A DNA stretch of 64,000 bases, taken from contig CP067345.1 in the NCBI GenBank assembly GCA_020641055.1, positions 3,775,317-3,839,316 of the forward strand, read 5' to 3'. A program made the position numbers and the translations under genes. The notes under the pieces are model-generated. The model was given only the letters and a program-made list of their open reading frames with translations. It did no database searches and was not told the origin of the DNA. The stretch is from Clostridioides sp. ES-S-0010-02. Lineage in GTDB: Bacteria > Bacillota > Clostridia > Peptostreptococcales > Peptostreptococcaceae. Of the stretch, positions 1 to 64,000 are shown piece by piece (within the stretch, counting starts at the first letter, position 1; every line of letters begins with the position of its first letter).

Positions 1-709
1 TGTCATCACTATATCCTATATATATAACTTGGTCTGATAAATCATCCCCACAATTCGATTTTATCAAGTCCATCATCTTAGAAATTACATTCTTCTTACC
101 TCTTACTTGAGATAATTGTGAGACTAACCCTCCTTTTATTTCAAGAATAGGTTTTATATTTAATATACTTCCTATTGCCGCCTTAGTAGATGATATTCTT
201 CCTCCCTTTTGTAAGTACTCCAATGTATCCACTGAAAATATAACAAAAGCTTTTTCTTTTAATTCATCTAAAACAGGTAATATTTCATTAATAGATTTTC
301 CTTCACTTGCAAGCTCTCCTGCTTTTATTACAAGCAGACCAGTTCCCATACAAAGTAAGTTAGAATCATATGTATATATTTCACCTTCTACATCATTCTT
401 CGCCATTACAGCACTTTGATATGTTCCTGTAGCTGTAGCCGAACCAGCTATATAAAGTATTGCTCTACCTTCACTCGTGTATTTTTCAAAAACTTCCTTA
501 AATTGGGCATAAGTAGCTTGAGAAGTTTTTGGATATGCATTTTCTTCTCTAAGTTTTTTATAAAATTCATCTCCAGATATATCAATCCTATCCTTGTATT
601 CTTTTTCTTCTAATATAACTGTTAATGAAACAATATCTATATCATATTTATCTAACAAATCTTTTGGCACGTCCGATAAACTGTCACAGATTATCTTTAG
701 ATTTTTCAT
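1..709 (-). CDS. DegV family fatty-acid-binding protein (3' end off window)
   Basis: About 236 codons are present, running off the left edge without a stop. The N-terminus MKNLKIICDSLSDVPKDLL is the DegV pattern (a CDS/TDS motif near residue 9, then D-P). The segments with TSQATYAQF and LEYLQKGGRISS also fit the family. DegV proteins bind a fatty acid between two alpha/beta domains and, in Firmicutes, act as the FakB carrier for fatty acid kinase; whether this paralogue does so is inference. The ATG at 707-709 is preceded by AAAGGAG at good spacing. It lies 35 bp upstream of the TrmL gene region in a different transcription unit order (it reads away from it), and probably lacks only its last 40-50 residues here. 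Confidence 0.85.
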   Translation of the reverse strand, partial: MKNLKIICDSLSDVPKDLLDKYDIDIVSLTVILEEKEYKDRIDISGDEFYKKLREENAYPKTSQATYAQFKEVFEKYTSEGRAILYIAGSATATGTYQSAVMAKNDVEGEIYTYDSNLLCMGTGLLVIKAGELASEGKSINEILPVLDELKEKAFVIFSVDTLEYLQKGGRISSTKAAIGSILNIKPILEIKGGLVSQLSQVRGKKNVISKMMDLIKSNCGDDLSDQVIYIGYSDD

Positions 710-744
710 TAAGTATGCTCCTTTCTAATTTAGGATTATTTAAA

Positions 745-1215
745 CTACCTCATATTAGGGTATCCTATTTGTCTTAAAGCCTCATATACTACTATAGCTA
801 CTGAATTTGATAAATTTAATGACCTAGCTTTTTCAACATCTAACATAGGTACTCTAATACAAGTATCCATATTTGCTTTCAACAAAGACTCTGGTAATCC
901 CTTTGTTTCTTTCCCAAATACTATAAAACAATTTTCTTCATATTTTACATCTGAATGCGATTGTTTAGCCTTTGTTGTAGAAAAAAAGTATCTACTGTTT
1001 GGATATTTTTCTTGTAATTCTTCAAAGCTATCGTAATATTGTATATCAGCTATATCCCAATAGTCAAGACCACATCTTTTTAAGTGCTTATCATCCAATG
1101 AAAAACCTAATGGTTTTACTAAATGCAAAGTTGAACCTGTTGCTGCACAAGTTCTTATTATATTTCCTGTATTTTGAGGTATTTCTGGTTCTACTAATAC
1201 TATATTTAATGACAT
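745..1215 (-). CDS. trmL: tRNA (cytidine/uridine(34)-2'-O)-methyltransferase TrmL (SPOUT)
   Basis: The 156-residue protein is the full length of the TrmL/CspR family. Visible motifs are the N-terminal LVEPEIPQNTGNIIRTCAATG (SPOUT motif 1, asparagine and arginine for tRNA), FGKETKGLP (motif 2) and the C-terminal RSLNLSNSVAIVVYEALRQ (motif 3, part of the knotted SAM-binding site). The enzyme methylates the ribose 2'-OH of the wobble nucleotide 34 in some leucine tRNAs. The ATG has an AGGAGGAT ribosome site. It is followed 35 bp downstream by the DegV gene in the same direction, so the two may be co-transcribed. Confidence 0.93.
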   Translation of the reverse strand: MSLNIVLVEPEIPQNTGNIIRTCAATGSTLHLVKPLGFSLDDKHLKRCGLDYWDIADIQYYDSFEELQEKYPNSRYFFSTTKAKQSHSDVKYEENCFIVFGKETKGLPESLLKANMDTCIRVPMLDVEKARSLNLSNSVAIVVYEALRQIGYPNMR

Positions 1216-1408
1216 TTTTATCCTCCTAAATATCGTTCTTGTTTACTAAACTTTATTTTATAAACAGAATAACAATAATATTATACTATCATATATAATA
1301 ATGTTAATAATAATTTTTATTTTATTATATATAATAGTTTTCTATCTAACATTTTCATAAGTATTATTATATCAGAAAATCACTCTTGTACAACTTACTT
1401 TAGAAAAG

Positions 1409-2314
1409 TTATTTCATTCCTTTAAGTTCTTGATAATAATTACAATCATCTTTTATTGGACAGTTTTCACACTCTGGATTTCTAGCTTTACACATTCTTC
1501 TTCCATGAAAAATTAATACATGATGTGAGTGTGACCATCTTTCTTTTGGTATGGCTTCCATAAGTGCAAATTCTGTTTTTTGAGGGTTTGGCTCATCTAC
1601 TATTCCAATTCTATTACTGACTCTAAATACATGTGTATCTACTGCTATTGCTGGATGATTAAAGGCATTACTAAGAACAACGCCTGCTGTCTTTCTCCCA
1701 ACACCAGGAAGTTTTACAAGCTTTTCTAAAGTATCTGGTACCTCACCATTATATAATTCACACAACTGTTCAGATGTAGCTTTTATTTTTTGAGCCTTAC
1801 TTTTATAAAGACCACAACTTTTTATCTCTTTACTAATTTCTTCAATACTTAAATCTGCAAAATCTCTTGCTGTATTGTACTTCTTAAACAATTCCGCTGT
1901 AACTTTATTTACTCTTACATCAGTACATTGAGCGGATAATATAGTTGCTATTAAAAGTTCAAAGGCTGTCCCATAATTTAGTTCACATGTAGCATCTGGA
2001 TACAATTTTTCTAATTCATCTAAAATTTTATTTACATCTTTTTCGTTTTTAGATTCTTTCTTATCCACAGATTTACTTTTAGCTTTCTTATTACTCACTT
2101 TTTGTATATTTTTACTAGATTTATTATCTTTTAATTTACTATCTTTTTCACTTTTTTGAGCATCTTTTTTGCTAACTTTGACACTTTTTTTATTATCCTT
2201 AATATCTACAAAATTTTCTATATCTTTTTCATCAATTATTTCATCTACTTCTTTTTGAGTTTCAATTTTATTTACATCATTCTTACTTATATCTTTCTTA
2301 TTTACACTTTTCAT
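1409..2314 (-). CDS. nth: Endonuclease III with a ~92-residue lysine-rich N-terminal extension
   Basis: A base-excision-repair DNA glycosylase/AP lyase for oxidised pyrimidines. Residues ~93-301 are a complete Nth core: helix-hairpin-helix LPGVGRKTAGVVLSNAF with the catalytic Lys, then AVDTHVFRVSNR with the catalytic Asp, and a C-terminal [4Fe-4S] cluster C-x6-C-x2-C-x5-C. The first ~92 residues are low complexity, rich in K, D, S, N and E, and absent from usual ~210-residue Nth proteins. No methionine lies between residue 1 and the core, and the first ATG has a strong AAGGGGG site, so the extension appears translated. Its role is unknown; a highly charged disordered tail could bind DNA or RNA. 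Confidence 0.93.
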   Translation of the reverse strand: MKSVNKKDISKNDVNKIETQKEVDEIIDEKDIENFVDIKDNKKSVKVSKKDAQKSEKDSKLKDNKSSKNIQKVSNKKAKSKSVDKKESKNEKDVNKILDELEKLYPDATCELNYGTAFELLIATILSAQCTDVRVNKVTAELFKKYNTARDFADLSIEEISKEIKSCGLYKSKAQKIKATSEQLCELYNGEVPDTLEKLVKLPGVGRKTAGVVLSNAFNHPAIAVDTHVFRVSNRIGIVDEPNPQKTEFALMEAIPKERWSHSHHVLIFHGRRMCKARNPECENCPIKDDCNYYQELKGMK

Positions 2315-2428
2315 AGTTATCCCCCTTAAAATACCAATTTATAAAACATTATTTATATATAGTTTAATCATATCAACAAAAAATAAACATCAACATACAA
2401 AACAAAACTTACTCTACAGATATTTCAC

Positions 2429-2464
2429 AAAAAAAGCAAAAACTTATTAAAGTTCCTGCTTTTT
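2429..2464 (-). terminator. Intrinsic terminator of the Lon-like gene
   Basis: Arms at 2431-2445 and 2450-2464 (AAAAAGCAAAAACTT against AAGTTCCTGCTTTTT) form a hairpin with a short ATTA loop. Read on the minus strand it is followed by a T-run. It sits 38 bp after the Lon-like stop codon and separates that gene from nth. The symmetric A/T flanks could also work from the other side. Confidence 0.7.
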
Positions 2465-2502
2465 ATTATACATATAAATACCCATTAAATTCTATTATAA
2501 AC

Positions 2503-4740
2503 TTATTCTTTTGCCTCAATTTGTATCTTACTAAAAGATAGTAGTTTTTCTTTGACCAATTTTTTTATTTCTTCAAATTTGACATCTGTCAATATCTCTA
2601 TAGCTTCTTCTACTCTTTCAACTGTATATATTTTAAATTTTCCATCTTTTATAGCATCATTAACTTCATCTGATAAAACAAGATTTCTCTGATTTTTTTT
2701 AGGAATTATTACACCCTGTTCATTGTTTAAGCCTTTAGTTTTACATATAGAATAAAATCCCTCTACTTTTTCACTTATTCCACCAACTACTTGTATATCT
2801 CCCTTTTGATTTATAGAGCCTGTAACTGCAATATTTTGCTTAATTGCTACACCACTAAGAGATGATAACAATACATATAACTCCGCAGAAGATGCACTAT
2901 CCCCATCTATACCTCCATAATTTTGCTCAAAACAAATATATGCATTTAATGACATCAATAAATCCTGTGCAAAGTTTTCAGAAAGATATCCCCCTAATAT
3001 AAGCACTCCTTTATTATGTATTGAGCCACTCATATTTACTTCTCTTTCTATATTTACTATACCATTGCTTCCTGGACTAGTAGTTGCTGTAATCCTTGAA
3101 GCCCTACCAAAAGAATATTCTCCTGTACTTAAAACTGATAGCCCATTTATTACTCCAACTTTTTTCCCTTCTGTTTCTATTAGAGTAAAACCATTTTCAA
3201 TTGATTCATCCATGTGTGTCTCTACTCTATTAATACGCTTTTTCTTTTCACTTATTGCTTTTTTAATATCATCTCGCTCTGTATAATTGGAACTTCTAAA
3301 TTCTGCATATGCACTTCCTTCTATTATAACTTCCATTATTTTATTAAACTTAGTTGATAGCTTCTCTAAATCACCAGACAATTTAGTGCTAAACTTAACA
3401 ACTTCGTCAACTGCATCTTTTGTAAAATGTTTTAAGCCATTTTTATTGCATTGATATGCTATAAATCTAGCTATTCCATCTTCATTATTTTTATTCTTAT
3501 CCATTTCGCTATCAAAATCTACAAATATTTTAAAATATTTTCCAAAATCTTCTTCATATCTATATAAAATATCATATATATAATGACTTCCTATCAATAT
3601 CACTTTGACATCTAAGGGCATATTTTCTGGTTTAATTGCTGTCTGTGTTTCCAAAATCACTTTTTTTGTTTGCAACGTCTTTTTAAGAATTTCCCAAGAC
3701 ATAGTATACTTTAATAACTGGTCTGCATAAAGCACCAAATATCCGCCATTAGCTCTATGAAATGCTCCTGATAATAATTTTGTAAAATCAGTCTTTATAT
3801 TTCCGTTTGCATAATCATATTCTGCCTTTCCAAATAGGTTTGATGGGCTTGGATTTATCTCTACTATGACAGGTGCTGATTCCTTCTTTTTCGAACCTCC
3901 ATTATCTACAAATAAATTAATTTTATACTTTATAAAGTGTTCTTTATCATACTTATCTTTCAATTCTTCTTCATCTAAGTAAAATAAATACATGTATTCT
4001 ATGATATCTTTTTTTATATTTTCTAAGTAAAGTTGAATTTTTTCATAACATTCATATTTTTCGCACAACGTTTTAATATGAGGTTCTACTACAAGCTTAG
4101 CTATCTCTTCTTCAAGCTCTAACACAGCCTTTTCAGCTTTTTCTTCCAAGTTTCTAATTTTATATACAACTTGTATTGCCATGTTTTCGAGTTCTCTTTT
4201 AGCCTTATAAAACTCTTCATCTGATATATCACTTTCTTCTTCATCTTCCTTCAAAGGTATGAAAACTATTCCCATTTTACTTTGTTTTAGTTTAAATCCT
4301 TTTTCTTCTCCATATTTTTTAATCTGCTTTAGTAACATATCTTTTTCTATTTCATATTCATCCAAAAGTTTATTTTTCTCTATTTCAAAATCTTCACTTT
4401 CAAATGCATTTTTAAAATCTTCTAAAAGACTTTCTACTAACTTTTCCATATCTTTCTTAAGTTCTCTTCCAAACCCTTTTTCTAATTCAACTATCATAGG
4501 TTCTCTAGGGTTTTCAAAATTATATATATAGCACCAATCTTTATGTGTACTTTTTTTAGATGCATATTCATTTAAAACCTTTAAGGCATAAGTACTTTTA
4601 CCTGTTCCAGATTCCCCAGCTAGGTATATGTTGTAGGCTGGATTATTTATCTTTAAACCTAACTCCATAGCTTCTACTGCTCTTTCTTGACCCAATATAC
4701 TATCTAGTGGACTTATTTCAGATGTATTATTATATTTCAA
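2503..4740 (-). CDS. Lon-like ATP-dependent protease (AAA_32 + S16 protease domain)
   Basis: The 745-residue protein has Walker A GESGTGKS near residues 42-49 in the N-terminal AAA part (LDSILGQERAVEAMELGL is typical of the Lon-like LonB/YcbZ group), a long charged coiled-coil insert (~130-270), and a C-terminal Lon protease domain. The catalytic Ser is in the GGIDGDSASSAELY segment and the catalytic Lys in GGISEKVEGFY, so the Ser-Lys dyad is intact. It lacks the classical Lon N-domain. The start is TTG at 4738-4740 behind GGAGGTGGGGG; no better ATG fits. A cytosolic quality-control or regulatory protease is inferred; substrates are not indicated by the neighbours. Confidence 0.88.
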   Translation of the reverse strand: MKYNNTSEISPLDSILGQERAVEAMELGLKINNPAYNIYLAGESGTGKSTYALKVLNEYASKKSTHKDWCYIYNFENPREPMIVELEKGFGRELKKDMEKLVESLLEDFKNAFESEDFEIEKNKLLDEYEIEKDMLLKQIKKYGEEKGFKLKQSKMGIVFIPLKEDEEESDISDEEFYKAKRELENMAIQVVYKIRNLEEKAEKAVLELEEEIAKLVVEPHIKTLCEKYECYEKIQLYLENIKKDIIEYMYLFYLDEEELKDKYDKEHFIKYKINLFVDNGGSKKKESAPVIVEINPSPSNLFGKAEYDYANGNIKTDFTKLLSGAFHRANGGYLVLYADQLLKYTMSWEILKKTLQTKKVILETQTAIKPENMPLDVKVILIGSHYIYDILYRYEEDFGKYFKIFVDFDSEMDKNKNNEDGIARFIAYQCNKNGLKHFTKDAVDEVVKFSTKLSGDLEKLSTKFNKIMEVIIEGSAYAEFRSSNYTERDDIKKAISEKKKRINRVETHMDESIENGFTLIETEGKKVGVINGLSVLSTGEYSFGRASRITATTSPGSNGIVNIEREVNMSGSIHNKGVLILGGYLSENFAQDLLMSLNAYICFEQNYGGIDGDSASSAELYVLLSSLSGVAIKQNIAVTGSINQKGDIQVVGGISEKVEGFYSICKTKGLNNEQGVIIPKKNQRNLVLSDEVNDAIKDGKFKIYTVERVEEAIEILTDVKFEEIKKLVKEKLLSFSKIQIEAKE

Positions 4741-4845
4741 TATTCCCCCACCTCCTCATATTTAACTTTAATGATATAATATGACTTTTACACCATAAGT
4801 GTTAAAGTAAATACACATTAAAGTATATGAAATAGACTCTTATTA

Positions 4846-5760
4846 TTAGTCATCATACTTATCTAAAATTATTTCCATATTTCTCTTTATTATATTTTTA
4901 CCCCTCCAGCTAAAAGCTCTATCTCCATATCTCCTCTTAAATTCTTTATTTGATATATTTTGTATCTCATCATAATCCAAATAGTCTATTATATCTTCCT
5001 TAAATTCCAAGATGTGAGTTGTTGGTATTTCAATATTATGAGGACATACTTCTTGACAAATATCGCACCCAAATATCTTTTTACTTTTCTTTAAAACATA
5101 CTTTTCTTCCTCTGACAAATCTCCCTTTTTTTGAGTTATATATGATAAGCATTTTTTAGGATTCATATCATAATTTCCCAATATAGCATTTCCCGGACAA
5201 TATTTTACACACTTTCCACATTTAAAACAGCTTTTTTCTAGTGGTTTATCTTCTTCAAACTTATAATTATTTACTATATATCCAATAAATATATAAGAAC
5301 CATATTCATCAGTTATAATATTATTATTTATTCCAAAATATCCAATACCTGATAAATAAGCTAAATATCTGTCAACTAATGGTCCATTATCAGCAAATAT
5401 CTTATATTTAAAACCTTCTACATTTTTGGAAATATAATCACAAATTTGTTGTAAAAAATCTTTTACTACAATATGATAGTCCTTTCCATGACAATATTTT
5501 GATAAATTTGAATTTTTATTCTTTTCTTGTCTATTTATATGGTATGGAAAAGCACACACTATTATAGAATTAGCATCTTCCATTATATTTCTAGGATTAA
5601 TTCTATTTTCAATTATGGTTTCTTCCATACCTGTTAAATAGTCTTTTTTCTGTCTATTTTCAAGTATCTCTCTCAGATTTTCATACTTATCTACTCCAGC
5701 TATTCCTACACACTTTAATCCTATGAGGTTACAAAATTCTTTTAATCTGTTATTATCCAT
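4846..5760 (-). CDS. queG: Epoxyqueuosine reductase (QueG-like) with two 4Fe-4S motifs
   Basis: About 304 residues. The second half has two ferredoxin-type clusters: CFKCGKCVKYCPGNAI and CDICQEVCPHN, separated by a CLSYITQKKG segment, which is the QueG signature. QueG uses cobalamin and Fe-S clusters to reduce epoxyqueuosine to queuosine in tRNA. The open frame extends 23 codons further upstream, but the methionine at 5758-5760 is chosen because AAGGA precedes it at good spacing and MDNNRLKEFCNLIGLK begins the fold; the upstream codon has no ribosome site. The C-terminal HEAT-like extension of long QueG proteins is absent. Other queuosine genes are not in the window. Confidence 0.85.
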   Translation of the reverse strand: MDNNRLKEFCNLIGLKCVGIAGVDKYENLREILENRQKKDYLTGMEETIIENRINPRNIMEDANSIIVCAFPYHINRQEKNKNSNLSKYCHGKDYHIVVKDFLQQICDYISKNVEGFKYKIFADNGPLVDRYLAYLSGIGYFGINNNIITDEYGSYIFIGYIVNNYKFEEDKPLEKSCFKCGKCVKYCPGNAILGNYDMNPKKCLSYITQKKGDLSEEEKYVLKKSKKIFGCDICQEVCPHNIEIPTTHILEFKEDIIDYLDYDEIQNISNKEFKRRYGDRAFSWRGKNIIKRNMEIILDKYDD

Positions 5761-6339
5761 AAAATTATTCCTTTTCAACTTAAATTCTAAAATCACAATT
5801 ATGCTACATATGTTTCTTTGTTTAGACATAACAACATTTATATAGTCTAAATAGTCTAATTTTTAAAATTCACATGTCTATATAATTTATTTACTATATA
5901 ATTTGACTTTTATATGCTGTTATCTTAGTATAATTTAACATCTATCTATTTTTAATTTTTAACTATTTTACTCTTATAACACTACTTATTCTTCACTATC
6001 TATATTTTGTTATTCTTCACTATTTGTATAGTTTAGCTTTCATCCATATTATATCTTTAGCTATTTTACTCTTATAACACTACTTATTTTTCACTATCTA
6101 TATTTTTTTTGTTCTACAACATTATCATAATTTAACTTTCATATCTCTTCCCTCTATTGCTACCTTGTATTTCTTCTATAATATATCTTTCATATCTACA
6201 ACAATCTAATATATATTACACTATTAAAATCATATCTTATCCAATTAGACTTTGTTATTCAGAAAGTTACAACAAATAAGAATTTGCTTTTAAATCATCC
6301 ACAGATTATAATAAATACTGTATAAGGATGGTGAATAAA
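5761..6339. repeat. AT-rich spacer with a 98-bp imperfect direct repeat
   Basis: Two adjacent copies begin at 5961 and 6059 (98 bp apart). The first ~48 bases of each (ACTATTTTACTCTTATAACA and onward) are nearly identical, and the rest is degraded. A partial third copy of the repeat's tail lies near 5916-5945. No convincing gene, RNA or terminator was found. The last ~60 bp are the upstream region of the RusA-like gene. Confidence 0.7.
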
Positions 6340-6744
6340 TTGATTAAAATAACAATACCAGGTAGACCCATTAGTAAATCTAATTTTAAACTTCATAATA
6401 TAAATGGTCAAGCATGGATGCCTTCAAAGGGAAAATATTCTAAGTATTTAGCATATGAGAACATGATTGCAGGTTTTATAAATCAACAGTATCAAGGAGA
6501 AACTGTTGAAGAAAATTTAATAACAGTGTTAAAATTATTCTTCCCTAACAAGAGAATGGGCGATTTACATAACTATCCAAAGAGCATTTGTGATGGTATT
6601 GAAAAAAGTGGAATAATAAAAAATGATAAGCAGCTTAAGCCAGTACTTTTATTTGATTTTATAGATAAGGACAATCCTAGAGTTGAAATTGAACTTTATC
6701 CAATATCTAAATACGATATATCTTATAATATTTTTGAAAAATAA
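6340..6744 (+). CDS. RusA-like Holliday junction resolvase family protein, active-site residues altered
   Basis: A 134-residue protein of RusA fold length. It matches the family pattern GRPISKSN at the start, then GDLHNYPKSICDGIEKSGIIKNDKQL in the middle, which corresponds to the metal-binding D-L-D-N...K...D-G...D-D-x-Q region of RusA. One of the conserved Asp residues is His here (DLHN) and one is Asn (NDKQ). RusA resolves four-way DNA junctions and is usually phage-borne; this copy stands alone. The start is TTG at 6340-6342: the upstream AAGGATGGTGA is a one-base-expanded Shine-Dalgarno with 5-6 nt spacing, whereas the ATG at 6328 overlaps that site. It is the only plus-strand gene in the first 17 kb. 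Confidence 0.75.
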   Translation: MIKITIPGRPISKSNFKLHNINGQAWMPSKGKYSKYLAYENMIAGFINQQYQGETVEENLITVLKLFFPNKRMGDLHNYPKSICDGIEKSGIIKNDKQLKPVLLFDFIDKDNPRVEIELYPISKYDISYNIFEK

Positions 6745-6802
6745 AAATCTGTATATGCTATATAAATCTATATTGATGCAAAAACAATATTTATATAATA
6801 AT

Positions 6803-6874
6803 TAATACTTGCATAAACATAACACTTAATAATTGCACAGACATAACACTTAATACTTTCATAAACACAATCTT
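6803..6874. repeat. Three tandem copies of a 24-bp unit
   Basis: Units at 6803-6826, 6827-6850 and 6851-6874, each starting TAATA and containing GCATAAACATAACACT or a close variant. Units 1 and 2 differ at only a few positions and the third is more degraded. It lies between the RusA-like gene and the terminator of the convergent aldo/keto reductase gene. Confidence 0.75.
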
Positions 6875-6896
6875 ATCATAATAATTATACTTACAT

Positions 6897-6934
6897 AAAA
6901 AAAGAAATCGGCGTAAATTTATTACACCGATTTC
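6897..6934 (-). terminator. Intrinsic terminator of the aldo/keto reductase gene
   Basis: Arms GAAATCGGCGTAA (6904-6916) and TTACACCGATTTC (6922-6934) pair around ATTTA. The A-run at 6897-6903 becomes a U-tract on the minus strand, 12 bp after the stop codon. Confidence 0.85.
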
Positions 6935-6946
6935 AATAAGTAAAAT

Positions 6947-7942
6947 CTATCCTAGCTTTTCAACAACAGTCTTCAACATTTCTCTTATAGGAAGTTCATA
7001 TGGACATCGACTTTCACAAAGACCACAGTCAATACATTCAGTAGGTTTAACATCCATAACCTCATATTTTTCCTTAGCCCACTCCTCTAATCCATATCTA
7101 GTGTAATATCCTTCGCATAAGAAGCTTAAAGGTATATTTATTCCAACAGCACAAGGCATACAATATTCACATCTTCTACAGAATTTTTTACCTAGAGAAT
7201 TTCTTATTTCTTCAATTTTTTTCTCATCATCCTCATCTAATACAAGATTTTCAAGCACAGCGACATTTTGTCTAACTTGTTCAACACTATCCATTCCTGG
7301 TATAACCACATCTATATAATCCTTAGACAATATATACTTAATAGCCAATGTAGCATTATCTAAAGCTCCACCAGCTAAAGGTTTCATTACTATTATACCA
7401 ATTCCTTTTTCATGAGCTTTTTTAAATACCTCATCTGCTTGTCCTTCAACTATATTGTAAGGAAATTGTATAGTATCAAATTTGCCACTTTCTAAAGCTC
7501 TTTCTATAGTGTTTAAGTTATGGCTAGTTATACCAATATGTTTTATCTTCCCTTGTTCTTTTGCTTCTAAAAGGGCACTATAAGCCATTTTATCTTTAAA
7601 AATATTGTCATACTCTTCTTCTTTAACATTGTGAAATTGATATAAATCTATAAAATCAGTTTTAAAGTTATTTAAACTTATTTCCACATCTCTCTTCATT
7701 GAATCATAATCCCTAGACATACTTTTAGTAGCTAGGAAAAATTTATCTCTTTTTCCTTCTATAGCAATTCCAATAGCTTCTTCACTTATTGTGTATCCCC
7801 TTGCGCTATCAATAAAGTTTATTCCTTGTTTTTCTAGCTCATTTATAACTAAATTAGTATCCTCTTGTGTAATTCTTTGTATTGGAATTCCCCCAAAACC
7901 GACTCTTTTTATCTTCATACTAGTCTTGCCTAAATTTCTCAT
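6947..7942 (-). CDS. Aldo/keto reductase with C-terminal ferredoxin-type Fe-S motif
   Basis: About 331 residues. The N-terminal ~240 residues form an AKR barrel (FGGIPIQRI, the DSARGY active-site loop, ATKS, and HIGITSHN). The C-terminal ~80 residues carry cysteines: FCRRCEYCMPC and CIDCGLCESRCPY. This fused architecture is common in clostridia, and the physiological substrate is not known from sequence. The ATG at 7940-7942 (MRNLGKTSMKIKRVG) is preferred over the GTG four codons upstream because AGGTGGGG lies 6 nt before the ATG. It is followed by a good terminator and is apparently monocistronic. Confidence 0.88.
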   Translation of the reverse strand: MRNLGKTSMKIKRVGFGGIPIQRITQEDTNLVINELEKQGINFIDSARGYTISEEAIGIAIEGKRDKFFLATKSMSRDYDSMKRDVEISLNNFKTDFIDLYQFHNVKEEEYDNIFKDKMAYSALLEAKEQGKIKHIGITSHNLNTIERALESGKFDTIQFPYNIVEGQADEVFKKAHEKGIGIIVMKPLAGGALDNATLAIKYILSKDYIDVVIPGMDSVEQVRQNVAVLENLVLDEDDEKKIEEIRNSLGKKFCRRCEYCMPCAVGINIPLSFLCEGYYTRYGLEEWAKEKYEVMDVKPTECIDCGLCESRCPYELPIREMLKTVVEKLG

Positions 7943-8109
7943 AGCTTTCCCCACCTAACTTTTAATTAATTTTAAACATTATTAACATGTTACTTTTAAT
8001 TATACAACAAATTATGAGAATTTTTGCAATCTATTTATATACTATTTAAAATATATACACATTTTATCAAGTTTATTTATATAGTTTATAATATGCTCTT
8101 TTATATTAC

Positions 8110-8255
8110 ATCAAAATTTTATTTAATATGCTTCATAATATACCAATCTATATTTCACTAGCATATAATCTAAATTTAATCCAAATATAATCAAAATGCT
8201 ACTTAAATAGCATCAAAATATTATTTACATCATATCAAAATACTATTTACTAGAT
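8110..8255. repeat. 22-bp tandem repeat running across the nfo stop codon
   Basis: Units at 8190-8211, 8212-8233 and 8234-8255, all beginning ATCAAAAT and followed by an A/T-rich ACTATTTA-like part. A further isolated 22-nt copy lies at 8110-8131. The last unit contains the final codons and the TAG stop (8243-8245) of the endonuclease IV gene, so the array begins inside the coding sequence and extends into the spacer. The rest of the 7943-8242 spacer shows nothing else recognisable. Confidence 0.75.
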
Positions 8256-9079
8256 AAAATTTCTTTAATCATCTTAATCTCTCTCTTATGACCTTCTTCA
8301 TCAAAAGGTGTTTCTAAGAAGAATGGCAAATCTTTAATGCTTGGATGTTCCATAAAATCAGTTAAAGCTTTTAGCCCTATCTTACCTTCACCTATAGGAG
8401 CATGTCTATCTTTTTTATCCCCAAATGGCATCATACTATCATTTAAATGTATAGTTTTTAATCTATCTATACCTATAATCTTGTCAAATTCTCCTAAAAC
8501 TCCATCCAAGTCATTAACTATATCATAACCAGCTGAAAAAATATGACATGTATCAAGACACACACCTATTCTTTCTTTATGTTCGACATTGTCTATTATG
8601 CTCTTTAACTGCTCAAAACTAAATCCTATTTCAGTCCCTTTTCCTGACATTGTTTCAAGGAGTATAGTTATATTTTCATCTCCTTTAATAGCATTGTTTA
8701 GCCCTTTTACTATCCTATCTATACCAAAGTCTACTCCACCACCTACATGACTTCCAGGGTGAAAACACATGTATTCTATACCTAGTGAATCCATTCTTCT
8801 TATATCTTCATCTATTACTCTTGTTGCGAATTCATAAACATCATCCTTCACTCCACCTAGATTCATAGTATATGGAGCATGTGCAAGTAATGGTGCAAAA
8901 TTGTTTGCTTTTCTAATTTCTTGAAATTTAGCTATATCTTTCTCATCAAATTCTTTAGCATTTCCTCCTCTTGGGTTTCTACTAAAAAATTGAAATGTAT
9001 TTGCATCAATATATACAGCTGTTTCGGCTGCCTTTGCAAATCCTTTTGCTATTGAAATATGTGTTCCTAATTTAATCAT
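8243..9079 (-). CDS. nfo: Endonuclease IV (apurinic/apyrimidinic endonuclease)
   Basis: A 278-residue TIM-barrel zinc enzyme that nicks DNA 5' of abasic sites. The sequence shows the family's metal ligands in order: [56 protein letters not shown] and LETP near the end. The start is the ATG at 9077-9079 ([13 protein letters not shown]), with AAAGGAG just before it; an in-frame ATG 8 codons upstream has no site. The last codons and the stop lie within the 22-bp tandem repeat. Together with nth it gives two base-excision-repair genes within 8 kb, though not one operon. Confidence 0.95.
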
Positions 9080-9255
9080 ATTAATCTCCTTTTGGTTGTA
9101 CATAATTTTAATTTATAAATTTTTGATACTTAAGTCTTAATTTTAGTATAACTATAATTAATTTCGTATATATTAATTCTAAATTTTAATATTTATAGTT
9201 TAATTATACCCATTTTGATAAATTTCAAAGAGTATATTTAGTCATTCAAATAACA

Positions 9256-9340
9256 AAAAAATAGAGATTAAAAATCATTATTTTACTCATGCTCAAAAGT
9301 ATTTTTTGATTATTAAGTAAATTCTGATGTTCAATCTCTA
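9256..9340 (-). terminator. Possible terminator of the ArsR-family gene
   Basis: TAGAGATT (9262-9269) pairs with AATCTCTA (9333-9340) around a long AT-rich loop that can fold further. The A-run at 9255-9261 gives a minus-strand U-tract, 37 bp beyond the ArsR stop codon. The long loop weakens the call. Confidence 0.4.
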
Positions 9341-9376
9341 ATCTTATGTTTTATAACTAATACATAATTAATGATT

Positions 9377-9940
9377 CTAATTAGGACATTCTTCTTCAAC
9401 TGTAGGAACTACAACCATAGCTATATCATACTTAGAACCTTCAACGCTGTCTTGTCTTTTATTTAAAATTTCATCTATCTTTGATTTCATAGTATCATTA
9501 AGTTCAACTAATTCATCATGAGTAAGAGAAATATCATGATAATCAACTATATTTTCATTTTCTAAAACATCTTCCTCTGCTGCTTTATAAAAAACTTCAC
9601 TCATATTTTCAAATCTTGATATGTACAATTCTTCTTTTTCTTCCCCATTGTCTAAAGAAAAATTAAGTATCCTATTCCCTATAACCACATTTTTTGCACT
9701 TGGATAATAATATTTTTCCACAATCCCCGACTTTATTTTTTCCTCAACTAATTCTAAAATACCAACTTTGTATAACATTTTTATGTGGTAGTTTATTTTT
9801 GCATGAGGTTCTTCCAATAATTGAGATAATTGTTTTGCTGACAATGGCGATTTGTCAAATGCTTTTAGAATATCTATTCTACGTGGATGTGCAATAGCCT
9901 TTATGCACTCCAAATCTCGTAATACCAATACCTCTTTCAT
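9377..9940 (-). CDS. ArsR-type winged-helix transcriptional regulator
   Basis: 187 residues. The N-terminal ~85 residues are an HTH_20/ArsR domain (CIKAIAHPRRIDILKAFDKSPLSAKQLSQLL, then HAKINYHIKMLYKVGILELVEE). The C-terminal ~100 residues are acidic and unassigned. There is no CxC metal-binding motif, so arsenic or other thiophilic metal sensing is not supported. The ATG has a TTAGGAGGGG site. It stands alone between terminators, and the target genes cannot be deduced from the neighbours. Confidence 0.82.
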   Translation of the reverse strand: MKEVLVLRDLECIKAIAHPRRIDILKAFDKSPLSAKQLSQLLEEPHAKINYHIKMLYKVGILELVEEKIKSGIVEKYYYPSAKNVVIGNRILNFSLDNGEEKEELYISRFENMSEVFYKAAEEDVLENENIVDYHDISLTHDELVELNDTMKSKIDEILNKRQDSVEGSKYDIAMVVVPTVEEECPN

Positions 9941-10037
9941 TGACCCCTCCTAAAAAATTTATTTAATTCATATTTCTTTACAATTTAATTATATATTAAA
10001 TTATATGTTGTTGTCAAAAAAATCCTTTCTTAAAATT

Positions 10038-10967
10038 TTAAAAAATATTTAATCTGAGTTTATTTGACAACTCCTCTAAAACTTTAACTCCTGCGACGCT
10101 GTTACCTTTTTTGTCAAGTGCAGGTCCATAAACACCAATACCCATACGTCCTGGCACAGAAGCCATTATACCACCCCCAACTCCAGATTTTGCAGGAATT
10201 CCAACTTTAATAGCAAATTCCCCAGAAGCATCATACATTCCACAAGTCATCATAAATGTCTTGACAATTCTAGATACCATTTCACTCATTAAATGCTCTC
10301 CATTTTCTATGTCTACTCCATAATTAGCAAGATTTATACCAATTCTCGCTAAATCTATAGAATCCACCTCAATTGAGCATTGTTTAAAATAAAGGTCTAA
10401 AACATCTTCTACATTACCTCTGATAAATCCATCACTTTTTAACAGATAAGCCATAGCTCTATTTCTATCTCCAGTCATTTTTTCAGACTTATAGACATCA
10501 TAATTTATTCCTATGTTATCATTTCTTGCCAATTTTCTAAAAAAGCTAAGCATTCTTTCTTCTTTTTCTTCCAAACAGCTCCCATTTATAAGAGAAGTGG
10601 TAACTATTGCTCCTGCATTTATCATTGGATTACAGGGCTTTTTAGTATCATTAATCTCAAGTTTCATTATAGAATTAAATGGGTCTCCACTTGGCTCCAT
10701 TCCAACATTTGAAAAAACGTCTTCCCAGTCATTGTCCATAAGTGCCATGGCAAGCACAATTGGTTTTGAAATGCTTTGTATTGTAAATTTTGTGCTACAA
10801 TTTCCAGCACTATAAATGTTATTTTCACTATCTATAATACAAATTCCTAAATCATTTCTACGAGCATTTTTTAATTCTGGTATGTAACTAGCAACTTGTC
10901 CATAATTTGTATATTTTTTATTAGAACTTATAATTTCTTTTAATAATGTCTCATCTAACGTATTCAT
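10038..10967 (-). CDS. glsA: Glutaminase (beta-lactamase fold, GlsA family)
   Basis: About 309 residues, the usual size for bacterial glutaminase, which hydrolyses L-glutamine to glutamate and ammonia. The catalytic S-x-x-K motif is in TIQSISKPIVLAMAL near residue 67. NPMINAGAI, NRAMAYLLKSDG and AKSGVGGGIMASVPGRMGIGVYGP are characteristic conserved blocks. The ATG at 10965-10967 is chosen; a GTG two codons upstream is part of the GAGGTG ribosome site. No regulator is adjacent. Confidence 0.95.
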   Translation of the reverse strand: MNTLDETLLKEIISSNKKYTNYGQVASYIPELKNARRNDLGICIIDSENNIYSAGNCSTKFTIQSISKPIVLAMALMDNDWEDVFSNVGMEPSGDPFNSIMKLEINDTKKPCNPMINAGAIVTTSLINGSCLEEKEERMLSFFRKLARNDNIGINYDVYKSEKMTGDRNRAMAYLLKSDGFIRGNVEDVLDLYFKQCSIEVDSIDLARIGINLANYGVDIENGEHLMSEMVSRIVKTFMMTCGMYDASGEFAIKVGIPAKSGVGGGIMASVPGRMGIGVYGPALDKKGNSVAGVKVLEELSNKLRLNIF

Positions 10968-11121
10968 ATGCACCTCATCATCTTATGTTATATACTCTAT
11001 TTTAGCACAAGTTTATACTATAATAAAACAGTGTTAAAAGAAATTATACTTTAAAACTATTTTTTGCAGACTTAACTTTATTTTTCAAACATATTATAAA
11101 AAATATCATAATATTATAAAA

Positions 11122-11216
11122 GGAGTATTAAAGTTAAATAGTATTTATTATCTATACTAATTCTCACAAAACAAAGAATTTTTGATAACTAAATAGAATT
11201 TTCACTTTAATACTCC
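11122..11216. repeat. Perfect 13-bp inverted repeat with 69-bp loop
   Basis: GGAGTATTAAAGT (11122-11134) and ACTTTAATACTCC (11204-11216) are exact inverted copies. It lies in the 345-bp spacer (10968-11312) upstream of the glutaminase gene and downstream of the nucleoside kinase gene. It could be a terminator with an elaborate loop, though no clear T-tract follows on either strand, or a regulatory element. Nothing else is recognised in the spacer. Confidence 0.55.
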
Positions 11217-11312
11217 AGCAATATTACTTAAAATATAAACCATAGATTATTCAGTATCTCTAAAAAAATATTTAGTTCAATATGAGTACAATAAAATAAT
11301 CAATAATACATG

Positions 11313-12980
11313 CTAATCAACTATTTTACTTCCTCCAATAAATTCCCTAAGGATTGAAGTTCCTGGTATATCAGAAATATCATCTAGTTCAACAAAATAC
11401 TGTAAAAACTTTAATAATCTAGTAGCTTCAATATAAGCAGGATTATCTTCATCTATTTCCTCCAATAGAGGCTTAGCAAATCGCTTTAAAACCGCTAATT
11501 CATACACACAAGCGGAATTAAATATAGCATCTGCTTCATCTTGATAAGGGAATATATTTTTCTTTTCTCCTCTTCTAACTGATGCCCATTGCAAAATAGT
11601 ATTATCAGCGCTATATCCTCTAAAATTATAATCTCTAACAATTCTTCTTATCATTCTCAAATCGGCAGTAGGAATTCTATTATGGTCATCTAAATTTATT
11701 TGAGTAAGGGCACTTATGTATATCTTAAATTTATCTTCATCTGGTATAGATGCTGTTAAAATAGGGTTTAGCCCATGTATACCTTCTAATATAATTGGTT
11801 GATTTGAGTCTATCTTTATCTTTTTACCAGTATATTCTCTTTCCCCAGCTTTAAAGTTAAACCTTATATCCTCAATTTCTTCACCTGCTAAAAGTTTATT
11901 TAAATCTAAGTTGAATCTCTCTAAATCTATAGCATAAATTGACTCAAAATCATAGTTTCCATATTCATCTAAAGGAGTATGTTTTCTATCTATAAAATAA
12001 TCATCTAAAGATATTGAAATCGGATTTAAGTTATTTACTCTAAGATGTATTGATAGTCTATGAGCAAAGCTTGTTTTTCCAGATGATGATGGTGCTGCTA
12101 TTAAAACTACTCTCTTATTGTTATCTTTTATCATATCTGCTATTTGAGATAGTTTCTTTTCATGTAATGCTTCAAATGTTCTTATTATATCTCCATATTC
12201 ATTATTTTCTATTATTCTGTTAAGTGATACTACCTTATCAATTCCCATTAGTCTTGACCATTCTTCTGCTTCATAATATACGTTTGATAGCTTAGGTTGA
12301 GGTATAAATTTCATAGGTAGAGTCTTATCTTCTTCACTAGGCCCTAAAATTATAATACCTCCATTGTAAAGTATGATATCAAACGATTTTATATAACCAG
12401 TTGATGGCAACATATATCCATAAAAATGGTCTATATAGTTTCTACATTTATATACTTTAGCACTATCATATTCCTTGTATTTCAAAAGTTCTGCTTTTTC
12501 ATACATCTCATTATTTTCAAATATAGAAATAGCTTCATCCCTCGTAACTTCTATTTTTTCTATAGTGTAGTCATTATTTATTATCTCTTTCATTTTATTT
12601 TTTATATTTTCAACATCAACTTCTTTAAGTTTTCTCTCTATATGAACTTCACAATATAGTCCACCAGATAGTGAATGTTCTATTGTAACTCTGCTGTCCC
12701 AAAATATCTCTCTACAAGCCATCACAAACACAAATGACATGACTCTAAAGTAAACTCTTTCTCCATCTTCATTTGTCGTATCCAAAAACTCTATCTCACA
12801 ATCCTTTTTCACTCTATAATTTAACTCTTTCAATTTATTATCTACAACCGCAAGTGTTATATATCCTTTATGTTCATCACAAAACTCTTTTGCTATATCT
12901 CCTAGTCTAATTCCCAAAGAATTTTCGTCTAATGAATACTCCTTACTTCTTCCGTCTATTTTTAAATTTATTTTCTTCAC
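11313..12980 (-). CDS. TGS-domain nucleoside kinase (uridine kinase/phosphoribulokinase family)
   Basis: About 555 residues in three parts. The N-terminus (VKKINLKIDGRSKEYSL) is a TGS-like ubiquitin-fold domain. The next ~200 residues resemble the second additional domain of threonyl/alanyl-tRNA synthetases (MSFVFVMACREIFWDSRVTIEHSLSGG). The C-terminal half is a P-loop kinase with Walker A AAPSSSGKTS and the uridine kinase-like YFIDRKHTPLDEYGNYDFE. This fusion is widespread in Firmicutes and is annotated as nucleoside kinase; the substrate is not certain. The start is GTG at 12978-12980, because AAGGAAGGAG lies 8 nt upstream; the TTG 14 codons earlier has no site. Confidence 0.85.
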   Translation of the reverse strand: MKKINLKIDGRSKEYSLDENSLGIRLGDIAKEFCDEHKGYITLAVVDNKLKELNYRVKKDCEIEFLDTTNEDGERVYFRVMSFVFVMACREIFWDSRVTIEHSLSGGLYCEVHIERKLKEVDVENIKNKMKEIINNDYTIEKIEVTRDEAISIFENNEMYEKAELLKYKEYDSAKVYKCRNYIDHFYGYMLPSTGYIKSFDIILYNGGIIILGPSEEDKTLPMKFIPQPKLSNVYYEAEEWSRLMGIDKVVSLNRIIENNEYGDIIRTFEALHEKKLSQIADMIKDNNKRVVLIAAPSSSGKTSFAHRLSIHLRVNNLNPISISLDDYFIDRKHTPLDEYGNYDFESIYAIDLERFNLDLNKLLAGEEIEDIRFNFKAGEREYTGKKIKIDSNQPIILEGIHGLNPILTASIPDEDKFKIYISALTQINLDDHNRIPTADLRMIRRIVRDYNFRGYSADNTILQWASVRRGEKKNIFPYQDEADAIFNSACVYELAVLKRFAKPLLEEIDEDNPAYIEATRLLKFLQYFVELDDISDIPGTSILREFIGGSKIVD

Positions 12981-13053
12981 TTCAACATCTCCTTCCTTTT
13001 GATGAATATACATTTTAATCAACGAGGCATATCAACAAGATAAAGAGAGGTAT

Positions 13054-13809
13054 TTAACCCTCTCCTACAATATGATTCAATTTACTTATAGTATCTTCAA
13101 TGTCTTCGTAATTTATTTCTAATACTAAATATTCTGCATCTAATTTTAAAACCTCTTTAACACTCTCTTCAGATAAAATACCTCTTCCTATACCAACATG
13201 TATATCATTGATACCATCATTATCACTTAAATGTATCAATTTTATCTTATCTTTCAAGTTATTTAAATAATCATCCTCATCAATTAAACAGTGTCCAGTA
13301 TCGTAACAAAAACAAATCTTAGAATTTTTAATCCTCTTAAATATATATTCAAAATCATAGGATATATTTCCAATATTTGAAAAATCCCCACCTTTTGAAT
13401 AAGTATTCTCTATACAAATATGTGAATCTGTATTTATTTTATTAAAAAAATCTACACTATTATCTAAATACTTGTCCCTATTATTTTTAAGTCTATTTGT
13501 CATAATATAACCCAAATGAAGATTAAAGTACCTTATATCAAATCCTTTTAGCTCTAATTCTATCTTCTCAATAAAACTTATCCATGAAGCTCGTATATAT
13601 TCTATATTTTCACAAGTGTTTAATTCCATAGGTAAATGTATCCCTATAGACAACCCTAGTTTAGAAATTCTCTGCTTATATTTACATAACTCACTACATT
13701 CATATATATTATCAATACCAATTTCCAAATGAGTTATTTCCTTTGTACTTTCACAAAGTTTTAAAGCACCCTCAATATTAAATAACAAAGATGCCACACC
13801 AACTGCCAT
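13054..13809 (-). CDS. Sugar phosphate isomerase/epimerase-like TIM-barrel protein
   Basis: About 251 residues of the AP_endonuc_2/xylose-isomerase-like superfamily: HLEIGIDNIYE, IHLPMELNT, CIENTYSKGGDF, CYDTGHCLIDEDD and IHLSDNDGINDIHVGIGRG place the expected Glu, Asp, His metal and substrate ligands at strand ends. The specific substrate is unknown. The ATG at 13807-13809 is preceded by GTAGGTGAT, which overlaps the TAG stop of the upstream signal peptidase gene (13819), so translation is probably coupled. A GTG 3 codons upstream is part of that ribosome site. Confidence 0.78.
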   Translation of the reverse strand: MAVGVASLLFNIEGALKLCESTKEITHLEIGIDNIYECSELCKYKQRISKLGLSIGIHLPMELNTCENIEYIRASWISFIEKIELELKGFDIRYFNLHLGYIMTNRLKNNRDKYLDNSVDFFNKINTDSHICIENTYSKGGDFSNIGNISYDFEYIFKRIKNSKICFCYDTGHCLIDEDDYLNNLKDKIKLIHLSDNDGINDIHVGIGRGILSEESVKEVLKLDAEYLVLEINYEDIEDTISKLNHIVGEG

Positions 13810-13818
13810 ACAAATCAC

Positions 13819-14355
13819 CTACTCAAAAATACCTATTTGTGTAAAAGGAAACACTCTTAAAATAACTTTTCCTTTAATATTTTGTTCATCCACTAATCCT
13901 ACTTCTTTATACCTACTATCTAAACTTACTTCTCTATTATCTCCCATAGCAAATACTTTACCTTGAGGAATCACCATATCAATCTCGCCTTCAGTATAAT
14001 TATCATGTATATATGAAACTTCATTTAATAACTTACCATTTATATAAACCTTAGAATCTTTAATTTTTAAATGGTCTCCTGGTACACCTATAACCCTTTT
14101 TACTAACTCTTTTTTTCTCCCATTATCTTGCAACAAGTCAGTCTTAAATATCATTATATCTCCACATTTTGGTTCTGATAATTTATATGTTATTCTATTT
14201 GCCACTAAGTAATCGTGTGGTTTAAGTGTTGGGTACATTGATTCTCCATTTACTAATGTTGGTTTTATAAAGCGAGTTATAATAAATGCCAAAAAAAGTG
14301 CAGTAATAATTATTTTTATCCACTCTACAATCTCTTCTTTAATAGTTTCATTCAT
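13819..14355 (-). CDS. lepB: Signal peptidase I, second tandem copy
   Basis: 178 residues, SipS-type. One N-terminal membrane anchor (about 13-32) is followed by NGESMYPTL with the catalytic Ser39, and LVKRVIGVPGDH with the catalytic Lys86, then MGDNREVSLDSRY (box E). It removes signal peptides from exported preproteins on the outer face of the membrane. It is closely similar along its full length to the copy at 14530-15066, which lies 174 bp upstream in the same direction, evidence of local duplication. It has its own ribosome site (AAAGGAG). The 3' end abuts the TIM-barrel gene. Confidence 0.94.
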   Translation of the reverse strand: MNETIKEEIVEWIKIIITALFLAFIITRFIKPTLVNGESMYPTLKPHDYLVANRITYKLSEPKCGDIMIFKTDLLQDNGRKKELVKRVIGVPGDHLKIKDSKVYINGKLLNEVSYIHDNYTEGEIDMVIPQGKVFAMGDNREVSLDSRYKEVGLVDEQNIKGKVILRVFPFTQIGIFE

Positions 14356-14529
14356 TCACAAATTCTCCTTTATAGTTATATTATCTTTATTGATAATGCC
14401 ACTTTTAAGCACTATCTTTTAGATAAGTCTACTAAATAAGGTGTTGTCTTTTTTATATAGACAACTATTGTGCATGGTCTGGTGATTTCAGTTAATCAGC
14501 GATTGCTCCAAATTTTATATTTATAATGT

Positions 14530-15066
14530 TTAGTCAATAGTTCCTATCTTAGAAAATGGATACAATCTGACTAGAACTTTTCCTAGAACGGTGTGCTCGT
14601 CGACCAATCCAACCTCATCGTATCTACTATCTAAACTTCTTTCTCTATTGTCTCCCATTGCAAATAATTTTCCTTCTGGAACTACTATATCAATATCTCC
14701 ATCAGTACGATTATTATGTATATAGGAAACTTCATCTAACAATTTATCATTTACATATACCTTGGAGTCTTTTATCTTTACATGGTCACCAGGAACCCCG
14801 ATAACTCTTTTTACTAAATCTTTTTTCTTTCCATTTTCTTCTGTTAAGTCGGTTTTGAATACTATTATATCTTTGTATTTTGGCTCTCCTACTTTGTACG
14901 CAATTCTATTGACTATCAAATAATCACGTTCTACAAGCGTAGGATACATTGATTCTCCTTTAACTATTGTTGGCACTATAAAACGCGTTATTGCAAATGC
15001 CAAAACAAGAGCTATGACAATCACTTTTATCCACTCTACAACTTCTTTTTTAACTGCTTCACCCAC
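14530..15066 (-). CDS. lepB: Signal peptidase I, first tandem copy
   Basis: 178 residues when started at the GTG at 15064-15066, the same length as its paralogue. GAGGAG lies 9 nt before this GTG, whereas the TTG 8 codons upstream would place that ribosome site inside the gene. It has one N-terminal membrane helix, then KGESMYPTL (catalytic Ser) and LVKRVIGVPGDH (catalytic Lys), and MGDNRERSLDSRY. It differs from the copy at 13819 mostly in conservative substitutions. The 174-bp spacer between the copies contains a small hairpin (GTTGTCT 14443-14449 with AGACAAC 14459-14465) without a T-tract. Confidence 0.94.
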   Translation of the reverse strand: MGEAVKKEVVEWIKVIVIALVLAFAITRFIVPTIVKGESMYPTLVERDYLIVNRIAYKVGEPKYKDIIVFKTDLTEENGKKKDLVKRVIGVPGDHVKIKDSKVYVNDKLLDEVSYIHNNRTDGDIDIVVPEGKLFAMGDNRERSLDSRYDEVGLVDEHTVLGKVLVRLYPFSKIGTID

Positions 15067-15166
15067 TAAAATCGTCTCCTCTGTGTTCAATATTAAGTCA
15101 ATCTACAGCAAAACTAATCTACCATAAACTTACAATATAAATATTATACTTCTTTTTTCTAATAGT

Positions 15167-16477
15167 TTAAAATACTTTTCTAAGACCTTTAGGGTAATGA
15201 TTCTTAATTGCACCAGCAGATTCTTTTCCCCAACCTAAAGGTATATCTTCAACTGATACCAAAACCCATCCTCTACTTTCATTAGAATTTATAACATCCC
15301 CTTTTAAATATTTAAGAATCGATTCGCTTTGTACACTAAAGTTTTCAACGTTTTTTACATCTTCAACTTTTAAGTAATGAGATAATGCATGAGAAGGCTC
15401 AAATCTATTCTTCTTTAAAACCCCTAAATGCAAACCATATCTCAATACTTTTAGTTTTTTTGTATCTGGATATATTTCAGGAAGTAGGTACAAATTTTCT
15501 CCTCTTAAATAAAATTTATTTTTTTTATTACTATAAAAATCAGTCTTTAAAAATTTCTTTTCAAACTCCCTATAATCCTTTATTTCTTTATCTAAATTTT
15601 TTATTTTTAATTCTTTTACATTACTTTCTTCTTCTTCTAATTTTTTTATCTTAGCTACAAAATGACCTTCTCCCTTTATTTTATGAGGCCATAGCCTTTC
15701 CATCTCAACAAGTTCTGCATGTGGATATTCACTGATAAACTCATTTATAACATGTTCATTCTCCTCTTTTGAAAAAGTACATGTTGAGTAAATTAGAATA
15801 CCATCTTTCTTTAACATTTTATATCCATCTCTTATAATCTCTTTTTGAATAGATTGGCATTCAATTACTTTTGCCTGACTCCAATCTAAGATGGCCACTT
15901 CATCTTTTCTAAACATCCCTTGCCCAGAACAAGGAGCATCTATAATCACCTTATCAAAATACCCATTAAATGTCTTTCTTAAGCTATTAGAATCAGTATT
16001 TGTTATTATACAATTTCTCGCCCCAAATCGTTCTAAGTTTTCTCCTAGAGCTTTAATTCTACTTGTATTAATCTCATTAGAAACCAATAAACCTGTGTTG
16101 TTTAATCTAGATAATATATATGTAGATTTGCCACCAGGTGCAGCACACATATCAAGTACTTTATCTCCTTCTTTAATATCTGCTTTTGGTATTACACTCA
16201 TTGCAGAAGGCTCTTGTAAATAATATGCTCCAGCCTCATGTAATGGATTTCTACCAGGCCTATTAATTTTATCATCATAATAAAAACCTTCATCTGCCCA
16301 CGGTATCTGATATAAATCAAATAAATTTAAATTCAATAGTTTTTCTTTATCAATTTTTAGTGTATTTATTCTAAGACCAGTAGTCTTTTCTTCATTATAA
16401 CTTTTTATAAAATCATCATATTCATCTTCTAGTATTTCTCTAATATCTTCTAAAAATTCTTTTGGTAAATTTGCCAA
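15167..16477 (-). CDS. rsmF: RsmF/NOL1-NOP2-Sun family rRNA cytosine-C5 methyltransferase
   Basis: 436 residues. The N-terminal RsmF-like domain (INTLKIDKEKL) is followed by the SAM-binding core VLDMCAAPGGKSTY, then IIDAPCSGQGMFRKDE (motif IV, catalytic PCS cysteine) and YSTCTFSKEENE (motif VI with the second, catalytic TC cysteine). The C-terminal third, with GLHLGVLKKNRFEPSHAL, is the RsmF-type extension. It methylates cytosine C5 in rRNA; the exact position is inferred only at family level. The start codon is TTG at 16475-16477 behind AAAGGGGGAT. Confidence 0.9.
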   Translation of the reverse strand: MANLPKEFLEDIREILEDEYDDFIKSYNEEKTTGLRINTLKIDKEKLLNLNLFDLYQIPWADEGFYYDDKINRPGRNPLHEAGAYYLQEPSAMSVIPKADIKEGDKVLDMCAAPGGKSTYILSRLNNTGLLVSNEINTSRIKALGENLERFGARNCIITNTDSNSLRKTFNGYFDKVIIDAPCSGQGMFRKDEVAILDWSQAKVIECQSIQKEIIRDGYKMLKKDGILIYSTCTFSKEENEHVINEFISEYPHAELVEMERLWPHKIKGEGHFVAKIKKLEEEESNVKELKIKNLDKEIKDYREFEKKFLKTDFYSNKKNKFYLRGENLYLLPEIYPDTKKLKVLRYGLHLGVLKKNRFEPSHALSHYLKVEDVKNVENFSVQSESILKYLKGDVINSNESRGWVLVSVEDIPLGWGKESAGAIKNHYPKGLRKVF

Positions 16478-16518
16478 ATTTATAATCCCCCTTTTTATCT
16501 GCGTTACTTGTTCGTCAT

Positions 16519-17235
16519 TTATTTTATTTTCTTTTTCTTTAAGTTTCCAAAAAACACTTTTTTAGAGTTATTCATATATTTTTCAAGTTTATCAAGATTT
16601 ATCTTCCACAAAATTATGACATAAACTATAAATAATATAATAGCCCATCTATATTCTATCATCAATATAAAATCAAAAACTCCATGTAATAAAATCGGAA
16701 TTAATACAGCCATAAATAAGTATTCACGTTTTTTAATTTCATTCCCCTCAAACTTATACTTAGAAATATAATATCCCATAGTAATAGCAAACATTACATG
16801 AGCTGGAATGGAGATAACTGCTCTATTAATACCAACCTGTAGTGCTAAATTTCTACTTTCAGAGAAAATATAAACTATATTTTCAATTGTTGCAAATCCT
16901 AAAGATAAAAATACAGAATAAATAATACCATCTAATTTTTCAGTAAAATGCTTTTCTTTAATCAATGAAGGAATTAGTATTAAAGCTTTTACACCTTCTT
17001 CCACAAGACCTGCAACTATAAATGATACATATAATAATTCTGAATATCCTTCAAATACATTAAACTTCATTAATAGATTTTCTAAAAGAATAATTATAAC
17101 ACTTAAAAAAGCACCTATCATAAAAAATTTAATTAAATGGATTAGTGGCTCTCTACAATATTTATCTTTAGATCTTATCCAAAACATACCTATTAATATA
17201 GGTACTACTGCTAATAAAAATAAATCCAGCTTCAT
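16519..17235 (-). CDS. prsW: PrsW-type intramembrane metalloprotease
   Basis: About 238 residues and at least 7 membrane segments. The PrsW motifs are present: VEEGVKA (EE-x-x-K), the A-T-I-E-N segment after FLSLGFA, PAHVMFAITMGYY (His) and LLHGVFDF (HGxxD). PrsW proteases start regulated cleavage of anti-sigma factors (RsiW in Bacillus, RsiT for CsfT in C. difficile, from published work). The ATG at 17233-17235 (MKLDLFLLAVVPILIG) is chosen because AAAGG precedes it and the first helix begins at once; the ATG 12 codons upstream has no site. It is divergent from sleC across 286 bp. No ECF sigma/anti-sigma pair is adjacent. Confidence 0.88.
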   Translation of the reverse strand: MKLDLFLLAVVPILIGMFWIRSKDKYCREPLIHLIKFFMIGAFLSVIIILLENLLMKFNVFEGYSELLYVSFIVAGLVEEGVKALILIPSLIKEKHFTEKLDGIIYSVFLSLGFATIENIVYIFSESRNLALQVGINRAVISIPAHVMFAITMGYYISKYKFEGNEIKKREYLFMAVLIPILLHGVFDFILMIEYRWAIILFIVYVIILWKINLDKLEKYMNNSKKVFFGNLKKKKIK

Positions 17236-17521
17236 AGGTAATTTTCCTTTCAAAGTTTTTAATTCATTCATGTTTTATAATTACTACTTATTTTTAGTTT
17301 ATTTGTGTTTTAAATATACACTTACTTTTAATTTATTTTCTTTCAGCTTTTATTTTAAATTTTTCTACACTCAAATTTATATACTAAACTCTTTATCATT
17401 TGATAGGTTAAAAATACTTAAAAAAATTTAAATTTATATCTATATTATTTAACAAATCTCAAGCCATATTCATATCTTGAAATATAAGGGAACTAAATTC
17501 ATTTAAAGAAAGGGTGATTTG

Positions 17522-18793
17522 ATGCAAGATGGTTTCTTAACAGTAAGTATAATTGATGCTACTAACAATAGACCCATTCAAAATGCAACAGTAAACATAT
17601 ATTCAATGTCTAATGGTAGCCAAAGCTCATCAACTTTATACCAGAACCTAATAAGTAATGAATCTGGCCAAGTGACTGGATTAGTATTACCAGCACCAGA
17701 TGTAGATTACTCTCTACAACCATCTGATGTTAGACCTTACAGCCAGTATATAGTAGAAGCTATAGCTGATGGATATGAGACAGTTGTCATAGAAGGGACA
17801 CAGTTACTAGCTACAATTGAGGCGAGACAAGGAGTTCCTATGTTTCCTAGAACAAGAAGTAAGCGTTCCTTCTCAAGACAAAGTGAATTGATTTTTGATA
17901 TAGGAGAACATACTTTATACGGTACTTATCCTCCTAAAATTCCAGAAAGTAACCTAAAACCATTACCACCACCTACTGGTTTTGTTGTATTAGATAACCC
18001 TGTAGTGCCTGAATTTATAGTAGTTCATGATGGTTTACCAGAAAATACATCAGCGGCAAATTATTGGATTCCATTTAAAGAGTACATTAAAAACATAGCC
18101 TCATCTGAAATATATTCAACTTGGCCTGAGCAGACAATCTACGCAAATGTAATAGCTATAATATCATTTACTTTAAATAGAGTCTTTACTGAATGGTACA
18201 GAAACAAAGGATATAACTTTACAATCACCTCATCAACAGCATATGACCATAAATTTATAAACAATAGAAACTTATTTGAACCAATTAACGTAGTTGTAGA
18301 TGCTATATTTAATACATTTATAAAAAGACCTCCTACATCAAGACAGCCACTACTAGCTCAATATTGTGATGGTCAAAAATCTCAATGTCCTAATCAAATG
18401 ACTCAATGGGGTAGTAAGGACCTAGGTGACCAAGGATACGATTATGAAAGAATACTAAGATATTTCTATGGAGACGAAATAGTGTTTGAAAAAGCTCCAG
18501 TAGTTAGTGGTGTACCAGTATCATTTCCTGGAACTACACTACAAGTTGGTTCTTCTGGACAATACGTTAGAACTATACAAAACCAGTTAAATGCTATATC
18601 TAATTCTTATCCAGCTATACCAAAAGTGAGGGAAGATGGAATCTATGGTACAGATACAGAAAATTCTGTAAAAATATTCCAAGGAATTTTTGGTTTACCT
18701 CAAACTGGAGTAGTTGACTTTAAGACATGGTATGAAATATCCAGGGTTTACGTAGCTACAACTAGAATAGCTTCTTTAAATCCTCTAATTTAG
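17522..18793 (+). CDS. sleC: Spore cortex-lytic enzyme SleC (pro-enzyme)
   Basis: 423 residues. The N-terminal ~110 residues are a pro-region with an Ig-like fold pattern (LTVSIIDATNNRPIQNATV), ending near the basic RTRSKRSFSRQ segment where clostridial pro-SleC is processed by Csp proteases. The central region is the cortex-cleaving core (EFIVVHDGLPENTSA, NVIAIISFTLNRVFTEWY, FINNRNLFEPINVVVDAIFN). Residues ~335-410 form a peptidoglycan-binding domain (LQVGSSGQYVRTIQNQLN, DGIYGTDTENSVKIFQ). It degrades spore cortex during germination. The ATG at 17522 follows AAAGGGTGATTTG; a TTG directly before it is less likely. csp genes are not in the window. Confidence 0.95.
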   Translation: MQDGFLTVSIIDATNNRPIQNATVNIYSMSNGSQSSSTLYQNLISNESGQVTGLVLPAPDVDYSLQPSDVRPYSQYIVEAIADGYETVVIEGTQLLATIEARQGVPMFPRTRSKRSFSRQSELIFDIGEHTLYGTYPPKIPESNLKPLPPPTGFVVLDNPVVPEFIVVHDGLPENTSAANYWIPFKEYIKNIASSEIYSTWPEQTIYANVIAIISFTLNRVFTEWYRNKGYNFTITSSTAYDHKFINNRNLFEPINVVVDAIFNTFIKRPPTSRQPLLAQYCDGQKSQCPNQMTQWGSKDLGDQGYDYERILRYFYGDEIVFEKAPVVSGVPVSFPGTTLQVGSSGQYVRTIQNQLNAISNSYPAIPKVREDGIYGTDTENSVKIFQGIFGLPQTGVVDFKTWYEISRVYVATTRIASLNPLI

Positions 18794-18820
18794 ATTTTAA
18801 CTAACTTATTCGCTTAACAT

Positions 18821-18898
18821 AAAAAATGGCTGTTATAAACTACTATCTGTTATAAGTTTTTTAACCTATAATCATAATAGTCTTAGCAGCCATTTTTT
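18821..18898. terminator. Bidirectional terminator between sleC and a convergent membrane gene
   Basis: AAAAAATGGCTG (18821-18832) and CAGCCATTTTTT (18887-18898) are exact inverted repeats. The loop holds a second small hairpin (TTATAAAC/GTTATAAG region). The terminal A/T runs give U-tracts in both directions, suiting the convergent genes on each side. Confidence 0.7.
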
Positions 18899-19011
18899 GT
18901 AGTTATAACTTATTATTTTAGAACCTTAAAACTCTTAAATGGGGGATTTTAAGCTTCTTAAAAACAGCAATCAATAATTCTAACTTAATAACTCTAACTT
19001 TATTAATAATA

Positions 19012-19668
19012 TTAATTTGTAGCTTTAGATTTATTGGCTAATGCTAAAATTAATCCTAGAGCTATAGATGCAAAAGCAGAGGCAATTACTCTATATTCAG
19101 CAGGGAACAAGAATACAATTGTATGACATGGTATCCAGAAAAATGGTATAGTTTTCAAAACACTAAAACCAAGATATGCATTCCAGTCTACAACATTTAC
19201 TACATCTTTAAGAACTACCTTAACACCCTTTCCAACTTCGTATTTTTTATCTATAAAACAATCCATAACCTTATGGAATAAAAATACAGTTGGTGACATT
19301 AATATATTCATAGTTGCACTCTTAAATAGAGCATTTGCAAAAGCTATTCCTTCAAATGGAAGCATACCATCTACTTGTGCCTGCCCTACACCTGCTGAGT
19401 AAATTGACATAGCATATGTTGTAACTACACCTATAATTCCCCAAACTACGGCTCTGTAAAAGATTCCTACTGGTATTTTCCAGTCTTTATGCAAAATTCT
19501 AGCACCAAGTAAGTCTCCCATTGTTGCTAACACAGCAAACTTGAAAAAACCTCCAATATATGGATGTGCACCTGTTGCTTCCATAAATACCGCTCTACTA
19601 CTTGGTATCACTAAAATAGCAATAAGACAAATAAGAACTCCACTCCATATAAAATCGCCTTTTTTCAT
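19012..19668 (-). CDS. Polytopic membrane protein, possibly Mpv17/PMP22-like
   Basis: 218 residues with about 5 hydrophobic segments. The tail, with FFWIPCHTIVFLFPAEYRVIASAFASIALGLIL, resembles the C-terminal signature of the Mpv17/PMP22 family (W/P, then N/H-x3-F-x2-P-x3-R). I do not recognise it with certainty and give no function. Translation start is unusual: the only Shine-Dalgarno (AAGGAG, complement of 19701-19706) lies 32 nt upstream of the ATG, separated from it by a 7-bp hairpin. Stop follows in an AT-rich spacer before the sleC terminator. Confidence 0.7.
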   Translation of the reverse strand: MKKGDFIWSGVLICLIAILVIPSSRAVFMEATGAHPYIGGFFKFAVLATMGDLLGARILHKDWKIPVGIFYRAVVWGIIGVVTTYAMSIYSAGVGQAQVDGMLPFEGIAFANALFKSATMNILMSPTVFLFHKVMDCFIDKKYEVGKGVKVVLKDVVNVVDWNAYLGFSVLKTIPFFWIPCHTIVFLFPAEYRVIASAFASIALGLILALANKSKATN

Positions 19669-19677
19669 ATTATAAAT

Positions 19678-19706
19678 ACTATTTAATAATCTAAATAGTT
19701 CTCCTT
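19678..19706 (-). promoter_or_regulatory. Ribosome site separated from its start codon by a hairpin
   Basis: On the minus strand AAGGAG (19706-19701) is followed by ACTATTT (19699-19693), a loop of 8, and AAATAGT (19684-19678), then ATTTATAAT and ATG at 19668. If the 22-nt hairpin is folded out, the remaining spacing is about 10 nt. No ATG, GTG or TTG lies at normal spacing from AAGGAG in any frame. Confidence 0.5.
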
Positions 19707-19875
19707 CCTTTCAAGTATTTATTTTATTGTTATCTCTATATAAATATATTTATTAAATATTACTTACTTAGGTATTCATTTTCCATGTTTAAATTGATAA
19801 AATTTCATTTTTAAATAACTATCTCAGTAAATAGCTATTGCATTAAATAACTATTACATATAGTTTTTTTTTGCA

Positions 19876-20007
19876 ATTATTTTTTAACCCTTTATATATT
19901 ATATTTTTAATTAATCTTTCCTAACCCTTTTTGTATTATATCTATAATTAATCTTTCCTAACCCTTTGTATATTATATATAATTATTTTTTCTGATTCTT
20001 TATATAG
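19876..20007. repeat. Four imperfect tandem copies of a ~35-37-bp AT-rich unit
   Basis: Units begin near 19876, 19909, 19946 and 19981. They share AATTAATCTTTCCTAACCCT (variants in the outer units) followed by a TATTATAT-rich part. Units 2 and 3 are the most alike. It fills much of the 363-bp spacer (19669-20031) downstream of iorB; no gene or terminator is evident there. Confidence 0.7.
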
Positions 20008-20031
20008 TTTTTTATCTGTAATTTTTATTTT

Positions 20032-20607
20032 CTAAATATTCATTCCTTCTCTTAAAGCTTTTATATTAATTTCTATAAACTTAGGTTTAACCTGTTGTGA
20101 TACTATCTTTTCCCAATCTATATCATTTTCTAACTGTAAAGCCTTAATCAATGCTCCCAAAAGTACTACATTCATAACCTTCTCATTTCCAAAACCTCTG
20201 GCAATATCAACTGCCTTTATCACTGTTACATCCACTTTTTCTTTAATATCGTCTATTATATTTTCAGGATAATCCACTCTACCTGTTAAAATTGGTGCAG
20301 AAGGCATTTCATAATCATTTACTACTAATTTACCCTCAGGCTTAAGAAAATCAAGATATCTTAAAGCCTCCATAGTCTCAAATGAAACTAATACGTCAAC
20401 ATCTCCTTTTCCAAGTATAGGAGAGTGTACTTTTTCTCCATATCTAACTTGTGTTGTTACACTTCCACCCCTTTGAGCCATACCATGAACCTCTGACATC
20501 TTAACATCATATCCAGCATCTATAAGACCAGCAGAAAGTATTTTACTTGCTAAAACAGTACCCTGACCTCCTACTCCTGATAACAATACATTTTTAACCT
20601 TTTTCAT
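20032..20607 (-). CDS. iorB: Indolepyruvate:ferredoxin oxidoreductase, beta subunit
   Basis: 191 residues, the usual IorB length. It begins VLLSGVGGQGTVLASKILS and contains SEVHGMAQRGGSVTTQVRYG, the gamma-domain pattern of 2-oxoacid:ferredoxin oxidoreductases. With IorA it oxidatively decarboxylates aryl pyruvates (indolepyruvate, phenylpyruvate) to aryl-acetyl-CoA, reducing ferredoxin, in amino-acid fermentation. Its ATG overlaps the iorA stop codon by one base (TAATG), so the subunits are translationally coupled. Confidence 0.95.
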   Translation of the reverse strand: MKKVKNVLLSGVGGQGTVLASKILSAGLIDAGYDVKMSEVHGMAQRGGSVTTQVRYGEKVHSPILGKGDVDVLVSFETMEALRYLDFLKPEGKLVVNDYEMPSAPILTGRVDYPENIIDDIKEKVDVTVIKAVDIARGFGNEKVMNVVLLGALIKALQLENDIDWEKIVSQQVKPKFIEINIKALREGMNI

Positions 20608-22388
20608 TACTTTTCACCAACCTTTTTTATAGCATTTACTGGACATACTTGTGCACATACTGTACATCCTACACATTGAGCCTGATTTATACTTGATTTC
20701 TTTTTAGATTTATCAAATCTCAAAGCAGGGCATCCTGTTGTAAGGCATTTCTTACATCCAATACATTTCTCATCATCTACGCTACAAATTGATGGTGTAA
20801 GGTCGAATCTTTTTTTATCATCTTCTGTAAATTTTTTTAATGCACATGGCCATCTAGTGATTATTACTGAAGGTTCATCAATTGATAAAGCCCAATTTAA
20901 TGCTTCTTTAACTTCATTCAACATATTAGGATTAACTACCTTTACATTTTTACAACCCAAAGCTTTTACTATAGTCTCAATGTCCATCATTTCAGTAACA
21001 TCACCTTGCAATGAAAATCCAGTTCCAGGATTTTCTTGATGACCAGTCATTCCAGTAATTCTATTATCAAGAATACATGTTACAGTATTACTTTTGTTGT
21101 AGATTATATCTATGAGACCATTTATTCCTGTATGAAAGAATGTTGAATCTCCTATTGTAGATATAGTCCTCATGTTAATATTATTTTTAGTAAATATCTT
21201 TTGTGCTCCATGAGCTACACCTGGCCCTCCTCCCATACATATACAAGTATCTTTAGCATTTAAAGGCTCTGCTCCTCCTAGACCATAACATCCTATATCT
21301 CCACTTATAAGTACATTTTTAACCTTTCCTAGCTCATAGAAAAATCCTCTGTGTGGACATCCTGCACATAAAGTTGGAGGTCTGCCAACTATTTTTTCTT
21401 GGCTATACTCTATTAGTTTTCTTTTTTCTCCCAAAATTGATTGAGCTATAATATCTGGATTTAACTCACCTATATTAGGTATCTTTTCTTTTCCAATACA
21501 TGGTATGTTATTTTCTTTAAGATGTTCTTCTATATAAGGTTCTAATTCTTCGATTACATAAACAGTTTCTACTTGTTCTGCAAAACCTCTTATCTTCTTT
21601 GTTGGAAGAGGATATGTAAATCCTAATTTTAAATATGATACAGTATCTCCAAACACATCTTTAGCATACTCATAAGAAGCTCCTGACGTTATCACGCCTA
21701 TTTTCTTATCATTCCATTCTATAAAGTTTAAGTCAGTTTCATTAGAAAACTCTTCAAGCTTTTTTAATCTATCTTCAAGTTTAATTCTTAATCCTCTTGA
21801 AGTTGCTGGAATAGCATCAAACTTAGAAAGATTTCTTTCATATTTTTTTACAATTGTTTCTTCTTTTTCTCCTAACTCAACAAGTCCTTTACTATGACAT
21901 ATTCTAGTCACCATTCTAAATAAAACTGTTGTATCGTATTTTTCACTTATCTCAACCGCAGCCTTTAGCATATCCTTACATTCTTGGCTGTTGCTTGGTT
22001 CTATCATAGCTATCTTTGCAAATTTAGCATAATGTCTATTATCTTGTTCATTTTGTGATGAGTGCATGCCAGGGTCATCTCCAGATACAATAATCATCGC
22101 ACCATTTACTCCCATATATGCATATGTAAATATTGGGTCTGCAGCAACATTTACTCCAACATGCTTCATAGCTGCAAGGGCTCTACCTCCTGCAATAGAG
22201 GCTCCTATTGCTGACTCTACTGCTACTTTCTCATTTGGTGCCCACTCTGCAATTATGTCATCTTTATATAGTGCTATATTTTCCAATATTTCAGTACTTG
22301 GTGTTCCTGGATAAGCAGCTGCATAAGATATGCCTGCTTCGTAAGCACCACGTGCTACTGCCTCATTTCCTGTAAGCAATTGTTTCAT
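20607..22388 (-). CDS. iorA: Indolepyruvate:ferredoxin oxidoreductase, alpha subunit
   Basis: 593 residues. The N-terminal pyrimidine-binding domain starts LLTGNEAVARGAYEAGISYAAAYPGTPS. The thiamine diphosphate domain contains CAGCPHRGFFYEL, SGDIGCYGLGG and GDSTFFHTGINGL. The C-terminus has two ferredoxin-type [4Fe-4S] clusters, CIGCKKCLTTGCPAL and CVGCTVCAQVCPVNAI; the first has one extra residue in its third spacing, as often seen in IorA. The ATG has a GGAGGGGGAAAGC site. iorAB is a two-gene operon. The 426-bp upstream spacer (22389-22814) shows no riboswitch or operator that I recognise. Confidence 0.96.
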   Translation of the reverse strand: MKQLLTGNEAVARGAYEAGISYAAAYPGTPSTEILENIALYKDDIIAEWAPNEKVAVESAIGASIAGGRALAAMKHVGVNVAADPIFTYAYMGVNGAMIIVSGDDPGMHSSQNEQDNRHYAKFAKIAMIEPSNSQECKDMLKAAVEISEKYDTTVLFRMVTRICHSKGLVELGEKEETIVKKYERNLSKFDAIPATSRGLRIKLEDRLKKLEEFSNETDLNFIEWNDKKIGVITSGASYEYAKDVFGDTVSYLKLGFTYPLPTKKIRGFAEQVETVYVIEELEPYIEEHLKENNIPCIGKEKIPNIGELNPDIIAQSILGEKRKLIEYSQEKIVGRPPTLCAGCPHRGFFYELGKVKNVLISGDIGCYGLGGAEPLNAKDTCICMGGGPGVAHGAQKIFTKNNINMRTISTIGDSTFFHTGINGLIDIIYNKSNTVTCILDNRITGMTGHQENPGTGFSLQGDVTEMMDIETIVKALGCKNVKVVNPNMLNEVKEALNWALSIDEPSVIITRWPCALKKFTEDDKKRFDLTPSICSVDDEKCIGCKKCLTTGCPALRFDKSKKKSSINQAQCVGCTVCAQVCPVNAIKKVGEK

Positions 22389-22703
22389 GCTTTCCCCCTC
22401 CTTAGAAATAATACCTCTTTGATAACTTAGTGTATTTGTTAGCGATACATTTTAGAAGCTATCAACTATATATTTATTATCAATACAATTTAAATATTGA
22501 TAGCAAATAATAATATGAATCCATAAATTTATAATATTGTTCTTATTTTATTTACTAAGCAATTGCCATGCCAATAGCCTTAATTTTTTTAAAACTCACT
22601 TTTAAAATACCAAATTGCCATTTTTCTTTAAATTTTAATGACTCTAATAATTAAGAATTAATTTTCGTTAGAATTTTCATAATATTTTCAATATTATTTT
22701 AAA

Positions 22704-22759
22704 TAAAAAAAAAGTAATGTTAACATTTCTTAACATACATTAAAAAATGTTAACATTAC
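22704..22759 (-). terminator. Terminator of secreted-protein gene, copy 1
   Basis: GTAATGTTAACATTT (22714-22728) pairs with AAATGTTAACATTAC (22745-22759), a perfect 15-bp stem. The A-run at 22704-22713 gives a minus-strand U-tract. The same terminator is repeated behind copy 2 at 23361-23414. Confidence 0.85.
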
Positions 22760-22814
22760 AAGCTGAATTAGTACTCTTACTTTGTCTAGATTTACTTTTG
22801 TATCATTTAATTAT

Positions 22815-23210
22815 TTAACGACCATAGAAACCTATCAATCCATTTCCATTGTCTATTCTAATAGGTTTCATAATCTTTAAACCTTCATTTTTTATCTTTT
22901 CTAAATCTTTTTCCATACTCTTAATTGTATTTTCAAGGTCTTGTGAACTTAAGTCTTTAACTTGTGTAGTGTCTTTAGCATACTCTTTTAATTCTTCAAT
23001 ACGCTTAGCATATTCTTCATAAGTGTAATACTCAACTCCATATTTTTCTAAGTCAGCAGGCTCAGTTATTCCTGATTTTATTAGAGAATCAAATTTATCT
23101 AACGTAATATTAGATACATCACTACTTCCATCTGCAAATACTGCTCCTGTTCCTCCTAATACTATAGCAGATGCCATCATTGTACTTATAAGGGATTTTT
23201 TTATTTTCAT
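22815..23210 (-). CDS. Small secreted protein, copy 1 of a tandem pair
   Basis: 131 residues. Residues 1-26 are a signal peptide (MKIKKSLISTMMASAIVLGG, then a V-F-A cleavage site). The ~105-residue mature part is charged and mostly helical, with SSDVSNITLDKFDSLI, GVEYYTYEEYAKRIEEL and a heptad-like LEKIKNEGLKIMKPI tail. No cell-wall anchor, lipobox or cysteine is present. I do not recognise the family. It is closely similar to the copy at 23622-24029, except for the last ~8 residues, where a one-base indel shifts the frame. The promoter carries two dyads shared with the BlaI-like gene, so repression by that regulator is inferred. The GC content matches the neighbours. Confidence 0.88.
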   Translation of the reverse strand: MKIKKSLISTMMASAIVLGGTGAVFADGSSDVSNITLDKFDSLIKSGITEPADLEKYGVEYYTYEEYAKRIEELKEYAKDTTQVKDLSSQDLENTIKSMEKDLEKIKNEGLKIMKPIRIDNGNGLIGFYGR

Positions 23211-23260
23211 AACTCATATTCCTTTCTTAGAGATTTATTTGGGTAGTGTAGTTCACAATG

Positions 23261-23320
23261 ACTATTGCAATAGTTATTAACTACACCTTTAGACTATCAT
23301 AATAGTCATATTTATGTCAA
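23261..23320 (-). promoter_or_regulatory. Promoter with two dyad operators, secreted-protein copy 1
   Basis: TTGACA (complement 23315-23320), an 18-bp spacer and TAGTCT (complement 23291-23296). Dyad A, GACTATCATAATAGTC (23292-23307), lies between and over these elements. Dyad B, the perfect palindrome ACTATTGCAATAGT (23261-23274), lies just downstream of the start point. The centres are 32 bp apart. An outer GTGTAGTT/AACTACAC pair (23246-23253, 23279-23286) brackets dyad B. The same plan recurs at copy 2 and at the blaI-like gene. Confidence 0.75.
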
Positions 23321-23360
23321 GTATTTCTACAACGTTTTTTAGTAAAAATCCATATTTTGA

Positions 23361-23414
23361 ATAAAAAAAGTAATGTTAACATTTCTTAATACATATAAAA
23401 AATGTTAACATTAC
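23361..23414 (-). terminator. Terminator of secreted-protein gene, copy 2
   Basis: GTAATGTTAACATTT (23370-23384) and AAATGTTAACATTAC (23400-23414), the same 15-bp stem as behind copy 1, with an A-run at 23363-23369. It lies ~210 bp after the copy 2 stop codon; the intervening 23415-23621 stretch is AT-rich with no gene seen. Confidence 0.8.
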
Positions 23415-23621
23415 AAACTGGGTTTAATACTTTTACTTTGACTAGATTTATTTTTATACTATTTAATTTGTTTATTTTTTACTTCTCTATCTTCATATAG
23501 ACTTTAAGCCTTTTGTTATCGTTTATTTGTTACTTGTTTTGTTCTTGTTTACTATGTTTAATTACGCTTATTTAGTTTTTTAAATACTTTTTCCACCTAT
23601 ATCTAAAAAATTTAATATTAA

Positions 23622-24029
23622 TTATTCAGCTCTAGATAAAGAAACTGCCAATTGAGTTCCATCTTCATTATCTATTACGATAGGTTTCATTATCTTTAAG
23701 CCTTCAGTTTTTATCTTTTCTAAATCTTTTTCCATAATCTTAATTGTATCTTCAAGGTCTTTTGAACTTACATCTTTAACTGCTGAAGAGTCTTTAGCAT
23801 ATGCTTTTAACTCTTCAATCTGCTTAGCGTACTCTTCATAAGTATAATACTCAACTCCATGTTTTTCTAAGTCAGCAGCATCAGTTACACCTGATTCTAC
23901 TAGAGATTTAAACTTAGATAACTCAATATTAGATACATCGTCATTTCCACTTGCAAATACTGCTCCTGTTCCTCCTAGTACCATAGCAGATACCATCATT
24001 GCACTTATAAGGGATTTTTTTATTTTCAT
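23622..24029 (-). CDS. Small secreted protein, copy 2 of a tandem pair
   Basis: 135 residues, with signal peptide MKIKKSLISAMMVSAMVLGG and a V-F-A cleavage site near residue 26. The mature region parallels copy 1: SNIELSKFKSLVESGVTD, GVEYYTYEEYAKQIEEL, a Lys-rich helix and LKIMKPIVIDNEDG, then a distinct C-terminus AVSLSRAE. About 819 bp separate the two start codons, and the promoter, gene and terminator are duplicated as a unit. It lies directly downstream of the M56/BlaI-like pair in the same direction but has its own promoter. Function is unknown; induction by whatever signal the M56 protein senses is inferred. Confidence 0.88.
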   Translation of the reverse strand: MKIKKSLISAMMVSAMVLGGTGAVFASGNDDVSNIELSKFKSLVESGVTDAADLEKHGVEYYTYEEYAKQIEELKAYAKDSSAVKDVSSKDLEDTIKIMEKDLEKIKTEGLKIMKPIVIDNEDGTQLAVSLSRAE

Positions 24030-24079
24030 AATTTATATTCCTTTCTTAGAGATTTATTTGGGTAGTGTAGTTCATTATG

Positions 24080-24139
24080 ACTATTGCAATAGTTATTTAC
24101 TACATCTTTAGACTATCATAATAGTCATAATTGTGTCAA
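24080..24139 (-). promoter_or_regulatory. Promoter with two dyad operators, secreted-protein copy 2
   Basis: TTGACA (complement 24134-24139), an 18-bp spacer and TAGTCT (complement 24110-24115). Dyad A GACTATCATAATAGTC is at 24111-24126 and dyad B ACTATTGCAATAGT at 24080-24093, centres 32 bp apart, identical in plan to copy 1. Confidence 0.75.
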
Positions 24140-24160
24140 GTATTTCTATAAAATTTTTTA

Positions 24161-24208
24161 ATAAAAAATACTATCTCAAAATAAATTTAATTATTTTAAG
24201 ATAGTATT
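24161..24208 (-). terminator. Terminator of the M56/BlaI-like operon
   Basis: AATACTATCTCAAAAT (24167-24182) pairs with ATTTTAAGATAGTATT (24193-24208) with one G-U-type mismatch. The A-run at 24161-24168 gives a minus-strand U-tract, 35 bp after the M56 stop codon. Confidence 0.75.
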
Positions 24209-24242
24209 CCTAATTCTCAACCCATCCTTATTTGTCATATAT

Positions 24243-25565
24243 CTAGTTGCTTTCAGAATCTTTATACTGCAATTTATTATTTGTTAAAATCTTCATACTT
24301 TTTGTTACAGATATCTTCTTAGAAATATTATCAGTTGGTACAACTGAATACTTTGACATATTAGAATACACTTCTTCTACATCAACCTTTGAAGTAATTT
24401 TCTGCATTTTATATGTTTCTGATGTACTTAAATCAATGCTTTCATCACTTTTAGCTGATAATCCCACAGAAATATTTGTATTATTTATCTTAGATTCTAT
24501 TTTTAATGGCTGACCTCCTATTGAAAAGTCGTTTTTATTACTTTGCTCAATTTCCATTAGATTAAAAGATTCAACTTCATCAATTTCTTTATTTCCAGTT
24601 GCAAAAACAACACTAGTCCCACAAATTAACACAGCTGAAACTAAAAAAGTAATATAGGTTGATTTTTTAAACTTCATAACATTAACTATTCTTTCTTCTA
24701 TCTTTGTCTTTCCAAATCCGTTATAAAGTGTCATTGGAAATGTATTATGTTCCTCTGCTAAACTTATAAGCGTAGTTGCATAATCAGCTCTATATTCTTC
24801 ACCAACTATACTCATTACCTTTTCATCACAACTAAATTCTATATCTTTATTCAATAAAAAAAGCATTACCCAAACTAAAGGATTGAACCAATGGACAGCA
24901 AGAGCTACAATCATAAACAACTTCAATATATTGTCAAACCTATTGATATGAACCAATTCATGAGTTAAGACAAAGTTTAGAGTTTGGTTATTGCTATAGT
25001 CCATTTGTTTTGGCAAAATAATATTCGGTTTTAAAATACCAGTTGTAAGAGGTGTTTTAGTAAATTCAGAAATACAAACAAAGAATTTTCTAAGACCTCT
25101 ATTATCATATGCCCACTTTTTAATAAATTCATGATTTTTTATATGTATCGAAGTTTTAAAAAGATTAATCGTCCTGGTATACTTAAAGCATAAAAACATA
25201 ATAAAAGTAATAGAAATTCCAAACGTTAAAATACTTGATATTTCCAATGCTGTAAAATTCTCAAGATTGAATAAAGCCTTAGAATCTCCAAAATTATTCT
25301 TACTGATAGAATTATTATTTTTCTTAATTGAATAATCCACAGCGGATGCATTTCCCAATTGAGCATCAAAATTTGACTCAATAATGCTATAAATACTAAA
25401 AGTAGAATTTAAACTTACTGGTACTAAAAGTTTAAACAAAACAACTAGCCATAATAATACAAATACTTTTTTAGGCAATTTTTTAAACAAACATGCTCTT
25501 ATAAAAATAACAATTAAAATTAAAACCCCAGAAGTAACACTCATTTCTAACAATTTAGTGAACAT
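24243..25565 (-). CDS. M56 family (BlaR1/MecR1-like) sensor metalloprotease without penicillin-binding domain
   Basis: 440 residues. Two N-terminal membrane helices (about 8-26, 33-51) and one near 110-128 precede a cytoplasmic zinc protease domain: HELVH at 202-206, with a distal Glu in DIEFSCDEKV (241-250). A last membrane helix (~303-322) leads to a ~118-residue external tail. In BlaR1 this tail is a ~250-residue beta-lactam sensor with SxxK; here it is short and has no such motif. The helix and junction (KKSTYITFLVSAVLICGTSV, then V-F-A-T-G-N) resemble the signal peptide end of the two secreted proteins. It lies 10 bp after the BlaI-like gene, so proteolytic removal of that repressor is inferred. 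Confidence 0.87.
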   Translation of the reverse strand: MFTKLLEMSVTSGVLILIVIFIRACLFKKLPKKVFVLLWLVVLFKLLVPVSLNSTFSIYSIIESNFDAQLGNASAVDYSIKKNNNSISKNNFGDSKALFNLENFTALEISSILTFGISITFIMFLCFKYTRTINLFKTSIHIKNHEFIKKWAYDNRGLRKFFVCISEFTKTPLTTGILKPNIILPKQMDYSNNQTLNFVLTHELVHINRFDNILKLFMIVALAVHWFNPLVWVMLFLLNKDIEFSCDEKVMSIVGEEYRADYATTLISLAEEHNTFPMTLYNGFGKTKIEERIVNVMKFKKSTYITFLVSAVLICGTSVVFATGNKEIDEVESFNLMEIEQSNKNDFSIGGQPLKIESKINNTNISVGLSAKSDESIDLSTSETYKMQKITSKVDVEEVYSNMSKYSVVPTDNISKKISVTKSMKILTNNKLQYKDSESN

Positions 25566-25575
25566 TAATCTTACC

Positions 25576-25935
25576 TCACTTTAATTTCTCAACAATCTGT
25601 TTAAGTTTTGTAATCTCATCACTTGAGAGATTTTCTTTATTAATAAAAGCTGAAAGAAATTTCTCTGAAGACCCTCCAAACATTTTATTAATTAAGCTTT
25701 CTGTTTCATGCTTCTGAACTTCTTCTTTGCTTATTAAAGGTCTACAAACAAAGTTTGGTTCAATTCTTTCTATTGCACCTTTTGATACTAATTTTTTTAT
25801 AACTGTATACGTAGTGTTTCTATTCCATCCTGTTTCTTCCTTTAAAACTTTTACTAATTCCCCTGCTTTACTTTCTCCTATCTCCCATAGAACTTCCATC
25901 ACCTTAAGTTCTGAATCAAATAATTTTATTTCCAT
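25576..25935 (-). CDS. BlaI/MecI/CopY-family repressor
   Basis: 119 residues. The N-terminal winged helix is typical: LFDSELKVMEVLWEIGESKA, then WNRNTTYTVIKKLVSKGAIER. The C-terminal ~45 residues form the dimerisation region. The ATG at 25933-25935 (MEIKLFDSELK) has GAGGAG at good spacing; the open frame reaches 13 codons further, into the operator. The family binds dyads as a dimer and is cleaved after M56 signalling. Its promoter holds two dyads of the same type and spacing as those of the secreted-protein genes, so autoregulation plus control of those genes is inferred. No beta-lactamase gene is nearby. Confidence 0.9.
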   Translation of the reverse strand: MEIKLFDSELKVMEVLWEIGESKAGELVKVLKEETGWNRNTTYTVIKKLVSKGAIERIEPNFVCRPLISKEEVQKHETESLINKMFGGSSEKFLSAFINKENLSSDEITKLKQIVEKLK

Positions 25936-25957
25936 ATAAAATCGCTCCTCAAATATG

Positions 25958-26016
25958 GTTATCACAATAGTCAATATTATAATTTAAAACTATCACAGTA
26001 GTCTATGTGATGTCAA
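25958..26016 (-). promoter_or_regulatory. Promoter with two dyad operators, BlaI-like/M56 operon
   Basis: TTGACA (complement 26011-26016), an 18-bp spacer and TAGTTT (complement 25987-25992). Dyad A ACTATCACAGTAGT (25989-26002) and dyad B GTTATCACAATAGT (25958-25971) have centres 31 bp apart, matching the layout at the two secreted-protein promoters. The common core is ACTAT-n4-ATAGT. Confidence 0.7.
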
Positions 26017-26035
26017 CCATTTATTTTTTTAATAA

Positions 26036-26077
26036 CAAAAACTGTCCTTTAAAGAAATAGTTCTTGTAAAAGACAGT
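26036..26077 (-). terminator. Probable terminator of the DUF975 gene
   Basis: ACTGTCCTTT (26041-26050) pairs with AAAAGACAGT (26068-26077) with one bulge. An A-rich stretch before it gives a weak minus-strand U-tract. It lies 63 bp after the stop codon. Confidence 0.5.
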
Positions 26078-26139
26078 CTTGTCATTTTTATACTTTAATA
26101 TCTAAATAAAGCTTTATTTTATTTAACTATAAAACCATC

Positions 26140-26919
26140 TTAATACATAGAATAAGATTTTTCCTTATCTAATAATATATCTTCTACATCTGGATTATCT
26201 TTTAATAATTCTCTATAGAAATTACAATTAGTAACTCCTATATATGGAATTAACCATAACAAACCTATTCCTAAAGTGAATATAGTCAATATATACCATC
26301 CTATAAAGCTAAGATTTAATATAAATAGTTTAAGTACATTACCCTTCATCATATCTAAACTAGCACCCATTGCTTTAAATACACCAAGATTATCTTTATC
26401 TTCACATATTAAAAAAGCAGCTTGAGAAATGTATAATAACAATATATAAACTGGCAACATCAACACAATTACTATAATAACTAGAGTTATGGCAGTAGAA
26501 ATTACAGTTCCTACTCCAACATTATTACTTGATAGGTATTCAATTGCTCCACTAGTGAGTAAAACTCCAAATGACAAAAATGCTCCGATAATTGTGATTA
26601 TAAAAGAATAAATATAAACAGCAATTGATTCTAATATATAAAGTCCAAAACTTCTTAAATAAATTCTTCCATTTACGAAGATATCTCCCATCTTGACTTT
26701 TTTATCTTTAGTAATCTTTAAAAACATACATGTAAATCCTGCTGCAACTAAAAAACCTATTATCGCTACTATGATAGTAGTTAAGGGTTCAAAAGGCAAT
26801 CCTATAAATGATATAGCTACTATCAACGCAATATATATTGCCATATTAATTGCACATGTTCCCCAGTTTCCAGATAACTGAGCTTTTGATACTCTTTTTA
26901 ATTCTTGCCTTGATAACAT
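26140..26919 (-). CDS. DUF975 family integral membrane protein
   Basis: About 259 residues and six hydrophobic segments. The amphipathic start MLSRQELKRVSKAQLSGNW is the DUF975 signature, and the end (LLWLIPYIGVTNCNFYREL) matches the family too. The function of DUF975 proteins is unknown. The ATG at 26917-26919 is preferred: the upstream in-frame ATG lies in the AAAGGGGTG ribosome site. The gene is monocistronic. Confidence 0.82.
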   Translation of the reverse strand: MLSRQELKRVSKAQLSGNWGTCAINMAIYIALIVAISFIGLPFEPLTTIIVAIIGFLVAAGFTCMFLKITKDKKVKMGDIFVNGRIYLRSFGLYILESIAVYIYSFIITIIGAFLSFGVLLTSGAIEYLSSNNVGVGTVISTAITLVIIVIVLMLPVYILLLYISQAAFLICEDKDNLGVFKAMGASLDMMKGNVLKLFILNLSFIGWYILTIFTLGIGLLWLIPYIGVTNCNFYRELLKDNPDVEDILLDKEKSYSMY

Positions 26920-27144
26920 AAAAAACACCCCTTTCATTTTATATAAAAAATCTCCCTAAAAGCATATAAATAAACTTTTATCATATAACATAATATTAAT
27001 ATATCATATTTTCGACTATATAACACACAATTATTCACCATGTTTTATCAAGATATAGCATAATTGTATTGAAAGTTTTATATAGTCAAAATTGCCAAGT
27101 ATATCAAATAAATTTGAAAGGTAGTGTTCAATAAATAATAAAAT

Positions 27145-27188
27145 AAACTATCTTTCAAACAGTTTATTATATGTTTAAAAGATAGTTT
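27145..27188 (-). terminator. Probable terminator of the lipoprotein gene
   Basis: AAACTATCTTT (27145-27155) pairs exactly with AAAGATAGTTT (27178-27188), and an inner AAAC/GTTT pair extends the fold. The U-tract is only moderate. It is 18 bp after the stop codon. Confidence 0.6.
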
Positions 27189-27206
27189 TAGTGTCTTTAA
27201 AATAAA

Positions 27207-27818
27207 TTAAATTGTATATATTCCTTCACATAATTTTTGTATATTGCTAGGTGGTTGCCATTTACCATCTTTTTTTGTATATGTAATTGAAGTTGTAACA
27301 TCTTTCGTTGGCTTTTTGTTATAAAGGTCTATAATCATTTTTGCCATATCATCTTGAACTTCTTTTTCTGCTTTATTGTAATTATTTTTATCAGTTACAT
27401 ATGATTTTACTAAATCGTTTGCCTCAGACATTACTTTACTAGTATCCAATGCTTTACTTACAACTTTTAAAGTTATCTTATCCTTACTAGAAGAATCTAC
27501 TGTTACTGTCTTTTCAACACCTTGTATTAATTTAACAATTGTTTCATATATCTTTTCAGCATTCTCTTTTCCATAAAGAGGTGTTAATTGAGCAAGCATT
27601 GAAACTTTATCTGTGTTATTATAAGTTTGAATTTGTTTATATTCAGCTTCTGTTAAAGCATCAGAAATGCCTTTTTCATCGTATTTATACATTTCTAGTG
27701 CTGCTAAATTAGCTTCAAAATTCGACTTTACTTTTTCTTCTGCATTAGAACAGCCTATAGTTAGAACTAAAACTAAAGCCATAATAGAAGACAAGATTAA
27801 TTTTTTTACCATTTTCAT
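27207..27818 (-). CDS. Predicted lipoprotein (DUF5105-like)
   Basis: 203 residues. Residues 1-23 are a lipoprotein signal, KKLILSSIMALVLVLTIGCS, with Cys23 as the acylation site. The mature part is charged and helical (KVKSNFEANLAALEMYKYDE, LTPLYGKENAEKIYETIVKL) and ends with a YTKKDGKWQPPSNIQKLC segment, a pattern seen in DUF5105-type clostridial lipoproteins. It would be anchored on the outer face of the membrane. No function is assigned. GGGAGGAT precedes the ATG. The neighbours are unrelated single genes. Confidence 0.8.
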   Translation of the reverse strand: MKMVKKLILSSIMALVLVLTIGCSNAEEKVKSNFEANLAALEMYKYDEKGISDALTEAEYKQIQTYNNTDKVSMLAQLTPLYGKENAEKIYETIVKLIQGVEKTVTVDSSSKDKITLKVVSKALDTSKVMSEANDLVKSYVTDKNNYNKAEKEVQDDMAKMIIDLYNKKPTKDVTTSITYTKKDGKWQPPSNIQKLCEGIYTI

Positions 27819-27910
27819 ACAAATATCCTCCCTCAGTTAATTGAATAAAAAAATTTATTTATTAATATTATAGCATAATTTTGTCTAATTATAAGTTTAT
27901 TTTGAAAATT

Positions 27911-28900
27911 TTACCATTCCCAATCTATTCCAATCCCTCTATCTTTTGCTTTATCATATATTCTTTTCGCTGTTACGACATCTTGTACACCTATTCCGAC
28001 ACTTTTAAACACAATTATTTCGTCATCATTTTCTCTTCCGGAAATAGTTCCATTTATAACATTTCCCAAATCACCACTAAAATCAGCTTTGCTTATTTTA
28101 CCTTCTTCTAGAGGAATTAATATATCTCCTGATTCTGATAAAACTGCATCTGTTGATTCAAAAAATATCTTAGATGCTCTAGTTAAACAAGTTGGACACA
28201 TCTCTTGCATATCTGGTAAGTATGAACCTACAGCACTCACTAATGCTCCCTTTTTAACCAAATTTCCATCAAATACTGGTTTTTTTGATGTTGTTGCTAA
28301 AACTATTACATCAGCATTATCTATGGCTTCATCAGATGACTCAGCTGCAACTATTTTAGTATTATATTTACTTAGCTTTAAGTTCATCTCTTTTGCAAAT
28401 TTTTCTCTACTTTCTTTATTTCTACTGAAAACTCTTACTTCATCTAAATTTCTAGCTTCTAACATAGCTTCAAGTTGTGACTCACCTTGTCCTCCCAAGC
28501 CTATTAAAGCCCCTATCTTAGAATCCTTTTTAGCTAAAACATCTATAGCTGCACCAGATGCTGCACCAGTACGAACTTGAGTTATATAAGTACCATCTAA
28601 AGCAGCACATACTTCTCCAGTCTCCCCATCTAATAATAATACTGTTGCTGGAATTACTGGTTTGCCTTTTTGAGCATTTTTAGGGAATACAGATACAATT
28701 TTTATTCCTGCACACCCTAAGTCCTCTACATATCCTGGCATAAATAACATACTAGCATCCTGACTTGGAACTGGTATATTAGTTCTCAAAGGAGTTACAC
28801 TTTTTCCTTCACAATAAATTCTAAAAGCCTCTTTATCAGCCTCAATTGCGTCTCTCATAGTAAATACTTTTTTTATGTCGTCTTTTTTTAAAAGTAGCAT
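27911..28900 (-). CDS. Ornithine cyclodeaminase/mu-crystallin family dehydrogenase
   Basis: 329 residues. Conserved features are MLLLKKDDIKKVFTMRDAI, FMPGYVEDLGCAGIKIVSVF, QVRTGAASGAAIDVLAKKDS and the Rossmann motif GALIGLGGQGESQLEAMLEA. Family members include ornithine cyclodeaminase, alanine dehydrogenase and ketimine reductases, and the substrate cannot be told here. The ATG at 28898-28900 follows GGGGGTATATAA; a TTG five codons upstream is rejected. It stands alone between the lipoprotein and DUF3298 genes. Confidence 0.85.
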   Translation of the reverse strand: MLLLKKDDIKKVFTMRDAIEADKEAFRIYCEGKSVTPLRTNIPVPSQDASMLFMPGYVEDLGCAGIKIVSVFPKNAQKGKPVIPATVLLLDGETGEVCAALDGTYITQVRTGAASGAAIDVLAKKDSKIGALIGLGGQGESQLEAMLEARNLDEVRVFSRNKESREKFAKEMNLKLSKYNTKIVAAESSDEAIDNADVIVLATTSKKPVFDGNLVKKGALVSAVGSYLPDMQEMCPTCLTRASKIFFESTDAVLSESGDILIPLEEGKISKADFSGDLGNVINGTISGRENDDEIIVFKSVGIGVQDVVTAKRIYDKAKDRGIGIDWEW

Positions 28901-28968
28901 TTTATATACCCCCAATTTTAATAAGTTTCTATGCTAGATATTATAACATAACATTTTAATACAAATTC

Positions 28969-29028
28969 TATTTCATATTAAATAAATATATTTCAAATTA
29001 AATAATCCTATTTCATATTAAACAAATC
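28969..29028. repeat. 20-bp tandem repeat running across a stop codon
   Basis: Three units, 28969-28988, 28989-29008 and 29009-29028, share TATTTCATATTAAA or a one-base variant. The last unit encodes the C-terminal DLFNMK of the DUF3298-type protein, and its TAG stop (29008-29010) falls at the unit boundary, so the two upstream units look like degraded copies of the gene's own 3' end. Confidence 0.8.
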
Positions 29029-29871
29029 TACATACTCCGATTTTAACATATAGCTTATTAGTTTTTTGTTTATTGAAAATTCTGGTATTCCTGCTGCATA
29101 TGGAGTTATATCGTATAAATCAAAATATATAACTAAGTTATCATCTTGCAAATAAAAATTTTGATTTTCTTTTATCCCTTTAAAATTATATATTCCTACA
29201 TTTTCTTTATCTTTCTTTTCTAAATCAGTTATTTGTTGTTTAATTTCCTCATCTATAACTTCTTTATATTTAGTATTATCTTTAAATAGGTCCATTAATT
29301 CTAAAAACTTCCCTGTTCTCATATCTACATTATAAGCTATATCTTGATAATAACCATGTGCTCCACCACTGTAAGTATAATATCTTACCTTTATACTAAG
29401 AGCAGAATCAGTATTCTTTTTAAGTTCAAAGTCTACATTTGCAACAAATTTATTTTCTTCATCAGGATTATCTTTAAGGTATTGTTTTGCCTCTTTATAC
29501 GATTTGTTATAAAATTCAAATATATCATTTTTTATTCTATCATTTGTAGACCTTTCAACAATCTTATTTGAATTTGTTATTATAGGCATATTTATAGTAC
29601 TTTCTATATATTCATCATTTTTCACTATTGTCTTACTTCCTATTGTACTTACTGATAAAGTTTGTTTACTATTTGTAGTATCTTTTGGCAATGATTGATT
29701 ACTCATAACGCTTACAGCTTCTTTGTCTTTATTTAGATTAAGTAAAGCATCTTTCCCCAAATTATTATATCTATAGTCATGTTTAATTGCTAAAATAGCT
29801 ATTATAGTCAAGGATAAAACAAACACATATCTTAAAACTCTAGCTTTCGTATTTACTTTAAAAAATTTCAT
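29008..29871 (-). CDS. Membrane-anchored DUF4163/DUF3298 protein
   Basis: 287 residues. One N-terminal membrane helix (~12-28, RVLRYVFVLSLTIIAILAI) anchors an external domain. Residues ~85-175 are DUF4163-like and ~185-280 DUF3298-like: RYYTYSGGAHGYYQDIAYN and FYLQDDNLVIYFDLYDITPY are the recognisable blocks. This pair of domains occurs in anti-sigma factor RsiV and in the deacetylase PdaC of Bacillus, but no catalytic domain or sigma factor is present here. It could bind a cell-wall ligand such as lysozyme by analogy to RsiV, which is inference. The ATG has an AGGAGG site. Confidence 0.82.
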   Translation of the reverse strand: MKFFKVNTKARVLRYVFVLSLTIIAILAIKHDYRYNNLGKDALLNLNKDKEAVSVMSNQSLPKDTTNSKQTLSVSTIGSKTIVKNDEYIESTINMPIITNSNKIVERSTNDRIKNDIFEFYNKSYKEAKQYLKDNPDEENKFVANVDFELKKNTDSALSIKVRYYTYSGGAHGYYQDIAYNVDMRTGKFLELMDLFKDNTKYKEVIDEEIKQQITDLEKKDKENVGIYNFKGIKENQNFYLQDDNLVIYFDLYDITPYAAGIPEFSINKKLISYMLKSEYVDLFNMK

Positions 29872-29950
29872 CTTATTATTTTCCTCCTAAATATAAATCT
29901 CTCTTATTATATTTGGAGTTTCTAGGGTTTTTTATCCATATAATTTAATA

Positions 29951-29984
29951 AAAGATTAATTTTTATTTATAAAAATTAATCTTT
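29951..29984 (-). terminator. Probable terminator of the chemotaxis operon
   Basis: AAAGATTAATTTTT (29951-29964) pairs perfectly with AAAAATTAATCTTT (29971-29984). It begins 7 bp after the cheB stop. The minus-strand U-tract is moderate; the plus-side flank is more T-rich. Confidence 0.55.
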
Positions 29985-29990
29985 TTCTTT

Positions 29991-30572
29991 TCAAATATTA
30001 AGATGACTTATCAGACAACTTGAAATTTTATCAAGTGGTAATTGGATTACAACAGAACCTCTATCAAATGCTACCATTGGCATTCCATATACAATGCAAG
30101 AATTTTTATCTTGCCCAATTGTAAATGAACCTTTCTCTCTCATTTTCAAAAGTCCAGTTGCTCCATCTGAACCCATTCCTGTAAGTATTATTCCTACTGA
30201 GTTTTTACCTGCTACTTGTGCTACTGAATCAAACAAAACATCTACAGATGGACAATGTCCACTTATTCTTTCACCTTCTTCACAAGTTACATAATACCCA
30301 TCTTTATCTAAATGTAATTTCATTTGATATCCACCAGGTGCAATAAGTACATTTCCTTGCTCTACTCTATCATTATTTTTAGCTTCTCTTACATTCATAA
30401 TACACTGCTTATCAAGTCGTTGTGCATACATCTCAGTAAATATAGCTGGCATATGTTGAGCTACAACAACCCCTGGTGTAGATTTTGGTAAGTCTTTTAT
30501 AATCTCAAGTATTGCTTCTGTTCCACCTATAGATGCGCCTATAGCAATGACCCTGTTATTAATATTTTCCAC
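29991..30572 (-). CDS. cheB: CheB-type protein-glutamate methylesterase without receiver domain
   Basis: 193 residues, only the catalytic domain. The Ser-His-Asp triad is seen as GASIGG (Ser14), AQHMP (His40) and GMGSDGATG (Asp136). CheB hydrolyses methyl esters on receptor glutamates. Ordinary CheB has an N-terminal receiver that gates activity by phosphorylation; here it is absent and the first residues already form the first strand. The start is GTG at 30570-30572 behind GGGGGCGG. It is the last gene of the operon, 39 bp after cheR. Confidence 0.92.
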   Translation of the reverse strand: MENINNRVIAIGASIGGTEAILEIIKDLPKSTPGVVVAQHMPAIFTEMYAQRLDKQCIMNVREAKNNDRVEQGNVLIAPGGYQMKLHLDKDGYYVTCEEGERISGHCPSVDVLFDSVAQVAGKNSVGIILTGMGSDGATGLLKMREKGSFTIGQDKNSCIVYGMPMVAFDRGSVVIQLPLDKISSCLISHLNI

Positions 30573-30611
30573 ATTACCGCCCCCACAAAATCATATATCT
30601 AAAATATTCTT

Positions 30612-31415
30612 CTATTTTTTATAAACAGCAGGTTTTACATAGTCGTATTCTGTATTTCTTCTATTTACTATCTCTGCATGACCTACAAATAAAAATCCAT
30701 CTTTTTTAGTTACATCATAAAATTTATTTATAAGCTCTTCTTTTGTTTTTAAATCGAAATAAATCATAACATTTCTACAAAAAATCAAATCAAAAAGTTG
30801 ATGTGAGAAATCTTCAATTAAATTGAATGGTTTAAAAAATACACTTTTTCTAATCTTATCACAAACTTTAAATGTACCATCTTTATTATCTATGAAATAT
30901 TTTTTCTTCCATAATTTTGGAACATTATCAACATTTGCTTCTGTGTATACAGCTCTTTTAGCTTTTTCAAGTGAATTCATTGAAATATCTGTGGCTATAA
31001 TTTTAATATTCCACAGGTCTTTCCTACTCCCAAAATAATCATCTAAAGTCATAGCTATTGAATATGCTTCTTCTCCACTAGAGCAACCTGCACTCCATAT
31101 ATTTAAGTTTCTGAGTTTATTATTTTCTTCCCAAAAAGGAAGTATATTATTATACATATACTCAAAATGCTGATGTTCTCTCATAAAAAATGTATGATTT
31201 GTGCTCAACCTATTTATTAAATTTATAGCTTCATTTCCTGTCTTATCTCTAAATAATAGGTTCATATATTGACTAAAAGAACTAAACTTTCTCTCTCGCA
31301 TTGTATTATATAGTCGTCCTTCAATTAATACTCTTTTTTTGCTTAAATCAATTCCGTACTCTTTTTTTATATAGTTTCCAAGAATTTTAAATTCTTCATC
31401 AGTGAGTTTTATCAT
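30612..31415 (-). CDS. cheR: Chemotaxis protein methyltransferase CheR
   Basis: 267 residues. The N-terminal helical domain (LTDEEFKILGNYIKKEYGI, RLSTNHTFFMREHQHF) precedes the SAM-binding domain with NIWSAGCSSGEEAYSIAM, IIATDISMNSLEKAKR and DLIFCRNVMIYFD. It methylates receptor glutamates. The ATG at 31413-31415 follows AGGAGGAAG; the open frame starts 10 codons upstream with TTG and no site. It follows cheW by 36 bp. Confidence 0.95.
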   Translation of the reverse strand: MIKLTDEEFKILGNYIKKEYGIDLSKKRVLIEGRLYNTMRERKFSSFSQYMNLLFRDKTGNEAINLINRLSTNHTFFMREHQHFEYMYNNILPFWEENNKLRNLNIWSAGCSSGEEAYSIAMTLDDYFGSRKDLWNIKIIATDISMNSLEKAKRAVYTEANVDNVPKLWKKKYFIDNKDGTFKVCDKIRKSVFFKPFNLIEDFSHQLFDLIFCRNVMIYFDLKTKEELINKFYDVTKKDGFLFVGHAEIVNRRNTEYDYVKPAVYKK

Positions 31416-31451
31416 ACAAAAAACTTCCTCCTGCCAATTTATCAAAGCTAA

Positions 31452-31892
31452 TTACATGCTGTCAATTAGAAACTTTCGAATATCTAAAATTAGTATAGAC
31501 TTATCTCCAACTTTTACAATCTCTTTTATAACTTTATTTATATTTATGTTGTTAGAAATAGTTGTCTCTAGTAAGTTTAAGTCATCTATAAGAACGACAT
31601 CAACAACTTTATCTACAATAATTCCAACTTGATACTCATCAATTTTTATAATTATTATGCATGTTCTCTCATTATAATCAACTTCAGGAAGATTGTATCT
31701 AATATGCATATCAATAACTGGTATAATTCTTCCTCTCAAATTAATAACTCCATTTATATAATTTGGAAGACGTGGTACATATGTTATTGGTTGAAACCTT
31801 ATAGTCTCAATTACATTTTCTAATTCTATTCCATAAATAACATCATTAACATAAAATGTTAATACTTGTTTTATAATATCATTTGTAGACAT
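31452..31892 (-). CDS. cheW: CheW coupling protein (downstream copy)
   Basis: 146 residues, a single CheW/SH3-like domain: VLTFYVNDVIYGIELENVIE, ITYVPRLPNYINGVINLRGR and IIPVIDMHIRYNLPEVDYNE are the family blocks. It links receptors to the kinase CheA. A TATTAGGGGAT site precedes the ATG, 12 bp after cheA. A second CheW is encoded earlier in the operon (36944-37450), and the two are not close in sequence. Confidence 0.94.
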   Translation of the reverse strand: MSTNDIIKQVLTFYVNDVIYGIELENVIETIRFQPITYVPRLPNYINGVINLRGRIIPVIDMHIRYNLPEVDYNERTCIIIIKIDEYQVGIIVDKVVDVVLIDDLNLLETTISNNININKVIKEIVKVGDKSILILDIRKFLIDSM

Positions 31893-31904
31893 ACTTTAAA
31901 TCCC

Positions 31905-34031
31905 CTAATATATTTCCATAATGTTATCTGCATCTATAATCAGACTTATACTTCCATCACCAAGTATTGTGCATCCTGAAAAACCATTGTTTTTCATATT
32001 AAATCTGTTAAAATAAACTGGAAATGGCTTTACTACAACCTGTTGAGTTCCTATTATTTCATCCACAAAAATACATACTGCTTTATACTCATTTTCTATG
32101 ATTATCATATTTCCATTTACTAATTCAGTTATATCTGTATGAATATCATATATTTTATGCAATCTTATAATAGGAATACATGCTCCATATATTGTAATTA
32201 ATTCTGTTCCACTACCATCTTTAATTACTTGGCTTAAATCTGCAAGTTTAAATGTACTTCTTATTGATGATATTGGCAAAGTAAACATCGAGTTTCCAAC
32301 TTTGAACTCCATACCTTCTACTATAGAAAGTGTCAGTGGTATTTTTATAGTAAATGTTGTTCCTTCATCTTTTGTACTTTTTACACCAATTGAACCACCA
32401 ACTTTTTCAATACTTTTACGAACAATATCCATCCCTACTCCTCTACCAGAAAATTCAGTTATAGATTCCTTTGTAGAAAATCCTGGAGTCATAATTAAAG
32501 AGTTAATTTCATCATCAGTATATTCATTAATTTGATGTTTAAGAAGACCTTGTTCTTTAGCTTTTTCCAAAATCTTATCTTTCATGAGACCTCTGCCATC
32601 ATCTGAAATACTTATGACAGCTTCTCCGCCTAAATTTTCAGCAGATAAAATTATAGTTCCTATTTCTTTTTTACCCTTAGATATGCGTTCATCAGCAGGC
32701 TCTATTGCATGGTCCATAGCATTTCTTATAAGATGCATAAATGGTTCTGCTAAATTATCCATTACATTTTTATCTACTTCTGTTTCATTTCCTATAGTTA
32801 CTAGTTCAACATTTTTATCTAATTTTTTATTCATATCTCGTACAATTCTATGCATTTTTTGAAATACACCTGCAATTTTAACCATACGCATTGACATTAC
32901 TATATCCTGCAATTCATCTGTAAGCTTATGTAATTGTCTGGTTGCTTTATTGAAATTATCTATATCAACACCTTTAGAATCTACACTATTTACAACCATT
33001 GATTCCATAATTACAATTTCTCCAACTATATTTTGAAGTAAATCTAGTTTTTCTAAATTTACAGTCATAATATTTTGTTTACTTATAGGAAGATGCTCAT
33101 TTCCTTCAATTAAAACATCTTGCTCTAAGTCAATTTTCTCATTTAAGACACTTTCTTGTAATGCACTTTTTTCTTTTACAAAATTATTTTCATCTTTAGA
33201 ATTTGTCTCCAAATTAGTTTTTGGGTTTTTCACCAACATATCATCCTGTTTTTCACTTGTATATATATCATCTTTATCAACATTTGAATACTCTTTTACA
33301 TATAGATTATCTTTTATTGTTTTATAAATTATGTTTTTATCATCTTTAGCAATAAATTGTATATAAAATCCATATTTTTTAATATATTCTGCTGTACCTG
33401 TATTCTTTTCTACGTCTTCAGGATAAAATGCTAGAAATTCACAGTAATCTTGCAATTCAAATGTAAGCATAAAAGCTCTTACATTTTCCATCATACAATC
33501 TTGTTCAAAAACTATTTTGACTATGTCTGAACCTTCTCTATATAAAAAATTTAAATTAGTTATTTCTTTTTCGTATGTGTCTTCTAAGTTCAACTTATCT
33601 TGTAATTTTGTAGAACTTGATAGTTCTAGAGTACTTACATAATCTTCAATATCTTTTATAAAGCTAGAGCAATCAGAAGTTGTACAATCTCCTGATTGTA
33701 ATTTACCAACATCATATTTTATAAAATCTAATGCTTGAAAAACTAAATCAAACAATAAATCATTATCTATAATCTCTATTTTTCTTTCACGTATAATATA
33801 AAATAGGTCTTCTACACTGTGTGCTAAAGCAGACATATTATCTAGACCCATCATAGAAGCTGAGCCTTTTATTGTATGCATAATTCTAAAAGTTTCATTA
33901 ATATTACTGTCGCTAAATATTCTTTCTTTTTCTGTCTGAATCATAATTTCATCTAATTGCTCAAGTAATAGACTTGTCTCAAATATAAACATATCTAACA
34001 TTGGTCTCATACTTGGTTCAATGTAATTCAT
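31905..34031 (-). CDS. cheA: Chemotaxis histidine kinase CheA
   Basis: 708 residues. P1 (Hpt) carries the phosphorylated His52 in FRIMHTIKGSASMMG. A P2-like region (~160-250) and a linker follow, then the P3 dimerisation helices (VNLEKLDLLQNIVGEIVIME). P4 ATPase has LIRNAMDHAIEP (N box), SISDDGRGL (G1), GFSTKESITEFSGRGVGMD (F/G2). P5 (CheW-like) ends the protein. It phosphorylates CheY. The ATG at 34029-34031 is chosen because GTAGGTGAT sits just before it; the GTG three codons upstream is inside that site. Confidence 0.95.
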   Translation of the reverse strand: MNYIEPSMRPMLDMFIFETSLLLEQLDEIMIQTEKERIFSDSNINETFRIMHTIKGSASMMGLDNMSALAHSVEDLFYIIRERKIEIIDNDLLFDLVFQALDFIKYDVGKLQSGDCTTSDCSSFIKDIEDYVSTLELSSSTKLQDKLNLEDTYEKEITNLNFLYREGSDIVKIVFEQDCMMENVRAFMLTFELQDYCEFLAFYPEDVEKNTGTAEYIKKYGFYIQFIAKDDKNIIYKTIKDNLYVKEYSNVDKDDIYTSEKQDDMLVKNPKTNLETNSKDENNFVKEKSALQESVLNEKIDLEQDVLIEGNEHLPISKQNIMTVNLEKLDLLQNIVGEIVIMESMVVNSVDSKGVDIDNFNKATRQLHKLTDELQDIVMSMRMVKIAGVFQKMHRIVRDMNKKLDKNVELVTIGNETEVDKNVMDNLAEPFMHLIRNAMDHAIEPADERISKGKKEIGTIILSAENLGGEAVISISDDGRGLMKDKILEKAKEQGLLKHQINEYTDDEINSLIMTPGFSTKESITEFSGRGVGMDIVRKSIEKVGGSIGVKSTKDEGTTFTIKIPLTLSIVEGMEFKVGNSMFTLPISSIRSTFKLADLSQVIKDGSGTELITIYGACIPIIRLHKIYDIHTDITELVNGNMIIIENEYKAVCIFVDEIIGTQQVVVKPFPVYFNRFNMKNNGFSGCTILGDGSISLIIDADNIMEIY

Positions 34032-34092
34032 ATTTATCACCTACAGTCGACAAATAAATTTCTATTTTTTCTTATATATAATATTCTATAAT

Positions 34093-35796
34093 CTAAATCC
34101 ACGATGATTTTCTTATCTCACTTTCTTTTAGATGAAATTTTTCTACTAATTCTTTTAAAATTTGTGCTTGAGCAGACATTTCTTCTGAAGCTGCAGCACT
34201 TTCCTCTGCTGTTGCAGAGTTCATTTGAACTACTATTGAAATTTGCTCTATTCCAGATAAAATCTGTGTAATTGCTATCTCTTGACTATGCACAGATGAA
34301 GAAATTCCATTAATATAATCAGTAGTTTTTTCTACACCATTTACAACTAAGTCTAATGCTTTTGCAGTTTCTTTTGCAATTTTGACACCATTTTCCACTG
34401 TTTTAATAGCTTCTTCTATAAGAATTGCTGTGTTTTGAGCTGCTTTAGCACTTTTTCCAGCCAAAGACCTAACTTCATCTGCAACAACTGCAAATCCTCT
34501 ACCATATTGGCCTGCTCTTGCTGCTTCAACGGCTGCGTTTAATGCAAGAATATTAGTTTGAAAAGCTATCTCATCTATGGTTTTGATTATCTTTGATATT
34601 TCATTTGATTTTTCACTTATTGCCTCCATTGATGTCATCATATCATCCATACATCTACTTCCAAAACCAACTTGTAATGCTGATTGGTCAGATACTTCAC
34701 ATGCAAGACTAGCACTATCTGCACATTGCTTAATTCCATCAGATATTTCATTAATTGTAGAGGCTAATTCTTCTACTGAACTAGCTTGTTCAGTAGCACC
34801 CTGCGAAAGAGCTTGTGCTCCTGCTGCTACTTGTTCTGATGCACTTGCAACTTGCTCAGCTGACAGATTTATTTCATAGAAATCATCATTAAAAGAATTT
34901 ATTATACTTTCTAATGATGTTTTGATTGATTTAAAATCTCCTATAAATTCTTGTTCTATGTCTATTCTTAAATCCCCTTTTGCAATGCTAGTTAATGTAC
35001 TGTCTATAAGGTCTATATAATTTAATAACATATCTTGCATCTTTTTGACAGAACTTACTAACATTCCTATTTCAGATTTACTTTCTTCAACATCTATACT
35101 TGTTCTTAAATCACCCGATGCAATTCTTGAAAAATGTTTTTCTACTTTATTAATAGGAATTACTATCTTTAGTTTTATTACTGCATATTCTATTATTGTT
35201 AATATGATTAATAGTGAGAGTATAAATATCGTTCTTAGTATCAAACTTTGTAATTCTTTTTTAACTTCTACAATTTCAGAATTTGAACGAGTAACTACAT
35301 CCTCTTGAAATTCATCTATTAAAGAATCCATTTTTTCCTGAGATTCTACATATTCGCTACTAAAAATTATACTTTGAGCTAAGCTCTTGTCATTACTTTC
35401 AACTGCATTTATAGCACTTTGTTCTTTTGGTACCAAAGAATCAGATATCTCCTTAGCTTCCAAAATTTTATTTGACTCAGTCTTTGTAAGACCAATTTTT
35501 TCAAGTTTATTTAAAGCAGATTCTCTTGTTTTTCCATATAGCTCTTTTTCATAGACATCTTTATCCTTTTTTTCACCTGTAAAAACGTACCTTCTTAACA
35601 TGTCACAAACTTCTCTTGTTGTGTCTTTTATATACTGACTTTCATTTCTCAAATTGTTCATGTCATTGATACTTTTTTCCACTTTTTCAAATGCTTTATA
35701 AGATGAAATTGAAGAAAAAATGCCTGCCATAACAGCTAGTACTATAATAATTAGCAATACTATTGCCAATTTGGAAAGCTTTACTTCTCTTTTCAT
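34093..35796 (-). CDS. Methyl-accepting chemotaxis protein
   Basis: 567 residues. Membrane helix 1 (~10-30), an external four-helix-like sensor (~35-185, with YIKDTTREVCDMLRRYVFTG), helix 2 (~187-207), HAMP (~208-265) and a signalling domain with the conserved tip EIAFQTNILALNAAVEAARA and GRGFAVVADEVRSLA. No NWETF-like tail for CheR/CheB tethering is present. The ligand is unknown. It is the only receptor gene in the operon, between the REC-GGDEF gene and cheA. Confidence 0.94.
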   Translation of the reverse strand: MKREVKLSKLAIVLLIIIVLAVMAGIFSSISSYKAFEKVEKSINDMNNLRNESQYIKDTTREVCDMLRRYVFTGEKKDKDVYEKELYGKTRESALNKLEKIGLTKTESNKILEAKEISDSLVPKEQSAINAVESNDKSLAQSIIFSSEYVESQEKMDSLIDEFQEDVVTRSNSEIVEVKKELQSLILRTIFILSLLIILTIIEYAVIKLKIVIPINKVEKHFSRIASGDLRTSIDVEESKSEIGMLVSSVKKMQDMLLNYIDLIDSTLTSIAKGDLRIDIEQEFIGDFKSIKTSLESIINSFNDDFYEINLSAEQVASASEQVAAGAQALSQGATEQASSVEELASTINEISDGIKQCADSASLACEVSDQSALQVGFGSRCMDDMMTSMEAISEKSNEISKIIKTIDEIAFQTNILALNAAVEAARAGQYGRGFAVVADEVRSLAGKSAKAAQNTAILIEEAIKTVENGVKIAKETAKALDLVVNGVEKTTDYINGISSSVHSQEIAITQILSGIEQISIVVQMNSATAEESAAASEEMSAQAQILKELVEKFHLKESEIRKSSWI

Positions 35797-35837
35797 ATCT
35801 ATACTCCTTTATAAAGTAAGTTTATCAAGATATCAAT

Positions 35838-36797
35838 CTATATCTTCTTTAGTCCATTCATTGTACTTACTACACTGCAATCTTTTCCTAGATTTTTTCC
35901 CTCGTACATTGCCTTATCTGCTAGGGATATATTTTCTTCTAATGATATGTTTGAGTTTACCTCTACTACTCCTAATGTAATAGTACACTTTATTTCATTT
36001 CCTTTATAGTTAAATTCAAATTCCTTTATTTCTTTGCGAATTCTCTCTGAAAGTATTTTTGCCCCTTCTATTGAAGTATTAGTGAGCATTATCAAAAATT
36101 CTTCTCCACCCCATCTTGATACAGTATCAATTTGTCTACAATTCTTTTTAATTATACTTGAGATTACTGTTAGCACAAAATCTCCTGCTTCATGACCATA
36201 AGTATCATTAATAACTTTAAAATCGTCAATATCTCCAAGAATAAGAGATACTGTTTCATGACTATATCTATTAATTTTTCTTTGTTCCATAAGCTGATTA
36301 ATTATATGACGTCTATTGTAAAGACCTGTTAGATAATCCCTTACAACTAATCTATTTAATTTTTCAAGAGAAGATTCCAGTTCATTATTTATTTTTCTTA
36401 ATTTATCTTGAGATTTTTTGACTTCAATATGAGCCATAACACGAGCTTTTAATTCTGTCATACTAAAAGGTTTTACCATATAGTCTATTGCTCCTACTCC
36501 AAAACCCTTTACTACATCTGTATCTGTATTTTTTGAAGTTATAAAAATTATAGGTATATCTTCTGTACGAATATTAGATTTGAGTTCTCTACACAATTCA
36601 AATCCAGAATTGTCTGGCAAAATTATATCAAGCAGAATAATGTCTGGTGTACACTCTTTAATACACTCTTTTGCCTCTATTGCATTAAATGCTTTTATGA
36701 CTTTAAAATTATCTTTTGTAAGTGTTTTATCTATTAAATCGCACATTAGAACACTATCATCAACAACTAAAATTGTTCCTTGTTGCTTATTTTCCAT
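35838..36797 (-). CDS. Response regulator-diguanylate cyclase (REC-GGDEF)
   Basis: About 319 residues. The receiver (~9-125) has ILVVDDSVLMCDLI, phospho-Asp in IILLDIILPDNSG and the Lys in DYMVKPFSM. The GGDEF domain (~155-315) has an intact active site, RWGGEEFLIML, and an RQID product-inhibition I-site five residues before it. It makes c-di-GMP, presumably when phosphorylated by CheA, which is inference from the operon. The ATG at 36795-36797 has AGAGG before it; the open frame extends 7 codons upstream. Confidence 0.93.
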   Translation of the reverse strand: MENKQQGTILVVDDSVLMCDLIDKTLTKDNFKVIKAFNAIEAKECIKECTPDIILLDIILPDNSGFELCRELKSNIRTEDIPIIFITSKNTDTDVVKGFGVGAIDYMVKPFSMTELKARVMAHIEVKKSQDKLRKINNELESSLEKLNRLVVRDYLTGLYNRRHIINQLMEQRKINRYSHETVSLILGDIDDFKVINDTYGHEAGDFVLTVISSIIKKNCRQIDTVSRWGGEEFLIMLTNTSIEGAKILSERIRKEIKEFEFNYKGNEIKCTITLGVVEVNSNISLEENISLADKAMYEGKNLGKDCSVVSTMNGLKKI

Positions 36798-36943
36798 ATC
36801 CAAACCTCTCTTAAACATAATATATTCAAATTTTAATAATTTAAAATTCTTACACTTAATAATTATACCACTATAGTTCCAAATGTTCTCATTATAATAT
36901 AATTACAATGTCACTAAATTATATATCTGTGTTACATGATAGT

Positions 36944-37450
36944 TTAATTGTATTTAAAAAGCAATTCATCTATCAAAAGTTCTTCTCCATCAGTCAAAAG
37001 CTTCTTCAAATCTAACAAGGTAATTATTTGATTGTCTATCTCTCCAATACCACTTACAAAATAATCTGAATATTCAAGAGTAACCCTTGGTGGAGGTGAT
37101 ATCTGATTTTCTTCTAAATCTATTATCTCCTCAACTTTATCAACCATAAATCCCACTACTAAATTTTCCAATCCGGCTATTACTATATATACATAATCAG
37201 TAGTATTTAAATTATTTTTCCTCAGTCTCAAATGCATATCTATTATCGGGATAATTTTTCCCCTCAAATTTATTATTCCTTTTGAATAGGTTGGAAGTTC
37301 TGGAATAAATATGATTTCCTGATTCCCAACAATTTCTATGACTTTTTCAAGTTCAATACCAAAGTTCTGTTCGTCCATTTTAAATTTTAGGTACTTAATC
37401 CCCTCATCTACTAACTCATAACCTAAATATGGGTCATCTGGAAATCTCAT
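36944..37450 (-). CDS. cheW: CheW coupling protein (upstream copy)
   Basis: 168 residues. A CheW domain with YLKFKMDEQNFGIELEKVIE, IIFIPELPTYSKGIINLRGK and IIPIIDMHLRLRKNN, plus a ~20-residue N-terminal addition (MRFPDDPYLGYELVDEG) and a short acidic C-terminal tail. AAGGGGGAGG precedes the ATG. It lies between cheD and the REC-GGDEF gene. Two CheW proteins in one operon suggest different coupling roles, as with CheW/CheV-type sharing. Confidence 0.94.
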   Translation of the reverse strand: MRFPDDPYLGYELVDEGIKYLKFKMDEQNFGIELEKVIEIVGNQEIIFIPELPTYSKGIINLRGKIIPIIDMHLRLRKNNLNTTDYVYIVIAGLENLVVGFMVDKVEEIIDLEENQISPPPRVTLEYSDYFVSGIGEIDNQIITLLDLKKLLTDGEELLIDELLFKYN

Positions 37451-37490
37451 TTAATACCTCCCCCTTAAATATCTTCTAAATAAAAATAAT

Positions 37491-37976
37491 CTATATTTTC
37501 TTCTTTCCTTTATTTATTGAGTCTACAATTAAATCGCCTGTCTCAGTATAAAAGCGTATTGTTCTTCCATAATTCATTCCTGTATCTTCTGCTATTATTG
37601 GAATTTTTAAGCTTAAAAGAGTTTTTTTTACTGCTTCAACATTCCTATACCCTATGCTTGCAATTGATGAATTACTATTTCCTAAAAACATCTGGGCTCC
37701 TCCAGCTATTTTTGCTTTTATATATGTCCTATTTGCACCTATATGCTCCATAGACTTAATAAGTTCCTTTATTCCTGTGTCAGCAAATTTATATTTATTT
37801 TCAATGTGAATAGCATCTTTACTATATGGCAACATAACATGTAACATTCCACCAATTCCTGCTGTTTTATCTATTAAACATACTCCTACACAAGAACCAA
37901 GTGCATAAGTAACCAAAACATTTGGTTTATACACTATTTTCATGTCTGCAATATTTACTACTATCTCTCTACTCAT
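37491..37976 (-). CDS. cheD: Chemoreceptor glutamine deamidase CheD
   Basis: 161 residues. The Cys-His-Thr catalytic set is recognisable in VTYALGSCVGVCLIDK (Cys) and GGMLHVMLP (His), with KAKIAGGAQMF following. CheD deamidates receptor glutamines and is regulated by binding CheC. Its ATG overlaps the cheC stop codon by 4 nt (ATGA), consistent with production as a CheC-CheD pair. Confidence 0.95.
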   Translation of the reverse strand: MSREIVVNIADMKIVYKPNVLVTYALGSCVGVCLIDKTAGIGGMLHVMLPYSKDAIHIENKYKFADTGIKELIKSMEHIGANRTYIKAKIAGGAQMFLGNSNSSIASIGYRNVEAVKKTLLSLKIPIIAEDTGMNYGRTIRFYTETGDLIVDSINKGKKKI

Positions 37977-38590
37977 ACTGATAATCCCAATCTTACTAAT
38001 ATGTCTTTAAGCGAGTCCATTTCTGGAATCATCAATATGTGGCTAATAAAATAATTATCGCTATTTTTAAATTTATTTTCTATAAATAAAATTTTGTCCC
38101 CAACATCAGAAAATCTTATCATAGGAACATTCAACACAGCTCCGACCATATCAATACACATATCTGGAACCGAAATACTTATGTTCATGTTTAGCATAGA
38201 TGCAATAGCATTTACATAAGAACTTGCCATAATATTTCCTATTTCTTTGATTGCAGAAATTTCAATACCTGTAATTTCGTCTAAGAAAGCTTCATCTTTA
38301 TTAAAAAGAGAATTAAGCATAAGTTTAGTGATTGATTCATCCAACAAAAACATAAACATCCCATTAATATCGCCTTTCATATCAAGTAGAATGCATACAA
38401 CCTTGTTTTCTGGACCTCCAAGTAAATTTGTAGCTTCATTATATTTAAGTATCTTGACCATGGGTATTAATACTTCTATCTTACTATTTATCATGGATGC
38501 AAGTGCAGTAATTGCATTCCCAGAGCCTATATTACCAATTTCTCTAAGAGCATCTATATGAATATTATCAAGTTGTGAATAATTTATAAT
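37973..38590 (-). CDS. cheC: CheY-P phosphatase CheC with a non-AUG start (ATT or ATA)
   Basis: About 205 residues when started at ATT (complement 38588-38590), or one codon shorter at ATA. CheC has two phosphatase motifs E-x2-N: LREIGNIGSGNAITALASM near residues 15-30 and IKEIGNIMASSYVNA. The first lies upstream of the first in-frame ATG (38492-38494), so starting there would remove one active site. Above that region the frame is open with no ATG, GTG or TTG, but GAGGGAGGGG stands 5-7 nt before ATT. The restored N-terminus, NYSQLDNIHIDALREIGNIG, fits other CheC proteins. It dephosphorylates CheY and binds CheD. Confidence 0.85.
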   Translation of the reverse strand: MINYSQLDNIHIDALREIGNIGSGNAITALASMINSKIEVLIPMVKILKYNEATNLLGGPENKVVCILLDMKGDINGMFMFLLDESITKLMLNSLFNKDEAFLDEITGIEISAIKEIGNIMASSYVNAIASMLNMNISISVPDMCIDMVGAVLNVPMIRFSDVGDKILFIENKFKNSDNYFISHILMIPEMDSLKDILVRLGLSV

Positions 38591-38654
38591 ATAAACCCCT
38601 CCCTCTATTGTTACATTTATGTATTTTTACTATATAAAGGTGTATTTACAGCCT

Positions 38655-39017
38655 TTATTTTAAGGCATTATTTACAACTTTAACCAATGTTTCTGTTTTA
38701 AATGGTTTTACTATAAAATCTAGTGCTCCAAGCTTTATAGCTTCCACAATCATATTTTCTTGCCCTATTGCAGAACACATCACCACTTTAGCATTTGAAT
38801 CCAACATTTTTATTTCCTTTAATACCTCTAGACCATCTTTTTTAGGCATTGTAATATCAAGTAATGTCAAATCAGGCATTTCATCTTTAAACATATTATA
38901 AGCTTCTTCTCCATCACTTGCTTCTACTAAATTCTCGTAGCCACTTTTACTCAGAGCTTCTTTAATCATCATTCTCATAAAAATAGCATCATCTACTATT
39001 AAAATTTTATTTTCCAT
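38655..39017 (-). CDS. cheY: Chemotaxis response regulator CheY
   Basis: 120 residues, one receiver domain: acidic pair Asp9-Asp10 in ILIVDDAIFMRMM, phosphorylated Asp54 in LLDITMPKKDG, a Ser in VVMCSA and Lys in FIVKPFKTE. Phosphorylated by CheA and dephosphorylated by CheC, it acts on the flagellar switch. It is the first gene of the operon, with GGAGGAG before the ATG and a ~320-nt leader from the SigD promoter. Confidence 0.95.
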   Translation of the reverse strand: MENKILIVDDAIFMRMMIKEALSKSGYENLVEASDGEEAYNMFKDEMPDLTLLDITMPKKDGLEVLKEIKMLDSNAKVVMCSAIGQENMIVEAIKLGALDFIVKPFKTETLVKVVNNALK

Positions 39018-39341
39018 AAAACTAACTCCTCCATACTTGTAACAATAAATGCTATTATTTTTCAGTCATTGTTTATACTTACTGACTATTTTCCCTACAT
39101 AATAAATACATTTCATCTATAAATAAAAGTACATATTCATGCTATACTATATTCAACTTTATTAATACAGTTTATAAATTAAAAAACTTATATATCTATT
39201 GTAATATATGTTTTGCATTTTGACGAGTTATTAAAAACATAATCACATAAAAACGTAAAAAACACAAAAACGTAAAAAGTTGTCAAAAACCAATTATATA
39301 GATATATAATAAATTGAAAATATTTATATAATATACATCTA
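39018..39341 (-). other. ~320-nt leader of the chemotaxis operon
   Basis: The stretch between the predicted SigD start point and cheY has no gene. On the minus strand it shows a short direct repeat of TTTTTACGTTTTT (within 39240-39285) and a hairpin AGTCA/TGACT just upstream of the cheY ribosome site. I find no c-di-GMP riboswitch signature. The remainder of the 39018-39615 spacer, 39369-39518, is AT-rich with nothing recognised. Confidence 0.5.
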
Positions 39342-39368
39342 TTATCGGCTGAACTATAATTAAATTTA
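39342..39368 (-). promoter_or_regulatory. SigD (sigma-28, flagellar) promoter of the chemotaxis operon
   Basis: On the minus strand TAAA (39368-39365), exactly 15 bases, then GCCGATAA (39349-39342). This is the full sigma-28 consensus TAAA-N15-GCCGATAA. It faces cheY and ties the operon to flagellar gene control. Confidence 0.9.
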
Positions 39369-39518
39369 TATCCTATTATTAATTAATAAATTCTTACATA
39401 TTGCTAAAGGAAGATTTAAATTATGAACAAAATATTGATTATAAACGATTATAGATAATTTTGTGAACTATTCAAAAATTGTATACTTAAAGAAATCACA
39501 ATATTATCACTTTTAAAG

Positions 39519-39553
39519 ATAAAATAAAAATTGGGAGTGTATAGTACACTCCC
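39519..39553 (-). terminator. Terminator of the GyrI-like gene
   Basis: GGGAGTGTA (39533-39541), loop TAG, TACACTCCC (39545-39553): a perfect 9-bp stem. The A-rich run at 39519-39530 gives a minus-strand U-tract. Confidence 0.9.
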
Positions 39554-39615
39554 TCATGATTATCAACTTGTTTATTCCTATAATAAGTTTTATATATTAA
39601 AATTTATCAATGAAT

Positions 39616-40116
39616 TTATCTTATTCCAATGTAAATATGAACTTCTTGCTTATTCATATCATATGTATTATTTTGATATTCTTCAAAATCACTTATATAA
39701 GTTCTATCAAAATCCATTTTCCAAAACTCAAACCAGAATTCTCCTACTGACTTTTGTATATCTCCTGTTATAGTGAATTTTGCATATTTACCACCTGGTA
39801 TAACTTTGCTTATAACAAACTCTCCACAAATATCTTTTTCATTAAATTCACTTAAGTTGTTGTCCTTATCATCTTCACTATTTACTTCACAACATGCTAC
39901 AAAGTTATATGGATTTGTAAAATCACCTTGATAGTCTGTATATAAACCTATTGTTTTATCATTTTTTTTACCTTTTATAGCATTATAGATACCCTTCCCC
40001 ATAAAGCTTTTCCATAATTCACCTATGTCTTTTACTGCTTGTCCGTTGTTATTTGTAGTTTCTTTTGATACACCCACAACTATTTTTTCACTTATATGTA
40101 CTATTTCATAATCCAT
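39616..40116 (-). CDS. GyrI-like/AraC-type effector-binding domain protein
   Basis: 166 residues, a stand-alone SOUL/GyrI-like ligand-binding domain: MDYEIVHISEKIVVGVSKET, DIGELWKSFMGKGIYNAI, then IGLYTDYQGDFTNPYNFVAC and PGGKYAKFTITGDIQKSVGEFW. Such proteins bind small hydrophobic molecules or, in GyrI, protect gyrase. No DNA-binding domain is attached. It is encoded 127 bp downstream of a WYL regulator in the same direction, which may control it. Confidence 0.83.
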   Translation of the reverse strand: MDYEIVHISEKIVVGVSKETTNNNGQAVKDIGELWKSFMGKGIYNAIKGKKNDKTIGLYTDYQGDFTNPYNFVACCEVNSEDDKDNNLSEFNEKDICGEFVISKVIPGGKYAKFTITGDIQKSVGEFWFEFWKMDFDRTYISDFEEYQNNTYDMNKQEVHIYIGIR

Positions 40117-40243
40117 ACTTTATACCTCACTTTAGCTTTATTGATTGCTTTTGATTATCTGTTTCTTTAATTTAATTATAATTTATAAAATACGACATCT
40201 ATATGTCATATATTTTAATATAATTAAATTTAGTAATAGTAAC

Positions 40244-41155
40244 TTATAAGGAATACATCTTAAGCATCTCTTTCAATCTATTTATAACATTATCTCTAAT
40301 GAATTTAGGTTCAAGTACTTCAACACTATCTCCAAAAGATAAGATATATCCATAAATCCACTCTCCAATTGGGAATTCTGCAATTACATCATATGTATTA
40401 TCTTCATTTTTAGTTATTAAATCATTGTTAAAATCATCAAAAACTCTATAGAGAATCTTTTCCTTAAATCTTAGCCTCAGAGTTACTGTATCTTCTTTAA
40501 TTATTTTAGAGTCATCTAAGTATGCCTCTTCAATTATCTTTCTTGAAAATATGTCTTCTTTTACTACTAAGTTTTTCATTCTACTGATTCTAAATATTCT
40601 AAAATCGTCCTTTAATTTGCAAAACCCATACAAGTACCAAGTCTTACTTTTATACATTAGCTTCATCGGTTCAACAGTCCTATTTGTCTGACTTGAAAAA
40701 CTATTTACATAATCAAAATTTATAGTATTGCGTCTTAAAATAGCATTTTTTATTTTTGTAAATTTATCATCCTCATTAAAATTACTTCCCCATTCAGTAA
40801 AATCTATTTCAATCCAGTTTGCAAAATTACTTTCTCCAAATATTGAGCCAATTTTATCTACTACTGAATTTATTTCTGGATACTTTGTTGCTTGTAATGT
40901 TTGAAGTGCTATTATTAAACTCTCCTTATCTTCCTTTGACAATATAGTTTTGTCTATAGAATATTCTTCTATTAAAGATATTCCTCCTCCTTTGCCTTTA
41001 GTCATATATACTGGTACTCCTGACATAGACAGAGTTTCTATATCTCTATATATAGTTCTTGTAGAAACTTCAAACCTCTCAGCCAATGCTTTAGCAGTAA
41101 CTAATTTTTTATTTAATAGTATTACTATTATTTCTGTTAATCTATTTATTTTCAT
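40244..41155 (-). CDS. YafY-type HTH-WYL transcriptional regulator
   Basis: 303 residues. The N-terminal HTH_11 (LTEIIVILLNKKLVTAKALA, FEVSTRTIYRDIETLSMSG) is followed by a WYL ligand-binding domain (WYLYGFCKLKDDFRIFRISR) and a C-terminal extension (WIYGYILSFGDSVEVLEP). WYL proteins sense nucleotides or other small ligands. A GTAGGTGAT site precedes the ATG. The gene diverges from the DUF3100 operon over a 353-bp spacer, so either neighbour could be its target. Confidence 0.88.
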   Translation of the reverse strand: MKINRLTEIIVILLNKKLVTAKALAERFEVSTRTIYRDIETLSMSGVPVYMTKGKGGGISLIEEYSIDKTILSKEDKESLIIALQTLQATKYPEINSVVDKIGSIFGESNFANWIEIDFTEWGSNFNEDDKFTKIKNAILRRNTINFDYVNSFSSQTNRTVEPMKLMYKSKTWYLYGFCKLKDDFRIFRISRMKNLVVKEDIFSRKIIEEAYLDDSKIIKEDTVTLRLRFKEKILYRVFDDFNNDLITKNEDNTYDVIAEFPIGEWIYGYILSFGDSVEVLEPKFIRDNVINRLKEMLKMYSL

Positions 41156-41508
41156 CTATTATCACCTACTAAGATTATTATATTTATCTTTATTTTCTAT
41201 AATTATATTATTTATTTTAAGGCTTTTTATATTTTATTCATACAATATTTAAGTAAATTTTTAATAAATAAATTTATATGTTAATATTTTGAAGTTATGT
41301 AATATTTTACATATTTTTTCGTTGACAATGTTAAATTTTTGATTTATCCTTAATTAAGGACATGTTATTGACAGTTCTTAAACTTATTTGAAAAACAATT
41401 TTACTATATAATTTTATGTAATTTAGGAAAACGTATTATATTCAAGAAAACGTATTTTCTATTTCAAATTCAAATAAGTACAATATTTATTTTTTTAGGG
41501 AGGCAATC
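41156..41508. promoter_or_regulatory. Divergent spacer with a repeated GAAAACGTATT element
   Basis: GAAAACGTATT occurs at about 41427-41437 and 41446-41456. The second copy continues into TTTTC, making the near-palindrome GAAAACGTATTTTC, 50-60 bp before the DUF3100 start codon. It resembles but does not match the clostridial CcpA site. A TTGACA near 41369 has no convincing -10. Nothing else was recognised. Confidence 0.3.
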
Positions 41509-42360
41509 ATGGAAATTAATAAAAAACACTTTATTCAAGTCTTTTTAACTTGCTTAATCTTAGTAGTAGTATGTGAATTTATAGGACAAAGAACATTAGC
41601 TATTGGCTCAGCTTCTATAATACTATTTCCAATGCTTTATGCAGTTATAATCGGACTTATAATAACACCTGACTTATTAGGCAAAAAAATTAAAGCACTT
41701 AAAAAAGTTATTGGAGAAAAAGAAATCAATATTGCTGGTGAAGTTGTTGGAATTGCGCTAGTAATGCTTGGTATAAAATATGGGACTACAGTTGGCCCAA
41801 ACATCGATAAGATAATTCAAGCTGGACCTGCATTTCTTGCTCAAGAATTTGGTCACATACTTGCACCAATAGTTGCATTACCTCTTGCATTAATATTTGG
41901 TATGAAAAGAGAAGCTATTGGAGCTACTGCAAGTATAAGCCGTGAACCCTCTTTAGGAGTTATATCTGAAAAATATGGGATAAATTCTCCAGAAGGTAGT
42001 GGCGTACTTGGTACATATTTAATGGGTACAGTTCTTGGTACTATATATTTTAGCGTATTAGGCTCAGTCTCAATTTATAGTGGCCTTCATCCATATGCTT
42101 TAGGAATGGCTTGTGGTGTTGGTAGTGGAAGTATGATGACTGCTGCTGCTGGCTCTCTTTCTACCATGGTACCTCCAGAAATGGCAGATACAATACTTGC
42201 CTATGCAGCAACAAGTAATATGATGTCTAGTATAACAGGAATTATATTCTTGGTCTTTGTATCTTTACCATTTACTAATTTTATGTACAAAATTTTAGAA
42301 CCTAAATTTTCAAGAAGTAAAAAAACTGACGAAACAAAAACTACAAAAGGAGAGTGCTAA
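41509..42360 (+). CDS. DUF3100 membrane protein, first half of a two-gene permease
   Basis: 283 residues with 8 or so membrane segments. GQRTLAIGSASIILFPMLYA, GPAFLAQEFGHILAPIVALP, ATASISREPSLGVISEKYG and GVGSGSMMTAAAGSLSTMVP are the DUF3100 blocks. The substrate is unknown. Only 3 bp separate it from the next membrane gene, and 12 bp separate that from an M20 amidohydrolase; uptake of an acylated or peptide-like compound for hydrolysis is inferred. AGGGAGG precedes the ATG. Confidence 0.82.
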   Translation: MEINKKHFIQVFLTCLILVVVCEFIGQRTLAIGSASIILFPMLYAVIIGLIITPDLLGKKIKALKKVIGEKEINIAGEVVGIALVMLGIKYGTTVGPNIDKIIQAGPAFLAQEFGHILAPIVALPLALIFGMKREAIGATASISREPSLGVISEKYGINSPEGSGVLGTYLMGTVLGTIYFSVLGSVSIYSGLHPYALGMACGVGSGSMMTAAAGSLSTMVPPEMADTILAYAATSNMMSSITGIIFLVFVSLPFTNFMYKILEPKFSRSKKTDETKTTKGEC

Positions 42361-42363
42361 TAA

Positions 42364-42834
42364 ATGTTTGCTAATTTAGATTTAAAGAAAAGTTCATATC
42401 AATTATTGGTTATGTCTATTATTGGAGTTATAATTCTTATAGGACAAAGAATTAGTGTTGGTACATCTATAGTAACAGCTTTTCCTGGAATGGTAATGTT
42501 AATATTAGCTGCTATGGCTGCTATGATTATAAAGGATTTATTTCCTAAATCAATATTTCCTGCTTTTGGATTTGCAACTATAATAGGTCTTTTACTTAGT
42601 ATGCCATATAGCCCAACATCTGAAGTATTCTTAACTAACACTAATAATATTAATTTTATGGCTATAACAACTCCTCTATTAGCTTTTGCAGGAATTTCTG
42701 TTGGAAACAAAATAGAAGCTTTAAAGGAAATGTCATGGAAAATAGTTATAATATCACTTGTTGTCTTTACAACTATATTCTTTGCATGTGCAAGTATAGC
42801 TCATATAGTTTTAAGTATTCAAGGTAAAATATAG
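42364..42834 (+). CDS. Small polytopic membrane protein, partner of the DUF3100 protein
   Basis: 156 residues and four or five membrane helices. The first helices parallel those of the DUF3100 protein: GQRISVGTSIVTAFPGMVML here against GQRTLAIGSASIILFPMLYA there, so the two may share an ancestor and form one transporter. The family name is uncertain (DUF340-like). AAGGAG lies inside the end of the upstream gene, so translation is probably coupled. Confidence 0.78.
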   Translation: MFANLDLKKSSYQLLVMSIIGVIILIGQRISVGTSIVTAFPGMVMLILAAMAAMIIKDLFPKSIFPAFGFATIIGLLLSMPYSPTSEVFLTNTNNINFMAITTPLLAFAGISVGNKIEALKEMSWKIVIISLVVFTTIFFACASIAHIVLSIQGKI

Positions 42835-42846
42835 GAGGAACTTATT

Positions 42847-44157
42847 ATGAATAAAGAACAATTAAAATCTCTAGTAATAAAGACTATCGATGAAAATAAA
42901 GAAAAAATATTAGAAATAGGTCATGGAATCTACAAAAACCCAGAATATGGATATAAAGAGTATAAAACTACAGAAGCTGTTTCAAACTTTTTTGAACAAG
43001 AACTAAACTTATCTGTCGAAAAAAATATAGCTGTTACAGGATGTAAGGCAGATGCAAATTCTAGTAAAGAAGGTCCTCATATATCTATACTTGGAGAATT
43101 AGATGGTATATCATGCAAAGAACACAAAGATTCTAATGAAATAGGTGCATCTCATACTTGTGGACATAACATACAAATAGCTGGAATGTTAGGTGCAGCT
43201 ATTGGTTTAGTAAAAAGTGGGGTTTTAGAACATTTAGATGGTAAAATATCATTTATGGCTACTCCTGCTGAAGAATTTATTGAATTGGAATACAGGGAAC
43301 AATTGAAAAAAGAAGGAAAAATAACTTACTTTGGTGGAAAACAAGAACTAATAAAAAGAGGTTACTTTGATGATATAGACATATCTATGATGTTTCACTC
43401 TTCAGATTTAGGAGAAGATAAGGCTCTAGTTGGTCCTGAAAGTAATGGCTTTGTCGGCAAAAAAGTTAAATTTATAGGAAAAGAATCTCATGCTGGTTCT
43501 GCTCCACATGATGGAATAAATGCTTTAAATGCAGCAATGCTTGCTATAAATAATGTAAATGCACTTAGAGAGACTTTTAAAGAATCTGAAAGAGTTAGAT
43601 TCCATCCTATCATCACAAAAGGTGGAGATATAGTAAATGTTGTTCCTGCTGATGTTCATATGGAATCATATGTAAGAGCTAGAACTATAAACGGCATGAT
43701 AGATGCTAATAAAAGAATAAATAAAGCATTGATGGCTGGTGGAATGGCGGTTGGAGCTGATGTTGAAATAACTGAAATTCCTGGGTATCTACCAATATTA
43801 AGATACAAAAACCTTGATAACTTATTTAAAAATAACCTTGAAGATTTAGGTTTAAAAGGAAAAATTATTGATGGTGGAGATTTCACTGGTTCATTTGATT
43901 TTGGAGATGTATCTCATATAATGCCTACCCTTCACCCTATGATTGGTGGTGTAAAAGGTGCTCTTCATACAAGAGATTTTGAAATAATTGATGAAGACTT
44001 AGCTTACATAGTACCTGCTAAGGCTATGGCACTTACAGTTATAGACCTTCTTTTTGATAATGCTAAAGAGACTAAAGGTATATTAGATGCCTTTACACCA
44101 GTTATGACTAAAGAAGAATACTTAACATTCTTAGAAAAACACGACAAAACTTTATAG
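42847..44157 (+). CDS. M20 family amidohydrolase (AbgB/HipO-like)
   Basis: 436 residues. The metal site is seen in LGELDGI, ASHTCGHNIQIAGMLGAA and ATPAEEFIE, and the lid domain contains KESHAGSAPHDGINALNAAM. The closing segment SFDFGDVSHIMPTLHPM with HTRDFE provides the last ligand. Such enzymes cleave N-acyl or p-aminobenzoyl-glutamate-type amide bonds; the substrate here is unknown. It is the last gene of the DUF3100 operon and ends in a good terminator. Confidence 0.9.
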   Translation: MNKEQLKSLVIKTIDENKEKILEIGHGIYKNPEYGYKEYKTTEAVSNFFEQELNLSVEKNIAVTGCKADANSSKEGPHISILGELDGISCKEHKDSNEIGASHTCGHNIQIAGMLGAAIGLVKSGVLEHLDGKISFMATPAEEFIELEYREQLKKEGKITYFGGKQELIKRGYFDDIDISMMFHSSDLGEDKALVGPESNGFVGKKVKFIGKESHAGSAPHDGINALNAAMLAINNVNALRETFKESERVRFHPIITKGGDIVNVVPADVHMESYVRARTINGMIDANKRINKALMAGGMAVGADVEITEIPGYLPILRYKNLDNLFKNNLEDLGLKGKIIDGGDFTGSFDFGDVSHIMPTLHPMIGGVKGALHTRDFEIIDEDLAYIVPAKAMALTVIDLLFDNAKETKGILDAFTPVMTKEEYLTFLEKHDKTL

Positions 44158-44187
44158 GTCTATTAAGTATTCTTTTTATAATACAAA

Positions 44188-44223
44188 GGTGGTATATGCT
44201 TTAAAAGCTATACCATCTTTTCT
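44188..44223 (+). terminator. Terminator of the DUF3100-M20 operon
   Basis: GGTGGTATATGCTTT (44188-44202) pairs with AAAAGCTATACCATC (44203-44217) with one bulge, followed by TTTCTTTTCCTT. It begins 31 bp after the stop codon. Confidence 0.85.
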
Positions 44224-44401
44224 TTTCCTTCGTAAAGTCCTCAATATTTATTTAGAAAAAATATAACAAATATATTCATCCTCATGTATAGTAATAGCAT
44301 ACATTAGTAGTTAGAGATAGCATTTACAAATACTGTATATTTCTTATAAAAAAATATTAGCTAACTCTCAATTATTAGGGTACGAAAGAAGGTGAGTTGA
44401 A

Positions 44402-45265
44402 ATGATGACATTAAAACAAGTTTCTTCATTAACTGGTGTCAGTATACGTACTCTACAGTTTTATGACGAAGTTGGTTTATTTAAACCTACAAAAATAACT
44501 ACTGATGGATTACGATTATACGATGATAACGCATTAGAAGTTCTACAAAAAGTTACATTTTTTAAAGAACTTGATTTCACATTAAAAGAAATTGAAGCAA
44601 TCATGGAAAATCCTCAATTTGATTGTCTAACTGCATTTAAAAATCAAAGAGAACTAATCCAAATAAAGCGAGATAGATTAAATGCTCTATTAGAATTACT
44701 TAATAAACTTATAAAAGTAGATAAATGTGTGGATTTTAAAGATTTTAATATGAGTGAGTATTTTCATATTTTAACTGAGTTCAAAGAATCTCACACTGAT
44801 GAGATTGTCGCACAAACTGAAAGCATTGAAGATTTTGATAAAATAACTTCAGAAATCAAATCATATGAAAATGAAATAGCAAATATGGCAATTAAGCAGT
44901 TTGGAAGTCTTGAAAAATACACAAAGGCTATGGAAAATAACTTTCAAAATTTTTTATCTAACAGTACTACTATTTCTCAATCAGAAGTACTTAACCTTAT
45001 TAAAAAAGGTGATGATATTACAAGAAAACTTACAAAAAATCTAAGTAAAGATGTTGCATCTTTAGATGTCCAAGAATTAGTTAAAGAACTGATTTCTTTT
45101 ACTAATAAAATTAATAATGGAATAGATATGGGAGATAATTATTGGCCTATTATGTCTGAAAATTATATATCAAACCCTGTATTTATTGAGGTTAACGATA
45201 ATAAATATGGAGATGGAGCATCAAAATTTATTGGTCTTGCTTTAAAAGCATACCTTGAAAAATAA
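44402..45265 (+). CDS. MerR-family regulator with TipAS-like drug-binding domain
   Basis: 287 residues. The N-terminal MerR HTH is clear: MTLKQVSSLTGVSIRTLQFY, LFKPTKITTDGLRLYDDNAL, FFKELDFTLKEIEAIM. A coiled-coil (~75-110) links to a C-terminal ~150-residue TipAS-like domain (FGSLEKYTKAMEN, then YWPIMSENYISNPVFIEVND). TipA-type regulators bind peptide antibiotics or other drugs and activate efflux or self genes. AAGGTGAGTTGAA precedes two adjacent ATGs; the first is used. The next element downstream is a decayed GyrI-like gene. Confidence 0.85.
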   Translation: MMTLKQVSSLTGVSIRTLQFYDEVGLFKPTKITTDGLRLYDDNALEVLQKVTFFKELDFTLKEIEAIMENPQFDCLTAFKNQRELIQIKRDRLNALLELLNKLIKVDKCVDFKDFNMSEYFHILTEFKESHTDEIVAQTESIEDFDKITSEIKSYENEIANMAIKQFGSLEKYTKAMENNFQNFLSNSTTISQSEVLNLIKKGDDITRKLTKNLSKDVASLDVQELVKELISFTNKINNGIDMGDNYWPIMSENYISNPVFIEVNDNKYGDGASKFIGLALKAYLEK

Positions 45266-45417
45266 AAACTTGATATTACAGTTAGCACTTTATACTATAA
45301 ATTTGCAAAAAATAGCATTGGTAAACATAATAGATATTTACTGATGCTACTTATTGTAATATTTACAAGGTTACCATTTTTGTAGAAAGCATACAATATT
45401 TAGAACGTTGAATTTGA

Positions 45418-45546
45418 ACAGAGTGGCTTCCTGACTCTAGTTATAAATATGTAGAAAATATTTCAGATATAGAAGTTTACTTAAATTCATACCTACAAAA
45501 TGCAGAACATGAAGTCTGGCTTCCAGTTACAAAAAAATCAGAAAAG
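45418..45546 (+). pseudogene. Remnant of a GyrI-like effector-binding protein gene
   Basis: In frame from 45418, after a stop codon, the translation reads T-EWLPDSSYKYVENISDIEVY, then LNSYLQNAEHEVWLPVTKK. The pattern D-I-E-V-Y ... E-V-W-L-P-V-x-K-K is the typical end of an AraC/GyrI-type ligand-binding domain. The first ~100 residues are missing and no start codon is usable. A normal terminator still follows. It was probably a partner of the TipA-like MerR gene before decay. Confidence 0.6.
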
Positions 45547-45594
45547 AAAAATGGCAGTTTCAAAATTCCAGCTGAAACTACCGTTTTTCTTTTT
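45547..45594 (+). terminator. Terminator after the GyrI-like remnant
   Basis: AAAAATGGCAGTTTC (45547-45561) pairs with GAAACTACCGTTTTT (45574-45588), 13 of 15 plain pairs plus G-U pairs, followed by CTTTTT. It probably now ends MerR transcription. It lies 48 bp from the end of the convergent GGDEF gene. Confidence 0.75.
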
Positions 45595-45641
45595 AAAAAT
45601 TATATATTACATATACATAAAAATCATGATAAAATATTAAA

Positions 45642-46703
45642 TCAGTTTATTCGATAACACCCTTTTCCTGCTTCCTTTGCTGCATAAAGAGCTTCATCTG
45701 CCTTACTATATAAATCTTCAAAATTAGCAATGTTTTTATCACAAATTGAACATCCTAAACTAATATGAAATACATAATCATTTTGTGATAAATCTTCCAT
45801 ATTATCTAATGCATCAAATAATTTCTCAAAGCGTATTTTACAATTCTCCTCATTCTTTAAATCCTTAGCATAGATGGCAAATTCATCACCACCTAATCTT
45901 AAAACTACACTATCATAGAAAATATTCTTTATATTATCAGCTACAGCTTGTAAATAACGGTCACCTACAATATGACCATAGGAATCATTGATATATTTAA
46001 AATCATCTATATCGATAAGAATAAAAGCACCATACTTTTTTTCGTCCATAAGATGTTCAATCATTTCAACACCAGCACCTCGATTATATATACCTGTCAA
46101 TAAATCAATTTCTGATTTAGTTCTATATTTAATGTAGTTTTCTACACTTTCGATACGGTCATTCAGAATAAAAAAGTTAACACCCACAGATAAAAAATAA
46201 AAAGTAACTAAATCAACTAAATCCGCCATAAACATATTTATATCCTTTGCTATAAAGCAACAAATACCATAGATTATAGCAGTTCCTGTTATGTAGAGAG
46301 TAATTCTCCATGGTTTATCCAATATGAATAAAGGAAGTACACATATAAAGACCATAATTGTGATTGATGGTTCTGTTTTATCTAGAAAAGTTCCCATCAA
46401 AATACCCATTATCATAACTGGAGTTAATGCCAAATAAAAGATAAGCGTTATATGCTGAAAGTGTTTTTTTAAGTAAAATTTAGAAATAATATAAAGAATA
46501 AAAAAGTATCCAAGTATAATAAAAAACTCTATATTAAAAGTAACAACTTCTGATAAAATCAATCCAAATACAAACACCATAGCTGAAATAGTGAGTCCTA
46601 ATAATGACAAACCGCAGAAACATCTATAATTTCTCAATCTAATTTCAGATTTATACAAATTCATCTTCTTTGCTTTAAAATTCTTTAATATTGTTTCTAA
46701 CAT
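45642..46703 (-). CDS. Membrane diguanylate cyclase (GGDEF)
   Basis: 353 residues. Six membrane helices (~25-190) precede a GGDEF domain (~200-350) with LTGIYNRGAGVEMIEHL, DIDDFKYINDSYGHIVGD and the intact active site RLGGDEFAIYA. No RxxD I-site stands five residues before GGDEF (the positions read YDSV), so product inhibition by that route is unlikely. It makes c-di-GMP in response to an unknown membrane signal. The ATG at 46701-46703 follows AAGGGAGG; an ATG six codons upstream contains that site within the gene. Confidence 0.92.
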   Translation of the reverse strand: MLETILKNFKAKKMNLYKSEIRLRNYRCFCGLSLLGLTISAMVFVFGLILSEVVTFNIEFFIILGYFFILYIISKFYLKKHFQHITLIFYLALTPVMIMGILMGTFLDKTEPSITIMVFICVLPLFILDKPWRITLYITGTAIIYGICCFIAKDINMFMADLVDLVTFYFLSVGVNFFILNDRIESVENYIKYRTKSEIDLLTGIYNRGAGVEMIEHLMDEKKYGAFILIDIDDFKYINDSYGHIVGDRYLQAVADNIKNIFYDSVVLRLGGDEFAIYAKDLKNEENCKIRFEKLFDALDNMEDLSQNDYVFHISLGCSICDKNIANFEDLYSKADEALYAAKEAGKGCYRIN

Positions 46704-47407
46704 CCTACCTCCCTTGTACATTCCACACTCTTATTCATGAATTATTTTAATACTTCTATAATTCAACTACTGTTGATACACTTATAAATGAACTCTCACA
46801 TTATTTATTAATTTAAAGAGTGATTTAACTATCATATAGAGCTATTATTCATATTTTTTCATTTTTCTATTAAAATTAACCCAATAATTTCCAATTATAT
46901 AAATTGATTATATTTCCAATATATTTTTTATAAAAATATAATAATATTACTATCTAGTTTACAAAAACATATAAATAACTTAATATTTTTAATTTTATTT
47001 TAATATTTCTTTACTTATTGTTAGAATATATTATATCATTCTCATATACAAAAGTCATTAAAAAGAGCTCCTACATAGGTTATATTCATCATAATATAAA
47101 CTTGTGTATTTTACTATTTCTCTACGATTCTTTAATCTTTTTATATTTTTCATATAACCTTATGACAATTTATCCCCTTACATATTATTTTTTAGTTCTA
47201 ACCTAAATACTCCACTTGAGTTGTTATTTAGTTGTTATAAAGTTTTGTATTTTATTAATTTATTCTTTTACTAACTTAATATTCCACTAGATTTTTATAA
47301 AGTTTTGTTTTAAAATTAATTTTAAAGTATATATATAATACAAATAACTTAGATATAATTCGTCATTAATCTACTTAAAGCATATTTAATTAACATCACT
47401 CATCCAG
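46704..47407. other. AT-rich spacer without a recognised gene
   Basis: About 700 bp between the GGDEF gene and the AbgT promoter. It holds a small direct repeat around TTATAAAGTTTTGT (near 47237 and 47294). A 62-codon plus-strand open frame at 47018-47206 lacks a ribosome site and looks accidental. No hairpin with T-tract or known RNA was found. Confidence 0.5.
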
Positions 47408-47454
47408 AAAATTCAGAAAATTACATTGACATAGGAAAAAGTTTATTTTATACT
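47408..47454 (+). promoter_or_regulatory. Promoter of the AbgT-peptidase operon with CodY-like box
   Basis: TTGACA (47426-47431), 17 bp, TATACT (47449-47454). Immediately upstream, 47408-47422 reads AAAATTCAGAAAATT, 13 of 15 matches to the CodY consensus AATTTTCWGAAAATT. The ~107-nt leader contains ATTGTGG (47468-47474) that can pair with CCACAAT (47517-47523). Control by CodY is inferred. Confidence 0.6.
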
Positions 47455-47567
47455 TTTTTTAGGACACATTGTGGACACGTCTTAAATTGACAGTCATAAT
47501 TTATATTATAAATTTGACCACAATACTTATTTTCAATATTATATTTTAAAAACATAGGGAGGATATT

Positions 47568-49109
47568 ATGAATGATAACGTAGTTAAAAAGAAAAACTTT
47601 TTTGACAGAACATTAAACAGAATAGAAATTGTTGGTAATAAGCTACCAGACCCAGTTACAATATTTCTAGGATTATGTGTACTTTTACTTATACTATCTA
47701 GCATAATCGGTTCTATGGGTATATCAGTAGTTCATCCTGGTACTGGCGAAACTATAACTGCTGTAAATTTATTAACTGTAGAACAACTTCAGATTTTATT
47801 AGGAAATATTGTTAGTAATTTTCAAGGCTTTGCACCTTTAGGACTAGTTTTAGTTACTATGATAGGCGCTGGTGTTTGTGATAAAACTGGACTTATGACA
47901 GCAACAATAAAGGCATCAGTAAGCAAAATTCCTGAAACAAAAGTAACTCTTGTTGTAATGACTATAGGTATGCTTGCAAATATTGCATCAGATGCAGGTA
48001 CAATACTATTCCCACCATTGGCTGCACTTGTATATCTTGGTGTTGGAAGACATCCACTTATAGGTTTATTTTCTGGATATGCCGCAGTCTGTCTAGGATT
48101 TGCAGCAAACATCATGATAAGTGTTAACGATATACTTGCTGCAAGCTTTACAGTACCAGCAGCTCAGATGATTGATTCTGGATTTGAAGCTAATGCAACA
48201 ATGAACTTATTTTTTATGATAGCATCAACTTTTGTATTAATATTGTTAGCAACTTGGGTAACAGAAAAAATTGTAGCTCCTAGATTTGGTAAATACGAAG
48301 GAAATGCAGAGTTAGATGTTGATGGTAGCCTTAGTGATGTAGAAAAAAAAGGGCTTAAAAAAGCTGGTATAAGTATATTAATATATGCAGCAATTATGAT
48401 AGCACTTAGTGTAATTGGTCAAAAACCATTCTTAGCAGACCCAGAAACAGGAGATTTATTATCAAATAATGCTCCTCTTATGAAAGGTATGGTACCTATA
48501 ATAGCTTTAGCTTTTTTTATACCTGGTGTTGTATATGGAAAAACTATAGGTAAGATAAAAAAGGATAAAGATGTTGTCTCTATAATGGCTGGTGCAATGA
48601 GTGATATGGGCGGATATATAATACTAGCATTTGCTGCTTCACAGTTTTTGCAATTATTTACAAATAGTAATTTAGGTTTGATACTCGCTGTAAAAGGTGG
48701 AGAGTTTTTGAAATCAGCAGGAATAAATGGTCCTTTATTATTGATAGGATTTATTATATTATCATGCTTTATAAATTTATTTATAGGAAGTGCATCTGCA
48801 AAGTGGGCTATACTTGCACCAATATTCGTACCAATGTTTATGATGGTCGGATACAATCCAGCACTTACACAAATGGCTTATCGTATAGGTGACTGTATAA
48901 CAAATCCACTTAGCCCCTTATTCCCATACTTCCCTATTATACTAGCATTTACAAGAAAGTATGATAAGGATGCTGGTATGGGTACTGTAATAGCTAATAT
49001 GCTACCATACTCTATATCATTCTTGATAGTATGGACTATACTATTGATACTATTTATGGTGTTTAATATTCCATTAGGACCTGGAATATTCCCTTCTTAT
49101 AGTATGTAA
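47568..49109 (+). CDS. AbgT-family transporter (p-aminobenzoyl-glutamate type)
   Basis: 513 residues and 11-13 membrane helices. NRIEIVGNKLPDPVTIFLGL at the start, then GAGVCDKTGLMTATIKAS, SDAGTILFPPLAALVYLGVG and RIGDCITNPLSPLFPYFPI near the end are AbgT blocks. AbgT of E. coli imports p-aminobenzoyl-glutamate; other members export sulfonamides. With a peptidase 34 bp downstream, import of a dipeptide-like compound is inferred. AGGGAGGAT precedes the ATG. Confidence 0.93.
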   Translation: MNDNVVKKKNFFDRTLNRIEIVGNKLPDPVTIFLGLCVLLLILSSIIGSMGISVVHPGTGETITAVNLLTVEQLQILLGNIVSNFQGFAPLGLVLVTMIGAGVCDKTGLMTATIKASVSKIPETKVTLVVMTIGMLANIASDAGTILFPPLAALVYLGVGRHPLIGLFSGYAAVCLGFAANIMISVNDILAASFTVPAAQMIDSGFEANATMNLFFMIASTFVLILLATWVTEKIVAPRFGKYEGNAELDVDGSLSDVEKKGLKKAGISILIYAAIMIALSVIGQKPFLADPETGDLLSNNAPLMKGMVPIIALAFFIPGVVYGKTIGKIKKDKDVVSIMAGAMSDMGGYIILAFAASQFLQLFTNSNLGLILAVKGGEFLKSAGINGPLLLIGFIILSCFINLFIGSASAKWAILAPIFVPMFMMVGYNPALTQMAYRIGDCITNPLSPLFPYFPIILAFTRKYDKDAGMGTVIANMLPYSISFLIVWTILLILFMVFNIPLGPGIFPSYSM

Positions 49110-49143
49110 TTTATTTAAATTTTTCTAAAAGGAGAAATGATTT

Positions 49144-50262
49144 ATGTTAAGTAAAAATAGACTTATAGATAACTTTATGGATATGGTTAGGATTGACAGC
49201 CCATCTAATCAAGAATTAGAAATGTCCAAGTGGATAGTAAACTATCTAAAAGAAAGAAATATAGACGCTATTATAGATGATGCTGGTGAAAAATATGGTG
49301 GTAATACGGGAAATGTTATCGCATATATAAAAGGAGAAAAAGGAAGTAGACCTCTTTGTTTATGTGCTCATATGGACCAAGTTCAACCTTGTTTAGGTGT
49401 AAATCCAATACTAGATGGTAATGTAGTTAGAAGTGATGGAACTACTACACTTGGTGCAGATGACAAAGCTGGTATAGCTGCTATCCTAGAAGCTCTAGAA
49501 CATGTTATTACAGAAAAAATACCACATAGAGATATATATCTATGTTTTACAATTTGTGAAGAAGCTGGTATGCATGGTGTTAAAAACTTTAACCCTGATA
49601 ACTTACCTTGCAAGGATATGGTGATTTTAGATTCTGGTGGAGCTATTGGTTCTATAGCATATAAGGCTCCTGCACAAGAATCTATAAAAATATCTTTTGA
49701 TGGTAAAAAAGCACATGCTGGTATAGAACCTGAAAAAGGTATAAATGCTATATTTGTTGCCTCTCATGCTATAAGTAATATGCATATAGGTAGAATAGAT
49801 TCTCTGACAACTTCAAATATAGGTAAAATAGAAGGTGGTGGAGCTACAAATATAGTAACTGATAAGGTTACATTGACTGCTGAAATCAGGTCTCATGTCC
49901 CTGAAACTTTAGAATATGAACTTAATCATATGAAAAAATGTTGTTCAGATGCTGCATCTAAATTTAATACTACTTACACTTTTGAACATAATATGTCTTA
50001 TCCAAGTTTTGAACTTAGTAGAGACAGTCATGTTTTTAAATTAAGTGAGGAAGCAATAAGACAAGTTGGTGTTGTTCCAAATCCAATGATAATTGGTGGT
50101 GGTAGTGATGCAAATATACTAGCTAATCTTGGATATAACTGTGCTATATTAAGTTTAGGGATGTATGACGTACACACAGTTAATGAATATGTAAATATAG
50201 ATGAATTATATGATACTGCTAAAATAGTTTATCATATGATTAAGTTAAATGATGAATTGTAA
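49144..50262 (+). CDS. M20-family peptidase (PepT-like)
   Basis: 372 residues. Metal ligands appear in order: LCLCAHMDQVQP (His, Asp), TTTLGADDKAGIAAILEAL (Asp), CFTICEEAGMHG (Glu-Glu) and VILDSGG (Asp), with a final His in VHTVNEYV. The lid domain has DGKKAHAGIEPEKGINA. It is like tripeptidase T and related zinc aminopeptidases; the exact substrate is unknown but is presumably what the AbgT transporter brings in. AAGGAG lies 9 nt before the ATG. It is followed by a terminator shared with a convergent regulator. Confidence 0.9.
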   Translation: MLSKNRLIDNFMDMVRIDSPSNQELEMSKWIVNYLKERNIDAIIDDAGEKYGGNTGNVIAYIKGEKGSRPLCLCAHMDQVQPCLGVNPILDGNVVRSDGTTTLGADDKAGIAAILEALEHVITEKIPHRDIYLCFTICEEAGMHGVKNFNPDNLPCKDMVILDSGGAIGSIAYKAPAQESIKISFDGKKAHAGIEPEKGINAIFVASHAISNMHIGRIDSLTTSNIGKIEGGGATNIVTDKVTLTAEIRSHVPETLEYELNHMKKCCSDAASKFNTTYTFEHNMSYPSFELSRDSHVFKLSEEAIRQVGVVPNPMIIGGGSDANILANLGYNCAILSLGMYDVHTVNEYVNIDELYDTAKIVYHMIKLNDEL

Positions 50263-50339
50263 AAAATTAACGATAAATTAGAGTACTATCACTCATATAA
50301 ATACTTTTATACAATATTACTTTTTAAATCTCATAATTA

Positions 50340-50400
50340 AAAACCTATGTATTTTCAACTCTATAAGTACTATTTTAAAAAGTTGATTTACATAGGTTTT
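50340..50400. terminator. Bidirectional terminator between peptidase and regulator genes
   Basis: AAAACCTATGTA (50340-50351) and TACATAGGTTTT (50389-50400) are exact inverted repeats, and inner TTCAACT/AGTTGA extends the stem. A- and T-runs on either side suit both convergent genes. Confidence 0.8.
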
Positions 50401-50440
50401 AGTATTTTATATGACACTTCATACAATCTTATATAATATT

Positions 50441-51727
50441 TTAAAACAATATCTCAGTAATATTCTTTGGTCTACCTCCACCAATACTAGTTTCTTTAGC
50501 ACATATTCTCCCTAGATTTGCACTTACTATTTTATTCAGTATACGCCTTGCACTTCTTTCACTTACATTTAGATATTCTGCCAATTCTTTTGAATCGTAA
50601 ATCTTGCTTTTTCTATTTTCACTTATAGCTATAATTTTTGCTACTGATTCGCAACTCATTCCAGTTTTTTTAGATATTTCTATTACTTTTTCATCAGACA
50701 ATACTAAGGAGTAATTTAATTCATTTTCTGAGGCTAAAGGACCCCTTATATTTTCATCTTCATCTACTAAATATATACCAATTTCTTTTGAATCTATTGA
50801 ATGTCTCAATGCTTTATGTGCATTATTTTCAGCTTGATATGCAGTTACTCCAGTCCCAATACCTATACTAAGAGAAAATCCCATGTCTTTTATATCTCTT
50901 TTTAACTTAAATAATTTATCATAATTGTACTCATTATCAGCTACACCTTTATGAACAAATACCACATAATCATTTCTTCCAAACGAAAATAAAGAACCTT
51001 GAATACTTCTTGCATAGTTTACTACAAGCTTATCCATATCTGATTTTTTTATCATATCAGAATAATAGTTTTCTATCTTCTCTTTATAATCTATTAGACT
51101 CAATATTTCTACTGCAATTTGAGAAAATCTAGCCTTACTTAGAGCATATTCACTCTTCACTTTCTCATAACTTTCTTTGATTAATTGTATAGTTGCTTGT
51201 AGCCGAAATACAGGATAACCTCTTTCCTTTAACTCATTGTACACTGCTCCAAAACCAGTTATCATTATCTCGGTCTTATTTTCTTCAAACAATTGTATAT
51301 GCCACTTTGCAAGTTCAGATTCTCCTACTTCTAAAGAAAATGGCCTACAAAATATACTTGTAGCTTCAATATCAAACTCTTTAAGTGCATCTTCTACAAC
51401 ATATCTATCAACTACATCTATACTAAATTTATCTAGCTTTATATTTTCGCTCTTTATTGCCCAAAATGCTTTCATTATACTTGTCCCACTTCTTGGAACA
51501 AATGAATGTGGTTTACTTATTTCATGTTTAGATTTTATAAACTCATAGACTCCACATCCTGTAAATATAATAGCATCACATTCATCTTCACATTTTGAAA
51601 TAACTTCTACCGTATCTACTACTTTTTCTCTTACATATATTTTAGTTTCTAAATTGCTATCTATCTGTTTTAAGTCTTCCTTTATCTTAAAGCCAGAGTC
51701 TGAAGGACCTATAATACCCACTATCAT
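50441..51727 (-). CDS. Putative transcriptional regulator with GTP-cyclohydrolase-III-like domain and C-terminal HTH
   Basis: About 428 residues in three parts. Residues 1-190 (MIVGIIGPSDSGFKIKEDL, DAIIFTGCGVYEFIKSK) look like a PrpR-type or periplasmic-like alpha/beta receptor. Residues ~200-330 have the nucleotidyl-cyclase-like fold seen in GTP cyclohydrolase III and GGDEF: FSFGRNDYVVFVHKGVADN and SLSIGIGTGVTAYQAENNAH. Residues ~360-425 are a winged HTH (DSKELAEYLNVSERSARRIL). The ATG at 51725-51727 follows TTAGGAG; the in-frame ATG upstream has no site. It is convergent with the AbgT-peptidase operon, its likely but unproven target. Confidence 0.72.
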   Translation of the reverse strand: MIVGIIGPSDSGFKIKEDLKQIDSNLETKIYVREKVVDTVEVISKCEDECDAIIFTGCGVYEFIKSKHEISKPHSFVPRSGTSIMKAFWAIKSENIKLDKFSIDVVDRYVVEDALKEFDIEATSIFCRPFSLEVGESELAKWHIQLFEENKTEIMITGFGAVYNELKERGYPVFRLQATIQLIKESYEKVKSEYALSKARFSQIAVEILSLIDYKEKIENYYSDMIKKSDMDKLVVNYARSIQGSLFSFGRNDYVVFVHKGVADNEYNYDKLFKLKRDIKDMGFSLSIGIGTGVTAYQAENNAHKALRHSIDSKEIGIYLVDEDENIRGPLASENELNYSLVLSDEKVIEISKKTGMSCESVAKIIAISENRKSKIYDSKELAEYLNVSERSARRILNKIVSANLGRICAKETSIGGGRPKNITEILF

Positions 51728-51897
51728 AAACTTCGCTCCTAATCCATCCATATTGTACTTACTAAAAAATTATAATGTCATTGCTTTTTATTTTTTATTT
51801 AATTTATTATCTCACATTCTATATTTACGGTAAAGAAGTTCTATACAAGCGTTTAGAATAAAAATCTCTAAAAATTAAATTTTAAATACTATAAAGC

Positions 51898-51944
51898 CTG
51901 TATATATTTCAACCTTGAATTATTAATTGACTGAATATATACAG
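51898..51944 (-). terminator. Possible terminator of the GGDEF-EAL gene
   Basis: CTGTATATATT (51898-51908) pairs with AATATATACAG (51934-51944). The minus-strand flank is only weakly U-rich. It lies 67 bp after the stop codon. Confidence 0.4.
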
Positions 51945-52010
51945 ACTATCTTACATTTAATTTAGACAACCTATCACAGAATATATTACATTTAAATAAA
52001 GTATATTATT

Positions 52011-55000
52011 TTAAGTAGTTATTAGTTTACTATCTTGATGATTATAAAGTAAACTTTCAAAATCTGGACTTGGAATAGGCTTACAATAGTAATATCCCTG
52101 AATTACAACACAATTCAAACTAGCTAAAAATTCTGCTTGCTCTTTTGTTTCTACACCTTCTGCAACTACATCCATTTCTAGGTCCTTAGCCATGGCTATA
52201 GTATGCTTTAAAACAATTTTTTCTCTTTCTGTAATTTCTTTTTCATTGAAAAATCCACAATCTATCTTTAATGTATCAATATTTATATTTTTTAGCATAT
52301 TTAATGAAGAATATGCCGAGCCAAAGTCATCCATATTTAATATAATACCATCTGTTCTAAGCTCTGCTATTATCTTGGCAAATAGCTTTATATTTTTAAT
52401 AAATAAGCTTTCTGTAAGTTCTAATTCCAAAAATGATTTTGGTATATTATATTTATTTATTAGACCTAAAACGATATATCTAAATTGAGGATTATACAAA
52501 TGTAATCTTGATACATTTACAGAAATAGGTATTGGCTTCTGACCTAAGTCTATCCATTTTCTTATCAAAGTACATACTTGCTCCCATATATACATGTCTA
52601 GTTTAATAATAAACCCATTCTTCTCAAATAGTGATATAAATTTATTTGGAGGTATTATACCTTTTTCTGGATGTATCCATCTAACCAAGGCCTCTGCTCC
52701 TACAATTTCATTTATTTCAAGATTATACTTAGGTTGTAAGTATACATGAAACTGTCCATTTTCCAATGCATACTCCATTTCTCTTTCCATCTGTTTTTCT
52801 TCAATTGCATCATTCCTCATAGCTTCATCATAAAACATATGATGACTTATACTTTGCTTCTTTACATTTTTATGTGCATATCCTGCCATTTCACAGGCAT
52901 TTGTAACTGATATATTATTATCCAAAATCCTATAAATTCCAAAGCATGGTACTAACATATATTCAAATTGCTTTATACTTAAACTTTTTGTAATCTTATA
53001 AATTAATTTATCTACCTCTTTATCATGATAACACTCATAAAAAATGCAAAACACATCTGCATACATACGACAACAGATTCCCTTAGAAGTAATATTTTTT
53101 TTAATCAGTTCTGCAATATATATTAATGCCCTATCTCCCTCTTGAATACCATAAATATCATTAATTACCTTGAACTTATCTATATCCATCATTATAGCAA
53201 CATAATGTTTATTAGGATGTTTTTTGAGTAATAAGTTTGCTTGTTCACAGAAGCCTTCGTAATTATATAGACCTGTCAATATATCTCTTTGCCTTTTACG
53301 TATTTGCATAATATGGTCTATATTTTTAATAGAAAGCAAAATATGTGTCTGATTTTCACCAAATTTATTTTTACTGATGACATTTAGGATACACATAGAT
53401 GCCCAATAGTACCTTTTATCCTCTCCTAAACATCTACATTCAAAACTCAACTTTAAGTCCTCTTGCTTGTTATTTTTTGAATCATCAAGAAACTTTGAAT
53501 AAAGATTAGAGTAAAATATAGCTCTATCATCAGGATGAACTATATAGTTTCTAATGTATAAAAATGTTTTTTGTATATTCTCTTTTACAGAAATTTTAAA
53601 AATATTGTTTTCTGATTGATAGATTGGAGTAATTAAGTTTTTCTCTAAGCAAATATCTAAGATAATATCATATGTATTATAAACTAATTTTTCATAAGTT
53701 TTGGAATATCCATCACTTGTTATACTATCAAAAGATTCTTTAGACTCTAAATCTTCATATGTAGATAAAATTCTTTTTTCTGAAGCATTTAAATTGCTTA
53801 TCTCCTCTAATTTATTGGTCCTTAATTTATTTTTTTCATAATATCTTTGCTTATCTTGGTACATTCTCTCATCAGCAATTTTAGTCAACATATGTATATT
53901 TATATTATCTTCACTCCAAGTGCTTCCTATTGCTACACTATATACCCTAGTATCTTTAAACTCCTCACTTAACCAAGTAACCTTTTCTTCAAATAGTTGT
54001 TTTGAAATTTCCTCACATAATACAACAAACTCATCTCCACCAATACGATAAATATTATAGGAATGAAAGTATTTTTTTATAATTACACAGGTTGATACAA
54101 TAGCAGAATCGCCACTAGCATGTCCAAAGTTATCATTGATATCTTTTAATCCATTTATATCTATAAACACAACCCCCATAGATTTAGCTTTATTGCTGTA
54201 AAAATTATCTATGTATTTAATATATTTATTTCTATTGTAAACCCCAGTCAAAAAGTCATAGTAGCTCATATGATTCAATTTATTTTCTACTTCTCTCTTT
54301 TTCATTTCAGTCAATAAAAAATAAGATAGAGAAGTCAAAAGAGATGTGTCCTTAACAGCTCTCTGTGGATTGTCAACTCCAATAAATCCAATAATTTTAT
54401 CATCTTGCTTTAATGAAGATGCTATTAAACTTTCAATATTTTGAGGTTTTAAAATTTCATACTCAATTGGTTGTGTTTCTTTTAAACTTTCTATATTGTC
54501 TACTATTATAAAACCTTTTTCATGAAATAATAAAAACCAATTTTTTAGTGATTCAATATCAATATCTTCAAGGAATTGTTTTTGTCCCTCAACCCCTTGA
54601 TTACACCATTCATATGTATTATTTATCTTTTTACCATCTGCTGACACTTCAAAAATATATGCTCTATCAGCCTTATGAAATTTCCCAATACTGCCTAATA
54701 CAAGATTTATAGCATCTGAAAAATTAGTTTCTGTTATAAGATGTTTAATACACCCAACTAGTAATTCTTTTATTTCTAATTTTTCTTCTATCGACTTACT
54801 TATATTTTCCTTATCAGTAATATCAAGAGCTATTTCCAGTCGTGCAGCTCTGCCTTCCCACTCAATTAATTTATCTTTTAATATAAAATGTCTGTCTATT
54901 TCAGTGTTTGTATTTTCCCATATGTAATATTCATCATCTTTCAAAAAAGAGTTAGTACAAAATTCACAAGGAGAATCTCTTCCTTGTAATGCTTCATAAC

Positions 55001-55133
55001 ATTTTCTATGAGAAATATCATCAAGTCCTAATAGCCTTTTCCCATTTTTATTAATATATAAAAGTTCATATGTATCCAAGGAGGAAACATATATAATTTC
55101 ATCTAATTCATCTACTAAGTTTCTCACACTCAT
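52011..55133 (-). CDS. PAS-GAF-GGDEF-(PAS)-GGDEF-EAL c-di-GMP enzyme
   Basis: 1040 residues, cytoplasmic. PAS-like 1-115 with a CEFC cysteine pair (residues 56-59), GAF ~125-275, GGDEF-1 ~285-440 with an intact RIGGDEFVVLC (365-369), a PAS-like region ~470-600, GGDEF-2 ~610-780 whose signature is lost (CRMYADVFCIFY), and EAL ~795-1030. EAL residues look intact: AEALVRW, ELTESLF, MDDFGSAYSSL, LKIDCGF, VAEGVET and QGYYYCKP. A c-di-GMP phosphodiesterase with a possibly active cyclase or GTP-sensing GGDEF is inferred. AAGGAG lies 10 nt before the ATG. Monocistronic, in a 779-bp upstream spacer. Confidence 0.9.
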   Translation of the reverse strand: MSVRNLVDELDEIIYVSSLDTYELLYINKNGKRLLGLDDISHRKCYEALQGRDSPCEFCTNSFLKDDEYYIWENTNTEIDRHFILKDKLIEWEGRAARLEIALDITDKENISKSIEEKLEIKELLVGCIKHLITETNFSDAINLVLGSIGKFHKADRAYIFEVSADGKKINNTYEWCNQGVEGQKQFLEDIDIESLKNWFLLFHEKGFIIVDNIESLKETQPIEYEILKPQNIESLIASSLKQDDKIIGFIGVDNPQRAVKDTSLLTSLSYFLLTEMKKREVENKLNHMSYYDFLTGVYNRNKYIKYIDNFYSNKAKSMGVVFIDINGLKDINDNFGHASGDSAIVSTCVIIKKYFHSYNIYRIGGDEFVVLCEEISKQLFEEKVTWLSEEFKDTRVYSVAIGSTWSEDNINIHMLTKIADERMYQDKQRYYEKNKLRTNKLEEISNLNASEKRILSTYEDLESKESFDSITSDGYSKTYEKLVYNTYDIILDICLEKNLITPIYQSENNIFKISVKENIQKTFLYIRNYIVHPDDRAIFYSNLYSKFLDDSKNNKQEDLKLSFECRCLGEDKRYYWASMCILNVISKNKFGENQTHILLSIKNIDHIMQIRKRQRDILTGLYNYEGFCEQANLLLKKHPNKHYVAIMMDIDKFKVINDIYGIQEGDRALIYIAELIKKNITSKGICCRMYADVFCIFYECYHDKEVDKLIYKITKSLSIKQFEYMLVPCFGIYRILDNNISVTNACEMAGYAHKNVKKQSISHHMFYDEAMRNDAIEEKQMEREMEYALENGQFHVYLQPKYNLEINEIVGAEALVRWIHPEKGIIPPNKFISLFEKNGFIIKLDMYIWEQVCTLIRKWIDLGQKPIPISVNVSRLHLYNPQFRYIVLGLINKYNIPKSFLELELTESLFIKNIKLFAKIIAELRTDGIILNMDDFGSAYSSLNMLKNINIDTLKIDCGFFNEKEITEREKIVLKHTIAMAKDLEMDVVAEGVETKEQAEFLASLNCVVIQGYYYCKPIPSPDFESLLYNHQDSKLITT

Positions 55134-55200
55134 TTATGTATAACTCCTTTTATTCAATTTTTTAAATTCTTGAAACTATGTCAAGTTTTGATGTACCTTT

Positions 55201-55257
55201 GATGATGCTATTGTACTTTTTTATAAAAAAAAAGAATACAATAGCATCATCTTTTTT
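55201..55257 (+). terminator. Orphan plus-strand terminator-like hairpin
   Basis: GATGATGCTATTGTA (55201-55215) and TACAATAGCATCATC (55237-55251) form a perfect 15-bp stem with an A/T loop, followed by TTTTTTG. No plus-strand gene lies within ~5 kb upstream. On the minus strand it sits ~70 nt before the GGDEF-EAL start but has no U-tract. It may end an antisense or small RNA. Confidence 0.6.
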
Positions 55258-55912
55258 GACAAATAGAGCTCATTATCATATTACTCATTGAGACTCTCTA
55301 AAACTTAAATTATCATAAATATCTTTTGCTGTACATACTATTTTTTTAATCTTCATATAATTCTTGTTATTCATACCTTAACTTAGTTCTAAGCAAGTTT
55401 TACATTATAAAAATTATATTTTATACTCATATCTTCATTCAATATATAGTATAAATATTTACATAACTATTAAATAAATATTTATATTATGAAAAATCAA
55501 ACTGCTTTACCCATTTAAAAAGACATAAGTTCTCATTGCTAAAAAAGTACATTCTACAATGAATTACAGTGTTGTTATTATAGTTATATTAATAATATCA
55601 TAAAGACCATTATAAAAAGATAAAAATAGTAACTTTTTTATATTAAAAAATATTTATTAATAAGTAAAATATTTTATATATAAAAAGTATTTATCAAAAA
55701 GAAATATCACATTAACTAAAGCTCAATTTGAAATATATTTTATTCAAATAAAAATATAGTCTTTATTAAAATATAGTTTTTGTATTAAAAATCGCCATGC
55801 AAATATAATATTAATAGGCTGTCTTTCCTCCTACTTATTATAAAATACATGGCTATTTATATTTAGTTAAAATATTACTAGTTTAGATTAACTAATACTT
55901 TTAATTTGATAC
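55258..55912. other. AT-rich spacer without a recognised gene
   Basis: Downstream of the KdpE-like gene and upstream of the hairpin at 55201. I looked for a c-di-GMP riboswitch (GCAAAGCC-type core) on both strands and saw none. Short AT-rich hairpins occur but none has a convincing stem with T-tract. Confidence 0.5.
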
Positions 55913-56617
55913 TTATTCATCTGTCATGCGATATCCTACTCCAACTTCAGTTAAAATATACTCTGGTTGAGCAGGATTTTTTTCAATTTTTCGTCTTATA
56001 CTTGCCATAAAAACTCTAAGGGATTGGTTTTCACTTTCATAGTAATTACCCCATACCTTATCTATTATAAATTTATGTGTTAAAACTCTTCCTGAATACT
56101 TAGACATTAATTCAACAAGTTTATATTCAATTGGAGTTAAGTGTATCTCCTCACCATTAATAGATACAAGATGCTTTTCATAATCTATCTTTAGATTTTT
56201 AACCTCAAAGGTGGTAGGAACGTCACTATTTATCTTACCTTGTTGAACTTTATTTCTAAGGGCCACACGCACTCTAGCCAAAAGTTCTGTTACACTAAAA
56301 GGTTTAGTTAAATAATCATCTGCTCCGCCATCTAAAGCCTCAACTTTATCTCTTTCATGCTCCCTTGCTGAAACAACAATTATTTTATTATTTTTAGCAC
56401 AAGCCCTAACTCTACCTATTACCTCAATTCCATCAATATCTGGTAAACCTAAATCTAAAATTATTAAATCTGGGTCAAGAGAATGTATAAGTGATATAGC
56501 TGTGCCTCCATTGTCAGTTTCTACACATCTATAGTTTTGAGTTTCCAGAGACACTTTTATAAATTTACAAATTGGTCTATCGTCTTCTACAATTAAAACC
56601 AACGGCTTTACTTCCAT
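55913..56617 (-). CDS. kdpE: KdpE-like OmpR-family response regulator
   Basis: 234 residues. Receiver ~5-118 with LIVEDDRPICKFI, phospho-Asp in LIILDLGLPDIDG, DDYLTKPFSVTELLARVRVA, then a winged-helix DNA-binding domain (~135-230) with HLTPIEYKLVELMSKYSGRV and LTEVGVGYRM. Sequence style is KdpE. It overlaps the sensor kinase gene by 10 nt, so the pair is translationally coupled. No kdpFABC potassium pump genes adjoin, so targets lie elsewhere or differ. Confidence 0.88.
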   Translation of the reverse strand: MEVKPLVLIVEDDRPICKFIKVSLETQNYRCVETDNGGTAISLIHSLDPDLIILDLGLPDIDGIEVIGRVRACAKNNKIIVVSAREHERDKVEALDGGADDYLTKPFSVTELLARVRVALRNKVQQGKINSDVPTTFEVKNLKIDYEKHLVSINGEEIHLTPIEYKLVELMSKYSGRVLTHKFIIDKVWGNYYESENQSLRVFMASIRRKIEKNPAQPEYILTEVGVGYRMTDE

Positions 56618-58215
56618 TCGTCTTTCACCTCCCCTTTATCTAAAGGTATACTGAATCTAAATGTAGCTCCTCCAGAAGGATTATTGAAAGCAATAATTTC
56701 TCCACCATGAGCTTGTACTATAGACTTACATATTTCTAAACCAAGACCAATCCCTCTTCTTTCAAGATTTCTTGCTTTATTCTTTGTATAAAATCTATTG
56801 AATATATTCTTAATATCTTCACTTGGTATTCCTTTTCCGTTGTCTGCCACTTCAAATAATACATTTTCAGCTTCTTTGCTTACAGTTAATTCTATCTTAG
56901 AATTTTTAGGTGTATGTCTTATAGCATTGTCAATTAAGTTTACTAAAACTTGCTCTATCAATAATACATCCACATGAACTATTATTATTTCATCTGGTAT
57001 ATTGGTTTGTATCTCTCTACTATTGGCAAATTTTTTAACTCTTAATATAGATTCCGCAATTATTTCATCTACAACCTCTGGACGTTTTTCAATATCCAAT
57101 TTTCCTTCATCTATTCTGGTCATGCTAAGTATATTCTCAACAGAGTGTGTTAACCAACTTGTATCTTCATATATATTTTTTAGTAGCTCTACTCTAGTTT
57201 CTTTATCTATTATGTCATCATTTTCAAGTATAGTTGAAGAAGAACCTAGTATACTTGTAAGTGGAGTTCTCAAATCATGAGAAATTGATCTAAGTAAGTT
57301 TCCTCTTAATCTCTCTCGTTCTGTTTCAAGATTAGCTTTTTTATTCTTTTCAAATAGGTTTTCTCTATCAATTGCTAATGCAACCTGTGTTGAAACTGCT
57401 TCTAACAATATCTTTTCATTTTCCGTAATAATATCAATTTTAAAACATGCAATACCTATAACACCAAGAACATTGGATTCTTGACCTTTTATAGGAAAAT
57501 AGTAAGCACTACTATTTTTACAATATTTTGTTCCAATCCCAACTGGTTCACCTGTTCTAAAAGCCTCTTTTATAGCTTCCTTTTCTAATACTGAGTGGAA
57601 TATATTCTCACTTCCATCATTATTACAAATATAAATACTTGGCTTACCTAGATTATTATCACCATCTGCAATAGTTACTATAACAGTTCTATTTAACATG
57701 TTTACCAAATTAGACCCACAAAATTCAATTATTTGATTTTTATTTTTTGCTTTAAGAAGTGTTTTATTATTTTCATAAAGCAACCTTATCATTTTCTCTC
57801 TTTTATGAGAAAGTCTTACTTCTTTTTTTATTCTAGAAGTTAAAGTGCTTGTTATAATTGCTGCCAAAAGCATAATACAAAAGGTCATTGGATAATCTTT
57901 TCTATAAGCTATAAAAGTATATAATGGGTGTGTAAAGAAAAAATTAAATGATAGCACTCCTATTACTGAAGAAAGTATTCCAAAAAAATACCCATGTGTT
58001 ATACTTGTAGCAAATAATACACCTAATATATACACTAAAATAATATTAGATTCATTAAAACCTACTTTTTTAAAAGCTACTGATATTCCAGTAGCAATTA
58101 TCATAACCAATATAGTTTTTATAAAGTCCTTAATAATTATTTTCTTACTGAGATAGTCATCTTCATCATAATCATACTCTTTTAAGTCTTCATGATGTAG
58201 TCGTTCTTTTTTCAT
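56608..58215 (-). CDS. Short KdpD-like sensor histidine kinase (DUF4118-GAF-HisKA)
   Basis: 535 residues. Four membrane helices of the DUF4118 type (~28-130, FFFTHPLYTFIAYRKDYPMT), GAF (~150-290), HisKA with SISHDLRTPLTSILGSS, and HATPase with NLIDNAIRHTPKN, VADNGKGIP and RGIGLGLEICKSI. The ~370-residue N-terminal KdpD/Usp region (Walker A and c-di-AMP-binding Usp domain of full KdpD, ~900 residues) is absent; only ~25 charged residues precede the first helix. AAGGAGG precedes the ATG. It probably phosphorylates the KdpE-like regulator; the signal is unknown. Confidence 0.88.
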   Translation of the reverse strand: MKKERLHHEDLKEYDYDEDDYLSKKIIIKDFIKTILVMIIATGISVAFKKVGFNESNIILVYILGVLFATSITHGYFFGILSSVIGVLSFNFFFTHPLYTFIAYRKDYPMTFCIMLLAAIITSTLTSRIKKEVRLSHKREKMIRLLYENNKTLLKAKNKNQIIEFCGSNLVNMLNRTVIVTIADGDNNLGKPSIYICNNDGSENIFHSVLEKEAIKEAFRTGEPVGIGTKYCKNSSAYYFPIKGQESNVLGVIGIACFKIDIITENEKILLEAVSTQVALAIDRENLFEKNKKANLETERERLRGNLLRSISHDLRTPLTSILGSSSTILENDDIIDKETRVELLKNIYEDTSWLTHSVENILSMTRIDEGKLDIEKRPEVVDEIIAESILRVKKFANSREIQTNIPDEIIIVHVDVLLIEQVLVNLIDNAIRHTPKNSKIELTVSKEAENVLFEVADNGKGIPSEDIKNIFNRFYTKNKARNLERRGIGLGLEICKSIVQAHGGEIIAFNNPSGGATFRFSIPLDKGEVKDEWK

Positions 58216-58326
58216 TTACTGCAATTCCTCCTTACTGTTACTGTTTAAATTGACTCTAATGTATATAATACAATTTTATCATAATAAATTCAATCAATAC
58301 ATTTAATTAATACCTTCAAATTACTA

Positions 58327-58378
58327 AAAGGTGCTGTCTTAAAATGAAAATAAATCTCTATTTCAAAACAGCACCTTT
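58327..58378 (-). terminator. Terminator of the Gate-domain transporter gene
   Basis: AAAGGTGCTGT (58327-58337) and ACAGCACCTTT (58368-58378) are exact inverted repeats, with inner AAAATGAAAA/TTTCAAAA pairing. It lies 100 bp after the stop codon. Confidence 0.65.
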
Positions 58379-58478
58379 ATATATTTAAATCACTAATTTA
58401 ATTTTTACATATTTAAATTGTTAATTTGATTCAATCTAATAAATTATAATATCTTAATATTTGATTTTTAAAACATTC

Positions 58479-59657
58479 CTATCCAACAAGCATAAATATA
58501 AAGTGGGCACATACACCTGCACATAAACCACCTATTGTATGCGAAAGAATCGCTTTACCAGCTAATGGTCTTGCATCTAAAGCATCCATCATACCAATGT
58601 GTGTACTTAAATATCCACTCCAACACATACCCATTGCTGTAAATACTGCTATATCATTAGGAGTTACAGCACCTGATTTTATAAATTCTGGCACTAGAGA
58701 TATTGCTGCCCCAACAGCACCTAATGCAGTTACAGGGAATGCTATTGCTTCTGGTGAAGTAAATCCAAATAATGGTTCTATTATAAAACTGATTTTGTCA
58801 CCAATAGCAGGTAATAATTTTATACCTTCATATGCAGCTCCTGTGTAAACAGCTTGACCTGTAGCAGGGTCTGTAGATGGTCCAAAAGTTAATAACATAA
58901 CTAATGTACAAACTACTAAAACTCCTGGTATTATAGCCATACCCATTTCAACACCTAGCTTACCACCTTCAAGTATAGCATCCAATCCTCTTTGGAATAC
59001 ATTACCATCTCTTATTTCTCTAAACTCTTCAATCTTTTCACCTTTTCCATTTGCTTGTTTGTCATTATCAATTTTAGGGTCATAATTATAATACTTTTTA
59101 GTAAAAGTCAACATAATTCTAACACTAATAATACTACCTATTATTGCTCCAACGTTACCAATTATAGCTGGTAATACATATTCTTTACCTTGAGCTATCA
59201 TGAAAGTTGTTACAATAAGTCCCATACCAAAAGCTGTTCCTAAGTTACATAAAGCAGGTATTTGGTATTTTTTAAAGTATTGTGTAAATGTTTTGTCTTT
59301 AGCGAATGGTATAATAGCTGGGTTATCAGATAAATAAGTTGCCACTACTCCTGCTATACTAGCACCAGGTAACCCCCATATAGGTCTCATAAGGCCCTTA
59401 AATATCTTATTTACTAAAGATATTACTCCAAATTCTGAAAGTAATGCACTAAGTGCACCTGCAAGGACTGCCATTGCCATTATCAAAAATACTGTTTCTA
59501 GTAAAAGTGCATGTGCTGTACTCATTATTACTTTGAACATCATTCCTGCACCCATGATACTGCCTACATAGCCAAATCCTACCGCCAAAAGTACAATAAA
59601 TACGAAGGTTTCCATACTTACTGCCTTGACTCTCCTCTTCTCTGACAGCTTCTCCAT
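58479..59657 (-). CDS. Nucleoside-recognition (Gate) domain membrane protein, YjiH-like
   Basis: 392 residues and about 9-10 membrane segments. LSEFGVISLVNKIFKGLMRP, GLPGASIAGVVATYLSDNPA, ALCNLGTAFGMGLIVTTFM and FTAMGMCWSGYLSTHIGMMD fit the Gate-domain family that includes YjiH and spore maturation proteins. Transport of nucleosides or another solute is suggested by the family only. A stretch of ~30 charged residues (~205-230) forms a cytoplasmic loop. AAGGGGGAAG precedes the ATG. It is monocistronic with a terminator. Confidence 0.8.
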   Translation of the reverse strand: MEKLSEKRRVKAVSMETFVFIVLLAVGFGYVGSIMGAGMMFKVIMSTAHALLLETVFLIMAMAVLAGALSALLSEFGVISLVNKIFKGLMRPIWGLPGASIAGVVATYLSDNPAIIPFAKDKTFTQYFKKYQIPALCNLGTAFGMGLIVTTFMIAQGKEYVLPAIIGNVGAIIGSIISVRIMLTFTKKYYNYDPKIDNDKQANGKGEKIEEFREIRDGNVFQRGLDAILEGGKLGVEMGMAIIPGVLVVCTLVMLLTFGPSTDPATGQAVYTGAAYEGIKLLPAIGDKISFIIEPLFGFTSPEAIAFPVTALGAVGAAISLVPEFIKSGAVTPNDIAVFTAMGMCWSGYLSTHIGMMDALDARPLAGKAILSHTIGGLCAGVCAHFIFMLVG

Positions 59658-59885
59658 TGTGAATCTTCCCCCTTTTAATTTAGAATTAAGGTTTCTACAT
59701 TAATACAAATTTGTTAATACAAAACAAGTTCTAAAACTTACATCTGTGATTCAAGTTGTCGGTTTGTTGAAATAAAAAACCGTGACTAATATTATGACAA
59801 TAAGAATATCTAATTTAATAAAAGATATTCTTATTCTATTTTATGTTATTATATTATCATCCTTTGGCATAAAAGTCAATTTTTT

Positions 59886-60380
59886 CTATTTCTGTGGTTT
59901 AATTTTATTTATGCTCTTCTTATATTTTTCATTATCTTTTATCTTTGAAACTATTCCATATAGATTAACTTTCCTAAATACTGTGGTTATAAATACTAAT
60001 CCCAATGCAATCGAACTTGCACAAGATAATGTACTTACCCCATACTCTACTGCCTTAATATAGTCATTAGTTAAAACAGAATACATAGTGTTATATATTC
60101 CATAACCTGGTACTAGAATTATAAGACAACAGACACTTAAAGTTGTCGATGGAGTCATATAAATCCTAGCACATAATTCACAATATATTGCAAAACATAC
60201 TGTAGCTATAAAAAAGCACAAATTTACTGATACACCCATATTCAAACAAAACTTATATGAAAACCATGCTATACTTCCACCGACACCTGATATTATCAAG
60301 TTTTTTCCCTTCATATTAAATAGAATTCCAAAACTTAAGGCTGTAAAAAAAGCTGCTACTACTTCTATAAACAATTTCAT
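59886..60380 (-). CDS. Threonine/serine exporter family, small subunit (ThrE_2)
   Basis: 164 residues and 4-5 membrane helices: FFTALSFGILFNMKGKNLII, STTLSVCCLIILVPGYGIYN and CASSIALGLVFITTVFRKV match the DUF3815/ThrE_2 half of split ThrE exporters. Its ATG directly follows the stop of the large-subunit gene (60381), with TTAGGGGG inside that gene's end, so the two are coupled. The pair would export threonine or serine, or related compounds. Confidence 0.87.
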   Translation of the reverse strand: MKLFIEVVAAFFTALSFGILFNMKGKNLIISGVGGSIAWFSYKFCLNMGVSVNLCFFIATVCFAIYCELCARIYMTPSTTLSVCCLIILVPGYGIYNTMYSVLTNDYIKAVEYGVSTLSCASSIALGLVFITTVFRKVNLYGIVSKIKDNEKYKKSINKIKPQK

Positions 60381-61142
60381 TTATATACCCCCTAACTTGA
60401 AGTATAATCCTAGTACCAAAAACATTCCTACTGCTATGGATACACCTACAAAAAATACTTCTGCCAACTTTGCAAGACCAGATATCAATTGACCATCTAA
60501 CAAGTCTCTTAACGCATTAGTTAAAGCAAGCCCTGGAACCAAAAGCATTATTGCTCCTGCTATTAAATGGTCCATAGTCTTTATAAATCCAAGCTTTAGA
60601 ATCACAATGGAACAAAAAGCTATGACAACTGCTCCTATTGCATTTACAAAAAAATCGTTTAGTGAAGACTTATTTAAGTACATAATAACAAATTTAGTCA
60701 TTATTCCCACCATAAACGCAGCTATAAATTCTTTTAAATCTCCTCCAAATAATATAGAAAAAGTTGCTGCTGCAATACCTGCAAAAATTATTGTTACTAT
60801 ATCTGAATAATAATTGTCTTCACTTATCTCATCTAAAATCCTCTCACATAACTCAATATCTAAATCATTTATACTGATTGCTCTTGATAATGAGTTAACT
60901 TCATGAACTAAGTTTAGGTCTACCCTTCTTGAACTTATTCTTTTAATTGCTGAGTGTAGTTTTCCATCTACAAAAACAGATGCCATTACAGCTGTTGGAG
61001 TTGCAAATACATCTACATGCTCTATACCAAAAGATTGGCATATTCTACTTATCGTTTCTTCAACTCTATAAGTTTCTCCTCCACTCTGCAACATAGCTTT
61101 ACCTGCATTTGAGGAAAAATTTAAAATTCTATCTATATCCAC
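60381..61142 (-). CDS. Threonine/serine exporter family, large subunit (ThrE/DUF1212)
   Basis: 253 residues. The cytosolic N-terminal domain (LQSGGETYRVEETISRICQSF, DVFATPTAVMASV) is the hydrolase-like part conserved in ThrE; five membrane helices follow (IVTIIFAGIAAATFSILFGG, ending VGVSIAVGMFLVLGLYF). The start is GTG at 61140-61142, with GGGAG 9 nt upstream; the ATG 12 codons earlier has no site. It forms a two-gene operon with the small subunit. Confidence 0.88.
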   Translation of the reverse strand: MDIDRILNFSSNAGKAMLQSGGETYRVEETISRICQSFGIEHVDVFATPTAVMASVFVDGKLHSAIKRISSRRVDLNLVHEVNSLSRAISINDLDIELCERILDEISEDNYYSDIVTIIFAGIAAATFSILFGGDLKEFIAAFMVGIMTKFVIMYLNKSSLNDFFVNAIGAVVIAFCSIVILKLGFIKTMDHLIAGAIMLLVPGLALTNALRDLLDGQLISGLAKLAEVFFVGVSIAVGMFLVLGLYFKLGGI

Positions 61143-61828
61143 AAAACATATCTCCCATTCTTTTATAATATTATTCATATTTTATTACAATATATTAATT
61201 ATTTAAACTAGTTTAAATAATTAATATCCAATATTTAGATTTTATGAAAAAATTTGTTTTTTATGCTTGTCAAAAATAAATTATAAAGTTATTTACACCA
61301 TAAAATGGCTGAATTAATATTTCATAGACACTTTCAACCATTGATATATAACCTCTTTAAATTTTATAAGCTTATTTTTCTTTTCATTATTTTTGTTTCA
61401 ATAAAAAATTATCTCTCCACCTAGTATTCATTTTATTAATTCTTCATTGAATACTTTAAAATCTACTATAATTTATGATTTACAATAACTATAATTTTAA
61501 ATCTGTACACTTGCAAATTGCTCATAAGATAATAATTAATTTTTATGTTTATTTAAATAATTAGTTTTTATATTTATATGAACATTAAATAAAAGTGCTA
61601 CATACATTACAAAGTTTATACTTATCTAATATAACAACATAATGCCTTATGTAAATCCATAAAAATCCATATCTCATATAATGCAACTATTATTTTAACA
61701 CCAACTACTACACAAAACAACATATTAAAAAGTAAAATACAAAATATCCACTATAAACCTTATTTTAATATAAAATATATATTATAATATATTTTATATA
61801 ACTTAAATATAAAGAAAGGGAGTACTAT
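61143..61828. other. AT-rich divergent spacer
   Basis: About 690 bp between the ThrE operon and the LevR-like gene. No gene, known RNA or sigma-54 site (TGGCAC-n5-TTGC) was found. AAAGGGAG at 61815-61822 is the ribosome site of the next gene. Confidence 0.5.
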
Positions 61829-64000
61829 ATGTTAAGAAAAGATAAAGTTTTATTATCACTACATAAGTTATGTAATAATATAACTTTAAAAGACCTACAA
61901 TCAGAGAAAACAGGATTTACTACTCTTGAAGTTGCTAACAATTCATCTCTTGATAGAAGTAATACTAGTAAAGAATTAAATAATCTATACAATGAAAAGA
62001 AAGTTGTAAAAATATCTGGTAAACCTATTTTATTTTTACATGCTGGTATTATTGAAAATTTGATTGGTCGTACTTTAAATAGCTCAGAATATTCTATAAG
62101 CAATTGTAATGAACTATTTAAATCAACTAAAAATGATTCAGAGGATATCTTCTCAACATTACTTGGATATGATTCTAGCCTTAAATTAGCTATAGAAAAA
62201 GCTAAATCTGCCATACTTTACCCTCCAAAAGGTCTTAATACATTACTTATAGGGCCTACTGGTGTTGGAAAAAGTACATTTGCTGAAACAATGTACAAAT
62301 ATGCTATAGAAAGCAAAGTCTTTTCTTCTGAAAGTAAATTTGTAGTATTTAATTGTGCTGAATACGCAGAAAATGCTAACTTACTTCTTAGTAATTTATT
62401 TGGTTATGTTAAAGGTTCTTTTACTGGTGCTAACAAGGATAAATTTGGGATAGTTGCACAGGCTAATGGTGGTATATTGTTTTTAGACGAAATACACAGA
62501 TTACCCCCAGAAGGTCAAGAGATGCTTTTTCTTTTGATGGATAAAGGTATATACAGACGATTAGGAGAATCTGATGTCGTACACAGAGCTACAGTCTTTA
62601 TTGTGTGTGCTACAACAGAAGATATACAGTCTTCCTTACTTGGAACTTTTCTAAGAAGAATTCCTGTTACAATTAACCTACCTGCTTTACAGGATAGGTC
62701 TTTAAAAGAAAGATTATCTCTCATTAAGTATTTCTTCATTATAGAATCTAAATATACTAATGCAACTATAAGAGTTCATAAAGATGTAATTAAATCATTA
62801 CTACTTTATGACTGTTTTGGTAATATAGGTCAACTTAAGTCTGATATACAACTTATGAGTGCAAGAGCATTTTTAAATTATAAGACTGAATTAAAAGATA
62901 ACATAGAAATAGACTTGTCTCTTGTTCCTGACTATATTTACACTGGTCTTTTAAAGTTGAATGAAAATCGCAGTAATTTAAACAAATTATCAGAACTTGA
63001 TTATATGCTTTTTTATGAATTCAATGGTAACAACTTAGAAGTTGAGTATACAAAAGAACTATCTAAATACAATATAGATACATCAAACAATGGATTTAGA
63101 TACTCTACAGAGATTCCTTATCTAGAAAATGATATAAGGAGTATGTTTATAAATTATATGGAGAAATACTCTACAAAATTACTTTCAGTATCATCAGTGA
63201 CTCATTCTGATTATACAAGTAATGAGATTTTTAAAGTAATCAACCCAAAGATTTACTATGCTGTTGAACACTCTTTAAAAGAAGCTGAAAAAATATCTAG
63301 AAATAAATATACAAAACAGACTTATGTTGCTCTTTCAATGCATATAAGTGCTCTAATAGAAAATATAAACCAGGATACATATAATCCTAAGTACAATCTA
63401 TATAATGATAAAATTTTCTTAGAGAAAGATTTAAATATAGCTAAAATAGTTTTAAGTATAATTGAAAATGACCTACAGATATCTTTACCCAAAGATGAAG
63501 TAAAATTTATATCTATGTTTCTAAATAGTACATACCTTGAGCCTAATAATCACGCTGAAAGTATTGGAGTTATAATACTTGCTCATGGAAATTCAACAGC
63601 TAGCAGTATGTGTGATGTAGCCAATTCACTACTTGGTACAAACCATTGTAATGCAATTGACATGCCTTTGGATGTGAAAGTAAGTACTATACTTGACAAA
63701 GCTATAGAATTGGTAAAAGAATGTGATAAAGGTAAGGGAGTACTCCTTTTAACAGATATGGGTTCTCTTATAGCTTTTGGAGAACTTATTTCAGAAAAGA
63801 CAAAGATTAAAACACGCTCTATTGAAATGGTGTCTACTCCAATAGTTTTGGAAGCAGTAAGAAAAAGTACTCTACCAGAAATGACCTTAGATGAGTTAGC
63901 TAACTCTTTAAGCTCTTTAAATCCATATATTGGACGAGCTGCAATTGACTCATCAGAAATAGATTACCCTGAAAAATCAAGAGATTATGTTATAATAACT
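61829..64000 (+). CDS. LevR-like sigma-54-dependent PTS regulator (3' end off window)
   Basis: 724 codons are present with no stop before the window end. An N-terminal HTH-like segment (KTGFTTLEVANNSSLDRSNT) precedes the AAA+ domain: Walker A GPTGVGKS near residues 142-149, the sigma-54 contact loop as GSFTGA, Walker B GGILFLDEIHRLP. Residues ~360-560 contain a PRD-type domain and ~580-690 an EIIA-Man-like domain (GVIILAHGNSTASSMCDVAN, GVLLLTDMGSL). LevR activators drive sigma-54 promoters of mannose-family PTS operons, controlled by phosphorylation through HPr and EII. A second PRD and the PTS genes would lie beyond the right edge. Confidence 0.9.
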   Translation, partial: MLRKDKVLLSLHKLCNNITLKDLQSEKTGFTTLEVANNSSLDRSNTSKELNNLYNEKKVVKISGKPILFLHAGIIENLIGRTLNSSEYSISNCNELFKSTKNDSEDIFSTLLGYDSSLKLAIEKAKSAILYPPKGLNTLLIGPTGVGKSTFAETMYKYAIESKVFSSESKFVVFNCAEYAENANLLLSNLFGYVKGSFTGANKDKFGIVAQANGGILFLDEIHRLPPEGQEMLFLLMDKGIYRRLGESDVVHRATVFIVCATTEDIQSSLLGTFLRRIPVTINLPALQDRSLKERLSLIKYFFIIESKYTNATIRVHKDVIKSLLLYDCFGNIGQLKSDIQLMSARAFLNYKTELKDNIEIDLSLVPDYIYTGLLKLNENRSNLNKLSELDYMLFYEFNGNNLEVEYTKELSKYNIDTSNNGFRYSTEIPYLENDIRSMFINYMEKYSTKLLSVSSVTHSDYTSNEIFKVINPKIYYAVEHSLKEAEKISRNKYTKQTYVALSMHISALIENINQDTYNPKYNLYNDKIFLEKDLNIAKIVLSIIENDLQISLPKDEVKFISMFLNSTYLEPNNHAESIGVIILAHGNSTASSMCDVANSLLGTNHCNAIDMPLDVKVSTILDKAIELVKECDKGKGVLLLTDMGSLIAFGELISEKTKIKTRSIEMVSTPIVLEAVRKSTLPEMTLDELANSLSSLNPYIGRAAIDSSEIDYPEKSRDYVIIT

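What the first reader, a model, noticed from the sequence alone, without database searches (positions are those of the whole stretch)
22815..26016. Compact BlaI/M56 regulon controlling two small secreted proteins instead of a beta-lactamase
Seen: three promoters (two for the duplicated secreted-protein genes, one for the BlaI-like/M56 operon) share TTGACA-18-TAGTYT cores and two dyads of the type ACTAT-n4-ATAGT whose centres are 31-32 bp apart, three helical turns. Known: BlaI-family dimers bind such dyads and M56 proteases lead to their cleavage. Inferred: the repressor controls itself and both secreted proteins, so the output of the signal is a pair of unknown exported ~105-residue proteins. 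No beta-lactamase or PBP gene is present. This is my best candidate for an undescribed signalling system.
Basis: partly seen in the sequence, partly recalled or inferred. Interest (0 to 1): 0.78.

Follow-up and report, generated by a model that had tools for sequence, protein, structure and literature searches.

The report
Repressor-protease switch for secreted proteins
In Clostridioides bacteria, the group of the gut pathogen C. difficile, a penicillinase-type repressor and its membrane protease most likely switch on one or two small secreted proteins instead of an antibiotic-destroying enzyme, and those proteins may be a loose copy of a sensor domain.

Summary
A BlaI-family repressor gene, an M56 membrane-protease gene and two duplicated secreted-protein (sec) genes share paired dyads, 31-32 bp apart, in three promoters. 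The arrangement is conserved in 8 of 8 Clostridioides genomes searched (13 of 13 sec and 8 of 8 blaI promoters), and a whole-genome search of those 8 genomes finds the pair only at this locus (20 places, backward control 0). The regulatory inference is strong but in silico.

It is less undescribed than claimed. Paired GACTAT-type operators and tiny BlaI regulons were shown by DAP-seq and EMSA in Clostridium thermocellum (PMC8457756). The C. difficile ortholog of the secreted protein, CD630_05490, has a crystal structure (6N7M), is found in culture supernatants and rises on WalR overexpression. I found no paper linking it to the BlaI/M56 pair.

New here: the sec domain also occurs in a lipoprotein beside a two-component system (solid match) and, suggestively, as the exodomain of an M56 protease whose BlaI is 62% identical and has the same paired operator. 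The output may be a detached receptor domain. Signal and function are unknown. New variant of a known kind.

The parts
25576..25938 (-). blaI: BlaI/MecI-family repressor, 120 aa
   Evidence: PF03965 95.7 bits, cut-off 22.6
24243..25565 (-). m56: M56 membrane metalloprotease, 440 aa, no penicillin-binding domain; hypervariable tail after the last membrane helix
   Evidence: PF05569 155.5 bits, cut-off 31; NCBIfam BlaR1 113.7 of 400 bits; alignment
23622..24029 (-). sec2: secreted protein, 135 aa, ortholog of CD630_05490
   Evidence: 6N7M match E 4.2e-43
22815..23210 (-). sec1: duplicate of sec2, 131 aa
   Evidence: 6N7M match E 9.9e-40; 73% identical to sec2
25989..26002 (.). blaI operator 1, 1 mismatch, over the -10 element
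25958..25971 (.). blaI operator 2, 2 mismatches
26011..26016 (-). -35 TTGACA of the blaI promoter
   Evidence: read from sequence
25987..25992 (-). -10 TAGTTT of the blaI promoter
   Evidence: read from sequence
24112..24125 (.). sec2 operator 1, exact dyad, over the -10 element
24080..24093 (.). sec2 operator 2, exact dyad
24134..24139 (-). -35 TTGACA of the sec2 promoter
   Evidence: read from sequence
24110..24115 (-). -10 TAGTCT of the sec2 promoter
   Evidence: read from sequence
23293..23306 (.). sec1 operator 1, exact dyad, over the -10 element
23261..23274 (.). sec1 operator 2, exact dyad
23315..23320 (-). -35 TTGACA of the sec1 promoter
   Evidence: read from sequence
23291..23296 (-). 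-10 TAGTCT of the sec1 promoter
   Evidence: read from sequence
23370..23414 (.). terminator-like inverted repeat after sec2
   Evidence: arms of 19 nt, 95% complementary
22714..22759 (.). terminator-like inverted repeat after sec1
   Evidence: arms of 20 nt, 95% complementary

Best explanation
A dedicated BlaI/M56 envelope-signalling switch. BlaI dimers sit on two dyads per promoter (one over the -10 element, one downstream of it) and repress the blaI-m56 operon and, through better-matched operators, one or two secreted proteins. An extracytoplasmic event acting on the M56 protease's last membrane helix or tail activates it, BlaI is cleaved, and the secreted proteins are made. The secreted protein belongs to a small helix-helix-hairpin domain family found also in a lipoprotein beside a two-component system and, suggestively, as the exodomain of an M56 protease with a closely related BlaI; so the output most likely binds or modulates the kind of envelope component that the receptor lineage senses. 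Shown by computation here: genes, operators, conservation, confinement of the regulon, lipoprotein homology. Published elsewhere: BlaI binding to paired GACTAT-type sites; secretion of the C. difficile ortholog. Inferred: binding here, cleavage, activation from outside, what the secreted protein does.
For: Operators at the same positions in 13 of 13 sec and 8 of 8 blaI promoters; the TA and AT pairs at half-site positions 4 and 5 are complementary in 42 of 42 operators. The pair occurs only at this locus in 8 of 8 genomes, backward control 0. The promoters of the 7 other BlaI paralogs that I read lack the pair; the canonical blaI has TTACAAATGTAA. BlaIs with this operator from 5 genera (9 rows) group apart from 7 own paralogs, 97/96. 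The pair lies directly upstream of BlaI/M56 genes also in G706, G640, G796 and G551 and upstream of BlaI in G277. Published DAP-seq and EMSA. Ortholog in supernatants of 630 and R20291. Sec versus the G950 lipoprotein: 33% over 76 aa, E 4e-8, 0 of 5000 shuffles. Sec versus the G277 M56 tail: 33% over 135 aa, E 2e-6; profile E 1.7e-7.
Against: No binding or expression data in this organism. CD630_05490 responds strongly to WalR (log2 3.87 and 4.51; -1.84 on knockdown), while tags 05470 and 05480 do not occur in that paper's main text, so WalR induction is not obviously through BlaI. The Clostridioides M56 tail shows no sec domain itself. The G277 match leans on the membrane segment: without it 12.4 bits, 1 of 5000 shuffles as good; paralog L083 6.9 bits, 27 of 5000; an unrelated coiled-coil protein (L085) scores 21.0 bits with the same model; with the full-length model an unrelated protein matching by its signal peptide (L147) scores 27.5 bits against 29.5 for G277.
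Confidence: 0.65

Rival explanations
1. The secreted proteins are governed mainly by WalRK or another envelope regulator; BlaI only fine-tunes them, and the M56 protease answers a separate signal.
For: Strong WalR response of CD630_05490; the blaI/m56 tags are not named in that paper's main text.
Against: No WalR box with up to 1 mismatch (consensus TGTWAH-N5-TGTWAH) in 300 bp upstream of 13 of 13 sec genes; conserved paired operator over the -10 element in 13 of 13.
Confidence: 0.2
2. The switch is as described, but the secreted proteins are ordinary envelope effectors (binding a host peptide, lysozyme or the wall) with no descent from a receptor domain; the resemblance to M56 tails is signal-peptide and helix composition.
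For: Weak mature-part match of the G277 tails, and unrelated proteins (L085, L147) scoring about as well; no sec domain in the Clostridioides M56 tail.
Against: The G950 lipoprotein shares the mature domain (0 of 5000 shuffles); with it added to the model, G277 L064 reaches 22.8 bits, 0 of 5000 shuffles; alignment starts exactly at the last membrane helix in an M56 whose BlaI and operator are related.
Confidence: 0.4
3. It is a beta-lactam-responsive system like BlaR1 that happens to control secreted proteins.
For: BlaI and M56 family membership.
Against: No penicillin-binding exodomain; a separate blaI with an M56-plus-Transpeptidase protein exists in the genome and its promoter has a different dyad.
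Confidence: 0.1

Closest known systems
BlaI_0696 and BlaI_1845 of Clostridium thermocellum (PMC8457756, section 25 read)
   Same: Two inverted repeats per target promoter; BlaI_1845 half-site GACTAT as here; autoregulation; regulons of three and one operons; BlaR1-type partner; hypothetical proteins among the targets
   Different: BlaI_0696 repeats are GTCTAT, 5 nt apart (here GACTAT/ATAGTC, 4 nt apart); no link made there to a known secreted protein or to a receptor exodomain
BlaI-BlaR1 and MecI-MecR1 (PMC7593790 passages; PMC7253601 passages)
   Same: Repressor plus M56 protease; the receptor exodomain resembles class D beta-lactamases, that is, an enzyme type such systems can make
   Different: No penicillin-binding exodomain here; outputs are not a beta-lactamase or PBP; operator differs from TACA/TGTA
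CD630_05490 of C. difficile 630 (6N7M; PMC10586155, PMC3841139, PMC9210968 passages)
   Same: Ortholog of sec2; secreted
   Different: In the passages seen it is a hypothetical protein or a WalR-regulated gene; no BlaI/M56 link
CD630_23900-23880 of C. difficile (PMC9210968 passage)
   Same: BlaI-like and BlaR-like genes with an exported product
   Different: Product is a putative peptidoglycan hydrolase, cotranscribed with the regulators

Membership tests
BlaI/MecI repressors (PF03965) | Family profile over its curated cut-off | tested here: met
   95.7 bits, cut-off 22.6
BlaI/MecI repressors (PF03965) | Dyad operators in own and target promoters | tested here: met
BlaI/MecI repressors (PF03965) | Binds the operators and is inactivated by cleavage | not testable with these tools
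   needs bench work
BlaR1/MecR1 beta-lactam receptors | M56 protease domain with HEXXH | tested here: met
   PF05569 155.5 bits; HE[LM]VH in 8 of 8 orthologs
BlaR1/MecR1 beta-lactam receptors | Penicillin-binding sensor domain | tested here: not met
   No Transpeptidase match in Pfam; NCBIfam blaR1_generic 113.7 of 400 bits
Paired-GACTAT BlaI regulons (C. thermocellum type) | Two inverted repeats with GACTAT-type half-sites per target promoter, small regulon | tested here: met
   published motif
Paired-GACTAT BlaI regulons (C. thermocellum type) | Repressor in the same clade as BlaI_1845 or BlaI_0696 | not tested
   those sequences were not fetched
CD630_05490 family | Sequence relation to 6N7M | tested here: met
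   E 4.2e-43 (sec2) and 9.9e-40 (sec1)
M56 exodomain of the G277 type | Similarity of the mature domain beyond composition and signal peptide | tested here: inconclusive
   L064 1 of 5000 and L083 27 of 5000 shuffles as good with the sec-only model; 0 and 12 of 5000 with the G950 domain added; unrelated L085 scores 21.0 and 19.4 bits in the two

The most novel reading that the evidence does not exclude
The system's main output is its own receptor's sensor domain, cut loose: an ancestral M56 exodomain was duplicated as a secreted protein, the last membrane helix becoming the signal peptide; the receptor's own tail then decayed into a hypervariable linker; and the free domain now closes an extracellular feedback loop as a ligand decoy or co-receptor. 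It would be a small-protein counterpart of the relation between the BlaR1 sensor and class D beta-lactamases.
Probability: 0.25. Interest if true: 0.75.

Novelty: new variant of a known kind. Interest (0 to 1): 0.55.

Why it matters
C. difficile secretes CD630_05490 in both strains examined, its structure is solved, and I found no function for it. This work gives it a likely dedicated regulator and receptor, testable by simple gene removals, and a family context in signalling exodomains. It also extends paired-operator BlaI regulons from one thermophile to a group of BlaIs in several clostridial genera, which bears on the open question of what BlaI/M56 pairs without a penicillin-binding domain sense and make.

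Full report
WHAT IS THERE. On the minus strand lie blaI (25938-25576), m56 (25565-24243), sec2 (24029-23622) and sec1 (23210-22815). BlaI matches Penicillinase_R at 95.7 bits and the protease matches Peptidase_M56 at 155.5 bits, both over cut-off; the protease has no penicillin-binding domain and scores 113.7 of the 400 bits required by NCBIfam's BlaR1 model. sec1 and sec2 are duplicated transcription units: promoter, gene (a 300-nt stretch at 85% DNA identity) and a terminator-like hairpin each.

IS IT MORE THAN CHANCE. A lone dyad is not: 30 places against 24 for the backward pattern in 4.26 Mb. The pair is: 20 places in 8 of 8 Clostridioides genomes, every one at this locus (13 before sec genes, 7 before blaI; G007's blaI promoter was missed by one base), none for the backward control. 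Positions are fixed: -96/-64 in 13 of 13 sec promoters and -64/-33 in 8 of 8 blaI promoters. Invariant columns in the 13 sec promoters: operator 1 11 of 16, spacer 7 of 16, operator 2 14 of 16, -49 to -20 15 of 30, -140 to -111 9 of 30; in the 8 blaI promoters: operators 13 of 16 each, spacer 9 of 15, upstream 0 of 40. The sec operators are the better dyads, which would fit looser self-control and tighter target control (inference).

WHERE IT OCCURS. In a search of 61 genomes (own, genus, family, order) the sec protein was found in 8, all of this genus. Blocks fetched from the other 7 genus genomes all hold the order ornithine-cyclodeaminase-like, 203-aa lipoprotein-like, DUF975, blaI, m56, sec. 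BlaI is 92-99% identical to the window's, those three neighbours 85-99.5% (86% for a second lipoprotein-like copy in G004), but M56 only 63-86%, and its tail after the last membrane helix is a hypervariable Ser/Lys/Asn-rich stretch. G006 is C. difficile proper by my reading: its single sec protein matches 102 of 104 residues of the 6N7M fragment. G004, G006 and G007 have one sec gene, the other five two; the three lack iorAB in the fetched blocks. Downstream of its sec gene G006 keeps a degraded copy of the sec1 promoter region (72 nt at 74%, E 6e-7) and a 15-residue stretch like the start of iorB (E 0.011), so C. difficile may once have had two.

WHAT IS ALREADY KNOWN. The C. difficile ortholog of sec2 is CD630_05490: crystal structure 6N7M at 1.78 A (PMC10586155, passage; sequence match); among the hypothetical proteins found in supernatants of both 630 and R20291 (PMC3841139, table passage); log2 change 3.87 and 4.51 on WalR overexpression and -1.84 on wal knockdown, predicted exported (PMC9210968, passages). 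CDR20291_0476 is sleC (passages), so by gene order _0474, _0473 and _0472 should be sec, m56 and blaI (inferred). Searches for CD630_05470, _05480, _05490, _05500, CD0547 to CD0550, CDR20291_0472 to _0476 and 6N7M returned no paper whose listing or passages that I saw connect the BlaI/M56 pair with the secreted protein; the library lacks most subscription papers. The operator type is published: in C. thermocellum, BlaI_0696 (GTCTAT inverted repeats 5 nt apart) and BlaI_1845 (GACTAT) were mapped by DAP-seq and tested by EMSA; the three BlaI_0696 targets each hold two inverted-repeat sites, and the BlaI_1845 operon holds four half-sites as two pairs; the authors call this a strict requirement and give regulons of three and one operons (PMC8457756, section 25 read). 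So the regulatory architecture is a known kind.

WIDER FAMILY. In 391 genomes of the class the paired pattern occurs in 7: this one; G706, G640, G796 and G551, each directly upstream of a BlaI/M56 gene pair; G761 (three places: two related membrane proteins and a lipoprotein-like protein); and G727 (a secreted protein that looks SIMPL-like to me). The backward control occurs in 5 of 391, so the count is not evidence; the location is. Start-to-start spacing is 26-28 bp in most of these (G640 also 30) and 29 bp in G277, where a BlaI 62% identical to the window's has the same two dyads before it. BlaIs with this operator (9 rows, 5 genera) group apart from seven own paralogs with 97/96 support (the G796 row was lost). 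The canonical blaI elsewhere in the genome has a TTACAAATGTAA dyad, so the two systems look insulated (inference).

THE LINK BETWEEN OUTPUT AND RECEPTOR. In the own genome the only match of sec2 at E <= 0.001 outside the sec genes is the last membrane helix and start of tail of the M56 protein (36% over 50 aa, E 7.7e-4); that segment matches the sec profile in 6 of 8 genus genomes. In G277 the M56 protein is sec-like from that helix onward: BLASTP 33% over 135 aa, E 2e-6; sec profile E 1.7e-7; profile comparison with the two G277 tails, probability 95.3 on a two-row profile. A second G277 M56 has a related tail (42% between the two tails). In G950 a lipoprotein-like protein in a stretch that also encodes a histidine kinase and a response regulator holds the domain: 33% over 76 aa, E 4e-8, probability 95.5.

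CONTROLS ON THAT LINK. Mature domain only, sec-only model: G950 27.2 bits, 0 of 5000 shuffles as good; G277 L064 12.4 bits, 1 of 5000; L083 6.9 bits, 27 of 5000 (an earlier run with 1000 shuffles each gave L064 12.1 and L083 6.7 bits). As whole open frames among those held, the same model gives G950 21.4, unrelated coiled-coil L085 21.0, L064 10.0, L081 8.9 and L083 3.9 bits. With the G950 domain added, L064 reaches 22.8 bits (0 of 5000) and L083 7.6 (12 of 5000), while as whole frames L085 scores 19.4 and L064 18.7. With the full-length sec model, L064 scores 29.5, the unrelated L147 (a signal-peptide match) 27.5, and L083 17.9 bits. I read this as firm homology with the G950 domain and suggestive, not proven, homology with the G277 M56 exodomain. 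The sec model has main helices 64-79 and 89-108 and then a hairpin.

MECHANISM. Repression by paired dimers over the -10 element and downstream of it; activation of M56 from outside; BlaI cleavage; output of secreted protein. In classical systems the BlaR1 sensor resembles class D beta-lactamases (PMC7593790, passage), so a receptor domain related to an output has a precedent. By analogy the sec domain probably binds the kind of envelope ligand that an M56 exodomain of the G277 type binds; whether it is a decoy, a co-receptor or an effector is open. The WalR effect has no obvious WalR box (none with up to 1 mismatch in 300 bp for 13 of 13), so it may be indirect, perhaps through an envelope change that M56 senses; but the main text of that paper does not name tags 05470 and 05480, which speaks against simple joint derepression unless the weaker blaI operators keep the change below the paper's 4-fold cut.

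VERDICT. Observation confirmed; regulatory reading probable; novelty moderate: a new variant of the paired-operator BlaI regulon whose output is a small secreted domain, possibly of receptor ancestry.

Noticed in passing
window 13819-14355 and 14530-15090 (-): Two tandem genes, 67% identical, that look like type I signal peptidases to me; of interest because the M56 last helix resembles a cleavable signal peptide.
   Followed up: partly
L051 (G006), interval after the single sec gene: Degraded sec1 promoter region and a short iorB-like stretch; the published growth-phase sRNA RCd4 is listed next to CD0550, which by gene order borders this interval.
   Followed up: partly
L121, L135, L138 (G761): Three paired-dyad promoters before two related membrane proteins and a lipoprotein-like protein: possible unlinked targets of this BlaI group.
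   Followed up: partly
L122 (G727): Paired dyads before a secreted protein that looks SIMPL-like to me.
   Followed up: no
L083 and L120 (G277): A second M56 gene with a related tail; no BlaI frame of at least 100 aa lies beside it in the fetched stretch.
   Followed up: partly
L146 (G950): Lipoprotein-like protein with the sec domain, in a stretch with a histidine kinase and a response regulator.
   Followed up: partly
L049 (G004): The 203-aa lipoprotein-like gene upstream of DUF975 is present twice.
   Followed up: no
G000:C1, whole genome: Twelve Penicillinase_R matches, eleven over cut-off (one of those with internal stops), and seven M56 matches: many separate BlaI- and M56-type genes in one genome.
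   Followed up: partly
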